A program made the translations under genes and the position numbers. Shown piece by piece: positions 1 through 32,026 of a stretch of DNA of 32,026 nt (its first letter is position 1; the number at the start of each line of letters is the position of its first letter). The notes under the pieces were generated by a model, which had not been told where the DNA came from, ran no database searches, and saw only the letters and a list, made by a program, of their open reading frames with translations. The stretch is from Terrimicrobiaceae bacterium (GTDB lineage: Bacteria > Verrucomicrobiota > Verrucomicrobiia > Chthoniobacterales > JAATET01). The DNA is taken from the NCBI GenBank assembly GCA_028713285.1, contig JAQTOP010000036.1, positions 1 to 32,026 on the forward strand. Reading direction: 5' to 3'.

Positions 1-1624
1 TCTGCTGGGCGGTGACGAAGCTGTCGGTCATTGTCTTGATGCTGGTGAAATCGTGGTTCAAAAAGAGGTCCGGTCCGGTGGCGCCGAGCGGGCCGGCGAC
101 GATCTCGAAGCAGTAGGGGACCTTCACGTAGCTCGACTGCGTGCTGAGCTGGCTGGTGGGCGAGTAGGTGAGTTCGTTGACGCGGTTCTGGTGGTCGTCG
201 GTGGCGAGAAACACCACGTTCGTGATCTGGTGATCCGCGATGAATTTGAGCAGCGCATTGCGTTCGGCACGGTAGCCGCCGATCCAGGATTTTCCGCCGT
301 CGGCACTTACAGGGGCGTAGTTCGCGATATTGCCGCTCGTGTTTACGATGCCGCTCAGCGCGCCGCCGATGGGTCCGATCTGGTCGATGGGATCCGAGAC
401 GGTGATGAACTTCCAAGGCGTGCCGGCGGCCTGGGCATTCAGCAACGTCTGCTCGAGCCATGCGAGCTGGGTCGCGCCAAGATACGTGCGCCCGCCGTTG
501 TCTGCGCGGGATCCGGTGTCATCCGCGTTGGCGGCGGTTTTGACGCGAATGTCGCGGTAGGAACGGCAGTCCGTATTGATGAAGATCGCGTTCCTGCCCC
601 ATTGCTGCGCGGAGTAGAGTTGTTTGGTTCCGTTCGTGCGGGCGTCGGACGGAGCATTGACCGTCCCGCGATTCGCGATCGGCTGGTAGTTCAGGAAGAC
701 CTGCTGGAGCGTCTGAAAACCCTGGGACTGGTTCATGAACGTCCCGGTCGTGTTCACATCGTTGGTGGACACGCGCGCATCCACGCCGGCTCCCGTCAGC
801 ATCCCGCCAACGGGTCCGCCGGGAGCGGCGCCGCCGTTGATGTATTGCTTGTTGCCGAGTTCGTGGTTGTCGTAGAGCGTGTAGTTGCCCTGCCCGGCGT
901 AGAAATCCTTCAGGCAGCTCTGCCCGGCGGTATTGACCGGCAGAAATTGCTCCAGATACTTTTTCGAGTAATCGGCGAATAGTTGCGCGGCAGTGGCGCC
1001 CGTCGAAGAAGGCGCCGGGATCACGCCGGAAAGCGTCACCGACGGCGAATTGAGATACGAGGCGGCGTTGTTACCGTTTACGTTGCTGGCATTCTCGTAA
1101 ATCGTGTCACCGACGTTCGCGTAGAAGTCGAGGTTCTGCGCGGGTACGGTGCTGGCCAGCGCATAGGGGCGAATGAGGCCGTCCATATCGCCGCTGAATG
1201 CGAAATGGACCGGTGCGCTCGCCGTGGCGGCGGGTGCGGTCTTCAATTTCCCGACGTTGCTCAGTTCGCCGAGCGGTCCGACGAAGCGATAGGAATAAAC
1301 CGTAGCCGGCTGCAGCGCCGTGACATCGATCTTCAACGTATAGTCCGCCCCGGGAACCGTGGTTCCTAGAATCGAAGTGACCCCGCTTGCAAAAGTCGGG
1401 TCGATCGAAATCTCGAGCGTGACGTTCGCAGCGGCGGGGGCTGCCGCGTCAACACCACGAGTCCAGAACGTCGCGTTCGTGCTCGATGCGTCGCCTGCGG
1501 AAACGCCGGTGAACGTGAATGCCGCGAAGCTGGACGAAGCGGCGAACGTGGCGCAGACCGCGCTCAGAAGGAGCGTGATCCCGCTGCGCATCGGCTGGCG
1601 GTGGAGTCTTTTTTTCGGATTCAT
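1..1624 (-). CDS. PhoD-like secreted metallophosphatase/phosphodiesterase (partial)
   Basis: The reading frame is open from an ATG at 1624 down to the left edge of the window, at least 541 codons, so the C-terminus is missing. An N-terminal hydrophobic signal segment (about residues 14-35, ending in SSFA) is followed by a fibronectin-like domain with a TFTGVSAGD start. This is the usual N-domain of PhoD-type alkaline phosphatases. The metallophosphatase part shows FAFSGDMDG (about residue 143), YDNHELGN (about 250) and ATDDHQN (about 473). These match the PhoD pattern of metal-binding D, NHE and DxH motifs. It probably releases phosphate from phosphodiesters or monoesters outside the cytoplasm. 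Many PhoD proteins use the Tat pathway, but I see no clear twin-arginine motif, so Sec export is more likely. It stands alone and is divergent from the MoeB-like gene. Substrate is unknown. Confidence 0.85.
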   Translation of the reverse strand, partial: MNPKKRLHRQPMRSGITLLLSAVCATFAASSSFAAFTFTGVSAGDASSTNATFWTRGVDAAAPAAANVTLEISIDPTFASGVTSILGTTVPGADYTLKIDVTALQPATVYSYRFVGPLGELSNVGKLKTAPAATASAPVHFAFSGDMDGLIRPYALASTVPAQNLDFYANVGDTIYENASNVNGNNAASYLNSPSVTLSGVIPAPSSTGATAAQLFADYSKKYLEQFLPVNTAGQSCLKDFYAGQGNYTLYDNHELGNKQYINGGAAPGGPVGGMLTGAGVDARVSTNDVNTTGTFMNQSQGFQTLQQVFLNYQPIANRGTVNAPSDARTNGTKQLYSAQQWGRNAIFINTDCRSYRDIRVKTAANADDTGSRADNGGRTYLGATQLAWLEQTLLNAQAAGTPWKFITVSDPIDQIGPIGGALSGIVNTSGNIANYAPVSADGGKSWIGGYRAERNALLKFIADHQITNVVFLATDDHQNRVNELTYSPTSQLSTQSSYVKVPYCFEIVAGPLGATGPDLFLNHDFTSIKTMTDSFVTAQQ

Positions 1625-1995
1625 GGGAGTGGATTCTGGAATGGCGGATGGATTTGGCTGGCTTGCGGATGTGAAGGTTTCAAATGGACTTGCAGTCATC
1701 TCGATTCCGGAAAAACAGCATCCGGAAACACCGGCGGCGGACCCGTGAAAAACCAAGCCCCGCCGGCGAGCGCAGACTGCCAGCGGGACAACGCCGGGCA
1801 ACGGAAGCTTCGTTAAGAAAACGCCATGAGGCGCAATTGTGACGTAAGAAGTGTTGCGCAATTCCCACGTTCCAACGTGCCGGGCATGACACTGCGCGTC
1901 ATAGCTCCGCCCCGCCACTTGCATCCCCAATGCATCGCCGCTACGGTCGTCGGCTCGACACAATGAGCATTCCCAGCATCCTGGAGCCTTCCCGA
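1625..1995. other. Divergent intergenic region with two short palindromes
   Basis: This 371-bp gap separates the divergent PhoD-like and MoeB-like genes. I see no convincing gene in it. It contains CACGTT-CC-AACGTG at 1866-1879 and ATGAC-N7-GTCAT at 1886-1902. It also has two copies of GCGCAATT in one orientation, near 1831 and 1854. These could be regulator sites for either gene, but no known consensus is matched well enough to name one. Confidence 0.35.
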
Positions 1996-3156
1996 ATGGA
2001 AGGGATCGAATTCAGCAACGACGAGGTCGCCCGTTACTCGCGGCACCTTATCATGCCCGAGGTCACCCTCGCCGGGCAGAAGAAGCTCAAGGCCGCAAAG
2101 GTCCTCTGCATCGGCACGGGCGGCCTCGGCTCGCCCATCGCGCTCTACCTCGCCGCGGCCGGCGTCGGCACGCTTGGCCTCGTCGATTTCGACACGGTCG
2201 ATTACTCGAATCTCCAGCGCCAGATTCTCCACGGCACGAAGGACGTCGGCCGCAAGAAGATCAACAGCGCCCGCGACCGCATCAAGGACGTCAATCCCAA
2301 CGTGCAGGTCGATCTCTACGACGCGTTTTTCACCAGCGCGAATGCGCGGGAAATCGTCGAACCCTACGACCTCGTGATCGATGGCACCGACAACTTCCCC
2401 ACCCGCTACCTCTCGAACGACATCTGCGTCTTCCTCAAAAAGCCGAACATCTACGGCTCGATTTTCCGCTTCGACGGGCAGGTGACCGTTTTCGCGCCGC
2501 ACCTTGGAGGCCCCTGCTACCGCTGCCTCTACCCCGAGCCCCCGCCGCCGGGGATGGTGCCAAGCTGCGCCGAGGGCGGCGTGCTGGGCGTGCTGCCGGG
2601 TGTCGTCGGCGTGATCCAGGCCATCGAGGCGATCAAGCTCATTTGCGGCATCGGCGAGCCCCTCATCGGGCGGCTGCTGCACTTTGACGCGCTCAAGATG
2701 AAGTTCCGCGAGTTCAAGGTGCGCAAGGATCCGCGCTGTCCCGTATGCGGCGAAAATCCCACCGTCACCGAACTCATCGACTACGAGCAATTCTGCGGCA
2801 TCCCGCAGGCCGCCGCCGCCGAGGAGGCCGAGCCGCCCGTGCCGGAAATCAGCGTGGAGGAACTCAAGCAGCGCCTCGACGCGAAGGAGCGCTTCGTGCT
2901 GCTCGACGTGCGCGAGCCGTATGAATTCGACATCGCGCGCATCCCCGGCTCGAAATTGATCCCGCTCGGCGAACTCCACGGACGCTTGAGCGAACTCGAC
3001 ACCGCCGACGACATCGTCATCCATTGCAAGAGCGGCCACCGCAGCGCAAATGCCCTGCGCGAGCTCCAGGCCGCCGGCTTCAGCAAGGTCTGGAATGTCC
3101 ATGGCGGCATCCTCGCTTGGGCCGACCGCGTCGATCCAACCGTGGCGAAATACTAA
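1996..3156 (+). CDS. moeB: MoeB/ThiF-family adenylyltransferase fused to rhodanese (MoeZ-type)
   Basis: This 386-residue protein adenylates the C-terminal glycine of a ubiquitin-like sulfur carrier (MoaD, ThiS or similar) and probably passes sulfur to it. It serves molybdopterin, thiamine or thio-cofactor synthesis in the cytoplasm. The N-terminal ThiF/MoeB domain (about residues 5-250) has the nucleotide loop GTGGLGSP, the GTDNFPTRY segment, and two CxxC zinc pairs (CYRC and CPVC). A cysteine in PSCAEGG is at the usual MoeB position. The C-terminal rhodanese domain (about 285-380) has LLDVREPYEF and an active loop CKSGHRS, so the persulfide cysteine is present. I chose the ATG at 1996 because GGAG lies 9 bases upstream at 1983-1986; in-frame starts at 1963 and 1930 lack a good ribosome site. 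No moa or thi genes are adjacent. Confidence 0.92.
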   Translation: MEGIEFSNDEVARYSRHLIMPEVTLAGQKKLKAAKVLCIGTGGLGSPIALYLAAAGVGTLGLVDFDTVDYSNLQRQILHGTKDVGRKKINSARDRIKDVNPNVQVDLYDAFFTSANAREIVEPYDLVIDGTDNFPTRYLSNDICVFLKKPNIYGSIFRFDGQVTVFAPHLGGPCYRCLYPEPPPPGMVPSCAEGGVLGVLPGVVGVIQAIEAIKLICGIGEPLIGRLLHFDALKMKFREFKVRKDPRCPVCGENPTVTELIDYEQFCGIPQAAAAEEAEPPVPEISVEELKQRLDAKERFVLLDVREPYEFDIARIPGSKLIPLGELHGRLSELDTADDIVIHCKSGHRSANALRELQAAGFSKVWNVHGGILAWADRVDPTVAKY

Positions 3157-3256
3157 CGCCTCGGACGATCTACCCGGGCGCGCTTGGGAACTTTCCGCCG
3201 ATTTCACAGAGTCCGGCTGGACATTTCCCCGATTCACCCGCAAGCATTCGCGCACG

Positions 3257-6055
3257 ATGAAGGCTCAAATTCTCCGCATCGTCCTGCTCTGCCTTTGCGC
3301 CGCCGCAGCGGCTCACGCCCAAATTGACGCCACGTTTCAAAAGACCAGCGACTGGGGAGCGGGCTTCACCGGGCAAATCATCGTGACGAATCGCGGCGCG
3401 AGCGACGTCACGGATTGGTCGCTCGTATTCACGCTGCCATCGACGATCACGAACATCTGGGGAGCGCAGATCGCCTCGCACAGCGGCAGCCAATACACGC
3501 TCGCTCCCGAAAGCTGGTCGAAGCGCATCAGCGCAAATGGCGGCTCGATCACAATCGGATTCAACGCCACGCCCGGCAACTCCGCCGGCGCGCAGAATAT
3601 CGTCTTCACTCCGACCTTCGCCGGCACGCCCACGCCCACGCCCACGCCCACGCCCACGCCCACGCCCACGCCCACGCCCACGCCCACGCCCACGCCCACG
3701 CCCACGCCGACTCCGGTCCCCGGTTCGCCGAATATCACCGTGCGCTTAGGCAGCGTGACCGTGACCTTCAAGGTCTCGAACGACTGGCAAAGCGGCTTCC
3801 AAGGAGACGTTTCGATCAAAAACGAAGCCGCCGCACCGCTCGTCAACTGGCAGCTTTCCTTTCAGCTCGACCGCAGCATTGCGTCGATTTGGAACGCCCG
3901 CATCGCGAGCCAGTCCAACGGCGTTTACACGTTCGACGCGGCGACGGTGGCCTGGAACAAGGACATCCCCGCCGGAGGCACCGTCAGCTTCGGCTTCACC
4001 GGCAGCCCCGGCAGCCTCACCCAGCCGCCCACGAACTTCGCCTTCAGCACGCAAGGCGCGCCTCCCATGCCTACGCCGACTCCCTCCCCTACGCCAACTC
4101 CCACACCTTCGCCGACTCCCACTGCAACCCCCACTCCGACTCCGACACCTTCGCCAACTCCGACGCCGCCCCCCACTCCGACACCTTCGCCCTCGCCAAG
4201 TCCCACGCCGCCCGCCACCGCGTTCAACTACGCCGAGGCCCTGCAAAAATCGCTCTTCTTCTTCGATGCGCAGCGTTCCGGCGCCCTGCCCGTCGGCTTC
4301 CGCATCAATTGGCGCGGCAACTCCGCGATGCAGGATGGCGCCGATGTCGGCGTCGATCTCACCGGCGGCTACTACGATGCCGGCGACCACGTGAAATTCG
4401 GTCTGCCGATGATGAGTTCCATGACGCTTCTCGCTTGGGGCGGCATCGAATACGCCGAGGGCTACAGCGCCTCCGGCCAGCGCGCCTATCTCCTCGGCGC
4501 CGTCCGCTGGGGAACGGATTGGATTCTCAAAGCCCACCCGAGCGCGAATGTGCTTTACGGTCAGGTCGGCAACGGCAGCCTCGACCACGCGTATTGGGGG
4601 CCCGCCGAGACCATGATGATGTCCCGCCCCGCCTACGCGATCACCGCGCAAAAACCCGGCACCGAGCTCGCCGGCGAAGGCGCGGCCGCCCTCGCCGCCG
4701 CCTCGATTCTTTTCGCGCAGGACGACGCCGCCTACTCCGCGACGCTGCTCGCCCATGCCCGCCAGCTCTACGACTTCGCCTCCACTTACCGCGGCGCCTA
4801 CACCGCCGCGATCCCCGACGCCGCGAGCTACTACAATTCCTACTCCGGCTACAACGACGAGCTCATCTGGGGCGCCGCCTGGCTCTACCGCGCGACCGGC
4901 GAAGCCGCCTACCTGCAACAGTCCGAGGCCCTCTACGCGCAGTTTGAAACGAACGCCACGCTCCACTGGACGCACAGTTGGGACGACAAAACCTACGGCG
5001 CGTCCGTCCTCCTCGCCGAACTCACCGGCAAATCCATCTACACCGCCGCCACCGAGCGCTGGCTGAATTACTGGACCGTCGGCGACAACGGCGCCCGCGT
5101 CGCCACCACCCCCGGCGGCCTCGCGTGGCTGGATCAATGGGGTTCGCTGCGCTACGCGGCGAATACCGCCCTCCTCGCCTTCATCTACAGCGACACCGTG
5201 CATGACATCGGCGCCCGCTACCATGACTTCGCGGAAAAGCAGATCGACTACGCCCTCGGCGCGAATCCCGCGAACCGCAGCTATGTCGTCGGCTTCGGAA
5301 CGAACCCGCCAAAAAATCCGCACCACCGCACCTCGCACGGATCCTGGGCGAACGACATCACCATCCCCGCCGGCAACCGCCACACGCTCTACGGCGCGCT
5401 CGTCGGCGGCCCCTCCTCCGCCAGCGACACCGCCTACGTTGACGACCGTACGAACTATGTCACCAACGAAGTCGCCCTCGACTACAATGCCGGCTTCACC
5501 GGGGCGCTCGCCCGCCTCGTCCAGGAAAAAGGCGGCGCGCCACTTGCGAATTTCCCAACACCCGAGACGCCCGACGACGAATTCTTCGTCGAGGCTTCGA
5601 TCAACCAGCAGGGCGCCGGCTTCACCGAGATCCGGGCGCTGTTGAACAACCGCTCCGCCTTCCCCGCGGGCGCGTCGGAACTCCTCTCCTTCCGCTATTA
5701 CGTCGATCTCACCGAGACGCTCGCCGCCGGCATCCAGCCCGCGCAAATCCAGGTGACCTCGAACTACAACCAGGGCGCAAAGGTCAGCGCGCTCCAGCCC
5801 TACGACGTGGCGCGGCACATCTACTACGTGACCGTGGACTTCACCGGCACCCTCATCGCGCCCGGCAGCAGCTCGACCTACCGGAAGGAAGCGCAGTTCC
5901 GCCTGAGCCTGCCCAATGGCGCGCCGGCCACCGCGTGGAACCCCGCCAACGACTTCTCCTACCAGGGACTCGCCACCGGCAACACAAACACCGTCAAGAC
6001 CAGCCGCATCCCGGTCTATCAGGCAGCCCAGCGCCTCGGCGGCATCGACCCGTAA
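3257..6055 (+). CDS. Secreted GH9 cellulase with two CBM2-like modules and a CBM3c-like module
   Basis: A 932-residue extracellular endo- or processive beta-1,4-glucanase. Order: Sec signal peptide (residues 1-22, ending AHAQ), CBM2-like module (about 23-122), Thr-Pro linker (about 124-155), second CBM2-like module (about 157-270), second Thr/Ser-Pro linker (about 271-320), GH9 catalytic domain (about 322-765), CBM3c-like domain (about 774-925). The GH9 signatures are intact: DAGD at 374-377 with the catalytic base Asp, HHR at 689-691, and the proton-donor Glu about residue 738 in NEVALDYNAGF. The CBM3c neighbour is typical of processive 'theme B' GH9 enzymes. The frame is open upstream into the MoeB gene, but the ATG at 3257 is chosen because it starts exactly at the signal peptide. 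There are no other cellulolysis genes nearby. Confidence 0.93.
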   Translation: MKAQILRIVLLCLCAAAAAHAQIDATFQKTSDWGAGFTGQIIVTNRGASDVTDWSLVFTLPSTITNIWGAQIASHSGSQYTLAPESWSKRISANGGSITIGFNATPGNSAGAQNIVFTPTFAGTPTPTPTPTPTPTPTPTPTPTPTPTPTPTPVPGSPNITVRLGSVTVTFKVSNDWQSGFQGDVSIKNEAAAPLVNWQLSFQLDRSIASIWNARIASQSNGVYTFDAATVAWNKDIPAGGTVSFGFTGSPGSLTQPPTNFAFSTQGAPPMPTPTPSPTPTPTPSPTPTATPTPTPTPSPTPTPPPTPTPSPSPSPTPPATAFNYAEALQKSLFFFDAQRSGALPVGFRINWRGNSAMQDGADVGVDLTGGYYDAGDHVKFGLPMMSSMTLLAWGGIEYAEGYSASGQRAYLLGAVRWGTDWILKAHPSANVLYGQVGNGSLDHAYWGPAETMMMSRPAYAITAQKPGTELAGEGAAALAAASILFAQDDAAYSATLLAHARQLYDFASTYRGAYTAAIPDAASYYNSYSGYNDELIWGAAWLYRATGEAAYLQQSEALYAQFETNATLHWTHSWDDKTYGASVLLAELTGKSIYTAATERWLNYWTVGDNGARVATTPGGLAWLDQWGSLRYAANTALLAFIYSDTVHDIGARYHDFAEKQIDYALGANPANRSYVVGFGTNPPKNPHHRTSHGSWANDITIPAGNRHTLYGALVGGPSSASDTAYVDDRTNYVTNEVALDYNAGFTGALARLVQEKGGAPLANFPTPETPDDEFFVEASINQQGAGFTEIRALLNNRSAFPAGASELLSFRYYVDLTETLAAGIQPAQIQVTSNYNQGAKVSALQPYDVARHIYYVTVDFTGTLIAPGSSSTYRKEAQFRLSLPNGAPATAWNPANDFSYQGLATGNTNTVKTSRIPVYQAAQRLGGIDP
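3625..3708 (+). repeat. Perfect hexanucleotide array, 14 x CACGCC
   Basis: Fourteen identical CACGCC units in a row encode the first Thr-Pro linker of the GH9 cellulase. The unit length is a multiple of three, so gain or loss of copies changes linker length by two residues without breaking the frame. The second linker (about 4066-4215) encodes similar residues with degenerate codons. Confidence 0.97.
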
Positions 6056-6090
6056 AAAATCGGAACATCAAGCGGATCGGGAAGAAGGAA

Positions 6091-6109
6091 TCTCCGTGAC
6101 CTCCGTGTG
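6091..6109 (+). repeat. 9-bp phased intergenic element, copy 1
   Basis: TCTCCGTGA followed by CCTCCGTGT, then GAAAA, lies in the 61-bp gap between the convergent cellulase and purU genes. It shares its 9-bp phasing with the sequences at 10861-10898 and 12850-12867. Confidence 0.45.
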
Positions 6110-6116
6110 AAAAGAC

Positions 6117-6977
6117 TCAGTCCCGGAAGACCACCGTCTTCGCTCCGTGCAGCAGCACGCGATCCTCGACGTGATAGCGCACGCCGCGCGCCAGCGCGAG
6201 CCGCTCGCAATCGCGGCCGAGCCGGCGCAGGTCGCCAAGATCGTGGAAATGCTCCACGCGCACGACCTCCTGATCGATAATCGGCCCCGCGTCCAGATCC
6301 GCCGTCGCGTAGTGGCATGTCGCGCCGATGAGCTTCACCCCGCGCTCGAAGGCCTGCCGATACGGATCCGCCCCGGCGAATGCTGGAAGGAACGAGTGAT
6401 GGATGTTGATCACACCGCCGTGGAATCGGGCGCAAAACCAAGCCGGCAGGATTTGCATGAACCGCGCCATCACGATCACGTCCGCGCCCGCCTCCTCACA
6501 TCGCCGCGCGATTTCGCGAAAAGCCTCGTCCTTGTTTTGCGCGTTGACCGGCACATGGAGGAACGGCACCCCCTCCGCCACAGCGAGGCTCTCGCAATCC
6601 CGGTGGTTGGAGATAATCAGCGGCACCTCCGCCGGCAGCTCGCCGAACTTCCGCCGCCACAACAGGTCCGTCACGCAATGCGTCTCCCTGCTCGCGAGAA
6701 TCACCATTCGCTGCGCCCGGCCGCTGCGCCGCAGCGACCACTCGGCCTGCGCCTCCCCGGCGAAATGCGAAAAGTCCTGCTCGAGCCGCGCGAAGTCGCC
6801 CGAGCCGTCTGCGGACTCGATGCGCAGCCGCGCGAAGAACCACTTGCTCGCCACGTCGCTGTAGCTGTGAACCTCCGCGAGATTCAGCCCGTGCGCCGCG
6901 ACCAGTCCGGTCACCCGCGCCACGAGCCCAACCGCGTCCGGGCAGCTCATTTTGAAGACCAATCCTTCCTGGCTCAT
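6117..6977 (-). CDS. purU: Formyltetrahydrofolate deformylase
   Basis: This 286-residue cytoplasmic enzyme hydrolyses 10-formyl-THF to formate and THF. It balances the one-carbon pool and can feed formate to PurT. An N-terminal ACT domain (about residues 5-85; SCPDAVGLVARVTG) precedes a formyltransferase-fold domain. The catalytic triad is visible: Asn191 and His193 in NIHHSFLP, and Asp229 in DLDAGPI. Length is close to the E. coli protein (280). The frame is open upstream to 7082, but the ATG at 6977 (MSQEGLVF) fits the family N-terminus and avoids a basic, unconserved extension. It is a single-gene unit, convergent with the cellulase. Confidence 0.94.
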   Translation of the reverse strand: MSQEGLVFKMSCPDAVGLVARVTGLVAAHGLNLAEVHSYSDVASKWFFARLRIESADGSGDFARLEQDFSHFAGEAQAEWSLRRSGRAQRMVILASRETHCVTDLLWRRKFGELPAEVPLIISNHRDCESLAVAEGVPFLHVPVNAQNKDEAFREIARRCEEAGADVIVMARFMQILPAWFCARFHGGVINIHHSFLPAFAGADPYRQAFERGVKLIGATCHYATADLDAGPIIDQEVVRVEHFHDLGDLRRLGRDCERLALARGVRYHVEDRVLLHGAKTVVFRD

Positions 6978-7026
6978 CGCCCGCCCTGCATAGCCGCGAT
7001 CAACGATTCGCCGCCAGTCCGAACTT

Positions 7027-7598
7027 TCATCCAAACCGCATGAACGAGTCTCGACCGCCGTCGAGAGCGATGTTCGCAGCAACTATTTTCCGACCTTGCG
7101 CTTGAGATCGTAGGCGAAAAACAATCGTGGAGCCGCCGCTGGAAATTGCCTCGTTGATTTTCAGCCGTTTCCCTTTGCGCGAGAGGCGGGCAGTGCCGAC
7201 AAGAGTATAGGGATCCCCGGCAAACTGAAATGTTGCGGAATATTTGATCACCTTGTCTTCGATTTCCGCCATCCCTGATCCAGCCCCGACGTCCCCGAAC
7301 CACTTAACGACTGGCTAAACACGTAGCTCAACGCACGCTTCCGAAACTGGAGCTGTTCTGAATGTGATAGTGGATCCCAGCGAGGAGATTAGTGTGAGCT
7401 TGCCAATCTCTCGCTTGGAGGAAGCCTGAAAAACTCCCGAAGCCCCAAGCGGAATCGACTGCGGACCTGCGGTGAGAGAGTCACCGTGCCGGAATACTTT
7501 CCTCCGTATGAGGATATCAAAGAGGGAGCAGGAGTCGCGAGACCGAAGGAGGAAATGCCGAGGAGGAGCGACACGAAAATCGAGGGACTCGCTTTCAT
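7027..7598 (-). pseudogene. Decayed small secreted protein with two homologous repeats
   Basis: A start at 7598 gives a clear signal peptide (MKASPSIFVSLLLG...LATPAPS) and then GGKYSGTVTL. The frame then breaks in a CT-rich tract near 7475-7485. Removing one CT dinucleotide restores a frame reading TAGPQSIPLGASG...LGSTITFR down to a TAG at 7315-7317. In that same restored frame, beyond the single TAG, the next 80-odd codons (to 7027) read KYSATFQFAGDPYTL...GGSTIVFRL. The two parts align as a repeat of about 48 residues (KYS-T... and GSTI-FR). This suggests one secreted two-repeat protein broken by a 2-bp shift and a stop. Alternatives are a sequencing error, a phase-variable gene, or a separate small gene at 7027-7272. 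Function is unknown. Confidence 0.6.
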
Positions 7599-7714
7599 GC
7601 TCCAAGCGTTTTATTGCGAGCCATTCGCGTCAACGATTTTCATCGCGTCCGTTCCCCCGGACGGCTTCCCCTTTTCCCTTGCACGGTTTGCGCGGCGCGC
7701 GAAGCTCTTCGCCC

Positions 7715-7903
7715 ATGGACGCCGCCCTTCTCGACCTCCTCTGCTGTCCGGAGACGCACCAGCCGCTGCGCTTCGCGACAGCCAGTGAACTCACCGCGCT
7801 CGGGATCGAGGCCGCGCTCATCCGTGAGGACGGCCGCGTCGCCTATCCGATCCGCGATGGCATCCCGATGCTCGCCGTCGAGGAAGCGATCGCGCTCCGT
7901 TAG
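7715..7903 (+). CDS. Trm112/YcaR-like small protein
   Basis: A 62-residue protein of the UPF0434/Trm112p-like family. The start MDAALLDLLCCPE and the end YPIRDGIPML are the family hallmarks. In Trm112 itself the fold binds zinc and stabilises methyltransferases; bacterial members are mostly uncharacterised. Here the zinc pattern is degenerate: the first CPxC becomes CCPET, and no second Cys pair is seen, so metal binding is doubtful. It overlaps the 3' end of the convergent fkp gene by 4 bp. An ATG at 7715 fits the family N-terminus exactly; longer in-frame starts upstream are rejected. Confidence 0.8.
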   Translation: MDAALLDLLCCPETHQPLRFATASELTALGIEAALIREDGRVAYPIRDGIPMLAVEEAIALR

Positions 7904-10779
7904 CTCCGCGTGACCTGCATCCCGGTTTCGGAAATCTCAAAGTTCACAAACCGCGCGCGGGAGTTCGGCGGCTTGGACGTAAGTGTTTCCCGAATCCTCA
8001 CTGCCGCATCCGGATCCTTCGCGAGCATCAGCAGGTAACCGCCGCCGCCCGCGCCGAGGAGCTTCCCGCCCGCGAGGTCGCCCGAGACGCGCGCGAAGAT
8101 TCCCGCAACCTCCGGCGGATTCGTGCCGGCATCCAGCCGCTGATTCAGCTCCCAGCTTCCCGCGACCGCCGCGCAAAGCGCATCCCAGTCATTCCGCTGG
8201 ATCGCCTCGAACGTCCGATACGCCTGGTGCTTGATCGCGGCGAGGATGCGCAACTGCGGCGCGCGATTGAGGAACATGCCCCGCACGACCTCCTGCAGGA
8301 TGTCCTTCGCCACCCGGCGCAGCCCGGTGTAGTAGAGCAGCATCATCCGGCGCTCCGCCGCCTCGGTGAACAATTGCGTCGGCAGCCAGCGCAATTGCGG
8401 ACGCTGCGCGAGGCCGGGGTTCGTCTCAATCATTTTCAAGCCGCGATAAATGCCGCCGGCCTGGTCCTGCCAGCCTCCTCCCGTCGTCATCAACTGCTCA
8501 AGCACGAGGGTCCGCTGAAACAGCTCGCTCGCATCCCAAGCCAGCCCGCACGCCTCGCTCAACGTCGCAAGCAGCGTGGCGGCGAGCACGCTGCTCGTTC
8601 CCAGGCCCGAGCCCTTCGGCGTGGCCGCGAGCATCGAGATCTCGATGCCTCCGCCAAATGCATCGAGCGTGTCATCGAGCGTGCGCGCGCCGGTAAAGCC
8701 CGAGAATCTCGGCTCGAATCCCGCCAGCGCCACCGCCGCCTTCGCGAGCGAAAACTCGTCGCCGACGCGATCATATGCGCACAGTTCCTCGAGGGTGCGC
8801 ACCCGCGTCTCCGCGCCGAGGTCGATGGATCGCAACACGATCTCCCGCTTGTCCGTCTGCCTCACGTAAGCCTGCACAGGCGGCTGGCCGTTTAGATTCA
8901 CGGCGAGATTCACGACCGCGCCGCCGCTCTTCAGGCAATACGGCGCCGTGTCCGACCAGCCGCCCGCGAGATCCAGCCGCACCGGACTCCGCCCCCACGC
9001 GATTTGATCCTCCTGGAGCCGCCGTGCCGGCGTCGCGGGCCGCGCCGCCGCGCTCTTCGTAATGGCTTCGCGAAACACGCCGAACGCCCGATCCTCCTCG
9101 CGGTTCCAGGCTCCATCCCGTCGCCGTCGCAAGATCGCCGCCCGGAACATCGCCTCATGCACTTCGTCCATCGCCGAGGCGTATTGCACGCCGTCCTTCG
9201 CGGAAAGCGGAGCGTCCGACTCCGCATACAGGCCCGCGGCGTGCTCGAGATCGAGCCGGTGAAAAACGCTGAGCGCGCGATTTGCGAAAATTTTTGGCGT
9301 GGTCTTCACCACCAATTCATGCCGCTGCGCGTGGAGCCGCCGCAGATTCGCCCGCGCCCCGATTTCATGCGCCGACAGCCTTGGCGCCGCGAGCCATCGC
9401 GCCGCATACGCGGGATTCGCCTGCGGATTCGCCGCGAAGTGCCACTGGAGAAATTTCGACGATGGCGGAGCGGGCAGCACGGGAAACAATTGCGCCTCCT
9501 GGAGGTCGATCCCGGGCGGAATCCCCGCCTGCTCGAAATTCAATCCCCGCCGGGCGAGCCAATCCGCCGCCGGCGCGCCGAGGAATCGTGTCGCGGCGTC
9601 GCCGATCGCGCCCTTGAACGCATCGTCGAATCCATAGACCCGCACGCACCAGCCGGATTCGTCCACCGGCACCAGATCGATGCACGCGCCCGGCTCGAGC
9701 GCGAAATCCCAATCGCCCGCCGGGAAGCCCGTGAGCACATTCTCCGTCCGCATCGGCAGGTCCGGCGGCAGCGTGCAATTCTCGATCCAGACGTTACGGT
9801 TTTGCGCCGACCGGGTGCGAAAGGAAAAATCGGCGTTCAGCACATACACGTCCGGATGCGGTCGCACCCCGGGATGCTCGATATGCGATTGATCGAGATT
9901 CGCATTTTGCAGCGCCGAGGTCGATTCGATCATCTGCCGCGTCGTCCCGAAATGGTGAAACTGCGCCTCCGGCAACGCCACCACCGCCGCGCTCAATGCG
10001 GCGACCTCCGCATCGTGATGCTGCGCGGCGTGCCCCAGCGCCTGCCCCATGTCGGAATACAGCTCGTAAAATCCCGGGGCGCCCGACGCGAATTCGCCGC
10101 TCTCGGGATCGAAACCGCACTTGCGCAGCAGCACATCCACTGCCCGTTCGCTCAGCAGCCACATCCCCGTGTCCACTAGGAACAGATGGTCGCCCGCCAG
10201 TTTGCGAATCTCCGCCGGCGTCGGCTTTTGCAAAAAGAATGCCAGCCGTTCCGGCTCCTCGCGCGACGTGAAAAAGACCCCGAATTGCGACGCCGTCTCG
10301 GCATCGACCCACATGCCGAGGCCCAGCACATCGGCCTCGGGCAGGTCCGGTAGTTCCTGCGAAAATCTCAACAGCACGTCGCCGCTCGCGACCAGCATCC
10401 GATAGGATTTCGGAGCGTGGGACAGCACGCGCTCGTAGTCCGGCAATTGGATGTCGAGCAGCGTCTGGTCGAGCTTCTGCCCGGCCGCCCAGCGCAGCGC
10501 CGGCATGGGCATGAGGATTTTGCCCTCCGCCGCGTAGGCCGGCAGCCGGCGGCTTTGCCCGCCCGCCATCAATGCCAATTTGCGGTCCGCCGCAAGCCAG
10601 CTCGCGAAATCCCCGCCCCGCGCCTTCCAGCCCGAGACCAGCAGATGCGCCACTCCGCCGCCCGAGCCCAGCTTGCCCCCGGGCGGATCGCACGCCGCAA
10701 ACCACTCCCGCGGGCTCTCCCCCGCGCCAAACTCCCCCGCCATCGCCGGGGGAAGCGAAATCAAACGCTCGATACGCAT
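7900..10779 (-). CDS. fkp: Bifunctional fucokinase/L-fucose-1-phosphate guanylyltransferase
   Basis: A 959-residue protein whose length and domain order match Fkp of Bacteroides (about 950). It converts free L-fucose to fucose-1-phosphate and then to GDP-fucose for fucosylated surface glycans. The N-terminal part (about residues 1-430) is the pyrophosphorylase, with the nucleotide loop MAGGQSRRLP near residue 70. A C-terminal GHMP kinase (about 600-959) shows WGRSPVRLDLAGGWSD, the ATP loop PKGSGLGTSSV near 715 and the third motif LLGAGGGGYLL near the end. It is transcribed divergently from thrS. No fucose isomerase, lyase or glycosyltransferase lies next to it, so the acceptor glycan cannot be inferred. 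Substrate could also be a related sugar such as D-arabinose. Confidence 0.92.
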   Translation of the reverse strand: MRIERLISLPPAMAGEFGAGESPREWFAACDPPGGKLGSGGGVAHLLVSGWKARGGDFASWLAADRKLALMAGGQSRRLPAYAAEGKILMPMPALRWAAGQKLDQTLLDIQLPDYERVLSHAPKSYRMLVASGDVLLRFSQELPDLPEADVLGLGMWVDAETASQFGVFFTSREEPERLAFFLQKPTPAEIRKLAGDHLFLVDTGMWLLSERAVDVLLRKCGFDPESGEFASGAPGFYELYSDMGQALGHAAQHHDAEVAALSAAVVALPEAQFHHFGTTRQMIESTSALQNANLDQSHIEHPGVRPHPDVYVLNADFSFRTRSAQNRNVWIENCTLPPDLPMRTENVLTGFPAGDWDFALEPGACIDLVPVDESGWCVRVYGFDDAFKGAIGDAATRFLGAPAADWLARRGLNFEQAGIPPGIDLQEAQLFPVLPAPPSSKFLQWHFAANPQANPAYAARWLAAPRLSAHEIGARANLRRLHAQRHELVVKTTPKIFANRALSVFHRLDLEHAAGLYAESDAPLSAKDGVQYASAMDEVHEAMFRAAILRRRRDGAWNREEDRAFGVFREAITKSAAARPATPARRLQEDQIAWGRSPVRLDLAGGWSDTAPYCLKSGGAVVNLAVNLNGQPPVQAYVRQTDKREIVLRSIDLGAETRVRTLEELCAYDRVGDEFSLAKAAVALAGFEPRFSGFTGARTLDDTLDAFGGGIEISMLAATPKGSGLGTSSVLAATLLATLSEACGLAWDASELFQRTLVLEQLMTTGGGWQDQAGGIYRGLKMIETNPGLAQRPQLRWLPTQLFTEAAERRMMLLYYTGLRRVAKDILQEVVRGMFLNRAPQLRILAAIKHQAYRTFEAIQRNDWDALCAAVAGSWELNQRLDAGTNPPEVAGIFARVSGDLAGGKLLGAGGGGYLLMLAKDPDAAVRIRETLTSKPPNSRARFVNFEISETGMQVTRS

Positions 10780-10860
10780 CGCCCCGAAGTGAAGCCGTTC
10801 CCTCTCGCGATACCAAGCCGAACCTCACCCGGAGCATGAAATCCATCGGCGGCAGGCAGT

Positions 10861-10898
10861 CCTCCGCATTTCCTCCGTGTCCTCCGCGCGCTCCCCGG
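10861..10898 (+). repeat. 9-bp phased intergenic element, copy 2
   Basis: TCCTCCGCA, two bases, then TCCTCCGTG, TCCTCCGCG and CGCTCCCCG run in 9-bp phase directly upstream of thrS, in the fkp-thrS divergent gap. It resembles the elements at 6091 and 12850. It could be part of the thrS leader. Confidence 0.45.
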
Positions 10899-10917
10899 TT
10901 AGGTTGCCGCTTTTCCC

Positions 10918-12813
10918 ATGACCGATCTCGAACGCCTCCGCCACTCCAGCGCCCACGTGCTGGCCACGGCCATTCTGCGCATCTGGCCCGAGGCCCAATT
11001 CGCCGCGGGCCCGCCCGTTGAAGGCGGCTTTTACTACGACGTCGAGCTGCGCCACCGCATCACGCCCGAGGACTTCCCCCGCATCGAAGCCGAAATGAAG
11101 GCGGAGACCAAAGCGAACCACGTCTTCGAGCGCGTCGAAGTCACCCGCGACGAAGCCATCGCCCTCGCGAAGGAAGGCCGGCTCGCCGCATTGGGCGCGC
11201 GTCCCGAGCCCAGCAAATTCAAGCTCGATATCGTCGAGCGCATTCCCGAGGGCGAGACGATCACGCTCTATCGCAACGGCGACTTCACCGACCTCTGCGC
11301 CGGCCCGCACGTGATGCGCACCGGCAACATCGGCGCCTTCAGGCTCACGCACGTCGCCAGCGCCTACTACAAGGGCGACGAACGCAACCCCCAGCTCCAG
11401 CGCATCTACGGCACCGCGTTCAAAAACAAGACGCAGATGGACGAGCACTTCGCCATGCTCGAGGAGGCGAAGAAACGCGACCACCGCAAGCTCGGCGCCG
11501 AAATGGGCCTCTTCGCGATGGATCCGGAATACGTCGGCCCCGGCCTTCCGCTCTGGCTCCCAAAAGGCACGGCCATCGTCGAGGAATTGGAAAAGCTTGC
11601 GAAGGAAACCGAATTCGCCGCCGGCTACGTCCGCGTCCGCACCCCGCACCTCGCGCGGGAGAAGATGTATCAAACGAGCGGGCACCTGCCCTACTACGCG
11701 GAGAGCATGTTCCCTGCGATGGAATTGGAGGACGACGGGGGAGCGCGGGCTTCCAGCCCGCATTCCGAGGCTTCCAGCCTCGGAACTTCCAGTGAACCCG
11801 AAGGCAGGATGCCTTCGGAAGCGGGCTGGAAGCCCGCGCTCCCCATTGCCGATCGCTACTACCTCAAGGCGATGAACTGCCCGCACCACCACCGCATCTT
11901 CGCGGCGGAGCCGCACAGTTACCGCGACCTGCCGTTGCGTCTCGCGGAGTATGGCTGCTGCTACCGCTACGAGCAGTCGGGCGAGTTGTTCGGCCTCATG
12001 CGCGTGCGTTCGCTCAACATGAACGACGCCCACATTTACTGCACCGAGGAGCAGTTCGCCGACGAGTTCCGCGCCGTGAACGAAATGTATTTGAAGTATT
12101 TTTCGATCTTCGGCCTCGGCAAATACCAGATGCGCTTCAGCACGCACGATCCGGAAAAGCTCGGCCAGAAGTTCGTGGACGAGCCCGAGCTTTGGAAAAA
12201 GACCGAGGACATGGTGCGGCGCGTCCTCGTCGAGAGCGGGATCCATTTCGTCGAGGTGCCCAACGAAGCCGCATTCTACGGACCCAAGATCGACGTGCAG
12301 GTCTGGAGCGCCATCGGACGCGAATTCACCATCGCGACGAACCAGGTGGATTTTGCCGTCCCGCGCAAATTCGGCCTCGTCTATCGCGACCGCGACAACG
12401 TCGAGAAGACCCCGCTCTGCATCCACCGCGCCCCGCTCGGCACGCACGAGCGCTTCATCGGTTTCCTCATCGAGCACTACGCCGGCAACTTCCCGCTCTG
12501 GCTCGCTCCCGAGCAGGTGCGCATCATCACCATCGGCGACGACCCGGCCCTCGCGGACTACGCGAAGGCGATCCACCGCGAGCTGCGCGCAAGCGAAGTC
12601 CGCACCGACATCGACCTCTCGAACGACCCGATCAAGGCCAAGATCGCCGACGCCGAGACCGCAAAGGTTCACACAATGCTGGTGATCGGCCACCGCGACC
12701 TGGAAGCCGGCAACGTGAGCGTGCGCCTGCACGGCAAAGGCAACGTGGGCGCCAAACCGCGCGCCGAAGCCCTCGCCGGCATCCTCGCCGCGATCCGGGA
12801 ACGACGGGGATAG
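10918..12813 (+). CDS. thrS: Threonyl-tRNA synthetase with in-frame repeat insertion
   Basis: A 631-residue cytoplasmic enzyme that charges tRNA-Thr. It begins at RLRHSSAHVLA, so the N-terminal TGS domain of E. coli ThrS is absent; the editing domain (about residues 1-170) and class II catalytic core are present. Zinc ligands are visible: Cys321 in AMNCPHH, His372 in NDAHIYC and His503 in IHRAPLG. Motif 2 reads RDLPLRLAEYG, and the anticodon-binding domain starts near residue 520 (WLAPEQV). Residues 274-309 have no counterpart in the family: they are encoded exactly by a palindromic DNA element at 11737-11844 and sit between MFPAMELEDD and DRYYLKAMNC, a surface loop before the zinc cysteine. 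The frame stays intact, so the gene is probably functional. No strong ribosome site is seen before the ATG. Confidence 0.95.
   Translation: MTDLERLRHSSAHVLATAILRIWPEAQFAAGPPVEGGFYYDVELRHRITPEDFPRIEAEMKAETKANHVFERVEVTRDEAIALAKEGRLAALGARPEPSKFKLDIVERIPEGETITLYRNGDFTDLCAGPHVMRTGNIGAFRLTHVASAYYKGDERNPQLQRIYGTAFKNKTQMDEHFAMLEEAKKRDHRKLGAEMGLFAMDPEYVGPGLPLWLPKGTAIVEELEKLAKETEFAAGYVRVRTPHLAREKMYQTSGHLPYYAESMFPAMELEDDGGARASSPHSEASSLGTSSEPEGRMPSEAGWKPALPIADRYYLKAMNCPHHHRIFAAEPHSYRDLPLRLAEYGCCYRYEQSGELFGLMRVRSLNMNDAHIYCTEEQFADEFRAVNEMYLKYFSIFGLGKYQMRFSTHDPEKLGQKFVDEPELWKKTEDMVRRVLVESGIHFVEVPNEAAFYGPKIDVQVWSAIGREFTIATNQVDFAVPRKFGLVYRDRDNVEKTPLCIHRAPLGTHERFIGFLIEHYAGNFPLWLAPEQVRIITIGDDPALADYAKAIHRELRASEVRTDIDLSNDPIKAKIADAETAKVHTMLVIGHRDLEAGNVSVRLHGKGNVGAKPRAEALAGILAAIRERRG
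11737..11844 (+). repeat. Composite palindromic (REP-like) element inside thrS
   Basis: A 108-bp element (36 codons exactly) is made of four adjacent hairpins. Perfect 24-bp outer arms lie at 11738-11761 and 11821-11844. Each outer arm is itself a GCGGGCT-N3-AGCCCGC hairpin. Between them sit TTCCGAGGCT-TCC-AGCCTCGGAA (11763-11785) and CCGAAGGCA-GGA-TGCCTTCGG (11798-11818). All loops are TCC or GGA. The encoded peptide is low-complexity (SSPHSEASSLG..., EAGWKPALP). This is what a mobile repetitive extragenic palindrome looks like after landing in a gene in frame. Confidence 0.88.
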
Positions 12814-12827
12814 AGGCCTGAGGCCTC
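12813..12827 (+). terminator. Short hairpin after the thrS stop
   Basis: GAGGCC-TGA-GGCCTC starts on the last base of the thrS stop codon. It forms a 6-bp stem with a 3-base loop but no T-tract follows, so it is either a weak terminator or a remnant of a repeat unit built like the thrS hairpins. Confidence 0.3.
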
Positions 12828-12849
12828 GCCCAAGCGCCCCTGGCCTCGA

Positions 12850-12867
12850 CTTTGCGCCCCTTGCGAC
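12850..12867 (+). repeat. 9-bp phased intergenic element, copy 3
   Basis: CTTTGCGCC and CCTTGCGAC, followed by GAAACC, lie between thrS and the next gene with the same 9-bp phasing and GAAA end as copy 1. Confidence 0.4.
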
Positions 12868-12899
12868 GAAACCTTTTTGAGAAGCGCCCGAAAATCTTC

Positions 12900-13991
12900 A
12901 TGAGAAGTCCCCTCCGCACCCGGCGCTCTCCCGCGACCCTGCCCTTCCGCTGGGCGCGGCTCGCGTTTTTCATGCTTGGCGCCGGCCTCTCCCTCCCGGT
13001 TTCTTCCTCCGCCGCCGCCCCTCTGCATTGGTGGCGCAACGCCATCCCGCCCCGCCTGCAATGGAATGCGAACTCCGGCTATTGCGGCGAAGTGTGCTTC
13101 ATCAGCGCCGGCCTTTACTACGGCCAATACCTTTCGCAATACGACGCCCGCGCCGCCATTGGCCCCGACGTCCGGCAGAATCACGCGGAGATTCTGCTCG
13201 GAGTCAATGACCGGAGCACCGCCGCCCATCTGCATCTCGCGGCCGAGGAGTGGAACCCCTCCGGACGATCCCGCACGCCCCGCGAATTTCTCGCCTGGGT
13301 CAAGCGCCAGGTCCTGCGCGGCCATCCGGTGGCAATCGGCGTTTACAACAACGAGTCGCGTCTCTACGGCCACTCCGATCCCAACTCCGGCGATCCCACC
13401 TACGATCACATCGTCGGCGTCGTCGGCATCGGCTCCCCACATGCCCTCACCGGCCGGCGCGCCTACGCGAGCGACACGATTCTCTTCAGCGGCAACGGAC
13501 TTTGGGGCGTCTCCCCCGGCCAGCCCGGTCCCCGGCGAAACTTTTTCTTCCGCGCAATCTTCGCCACGTTCCCCGCGGACCGCGTCCGGGCCAATGCCCC
13601 CGACGGTCCGATCTACTCCCTGCCCGATGGAGTTCCGAACTACGGCGCCGCCATCACCGGCATCATCGACCGCAAACACGAGACCCTTCCCGTAAGACTC
13701 GCGACCAATCCCCGCCATGAAAGCCCGCAGATCGCCCGCGGCTCGAACCGCCGTCCGCCGGGCCGGCCCCTTGTCCTCACGATCACGATTTCCGATCTTC
13801 AACCCGGCATCGCTTACAATCTTTACCGTTACGATTCCCTGGCCTCCGTGCCCGATTCCGATTTCAACCGCCACGCCGCCCAGGCCGCGCAGCGCTGGAC
13901 CATCCGGATATCGTCCGGCTCGACCTGCACGTTCACCCAGCGGATCAACTCGAACGACATCGCCGACTATCGCGCTGTGAGGGCCGATTGA
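12900..13991 (+). CDS. Secreted C39-like cysteine peptidase-like protein
   Basis: A 363-residue protein with a basic N-terminus and a hydrophobic segment (about residues 22-40, ending SSSAAA), so it is probably exported. The mature part opens with LQWNANSGYCGEVCF: a candidate nucleophile Cys62 with Gln54 before it. A later TYDHIVGVVGI supplies a candidate catalytic His170. This Q-GxCGE-...-H layout is that of papain-fold/C39-like domains, but I cannot tell whether it is an active peptidase. The rest (about 250-363) is a beta-rich tail (LVLTITISDLQPGIAYNLYRYDSL). The ATG at 12900 is chosen; a TTG at 12852 would only add a basic extension that overlaps the 9-bp element. No ribosome site is clear. 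Target is unknown. Confidence 0.65.
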   Translation: MRSPLRTRRSPATLPFRWARLAFFMLGAGLSLPVSSSAAAPLHWWRNAIPPRLQWNANSGYCGEVCFISAGLYYGQYLSQYDARAAIGPDVRQNHAEILLGVNDRSTAAHLHLAAEEWNPSGRSRTPREFLAWVKRQVLRGHPVAIGVYNNESRLYGHSDPNSGDPTYDHIVGVVGIGSPHALTGRRAYASDTILFSGNGLWGVSPGQPGPRRNFFFRAIFATFPADRVRANAPDGPIYSLPDGVPNYGAAITGIIDRKHETLPVRLATNPRHESPQIARGSNRRPPGRPLVLTITISDLQPGIAYNLYRYDSLASVPDSDFNRHAAQAAQRWTIRISSGSTCTFTQRINSNDIADYRAVRAD

Positions 13992-14011
13992 GCCCGCCGA
14001 GGGCGACAAAC

Positions 14012-14404
14012 CTACACCGGCTGGTGCAGTCCGATCACCGCGCCCTGCGGATCCTGGACGATGGCGATGCGACCGACCGTGGGAATTTCCTCCGGCCCGA
14101 AGCAGAGCGTGCCGCCGAGACTCGCGCTCTGCGCAATCGAGGCGTCGATGTCCGCGACGACCACGTAGCTCTTCCAGTGCGTGGGGACGCCCTCGGGGCT
14201 CTTCATCACGCCCGCAAAGGGAACGCCATCGTGGGTGAACATCGTGTAGTCATCCCCGGAATCCGGAAACGGCTGCGTGCCCCAGCCAAAGAGGCCCGTG
14301 TAATAGGCGATCGCCGCCGCGGGATCGCCGGTGGTGAGCTCGGCCCAGCTGATTTTTCCAGGCTTCATGGAGTCGGCGCAATCGGTTTCCTTGGAGGTGC
14401 TCAT
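14012..14404 (-). CDS. VOC (glyoxalase/bleomycin-resistance fold) protein
   Basis: A 130-residue single-domain VOC protein. The paired motifs KISWAELTTGDPAAAIAYY and GLFGWGTQPFP at the front and VQDPQGAVIGLHQPV at the end are characteristic of the CFP30B-like VOC subgroup. Members are metal-dependent or metal-free small-molecule enzymes or binders; the substrate cannot be read from sequence. ATG at 14404 (MSTSKETD) is preferred over one at 14368 and over the ORF extension to 14443. It is convergent with the C39-like gene (20 bp apart) and downstream of nuoF in the same direction, 138 bp away, so read-through from nuo is possible. Confidence 0.8.
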   Translation of the reverse strand: MSTSKETDCADSMKPGKISWAELTTGDPAAAIAYYTGLFGWGTQPFPDSGDDYTMFTHDGVPFAGVMKSPEGVPTHWKSYVVVADIDASIAQSASLGGTLCFGPEEIPTVGRIAIVQDPQGAVIGLHQPV

Positions 14405-14542
14405 GAGCAATCTCTGCCACGCCAAAATGGCGCTGAAAAGCAACGATTTCGTTACGCGGTCCCGGATGTCAGTCGCGTCGGATAAATCGGCTTGCGGCGC
14501 CGGGGATTCGGTGCGGCGCGTTGCCGGGGGGGCAGCCGCCTG

Positions 14543-15898
14543 CTATTTGCTTTCCGCCAGGGCGGCGAATTCCTCGGGGAATTTCGCGAGGAAGCTCTGG
14601 GTCGGCCATGCGCAGGCTTCGCCGAATGCGCAGACCGTGCGGCCGGCAATGTTGTCGGCGACGTTCAGCAGGGTGGCAGGATCGTTCGCCGCGCCCTGGC
14701 CCGTGAGCAGGCGGGTGGTGACCTTCGACATCCACAGGCTGCCTTCGCGGCACGGCGTGCATTGGCCGCAGCTCTCGTGGGCGTAGAATTGATTGAGGTT
14801 GTTGAGCGCCCAGACCATGTCGCGGCTGTCGTCCATCACCATCACGCCGCCGCTGCCGACCATCGTGCCGACCGAGGCGAGGCTGGCGGCATCCATCACC
14901 ACGTCGAGCATGGCGACCTCCTTCTCGACCATCGTTCCGTCCGCGGCCTTCGTCTTGATTTTGTAAACTTCGTCGGCGCGCATCACTTTCGCCGAGCTGC
15001 CGCCGGGGATGACGGCCTTCAATTTCCGGCCGGGCTTGAGGCCGCCGCACACGTCGTGGATGAGCTCGCCGAGCGTGACCGCGCCGGCGGGCAGCTCGTA
15101 GTAGCCGGGCCGCACGACGTCGCCGCTCACGCACATGGTGCGCGTGCCGCCGTCGCCGGGCGTACCCATTTTCGCGTATTCCGCGGCGCCCATGCGCAGG
15201 ATGTGGACGACGTGGCAGAGCGTCTCGACGTTGTTCACGATCGTCGGCGACATGTAGAGGCCGAGCACGGCGGGAAAATACGGCGGCTTGATGCGCGGAT
15301 AGGGCCGCTTGCCTTCGAGGGACTCGATGAGGCTCGTCTCCTCGCCGCAAATGTAGGCTGCCGCGCCCTGGTGAACGTAGATGTCGCAATCGAAGCCGGA
15401 GCCGCAAATGTTTTTGCCAACGAAGCCGCGGGCTTTCGCCTCCTTGATCGCGTTCCAGACGATCTTCGCGGCGTGCGGGAATTCGCAGCGGATGTAGATG
15501 TAGGCGAGGTTCACGTTCAGCGCCCAGGCGGCGATGAGGATGCCCTCGATGAGCTGGTGAGGATCGTTGTGCAGGATGTAGCGGTCCTTGAACGTGCCGG
15601 GCTCGGATTCGTCGCCGTTCACGACGATGTAGTGCGGCTTGCCGTCGTCGCGCTTGATGAAGCCCCACTTCACGCCGCACGGAAAGCCCGCGCCGCCGCG
15701 GCCCCGGAGGTTCGCGGCCTTCACGGCATCGACGATTTCCGCCGGCTGCATGCCGAGCGCCTTTTTGAGCTGCTCGTAGCCGCCGTGTGCGAGATAGGTC
15801 TCGATATCGTTCGACCAGCCCGGGCGGCTGATGTTCTCAAAAATGATGCGCCGTTCGCGCGGATGGGGCTGTGGAATGAGCGAAACCATGGCGGTCAA
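14543..15898 (-). CDS. nuoF: NADH-quinone oxidoreductase subunit F
   Basis: A 451-residue peripheral-arm subunit of complex I that binds NADH and FMN and accepts the first electron pair. Visible signatures are the NAD/FMN glycine-rich loop GRGGAGFPCGVKW (about residues 69-81), GDESEPGTFKDR for FMN, CGEETSLIES, and the N3 cluster ligands CGQCTPC plus a downstream Cys in RTVCAFG. The ATG at 15898 overlaps the nuoE stop codon (ATGA), a sign of translational coupling; a second in-frame ATG at 15889 is possible. Last gene of the nuoD-E-F unit. Confidence 0.96.
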   Translation of the reverse strand: MTAMVSLIPQPHPRERRIIFENISRPGWSNDIETYLAHGGYEQLKKALGMQPAEIVDAVKAANLRGRGGAGFPCGVKWGFIKRDDGKPHYIVVNGDESEPGTFKDRYILHNDPHQLIEGILIAAWALNVNLAYIYIRCEFPHAAKIVWNAIKEAKARGFVGKNICGSGFDCDIYVHQGAAAYICGEETSLIESLEGKRPYPRIKPPYFPAVLGLYMSPTIVNNVETLCHVVHILRMGAAEYAKMGTPGDGGTRTMCVSGDVVRPGYYELPAGAVTLGELIHDVCGGLKPGRKLKAVIPGGSSAKVMRADEVYKIKTKAADGTMVEKEVAMLDVVMDAASLASVGTMVGSGGVMVMDDSRDMVWALNNLNQFYAHESCGQCTPCREGSLWMSKVTTRLLTGQGAANDPATLLNVADNIAGRTVCAFGEACAWPTQSFLAKFPEEFAALAESK

Positions 15899-16431
15899 CC
15901 GGCGGCGAGTTCCTTGACGATGGACGGCACCTCTTCGGGCGTGACGCTCTCGTAAAGTTCGTCATTGATCAAACAAACCGGGGCCGTGCCGCAGCTCGCA
16001 AGACACTCGACGAACTCGACGCTGAATTTTCCATCCGGGCTGGTCGGCGGCGCGTGGCCGAAGCCATGCGATTCGTGGTGAACGTCCACGCCCGCCGCCT
16101 CGCAGAATTTCTCGCGCAACCCGTAGGAACCCGCCATCGCGCAGGCGAGCGTGCGGCAGACGCGGATGATTGTCTTCCCGGCCGCCTCGCGGCGGAACCA
16201 CGGGTAGAACGTCACCAGCTCGTAAATGTTCACCGGGGTGAGCTCGAGCTTCGTCGCGATCCACTCGATCCCCGAGTCGTCGATGAATCCGAAATGATTC
16301 TGCCAAAGATGCAGCAGCGGCAGCGAGGCGCTGCGCTTGGAAACGGGGTAGTGCGTGATCCGCTCCTCGATCTCCGCGAGCAAGTCGGCGGGAATCTGGT
16401 CGGCCTGTCGGGAGGTCGCTTCGCTGGTCAT
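15895..16431 (-). CDS. nuoE: NADH-quinone oxidoreductase subunit E
   Basis: A 178-residue thioredoxin-fold [2Fe-2S] subunit (N1a cluster) that works with NuoF in the NADH-dehydrogenase module. The four ligands are in CRTLAC (about residues 92-97) and CLASC (about 143-147), the canonical CX4C...CX3C pattern. HFGFIDDSGIEWIATKL and YELVTFYPWF are typical. It lies 53 bp downstream of nuoD and overlaps nuoF by 4 bp. Confidence 0.95.
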   Translation of the reverse strand: MTSEATSRQADQIPADLLAEIEERITHYPVSKRSASLPLLHLWQNHFGFIDDSGIEWIATKLELTPVNIYELVTFYPWFRREAAGKTIIRVCRTLACAMAGSYGLREKFCEAAGVDVHHESHGFGHAPPTSPDGKFSVEFVECLASCGTAPVCLINDELYESVTPEEVPSIVKELAAG

Positions 16432-16484
16432 CGTCCGTTCAAGAGATACGCCAGAAAATCCGGCACGCGTCCATGTTCATTTCG

Positions 16485-17732
16485 CTAGCGGTCGCACTCG
16501 CCCATCACGAAGTCGATGCTGCCGAGAATGCTCACCACGTCGCTAACGAAATGGCCGGGCATCAGCTTCGAGCAGATGCTCAGGTTCACGAACGACGGGG
16601 CGCGAATTTTCAATCGATACGGCACGCCCCCGCCCAGGCTGTAAATGTAAAAGCCGAGTTCGCCCTTCGGATTTTCGGCGCCGAAATACACCTCGCCCGC
16701 CGGCGCCTCGACGCCCTCGGTCGCGACAATGAAGTGGTGGATGAGCTCCTCCATTTTCGTGAGCACGGCGACCTTGTCCGGCAGCGTGCTCTTCGGGTCG
16801 TGGACATTGATTTCGCCGCCCGGAATTTTGTCCGCGACCTGTTCGAGGATGCGGCAGCTCTGCTTCATTTCCTCCATGCGCACGAGGTAGCGGTCGAAGC
16901 AATCGCCCACCGTGCCAATGGGAATCTCGAAGTCGTATTTCTCGTAGTCGAGATAGGGATGTTTCCGCCGCAGGTCGTGCTCGATGCCGCTGCCGCGCAG
17001 GTTCGGACCGGAGATCGCGTAGGCAATGGCGTCCTCCTTCGAGATCACGCCGATGTCCTTCGTGCGGTCGATGAAGATGCGGTTGCGCGTGAGCATCGCG
17101 TCGAGTTCGACGTGAACCTTGCGAAAACCCTCGATGAACGCCCGAAGCTGCGCGAGGAACGTCGGCGGCAGGTCCCGCGTCTGCCCGCCCACGCGGGTGA
17201 AGCTCGTCGTGAAACGCGCGCCCGTCAGCAGCTCGATGAGATTGTAGATCTTCTCGCGCTCGGTGAACGTCCACAAGAACACCGTCACCGCGCCCACGTC
17301 CATCGCGAAGGCTCCGAGCCCCAGCAAATGCGCCGAGATGCGCGCCAGCTCGCAGCAGATCACGCGGATCGCCTTGCCGCGCGGCGGCAGCTCCCACCCC
17401 ATCAGCTTTTCCACGGCCAGCGCGTAGGCGACGTTGTTCGCCAGCGGCGCGAGGTAGTCGAGCCGGTCCGTGTAGGGCACGAACTGGTTGTATTGCATGT
17501 TCTCCGCGATCTTTTCGTCGCCGCGGTGCAGGTAGCCGATGTCGGCCTCCGCCTTCGTGATCAGCTCGCCGTCGAGTTCGAGAATGATGCGCAGCACGCC
17601 GTGCGTGGACGGATGCGACGGCCCCATGTTCAGCGTGAGCGTCTCGCCGAGCAGCTCGCCGCCTTCCTGCGCCGTGTGGAGACCGTGTAGGCTGCGCGCA
17701 AGCGTGTCGGGTTGCTCGATGGTCGTAGGCAT
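16485..17732 (-). CDS. nuoD: NADH-quinone oxidoreductase subunit D
   Basis: A 415-residue 49-kDa-type subunit of the Q module that helps form the quinone site. LNMGPSHPSTHGVLR, YLHRGDEKIAE, VGGQTRDLP and the C-terminal IDFVMGECDR are all present. The ATG at 17732 (MPTTIEQ) is preferred; a TTG at 17783 would run into the palindrome described at 17784-17807. Usually nuoD follows nuoA-B-C, but here the upstream neighbour is a divergent ndh gene, so the D-E-F genes form their own unit and the other subunits must be encoded elsewhere if complex I is complete. Confidence 0.95.
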   Translation of the reverse strand: MPTTIEQPDTLARSLHGLHTAQEGGELLGETLTLNMGPSHPSTHGVLRIILELDGELITKAEADIGYLHRGDEKIAENMQYNQFVPYTDRLDYLAPLANNVAYALAVEKLMGWELPPRGKAIRVICCELARISAHLLGLGAFAMDVGAVTVFLWTFTEREKIYNLIELLTGARFTTSFTRVGGQTRDLPPTFLAQLRAFIEGFRKVHVELDAMLTRNRIFIDRTKDIGVISKEDAIAYAISGPNLRGSGIEHDLRRKHPYLDYEKYDFEIPIGTVGDCFDRYLVRMEEMKQSCRILEQVADKIPGGEINVHDPKSTLPDKVAVLTKMEELIHHFIVATEGVEAPAGEVYFGAENPKGELGFYIYSLGGGVPYRLKIRAPSFVNLSICSKLMPGHFVSDVVSILGSIDFVMGECDR

Positions 17733-17783
17733 GGGTCCGTGTGATTGAGCGAAGATTTCGATTTCAGCTTTGATCCGCCTCAA

Positions 17784-17807
17784 GCTTTGTGAAATTTTTC
17801 ACAAAGC
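17784..17807. promoter_or_regulatory. Rex-type operator in the nuoD-ndh divergent region
   Basis: An inverted repeat with two 11-bp perfect arms and a 2-bp centre. Its 18-bp core, TTGTGAAATTTTTCACAA (17787-17804), fits the established Rex operator TTGTGAA-N4-TTCACAA without mismatch. Rex is a repressor released by NADH at high NADH/NAD+ and commonly controls ndh, nuo and cytochrome genes. The site lies 55 bp before nuoD and just before the preferred ndh start, so one Rex dimer could control both. The match is seen; regulation is inferred. Confidence 0.75.
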
Positions 17808-17809
17808 CC

Positions 17810-19099
17810 GTGAATCAGCCGCCAACATCATCAGCCGGTCCCGAAAATGCAAGCCAACCCGTGGTGGTAATTGTCGGCGGAGGATTCGGCGGGTTGAGCG
17901 CCGCCATCGCCCTGCGCGGCGCCCCGGTGCGCATCCTCCTGCTGGACCGCACGAACCACCACCTTTTTCAGCCGCTGCTCTACCAGGTGGCGACTTCCCA
18001 GCTCTCGCCCGCCGACATCGCGAAGCCCATCCGCTCGATCCTCAGCGCGCAGGAAAATACGACGGTCTCGATGTCGGTCGTGCGGGAAATCCACCCCACC
18101 ACGCGCGAGGTCGTCACCACCGGCCGCCGCATCAAATACGACTACCTCATCGTCGCCGGCGGCGCGCGCCATTCCTACTTCGGCAAGGACGAGTGGGAGC
18201 AATTCGCCCCGGGATTGAAGAGCCTGCACGACGCCGTGGACATCCGCCGCCGCGTGCTCACGGCCTTCGAGCAGGCCGAAAAATACGAGGACGCCGCCCG
18301 CCGCCGCAGCGCGATGACGTTCGTGATCGTCGGCGCGGGACCGACCGGCGTGGAAATGGCCGGCGCGATCTCCGAGCTGGCGCACACCTCGCTCAAATCC
18401 GATTTCCGCCGCATCGATCCCACGCAGACCCGCGTGCTCCTCGTCGAAGCCGGCCCGCGCGTCCTGCCCACCTTTACCGAGGACCTGTCCACGAGCGCCC
18501 TGCGCCAGCTCGGGAAGCTGGATGTCGAGGTGCTCCTCAATACCCGCGTCACCGGGATGGGAGAGCGCATGGTTGAGCTGAATGGCGAGCCCCTCGCCGC
18601 GCATACCGTCATCTGGGCCGCCGGCAACGTCGCCTCCCCGCTGGCGAAGCAGCTCGGCGCCGAGACCGACCGCGCCGGCCGCGTGCTCGTGAATCAGGAC
18701 CTCACCATTCCCGGCCATCCCGAGGTGCAGGCCATCGGCGACATGGCCTCGGTAAAGAACAAGAAGGGCAATCCCGTGCCCGGGGTCGCGCCAGCGGCGA
18801 TGCAAATGGGCCGCCATGCCGGCAGGAACATTCTGCGCCAGCTCCGGAGCGAGGCGCCCGCGCCGTTCTGGTATAAGGACAAAGGCAGCCTGGCAACGAT
18901 CGGACGGCACGCCGGCATCGCCGACCTGCGCGGCGTGCGCTTCAGCGGCTCGCCCGCATGGCTGGCCTGGGCGCTCATCCACCTTTTCTTCCTCATCAGT
19001 TTTCGCAACCGCGTGTTCGTTTTCTTCCAGTGGGCCTGGGCCTACCTCACCTACGGCCGCGGCGCCCGTCTCATCACCGAGCCTCCGGCAAAGGGCTGA
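17810..19099 (+). CDS. ndh: Type II NADH dehydrogenase (NDH-2-like FAD oxidoreductase)
   Basis: About 429 residues; oxidises NADH with quinone without pumping protons, on the inner face of the membrane. The FAD loop VVIVGGGFGGLSAA is at the N-terminus and the NADH loop FVIVGAGPTGVEMAG in the middle. HHLFQPLLYQVAT, VIWAAGNVASP, IGDMASV and GVAPAAMQMG follow the NDH-2 pattern. The C-terminus (about 390-420) is a hydrophobic membrane anchor (WLAWALIHLFFLISF). The frame is open from GTG at 17789, but that codon lies inside the operator palindrome, so GTG at 17810 is preferred; neither has a clear ribosome site. Divergent from nuoD, and under the same predicted operator. Confidence 0.88.
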   Translation: MNQPPTSSAGPENASQPVVVIVGGGFGGLSAAIALRGAPVRILLLDRTNHHLFQPLLYQVATSQLSPADIAKPIRSILSAQENTTVSMSVVREIHPTTREVVTTGRRIKYDYLIVAGGARHSYFGKDEWEQFAPGLKSLHDAVDIRRRVLTAFEQAEKYEDAARRRSAMTFVIVGAGPTGVEMAGAISELAHTSLKSDFRRIDPTQTRVLLVEAGPRVLPTFTEDLSTSALRQLGKLDVEVLLNTRVTGMGERMVELNGEPLAAHTVIWAAGNVASPLAKQLGAETDRAGRVLVNQDLTIPGHPEVQAIGDMASVKNKKGNPVPGVAPAAMQMGRHAGRNILRQLRSEAPAPFWYKDKGSLATIGRHAGIADLRGVRFSGSPAWLAWALIHLFFLISFRNRVFVFFQWAWAYLTYGRGARLITEPPAKG

Positions 19100-19163
19100 C
19101 CCCGCCCGAAATCCGGGGAATCCATTTGCCAAGCCGCCAAACCAGGCTTACGAGTTTCTCATC

Positions 19164-19409
19164 ATGAATCCGCTTTTTGCATTGGGCATGCCGGGAATGC
19201 CTGAGCTCTTTCTGCTCCTGATCATTGTGCTCGTCCTTTTTGGGGCGAAGCGGCTGCCGGAACTCGCGCGCGGCCTCGGCCAGAGCATGAATGAGTTCCG
19301 CAAGGCCAAGGATGAGTTCGAGCGCGAGATTCACAAGACCACGCAGGATCTCGAGATCAAGGAGCCGACCGACAAGACGACCGGCAAGCCCGCCGACAAA
19401 GCAGCCTGA
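19164..19409 (+). CDS. tatA: Sec-independent translocase protein TatA/TatE
   Basis: An 81-residue membrane protein of the twin-arginine pore. A short N-terminal membrane helix (MPELFLLLIIVLVLFG) is followed by the FG hinge and the amphipathic helix AKRLPELARGLGQSMNEFRK, then an acidic/lysine-rich tail. It is the typical length for TatA. ATG at 19164 is the obvious start. tatB and tatC are not in the window. It lies 64 bp after ndh and 14 bp before the next gene, so it could be part of that transcript. Confidence 0.95.
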   Translation: MNPLFALGMPGMPELFLLLIIVLVLFGAKRLPELARGLGQSMNEFRKAKDEFEREIHKTTQDLEIKEPTDKTTGKPADKAA

Positions 19410-19423
19410 TTTCAGCGCTCTCG

Positions 19424-20350
19424 ATGCGGCACCTCCGGCATCCCGCCTGGCTCCTTGCGGTCGCGCTGGCCGGATCGCCCCTCTCCGCTGGATTGGCGGC
19501 GGCAGCGGAAATCGGGCCGTTCGTCGTTCTGTCCTACAACGTCGAGAACTGGCTCATAACCGACCGCACCGTAAAGAACCGGCACGTTGCCTCCGCTCCA
19601 AAACCGGAGTCCGAAAAAGACGCCGTAGTCGGCGTGATCGCCGCCCACCACCCCGACGTGCTCGGCATCGTCGAGATGGGCGGGCGCGGCGACCTCGAGG
19701 ATTTGCGGTCGCGGTTGAAAGCCAGGGGCCTCGACTATCCAGATGTCGAATGGCATCAGGGCCTCGATCAGGACCGTCACGTCGCCCTGCTGAGCCGGTT
19801 TCCGATTGTGGAGCGGAATTCGCAGGATCAAGTCGGCTTCAACCTGGACGGCAAGCCCGAGGGAATCCAGCGCGGTATTCTCGACGTGACCATCGAACCC
19901 GCGCCGGGCTACCGCGTGCGGTTGATCGGACTGCATCTCAAGTCGCGGCGCAAGGTGGCCGATGTGGACGAGACGGCCCTGCGCGCGAAAGAGGCGTGGT
20001 TCGTTCGCCAATACGTCGATGCCATTGTCGCCAGGGATCCAAAAACGCGCGTGCTGCTCTACGGCGATCTCAACGACACGAAGGAACAATATCCGATTCG
20101 CGAGATTCTCGGCTCGCGCCGAGCGCCGGGGCGGCTCACGGACATCCCGGTCGAGGATTCCCGCGGCGAACGCTGGACGCACTACTTCAAGACCGCCGAC
20201 GAATACGCACGCATCGATTTTTTCATGGCGAGCCCGGCGCTGCTGCCCCAGATCAACCGCTCGAAACAAGGGGTGGATGACTCGCCGCAATGGAGCGACG
20301 CCAGCGACCACCGCGCGATTTTCCTGACGATCAATCCTGCCGGGAAATGA
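19424..20350 (+). CDS. Secreted endonuclease/exonuclease/phosphatase-family protein
   Basis: A 308-residue protein with an N-terminal signal peptide (about residues 1-28, ending GLAAAA). The EEP fold is shown by LSYNVENW, GIVEMG (metal-binding Glu), LLSRFPI, LIGLHLKSR, LLYGDLND (catalytic Asp/Asn) and SDHRAIFL. Such enzymes use Mg2+ or Mn2+ to cut phosphodiesters in nucleic acids, inositol phosphates or lipids; the substrate here is not evident. Its stop overlaps the next gene's ATG (ATGA), implying coupled translation. Confidence 0.87.
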   Translation: MRHLRHPAWLLAVALAGSPLSAGLAAAAEIGPFVVLSYNVENWLITDRTVKNRHVASAPKPESEKDAVVGVIAAHHPDVLGIVEMGGRGDLEDLRSRLKARGLDYPDVEWHQGLDQDRHVALLSRFPIVERNSQDQVGFNLDGKPEGIQRGILDVTIEPAPGYRVRLIGLHLKSRRKVADVDETALRAKEAWFVRQYVDAIVARDPKTRVLLYGDLNDTKEQYPIREILGSRRAPGRLTDIPVEDSRGERWTHYFKTADEYARIDFFMASPALLPQINRSKQGVDDSPQWSDASDHRAIFLTINPAGK

Positions 20351-21405
20351 TCGACCGCACCGTTCACGCCCTCGCCTTCGCGCTGCTGACTGCGGCCGGC
20401 GCCATCGCTGCCGATGCGCCAAAGGATGCCGACGCGGCCTGGGCGGTGATCGAGCAGCTCGACAAGGGTCCCCCAAACACGCCCACGAGCCGCGACGAGG
20501 CGCTGCGGCTCGCGCACGAGCAATTTGCGAAACAGCGCGCGGCCCTCGCGGCGTTCGTCGCGGCCTATCCCGCCGACCCGCGGGCGCTCGACGCGAAACT
20601 GAGCCTCACGAGCATCCGCGCGGCGACCGGCGCGATGGAAAGGAAACCCGCCGAGATTCAGGGCGCCCTGCTCGAACTGATGGCCATCGAGAAATCGAAG
20701 GACGTTCCCCGCGCGCGCCTGCCCGACGTGGCCTTTCGCCGCATCTCGCTGCAAATGCAAACGCTCGACGGCAGCGAAGCCGAGATTCGCGAGGCCGTCG
20801 TCACTGCCGCCCGCAATTACGCCGCGCGCTTTCCCGAGGACAAACGCGCCCCGCGCCTGCTGGTCGAGGCTGCGACCCAGTGCGACGACGACCCGCGCAC
20901 AATGCGCGCCCTGCTCACGTCGGCCCAGACGCTGTCCCGGGAACCGGCGTTGAATGCGCGCATTGCGGACGACATGCGGCGCCTCGAATCGCTCGGACGC
21001 CCGGTGAACGCCAAATTCCAAACCATCCAGGGCCGCATGATCGACCTCGCCGCCCTGCGCGGCAGCGTGGTCGTGCTGCTCTTCTGGGCCGCGGAATCTC
21101 CACCCAGCCTGCTGTGGATGCAGCAATTTCGGACCGCCCTCGCGAAGATACCGCAGGAGAATCTGCGCATCGTGATGGTGAGCCTCGACGAGGACCGCAA
21201 GGATCTCGACGAGGCGATGCGCGCCTACGACATCACATGGCCGACGCATTTCGACGGCAAGGGCTGGGAGAACGCCGTCGCCCGTCCGCTCGGCATCAAC
21301 GCGATCCCGACCGTCTGGCTGCTCGACAAGCGCGGCAACCTCCGCACGCTGAACGCCCGCGAATCCTACGACACCTGGATCCGCCGCCTCCAGCGCGAGC
21401 GGTGA
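20347..21405 (+). CDS. Exported thioredoxin-fold protein lacking CxxC
   Basis: A 352-residue protein with a signal peptide (ending GAIAADA, about residue 22), a helical region with possible TPR-like character (about 30-215), and a C-terminal thioredoxin/TlpA-like domain (about 225-350): GSVVVLLFWAAESPPSLLWMQQF, IVMVSLDEDRKDLDEA and INAIPTVWLLDKRG. The cis-Pro (IPTVW) is present, but the usual WCxxC is replaced by WAAESPPS, so it cannot be a classical thiol oxidoreductase. It overlaps the EEP gene by 4 bp and is convergent with the next gene 25 bp away. Role unknown. Confidence 0.78.
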   Translation: MIDRTVHALAFALLTAAGAIAADAPKDADAAWAVIEQLDKGPPNTPTSRDEALRLAHEQFAKQRAALAAFVAAYPADPRALDAKLSLTSIRAATGAMERKPAEIQGALLELMAIEKSKDVPRARLPDVAFRRISLQMQTLDGSEAEIREAVVTAARNYAARFPEDKRAPRLLVEAATQCDDDPRTMRALLTSAQTLSREPALNARIADDMRRLESLGRPVNAKFQTIQGRMIDLAALRGSVVVLLFWAAESPPSLLWMQQFRTALAKIPQENLRIVMVSLDEDRKDLDEAMRAYDITWPTHFDGKGWENAVARPLGINAIPTVWLLDKRGNLRTLNARESYDTWIRRLQRER

Positions 21406-21430
21406 TCGGACACAATCGCAGGGGTTCGGA

Positions 21431-23833
21431 TCAGTGCGGTGAAGCCGCCCAGAACCGCTCGAAGGCCTCCTGCCAGTCCCGCGACTCGACTTTTTTCCGC
21501 GCCGCCGCGCCCATCTCTTCGCGCAATCCGGCGTCCGCGCACAGCCGGCGAATGCGGTCGGCCAGTTCTTCCGGATCGTTCGCCCGCGTGATGTAGCCAT
21601 CCACGCCGTCGTCGATCAAATCCCGCGGCCCTCCCATGTCGCTCACGACCACGGGCAGAGCGCTCGCATGCGCTTCGAGCACGACGTTGCCAAACGTGTC
21701 CGTCGCGCTCGGGAAGACGAAAAAATCCGCCGAGGCATAGGCGACCGCGAGCTCTTCGCCGCGCACATAGCCGGTGAAAATCGCGTCGGGCAGCATGCGC
21801 TTCATCTCGGCGAGATACGGTCCGTCGCCCACGAAAATCGGGCGCACCGGCAGCCGCCACTCCGCGAGCCGCTGCGTCGCCGCCACGAGCACGTCGAGGC
21901 CCTTTTCCTTCGAGACGCGCCCCACGTAGAGCATCGCCAGCTCGCCGGCCCGCAATCCCCGGGCGGGCCAGAAATTTTCGTCGCGCCGCGACGGGCGGAA
22001 CGTCTCGATATCGAGTCCCCGCGGCAGGATGCGCAACCGCTGCGCGGGAATGCCGCGCGACGCCCAGCTCTTGCGATAGTCCTCCGAGTTCACCCACAGG
22101 ACATCGAGCTGGCTGTAGAACCAGTGCATGTAATTCCACGTGAGCGTTTCCATGAACGCGTCGTCCGTGAGGATGCGCACGTATTGCGGAAAGTCGGTGT
22201 GATAAATTCCCGCCGTGCGCAGGCCGAGAATCTTCGCAGCCGCGAGCGCCACGAGGCCGACCGGGCCGGGCGTGCTGATGATGATTTCTCCAAAATTCCC
22301 CCGCGCGATCCAATCCACGATGGCGAGGATCGGCGGGAAGCTCAGTCGCTGGAGTTCGTATTCGGGCAACTCGAATTCGCCGACCGGCGGGAAATTTTTC
22401 AACGGGATGCCCATCTCCTCGATCTCGGAGCGCGACACGACAACCGTGAGATCGTGCCCGGTCGCGATCCCGGCGGCGGTCATCCGGCGGATCGTCGTCG
22501 CGACGCCGTTCACGTCCTCGAGCGTGTCGGTGAACCATGCGCGCCGGACGTTCGAGAGCGCGGCCGGTGCCTCGCCGCAGGCGGCGTGGCACATGTCGCC
22601 CAGCCACTCGCGCCGCGGCATGCGAAAGGCGTGAATATAGGGGCTCAGCAGCGCGACGATGGGCACGAGCGGGCTGATCGTCTGAATGCTCTCGATGAAT
22701 TTGCCCGCCGAAATCTGTTCGATGAATTGCGTGAAAAAACGAAATCCGAGCTGGTTGGCGATGAGGTTCGCCATGAGGAATGCCCGCCGCTCGGGCTCGG
22801 GTACCCCGGTCGTCACGGTCGCCAGCGCAGCCTTCACGCTGGGCTGCGAAAAATATCCCGAAAGCTCCTTCCACATCGAGGCATTGCCCGGCTTGGCCAT
22901 CTCGAAAATTTTCCCGCTCAGAATGCCCTGCGCGAGAAAGCCGAGCTTCTCGCCGAAGGTGAACACCGTCGGATCGCGCCCTTCCATGAACCGCGAGAAC
23001 ATCTTCTCGATCAATCCGACGCCCGGCTCTTCGCTGCGCAGCGCGAAGCGGTCCTTCGCGTATTGGAATGCGACGTTGTAGGTGCCGTGCGCCAGCACGA
23101 GCGCGTCACCCGCCTTGCCGCCCGGCTCGCAGCGCCCCTCGCGCAGGTGCGCAAGAAATTCCGCCGGGCTCGCGGCGTTTGGCGTGACCGTCCAGGCCCG
23201 CCCGGGCTGGATGCCGCCGTGGTCGTCCGAGCCGCCAATGAAGGCCTTCCGCCACGGTTCGTCATGCGTGGGCTCGATCCCCGTGGCCGCCACGAACCGG
23301 TCGATGTCGCGCGGCCTGAGCCGTTCCAGCGCGAACCGCGCCGACTCGCTCAGGATCGCCGAGTAACGCCCGTTGATCGTTTCAAAATGGCGGAAGAGCA
23401 GGATGAGCTTTTGAAAATGGAGCGGGGTGAGCTGCTCGTTGAGGGCGTGAAAAGGATGCGCGACCGCGTGCGCGAGCCCCGTGCCGGCGAGATAGGCCTG
23501 GAGCTGATAGATGTTGTTCTTCAACTCCTGCAGCGCGCGGTGCTGCGGCTCGGTGAGCCCGTAAACGAGCACGTGAACCCTGCATCCATCCTCGGGAAAC
23601 GCCGCGGTGACTTCCTCGCTGAAAAATACTCCCGGCAGCGCGCCGATCTCGATGCAGCCGTCCAGCGTGTCCTGATCGGTGATCGTGACGAATTGCATGC
23701 CGCTCCCGCGCAGCTTGTCGTAAAGCGCCTTCGGATCGGAATAGCTCGCGGGAAAGTCCAGCCGCCGCAATGCCCAGTCGGCGGCGCGCGTGCTGTGCCG
23801 GGAATAGACGTGGAGATCGGCGCGGGCGCTCAT
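21431..23833 (-). CDS. PHP-domain and GT4 glycosyltransferase fusion
   Basis: An 800-residue two-part protein. The N-terminal third resembles a PHP metal phosphoesterase: ADLHVYSRHS (residues 5-14), FFSEEVT, VHVLVYG, AHPFHAL and GGSDDHG near 215. The usual HxH becomes H-V-Y, so the site is not fully canonical. From about residue 395, a GT4 (GT-B) glycosyltransferase appears: DTLEDVNGVATTIRRM, IISTPGPVGL, HTDFPQYVR, YVGRVSKEKGLDVL and the nucleotide-sugar motif PSATDTFGNVVLEAHA. The two halves are joined in one frame by a helical middle (about 280-390). It likely transfers a sugar to a lipid or surface polymer; the PHP part could act on a phosphate group. It overlaps the upstream deacetylase gene by 4 bp. 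Confidence 0.85.
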   Translation of the reverse strand: MSARADLHVYSRHSTRAADWALRRLDFPASYSDPKALYDKLRGSGMQFVTITDQDTLDGCIEIGALPGVFFSEEVTAAFPEDGCRVHVLVYGLTEPQHRALQELKNNIYQLQAYLAGTGLAHAVAHPFHALNEQLTPLHFQKLILLFRHFETINGRYSAILSESARFALERLRPRDIDRFVAATGIEPTHDEPWRKAFIGGSDDHGGIQPGRAWTVTPNAASPAEFLAHLREGRCEPGGKAGDALVLAHGTYNVAFQYAKDRFALRSEEPGVGLIEKMFSRFMEGRDPTVFTFGEKLGFLAQGILSGKIFEMAKPGNASMWKELSGYFSQPSVKAALATVTTGVPEPERRAFLMANLIANQLGFRFFTQFIEQISAGKFIESIQTISPLVPIVALLSPYIHAFRMPRREWLGDMCHAACGEAPAALSNVRRAWFTDTLEDVNGVATTIRRMTAAGIATGHDLTVVVSRSEIEEMGIPLKNFPPVGEFELPEYELQRLSFPPILAIVDWIARGNFGEIIISTPGPVGLVALAAAKILGLRTAGIYHTDFPQYVRILTDDAFMETLTWNYMHWFYSQLDVLWVNSEDYRKSWASRGIPAQRLRILPRGLDIETFRPSRRDENFWPARGLRAGELAMLYVGRVSKEKGLDVLVAATQRLAEWRLPVRPIFVGDGPYLAEMKRMLPDAIFTGYVRGEELAVAYASADFFVFPSATDTFGNVVLEAHASALPVVVSDMGGPRDLIDDGVDGYITRANDPEELADRIRRLCADAGLREEMGAAARKKVESRDWQEAFERFWAASPH

Positions 23834-24621
23834 GGGCTGGAGTCGGCGAGGGCGCGTTGCCGCGCGAGCCAGTCCTCATAGGTCATCGCCTCCCGGCTCG
23901 CAAGCGCGCGCGTGAGGCATTTTCGCGCGTGATCGCGGACCGCCGGAAACTGCCAGTCCGGCGGATGCAGACCGACCCGCAGGAGCGGACGATCCCCGAG
24001 CGCGCGCAGGAGCGCACTGTTCCACGCGAGGCTCACCGCCCGCCGCCAGGCCGCGCGGGTGCTGTAAACCAGGCTCTGCGAGACATGCACCCCGCCGCGC
24101 GCCAGGTCCGTCACGCATCCGATCCGCGTCGTATATTGAAATCCCGCCCGCGCCACCGCGCGCTCCGCCTCCGCGCCGAGCAGCCAGGCGGGAGCGACGA
24201 ATCCCGCCGGCTGCAAGCCCGCGCTCCGAAACTCCTCCAGCGCCCGCGTCACCCGGTCGAATGCCTCCGCTTCGCCGAGGTCGTAAAATTCACCCTCGCC
24301 CGCCGTATAGGACTGCGTCACAACCCGCTTCCATGCCCCCTCCCCGCCGGTCGCCTCGCGCAGATGATAATAGCCATGCACCACCGCTTCGTGCCCCAAG
24401 CGAACGCAGGCGGTTAGCCAGCCGCAAAATTCCGCGTCATTGAGAAAGTGCCCGCGCCGGTGATGATCGGGAATCACCAGCAGCGACACCCGCTCCACGC
24501 CGAGCGCCGAAAGGTCCGCCAGCATGCGCATGGCGGCCTCCCGGGTGCGTGGACTCACGTCGTGAATGGACACCACGAGCCCCCGCGCCTGCGGGGAACG
24601 ATTCTTTGAGCTGATTTGCAT
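23830..24621 (-). CDS. DUF2334 polysaccharide-deacetylase-like protein
   Basis: A 263-residue protein of the NodB-homology DUF2334 family. [12 protein letters not shown] carries the first metal Asp; the [10 protein letters not shown] segment is the HxxxH-type metal site; [12 protein letters not shown] and [14 protein letters not shown] are later family motifs. No signal peptide is seen, so it probably acts in the cytoplasm on a carbohydrate intermediate. The frame stays open for a further 2.2 kb upstream, but that is antisense to ftsH; the ATG at 24621 gives the normal length. It lies head-to-head with ftsH (48 bp) and is translationally coupled to the PHP-GT4 gene, which suggests a shared glycan pathway. 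Confidence 0.85.
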
Positions 24622-24669
24622 TCGACTTCGGGCTATGGTAACGGACAGGATTGCTTCAACAGAAGTCCC

Positions 24670-26751
24670 ATGTCCGATAACGATCCACACGGCCCTCAAA
24701 ACAAGCGCCCAAACGGCAACGACCCCCAATTCAACTGGCGGGGCCTGGTGTTCTTTGCCGTCACGGTGGCGCTTCTCGGCGGTGCATTTCTTTTCCGCGG
24801 AGGCTCGCTGCTCCAGAATGAAACGCTCACCTACCCGGTCTTCGAGCAACTCGTCACCGATGGCAAGGTCATCGCCACGCCCGAGCGGCCGATCAAGTAT
24901 GTCGTCGAGCAGGGAAACATCCAATACCTCACCGGCTTCTACAAGAAAGTCGGCGTCCCGACGGCGGCGCCCGCCACTTCGCCCTCCTCTTCCGCGCTCA
25001 CGAAGCCCGATGAAACTCCGGTGCCCTTCCGGGTCGATGTCTTTGCCCAGGCCCAGGGCGAAGACGTGAAGAAGCTGCTCACCGGAGCGCATCTTCCCCT
25101 GACTTACGTTTACGACACGAATCTGCTGGCCTCGACGATCGTCGGCTTTCTGCCCATCGCCCTGTTCCTGCTCGTCCTCTATTTCTTCTTCCGCTCGCAG
25201 ATCAAGATGGCCGGCAAGGGCGCGCTGAACTTCGGCAAATCCAAGGCGCGCATGCTCGCCCGCGACAAGAACCGCATCACGTTCAAGGACGTCGCCGGCG
25301 TCGAGGAGGCCAAGGACGAGGTCCTGGAACTCGTCGAGTTTCTCAAGGATCCCAAGAAATTTCAAAAACTCGGCGGCCGCATTCCGAAGGGCGTCCTCAT
25401 GGTCGGCGCTCCAGGCACAGGCAAGACGCTCCTCGCCCGCGCCATCGCCGGCGAGGCCGACGTGCCGTTCTTCTCGATCAGCGGTTCCGATTTCGTGGAA
25501 ATGTTCGTCGGCGTCGGCGCGAGCCGCGTGCGCGACATGTTCGAGCAGGGCAAGAAATCCGCGCCGTGCCTCATCTTCATCGATGAAATCGACGCGGTCG
25601 GACGGCATCGCGGCCACGGCCTCGGCGGCGGCCACGACGAACGCGAGCAGACGCTCAACCAGCTCCTCGTCGAGATGGACGGCTTCGACACGCAGGACGG
25701 CGTCATCATCATCGCCGCGACCAATCGCCCCGACGTGCTCGACCCCGCGCTCCTGCGCCCGGGCCGCTTCGACCGCCAGGTCACCGTAAATCTTCCCGAT
25801 GTGAAGGGCCGCGAGGAAATCCTCCGCGTCCACGCGAAAAAAGTGAAGATGGCCGAGGACGTCGATCTCACCGCCATCGCCCGCGGCACCCCCGGTTTTT
25901 CCGGCGCGGAACTCGCGAACCTCATCAATGAAGCCGCGCTCGCCTCGGCACGCCGCGGCCTCAAGGCCATCAGCAACCACGAACTCGACGAGGCCCGCGA
26001 CAAGGTCCGCTGGGGCCGTGAGCGCCGCAGCCTCGCCATGAGCGAGCAGGAGAAAACCGCGACCGCCTGGCACGAGGCGGGCCATGCGCTCCTCAACGTC
26101 GTGCTCGATCACACCCACCCGCTCCACAAGGTCACCATCATCCCGCGCGGCCCCTCGCTTGGCGCGACGATGTATTTGCCCGAGGGCGACAAATACTCGA
26201 CCCAGCGCAAGGAGGCCCTCGCCATGCTCGCCGTCACCATGGGCGGCCGCATCGCCGAGGAAATGTTCACCAGTGACGTGTCGAACGGCGCATCCGGCGA
26301 CATCATGCAGGCCACGAAGCTCTCCCGCCGCATGGTCTGCGAATGGGGCATGAGCAACCTCGGCATGATCCGCTTCAGCGAGGAAAGCGACCTCGTTTTC
26401 CTTGGCCGCGACATGTCCCGCACCCGCGAATACAGCGAAGCCACCGCCCAGCAAATCGACATGGAGGTGAAGCGGCTCATCGACGACGCCTATGCCCACG
26501 CCGGCAAGGTTCTCGAGGCCCATCGCGTTCAGGTCGAACTCATCGCCAAGGCCCTTCTCGAGTTCGAGACCCTCGAAGGCGCGCAGGTGAAGGATCTGAT
26601 CGAGCTCGGACACATGCGGAATCCTCCTGTCCATCAGCCGAAGCCTCCGCCGCTTCCTCCCACCCCGATGACAAGCGACGCTCCGGAACCGGCCAAGCCG
26701 CCGCGGACTGAACTTCCGCCGGACGGCCTCCCCGCTCCGAGCCCCGCGTAG
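24670..26751 (+). CDS. ftsH: ATP-dependent zinc metalloprotease FtsH
   Basis: A 693-residue membrane-anchored AAA+ protease that degrades misfolded membrane proteins and regulators. Two membrane helices (about residues 18-36 and 154-176) flank a periplasmic loop. The AAA domain has Walker A GAPGTGKT (246-253), Walker [12 protein letters not shown], and SRH region [19 protein letters not shown]. The M41 protease has HEAGH at 468-472 and the third ligand Asp in [12 protein letters not shown]. The C-terminal tail is proline-rich ([13 protein letters not shown]). The ATG at 24670 is the family-like start; the frame extends to 24616 without conservation. A terminator hairpin follows the gene. Confidence 0.97.
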
Positions 26752-26776
26752 CCGCCTCAATTCTGGCCCCCTTTTC

Positions 26777-26820
26777 AAGTCGGGAATGCCTGAAATCCGG
26801 GTATTCCCGACTTTCTGTTT
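26777..26820 (+). terminator. Intrinsic terminator after ftsH
   Basis: An 11-bp perfect stem, AAGTCGGGAAT (26777-26787) with ATTCCCGACTT (26803-26813), has a 15-base loop and is followed by a T-rich TTCTGTTT. It ends 130 bp before the next gene. Confidence 0.75.
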
Positions 26821-26893
26821 GGCCGGCATCCGAACAGGAAAGATTTTTCGCTTTGCGGCAAAAAAAGACTTCCAACTCCTGCCTCATCGCGTA

Positions 26894-26917
26894 TTTCTGG
26901 TATGAGATCGAGTCTCA
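26894..26917 (+). promoter_or_regulatory. Candidate promoter with Fur-box-like inverted repeat
   Basis: Upstream of the iron operon, TGAGATCGAGTCTCA (26903-26917) is a 7-1-7 inverted repeat that matches the Fur form TGAGAAT-N-ATTCTCA at 11 of 14 positions. It overlaps an extended -10-like TGGTATGAG (26899-26907) and lies 25 bp before the ATG. No strong -35 is seen. The iron genes downstream make a Fur site plausible; the assignment is inference. Confidence 0.45.
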
Positions 26918-26942
26918 ATTGCATTATTCCTCACCGATTCCC

Positions 26943-27983
26943 ATGTCCCGCCATTCTCTCTCCCTCCTCGCCTCTGCCACCGCCATCCTCGCCACGACGA
27001 CGTCCCTCGTTCGCTCCGAGGTAAGCAACGTCGAAGGGGTGAAATCCTATCTGGTTGGCACTGTCACAAAGATGGACGAAGCGGGCCACGCGTTCGTGAA
27101 GGACGCGAACGCCTACGCCGCGATCATCGACGCCCATCACGGCGAATACGCGAAAGCCCATGCTTCAAAACAGCCCGAAATCGACGCTCTCGTGAAGGCG
27201 ATGCAGGAGGATTACAAGACGATGGACAGCTACGGATATGAAACCGTCGAGGGCATCGTCGGCGGCGTCGATTCCTTCACGCATTATGACCGCGACCTCG
27301 ACGCCGGCGTACCGCAAACTCCGGGAGCCGAGAACGTCGCCGAAATCGTCCTCCCGCTGCGTGACGGCGGCAAAATCGATCATCAAGGCTGCCTCTTCAC
27401 CTACATCATCGAGCCGGCTCTTTGGGGAGGCGACAAGCGCTGGGTCACACCGCTCGATCTGGACGGCGACGGCAAAATCGCCCCGCGCGAATCGCTGCCG
27501 AAAGTCGAAGTCGTTCTCGCCGCGGCCGGCGATGTTTCCAAACGGCTCGACGCGCTCCTTGCCGATGCGAAAGCCTGGCAGCCGACATCCGCCGACTGCA
27601 TCGCCGCCATGATCACGATGACGCCGACGCTCTCCGACTACTTCGAGGATTGGAAGGAGTCCCGCTATTCCGAACACGCCTCCGGCCGATTCTACGCGGT
27701 CAGCCGCGTTTCCGACATGCGCGGCATCATGGGTAGTTGCGCGATCATGTATCAGGCCGTCAATCCCGAGGTGGCGAAAAAGGATGCCGGTCTCGCGAAG
27801 TCCATCCGCAGCGGCTTTCAGGGCATCACCTCCTTCCTGGACAAAATCGAAGCCCGCGAAAAGGCCGGCGCCCGGACGATCTCACTGGCCGAGATTGACG
27901 AAATGGCCTCCCAAGCCAAGGAGCATACCGACAAGCTCGTGCCACAAATCGAACAGACGAAAGCTCTCGTTGAGAAAAACTGA
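26943..27983 (+). CDS. EfeO/imelysin-like periplasmic iron protein with EF-hand loop
   Basis: A 346-residue protein with a signal peptide (about residues 1-22; LATTTSLVRSE). The C-terminal half matches the EfeO/imelysin-like pattern (LSDYFEDWKESRY, AVSRVSDMRGIMGS, ITSFLDKIEAREK), the periplasmic partner of ferrous-iron permeases. The classical imelysin GxHxxE motif is not seen. Uniquely, residues 172-183 read DLDGDGKIAPRE, a complete EF-hand Ca2+ loop (D-x-D-x-D-G-x-I-x-x-x-E). It is the first gene of a three-gene operon with FTR1 18 bp downstream, so it probably hands iron to the permease. The ATG at 26943 (MSRHSLSL) fits the signal peptide. Confidence 0.75.
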   Translation: MSRHSLSLLASATAILATTTSLVRSEVSNVEGVKSYLVGTVTKMDEAGHAFVKDANAYAAIIDAHHGEYAKAHASKQPEIDALVKAMQEDYKTMDSYGYETVEGIVGGVDSFTHYDRDLDAGVPQTPGAENVAEIVLPLRDGGKIDHQGCLFTYIIEPALWGGDKRWVTPLDLDGDGKIAPRESLPKVEVVLAAAGDVSKRLDALLADAKAWQPTSADCIAAMITMTPTLSDYFEDWKESRYSEHASGRFYAVSRVSDMRGIMGSCAIMYQAVNPEVAKKDAGLAKSIRSGFQGITSFLDKIEAREKAGARTISLAEIDEMASQAKEHTDKLVPQIEQTKALVEKN

Positions 27984-28001
27984 TCCTCCGCGCCCGCATC
28001 C

Positions 28002-30299
28002 ATGCGACTCCCACTGCTCGCCTCTCTCGCTCTGCTCGCCGTCACCCCTGTCGGCCGTGCGGACGTGCTCGACGGGACGGACGCCGCCCAATCCGCCCTT
28101 GACGACCTCGCGCTCGCGGCGGTAGCCAGGCGCGTCGAGGCCGGCCAACCGCAGCGCGCGGCGCTCGATGCCTTCGGCAAGCAGCTTCGCTCCCCCGAAG
28201 CACGCGCGCTGTGGGAAAAATCCGTCGCCCGCCTCTCCGCCGCCACCAGCTTCACCGCCACCGCCGAGACTCTAGGCACGCTGCGGGGCGCTCTCCAGCA
28301 AACGCTCGCCCTCGAAATGCTCGCCGCCTATCGCGCCGGCGATATCGACGTCGCCCGTCAGGCACGCGCCGCGATCAAGCTTCCGAAGCATGCCAGCGCC
28401 GTCGAGGGACTCCTCGCTCTCCAGCGGATCGGCGGTGCCGAAGATCAGCGCGCCGAAGTCGCCCGATTGCTTGCTCGCGAAACGCTCGTCTGGCAGGGCA
28501 GCCGCGCCCGGGAACGCACCGACGATTTGCTCCGCCTCGCAAAGGCCGGCCGCGCCACTCCGGAGCTGGTGAGCCTGCGCGCCGCCGAGATACAGGCTCT
28601 CACCACGTTCCCATCCGCCCTCCTCGCCGCGGCCAAAGTCACCGGCCAACCCGCCACCGCCGTTTCTCCACCCGGCGTGGACGCCGCGTCGATCGCCGCA
28701 TGGAAAGCCTCCATCGAAGGCCGGCTGCCCGACTTGCTCTCCTCCGACGAGGTCGAGCATCAGGAACGCCTCGTCGTGAAGCTGCTCCGCCTCGTGCCAA
28801 TGGAATATCGCAACGGCGTGCGCGACGGACAGATCGCCGTCCCGCTCGAATATCGCGAGGCCGTCAGCTTCACCGTGCAGGCGCAGCAGCTTCTCGTCGA
28901 AGTCCGGCCCAACTGGCTCAAGACCAAATCCGCCGCCATGGCCGCCCATGGAACCGATCTCGAAGGCGGCTTCGTAACACTAGAGGAAACCATCGTCGCG
29001 AGAGGTGAACTCGCGTCCGTCGAGCGCGAATGCAAAAACCTCTCCGCCCTGTTGCAGGACAAATTTGGCGTCTCGCTCCGCAAGGCGGGCAAAGGCTCCG
29101 ACGTCGTGCAGGAAACCGCGCTCGAGATTCGCTCGCTCCTCGGCCAATCCCTCCAATCCGCCCGCACCGGCCAATGGAGAGAGGCCAATGCCCTGCGCCT
29201 CGAGGCCTACACCACCTTCGATCTCGAGATCGAGAGCCGCATCTTGCCGCGCGATCCCGATCTGGCCACCCGCGCGGAGCGCAGCTTTCTCGACGGCGGA
29301 CGCGACGGCGCGGGCATCAAGGCCGTGCTCGACCAGCACGCGCAGGGCGCGGCCCTCGAGGCTCCCTACGAGCGCACCCTCGAGGCGCTCGACGGATGCG
29401 TCGCCCTCCTCCGCGTCGGCCTCTCCCCGACCACGGTTTCCATCACGGCCTTCACCATTGTCCTGCGCGAGGGCCTCGAGGCCGTAGTCATTCTCGCCGC
29501 GCTCCTCGCGGGCCTGCGCGGACCGGAGAACGCGGACTCCCGCCGCCAGGTCGGCATCGGGGCCTTCGCGGCTGTCATCGTCTCCGCGATCACGTTCCTC
29601 CTCGCCCGCACGGTCATTTCCTCGCTCAGCCGATACGGCGAGACGCTCGAAGCGGTCATCTCGATCCTCGCGGTCATCATCCTGCTCATCGTAACGAACT
29701 GGGTTTTCCACAAATACTACTGGACCGGCTGGAACACGCGTCTCCGCGAGCTCAAGGACAAAGCCGCCCTGCGGCGCGGCCAGCGCTGGGAATCCTTTGC
29801 GATGTGCGGCGTCGGCTTTCTCACGATCTACCGGGAGGGCTTTGAAACCACGCTCTTCATGCAGAGCCTCATCCTCGAAGGCGGCGTCACCGCCTCGCTC
29901 ACCGGCCTGTTTGCCGGCCTTGCAGTGATCGGCATCGCCGGCTGGGCGATCTTCCGCTGGGGCATGAAACTCCCGTATCGCAAGCTGCTCGTCGTCACCG
30001 GCGCGCTCGTCGTCACCATCCTCGCGACGTTCCTCGGCTCGACGGTGCGGCTTTTCCAGACCATCGGCTGGATGCCCATTCACCCGATCCACGGCCTCGA
30101 AATTCCCACCTGGATGGGCACGTGGCTTGGCCTCTACCCCTCGTGGGAGGGCCTGCTCATCCCGTTCCTCGGCTTTGTCTACGTCGGGATCGCATGGCTC
30201 TTCGTCCGCTGGCAGGGCCAACGGAAGCAAGCCGCGTTCAATACCTATTTGCAGACCCGCCGCGAGCATCCCCAGCCCGAGGCGACTCCGCACCGTTGA
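28002..30299 (+). CDS. FTR1-family iron permease with large periplasmic N-terminal region
   Basis: A 765-residue inner-membrane protein. Residues 1-20 are a signal peptide. About 20-475 form a soluble, mostly helical periplasmic region, resembling the extension of cytochrome-fused FTR1 proteins (LRLVPMEYRNGVRDG, PLEYREAV) but without any CxxCH haem motif. The FTR1 domain with about seven membrane helices follows, carrying both REGxE iron-transport motifs: REGLE at 489-493 and REGFE at 611-615. It resembles EfeU/FTR1 permeases; no EfeB peroxidase or ferroxidase gene is present. It lies 18 bp after the EfeO-like gene and 8 bp before the porin gene, consistent with co-transcription. The iron species carried is inferred from the family. 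Confidence 0.9.
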   Translation: MRLPLLASLALLAVTPVGRADVLDGTDAAQSALDDLALAAVARRVEAGQPQRAALDAFGKQLRSPEARALWEKSVARLSAATSFTATAETLGTLRGALQQTLALEMLAAYRAGDIDVARQARAAIKLPKHASAVEGLLALQRIGGAEDQRAEVARLLARETLVWQGSRARERTDDLLRLAKAGRATPELVSLRAAEIQALTTFPSALLAAAKVTGQPATAVSPPGVDAASIAAWKASIEGRLPDLLSSDEVEHQERLVVKLLRLVPMEYRNGVRDGQIAVPLEYREAVSFTVQAQQLLVEVRPNWLKTKSAAMAAHGTDLEGGFVTLEETIVARGELASVERECKNLSALLQDKFGVSLRKAGKGSDVVQETALEIRSLLGQSLQSARTGQWREANALRLEAYTTFDLEIESRILPRDPDLATRAERSFLDGGRDGAGIKAVLDQHAQGAALEAPYERTLEALDGCVALLRVGLSPTTVSITAFTIVLREGLEAVVILAALLAGLRGPENADSRRQVGIGAFAAVIVSAITFLLARTVISSLSRYGETLEAVISILAVIILLIVTNWVFHKYYWTGWNTRLRELKDKAALRRGQRWESFAMCGVGFLTIYREGFETTLFMQSLILEGGVTASLTGLFAGLAVIGIAGWAIFRWGMKLPYRKLLVVTGALVVTILATFLGSTVRLFQTIGWMPIHPIHGLEIPTWMGTWLGLYPSWEGLLIPFLGFVYVGIAWLFVRWQGQRKQAAFNTYLQTRREHPQPEATPHR

Positions 30300-30307
30300 A
30301 CCATTCC

Positions 30308-31693
30308 ATGCCAAAACACACCCACATCCCGTCTGTCGTCCTTGCCGCTTGCGCGCTCTTCACGAGCCCGCTGATCGCGCAGCAGGATGTCCTTGAAGAC
30401 CAGCAAACCCAGCCCGGCCCGCTCAATACCTGGCTCCAGGCCGACTGCGTCCTTGGAGACTGCGGCGGCGCCCGTCCATTTCTTGCGGATCACGGCGTCG
30501 AGTTCTTCGGCGGCTACACCGCGGAAGTCTGGGGCAACACGACCGGCGGTCTGAAACGCGGCGCGGTCTATACCGGACTCCTCGACTTCGGGACAAATAT
30601 CGATTTCGACAAGCTCGTCGCCTGGAAGGGCGCGAGCTTCAGCACGACCTGGCTCTGGCTCTCGGGCCGGGACGCCTCCGAGGATCTCGTCGGCAACTTT
30701 CTTACCGTCTCGAATATCGCCGGCTTCAATACGCTGCGGATGCTCGAAATGTGGTTCCAGCAAAACCTCCTCGACGATAAGATTTCGATCCGACTGGGCC
30801 AGCTCACCGCCGACTCCGAGTTCATCATCTCGGACTATGGCGCGACCTTCATCAATGGTACGTTCGGCTGGCCGGCTTTTGCTTACACAAATATTCCAAA
30901 CGGCGGCCCGGGCTATCCGATGGGCGCTCCCGGCGTGCGCCTCGCGATTCATCCCGTCGATTGGTTCACCTTCCAGACCGGCATCTTCGAAGGCGACGTT
31001 TTCGCGCAGGATGTCAACCGCACCGGCTTCCGCTGGCGGCTCAACGAGAAGTTCGGCTACCTCTGGATCAACGAAGCGCAATTCCGCTGGAATCACGCGG
31101 ACCATGCCACCGGCCTGCCCGGCCAGCTCAAGATCGGCGCGTGGTTCCACTCCGCCGACTTTGCCGCCGCCAATGGCGACAACAGCACATGGGGCGACAG
31201 CGGCTACTACGCCATCGTCGATCAGCAGCTTTACCGCGAGCCCGACCGGCAAGCCGCCCCTGTCACGAGCAAGGATGCCAAAGCTGTCGCGCCAGCCAGT
31301 GGCAAATCCTTCAAGGAGCCCGTCAAACTTGAACCGTCGAATCGGGGCCTCGGCTGGTTCGGCCGCATCTCCTTCGACCCGCAGGACCGCAACTTCGTCG
31401 GCTTCTATTTCGACACCGGCCTCGTTTACACCGGCCTCATCCCCGGCCGCGACGACGACGTCATCGGCGTAGCGCTCGGATACGCGGACCTCACCCAAGG
31501 CGCGGCGCAGACGCAATTCGACGAAGGCGCGCGCCAGGCCGGCTGCGAAGCCGTGATCGAGGCCACCTACGACGCGCAGATCACCAAGTGGCTGCACATC
31601 CAGCCCGACCTCCAATACATCGTGCGCCCCGACGGCAACGGCGACCTCGGCAACGCCCTCGTCCTCGGCGGCCGCGTGTCGGTGACGTTCTAA
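30308..31693 (+). CDS. OprB-family outer-membrane porin
   Basis: A 461-residue outer-membrane beta-barrel protein with a signal peptide ending SPLIAQQ (about residue 24). WLQADCVLGDCGGARPFLADHGVEFFGGYTAE is the usual start of the OprB carbohydrate-selective porins, seen here in the first ~60 mature residues. The end RVSVTF closes with the terminal Phe needed for BAM insertion. A Lys/Pro-rich segment (about 315-345) interrupts the barrel strands and may be a surface loop. OprB proteins elsewhere import sugars; the position 8 bp after an iron permease suggests that this one admits iron or an iron complex, which is inference. Confidence 0.88.
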   Translation: MPKHTHIPSVVLAACALFTSPLIAQQDVLEDQQTQPGPLNTWLQADCVLGDCGGARPFLADHGVEFFGGYTAEVWGNTTGGLKRGAVYTGLLDFGTNIDFDKLVAWKGASFSTTWLWLSGRDASEDLVGNFLTVSNIAGFNTLRMLEMWFQQNLLDDKISIRLGQLTADSEFIISDYGATFINGTFGWPAFAYTNIPNGGPGYPMGAPGVRLAIHPVDWFTFQTGIFEGDVFAQDVNRTGFRWRLNEKFGYLWINEAQFRWNHADHATGLPGQLKIGAWFHSADFAAANGDNSTWGDSGYYAIVDQQLYREPDRQAAPVTSKDAKAVAPASGKSFKEPVKLEPSNRGLGWFGRISFDPQDRNFVGFYFDTGLVYTGLIPGRDDDVIGVALGYADLTQGAAQTQFDEGARQAGCEAVIEATYDAQITKWLHIQPDLQYIVRPDGNGDLGNALVLGGRVSVTF

Positions 31694-31902
31694 CGCGATG
31701 ACGGCGGCCCCCTGATCCTACGAACCTGGATCGCCGCCGCGAGAATGCCGAGGAGCCCGATCAGGCCGGCAATCAGCGATTTTTCTGCGAGGATTTTTCG
31801 TTCGAGGCGTCTTTGCGCTCGCGCAGGGTGGACGAGCGAACGCCGCCAGCGACAGAGCCGCCGCACGATGGCGACGGGCCTGCGTTTGCGGCTTTGGCCT
31901 TA
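31690..31902 (-). pseudogene. Possible 3' end of a gene cut by the insertion sequence
   Basis: A minus-strand frame open from the IS edge ends at TAG (31692-31690), overlapping the last bases of oprB. It reads basic residues, then LAEKSLIAGLIGLLGILAAA and a short basic tail. This hydrophobic-plus-basic end looks like a C-terminal membrane anchor. No known family is recognised, and the frame could be chance in GC-rich DNA. Two other minus-strand frames here cross the IS end and are not credible. Confidence 0.2.
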
Positions 31903-32026
31903 GAGGGTGTGAAAAAAGTCGAGGGAGCGGAGTGAAAGGGCTGTACAAAGGCAAGGTGATGTGGTGCAACACTTGGGATGGAAGCCAAGAGAGCAGCATA
32001 CGAGAGCGATATCAGCGACAAGGAAT
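31903..32026 (+). mobile_element. Left end of an IS5-family insertion sequence (partial)
   Basis: GAGGGTGTGAAAAAAGTC starting at 31903 has the form of an IS5-family terminal inverted repeat. It follows TTAG or TA, which fits the short TA-containing target duplications of that family. A transposase-like start follows at 31978. The right end is outside the window, so the repeat pair and duplication cannot be checked here. Confidence 0.6.
31978..32026 (+). CDS. IS5-family transposase N-terminus (partial)
   Basis: Sixteen codons from ATG at 31978 read MEAKRAAYESDISDKE before the window ends. The YxSDxSDxE pattern is the N-terminal signature of IS5-type (DUF4096) transposases. It sits 75 bp inside the putative IS terminus, the expected distance. 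The catalytic DDE region is not in the window. Confidence 0.6.
   Translation, partial: MEAKRAAYESDISDKE

Follow-up and report, generated by a model that had tools for sequence, protein, structure and literature searches.

The perfect inverted repeat between nuoDEF and ndh in the 32,026-nucleotide stretch of Terrimicrobiaceae DNA analysed here (the window) is, judging from sequence comparisons, very probably a landing site for the NADH-sensing repressor Rex, part of a respiratory regulon of Verrucomicrobiota in which, throughout an order, sites of this kind accompany almost all stages of the respiratory chain. The repeat reads GCTTTGTGAAA-TT-TTTCACAAAGC, with perfect 11-bp arms about a central TT, and its 18-bp core, TTGTGAAATTTTTCACAA, matches TTGTGAA-N4-TTCACAA without a mismatch; the original prediction of 11-bp arms and of a fit to the Rex consensus in both half-sites was thus correct. 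This core is identical to the Rex consensus in the literature (PMC2883068, PMC5355995). Even with up to three mismatches allowed, nothing else in the window matches; at that level the shuffled window yields 0.32 matches. Under a dinucleotide model 2e-5 exact matches are expected in the window and 0.002 in a genome of 3.5 Mb, and the genome holds two, the nuoD/ndh site and one upstream of atpB (F0F1 subunit a). The search for further copies also returned one with a single mismatch, which overlaps the start of a polyprenyl synthase gene (L004:1501-1518, G000:C59). Among the weaker matches listed, those with two mismatches fall mainly within coding frames or next to a gene of LysR type and were not counted as targets. 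Three marks of a Rex operator are an 18-bp inverted repeat of this form, a rex gene in the same genome and a place upstream of NADH-linked energy genes that is conserved in relatives; all three are found here, the conservation having one exception (G003, below), and a fourth mark, binding by Rex with release by NADH, is predicted.

Table 1. Features at the nuoD/ndh divergence and loci with an in-frame operator at polyprenyl diphosphate synthase
Feature	Position or locus	Strand	Basis and remarks
Full palindrome, 11-bp arms	17784..17807	.	outer 3 bp on each side vary in relatives
Rex operator core TTGTGAAATTTTTCACAA (predicted)	17787..17804	.	exact match to 18-bp Rex consensus
nuoD, complex I 49-kDa subunit	16485..17732	-	Pfam PF00346 E=1e-111, TIGR01962; start 54 bp from operator core
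nuoE, complex I 24-kDa subunit	15895..16431	-	Pfam PF01257
nuoF, complex I 51-kDa NADH-binding subunit	14543..15898	-	Pfam PF01512, PF10589
ndh, NDH-2 type NADH dehydrogenase	17810..19099	+	Pfam PF07992, NDH2_C PF22366
Putative -35 box of ndh, TTGATC	17770..17775	+	inferred from relatives; missed by consensus scan
In-frame operator at polyprenyl diphosphate synthase	L116, L118, L119, L153, L163, L165, L168, L171, L179, L182, L183, L194, L198, L213

The rex gene that such an operator calls for is present in the genome. One clear Rex of 205 aa is encoded downstream of a miaB-like gene (L001:1489-2106; NCBIfam NF003995, E=5e-64, 215.6 bits against a cut-off of 126). It has the build of the family, which at about 210 aa combines an N-terminal DNA-binding domain (PF06971) with a Rossmann NAD domain (PF02629), and it carries the DNA-contacting Arg48/Lys49 and the NAD P-loop GxGxxG followed by Asp. 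The best solved relative is the Rex of Thermotoga maritima (PDB 5zz5, E=6e-38), for which the DNA-contact residues have been defined (PMC8836258). Arg12, Ser33, Lys43, Gln46, Arg48, Lys49, Gly58, Arg60, Gly61 and Tyr64 are kept, and two contacts are changed (Glu34 to Asp, Ser52 to Gly). In the NAD site the P-loop (GAGNLG), the next Rossmann Asp and the nicotinamide-site Tyr are all kept. Asp191 of the last helix, which in the T. maritima protein contacts the NAD-site Tyr, is replaced by Asn, and the recognition helix after RKDL reads Gly52-Thr53-Cys54, as against T/A-Y-F in most relatives.

The domain assignments (Table 1) bear out the predicted setting of the site between nuoDEF and ndh. Comparison of the frames in relatives makes the GTG at 17810, five bp past the operator core, the likely start of ndh, an in-frame GTG at 17789, within the operator, being a possible alternative; a small TatA/E-like translocase gene follows 3' of ndh on the same strand (19165-19410). 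A consensus scan found no sigma-70 promoter in the window, and in particular no clear one for nuoD. A putative -35 box for ndh emerges from the relatives, where TTGAAC, TTGATC, TTGGAC and CTGGAC precede the operator core at a corresponding spacing (G001, G002, G033 and G100). This TTGaNC-like box suggests that in the genus and in family f7 the -10 of ndh would fall in the A/T centre of the operator. At nuoD, atpB and actA (see below) in relatives, a CTTG[CT] box occurs at most 14 nt past the operator in 19 of 24, 28 of 34 and 13 of 19 cases, respectively, against about 1 in shuffles, so that the end of the operator adjoins a presumed -35 box. In relatives the operator centre lies at about -51 to -53 from the inferred start at these genes, a position at which activator action is also possible.

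The divergent nuoD/ndh pair carries the exact site in three of the four genomes of the genus (G000, the genome studied here, G001 and G002) and, outside it, in three f4, two f5 and two f7 genomes as well as at L021, where the NDH-2 is only 60% identical and the record gives the same rex coordinates as in the f5 genome G046. The site at this pair is thus conserved in the rex-positive families f1, f4, f5 and f7, and it was found in none of the four rex-negative genomes with the pair (G041, G026 and those of L016 and L017). By the original test, conservation of the palindrome in relatives with the same pair, the 18-bp core is kept in rex-positive relatives, the congener G003 excepted; the outer arm bases (17784-17786 and 17805-17807) vary. 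The half-sites were themselves set by the search, but position 8 of the half-site, which the pattern left free, shows A in 229 of the 242 symmetrised counts. The two central bases of the operator also vary among relatives with the pair, and variation there and in the arm flanks is what would be expected of an 18-bp protein site. In G003 both Rex and the nuoD/ndh pair are present, and the site has decayed to CCGTGAAATTTTCATAAA, with one central base missing (L221:1400-1445, G003:C65), so the switch is dispensable within the genus; the atpB site of G003 is intact.

The exact site and a Rex domain over the cut-off were scored in 147 genomes belonging to the order. The site occurs in 61 and the domain in 58: 55 genomes have both, 6 the site only, 3 rex only and 83 neither (9 discordant). 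Fisher's test gives p 1e-29, a value inflated by shared ancestry; inside the two families of mixed composition p is 0.009 (f7) and 0.0015 (f13), and these figures ignore ancestry too. Among the three genomes with rex only, G016 and G052 have a one-mismatch site at nuoD, and the third, G097, has Rex without an exact site. Five of the site-only genomes (G022, G045, G051, G062 and G085) have exact sites, and a full-length Rex query found no Rex in them; since these drafts are 89-95% complete, an assembly gap likely explains the missing gene. The site in rex-negative G009 falls inside the frame encoding an unrelated protein and was taken as chance. The lack of the site where rex is lacking is a natural experiment, with operator and regulator evolving together.

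A sample of the order's genomes supplied 109 distinct exact sites, of which 106 adjoin genes of the respiratory chain or of quinone synthesis. The nearest gene is atpB at 34, nuoD at 24 (11 of them with ndh), a multihaem cytochrome c at 19, polyprenyl synthase at 14, mqnE at 7, nuoE at 5, nuoB at 2 and cydA at 1, with 3 having no such gene; the nuoE sites lie 384-489 bp from the gene and hence are less certain targets. Domains and sequence of the multihaem cytochrome c point to ActA of alternative complex III as its probable identity; among NCBIfam models it matches the related QrcA best, though below the cut-off. This target set is an aerobic respiratory regulon. In family f6 the complex I genes are split over several loci, more than one of which has Rex-type sites (nuoB at L193 and L212; nuoE/F at L115, L121, L197, L204 and L210).

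At the polyprenyl synthase the operator probably holds the start codon of the gene. Its GTG is in frame as a start in all 14 sampled synthases and in the genome studied here (GTG-AAA-NNN-TTC-ACA, encoding MKxFT), and at some loci, for example L168, the conserved block of the protein is preceded by no other start codon. In 13 of the 14 sampled cases a TTGAC box stands 27-30 nt upstream, so transcription may begin at the start codon itself, which suggests a leaderless mRNA. In G005 the operator is also in frame with cydA (cytochrome bd) and mqnE (VKIFTK and VKTFTK; L128:1501-1518 and L161:2022-2039). We give roughly even chances to a wider proposal, that Rex acts in this order as master switch for the entire respiratory chain and that at polyprenyl diphosphate synthase a single 18-bp element would serve at once as repressor site, as transcription start and as start codon of a leaderless mRNA.

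For the site in the window, we hold with considerable confidence that the palindrome is the operator of the Rex encoded elsewhere in the genome and controls both ndh and nuoDEF, with Rex binding, release by NADH and repression carried over from the family. Rex proteins elsewhere repress while NAD+ prevails and are off the DNA once NADH is bound (PMC2883068, PMC5355995, PMC8836258). At a high ratio of NAD+ to NADH, Rex would thus occupy 17787-17804 as a dimer and hinder ndh, where the operator lies at the presumed core promoter, immediately ahead of the start, and also nuoDEF on the other strand, the operator being just upstream of the nuoDEF promoter. As NADH builds up, Rex would take up NADH and leave the DNA, and both NADH dehydrogenases would be made along with ATP synthase and the polyprenyl synthase for the quinone tail. 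The Rex footprint of 27-29 nt in Streptomyces avermitilis (PMC5355995) makes repression by occlusion plausible. From its geometry alone a single site could control nuoD and ndh jointly; the geometry does not fix the sign at nuoD, and repression there, as opposed to another effect, is the least certain part of the scheme. Both routes of NADH oxidation and the ATP synthase could in this manner be adjusted together, and the regulon offers a testable NADH-responsive system for a large, little-cultivated bacterial group.

The core can also be read as TGTGA-N6-TCACA, the CRP consensus. The spacing fits, the genome encodes a CRP/FNR-family protein (L013, C68) and, in favour of such a regulator as the one that binds here, genes for NADH dehydrogenases are under the action of Crp in Shewanella oneidensis (PMC12210985). 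Nevertheless, we consider this reading very improbable and have rejected it, because across genomes the site tracks rex and does not follow the CRP family: strong family matches occur in many f9 and f7 genomes that lack the site, and there is no strong match in the site-positive G008, G015, G033, G040, G045, G056, G062, G065, G071 and G074. Moreover, the sites keep TTGTGAAA, which reaches past the TGTGA core, and operators at the presumed start site of the polyprenyl synthase would ill suit an activator. A chance palindrome, or a terminator hairpin without a regulator, could account for a perfect inverted repeat with a T-rich centre, but it is hardly credible in view of the excess of exact matches over expectation (two against 0.002 per genome), the conservation across families tied to rex, and the retention of both half-sites while the centre and the outer arms vary. 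The genes diverge, leaving no 3' end to terminate, and no terminator was found in the window; this candidate was also discarded.

A less remote alternative, though still an unlikely one, accepts Rex binding and confines effective control to ndh, the nuoD promoter being little affected by an operator upstream of it. The 54 bp between the core and the nuoD start agree with it, as do the -35-like CTTGC box of nuoD, which in relatives comes after the operator, and the failure to find a clear nuoD promoter in the window. On the other hand, 13 further sampled sites lie upstream of nuoD without a nearby ndh, and 7 upstream of nuoE or nuoB, implying that nuo genes are targets by themselves, and a footprint as long as the 27-29 nt of S. 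avermitilis (PMC5355995) would extend to the -35 box.

Our literature search, which did not cover the comparative study of Ravcheev et al. (2012), found no description of a Rex regulon in Verrucomicrobiota. Joint Rex control of nuo, ndh2 and atp is known already, from S. avermitilis; one shared divergent operator is a modest variation on it, and the known concept of Rex is unchanged. For Bacillus subtilis, PMC2883068 cites a study by Gyan and colleagues (2006), reportedly of a Rex-ndh loop in which ndh is repressed by Rex and the activity of NDH-2 in turn affects NADH; unlike here, that ndh operator has no complex I gene on its other side. The Staphylococcus aureus Rex operator, TTGTGAAW4TTCACAA, is fitted exactly by the present core, in which ATTT fills W4, whereas that Rex is described for anaerobically induced and fermentation genes, without nuo (PMC2883068). 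The T. maritima Rex (PDB 5zz5, 7wb3; PMC8836258) is the closest solved structure by sequence, with most contact residues shared, and differs in that Gly, Asp and Asn here stand for its Ser52, Glu34 and Asp191. The nearest parallel in targets is the S. avermitilis regulon (nuoA1-N1, ndh2, atpIBEFHAGDC, cydA1B1CD and rex-hemAC1DB; PMC5355995), which has the same consensus and likewise subjects complex I, NDH-2 and the ATP synthase to a single repressor that senses NADH. Its nuo and ndh2 sites, however, are separate and less perfect, whereas here one exact site would serve the divergent nuoDEF and ndh, and the regulon of this order adds quinone biosynthesis (polyprenyl synthase and mqnE) and, probably, alternative complex III.
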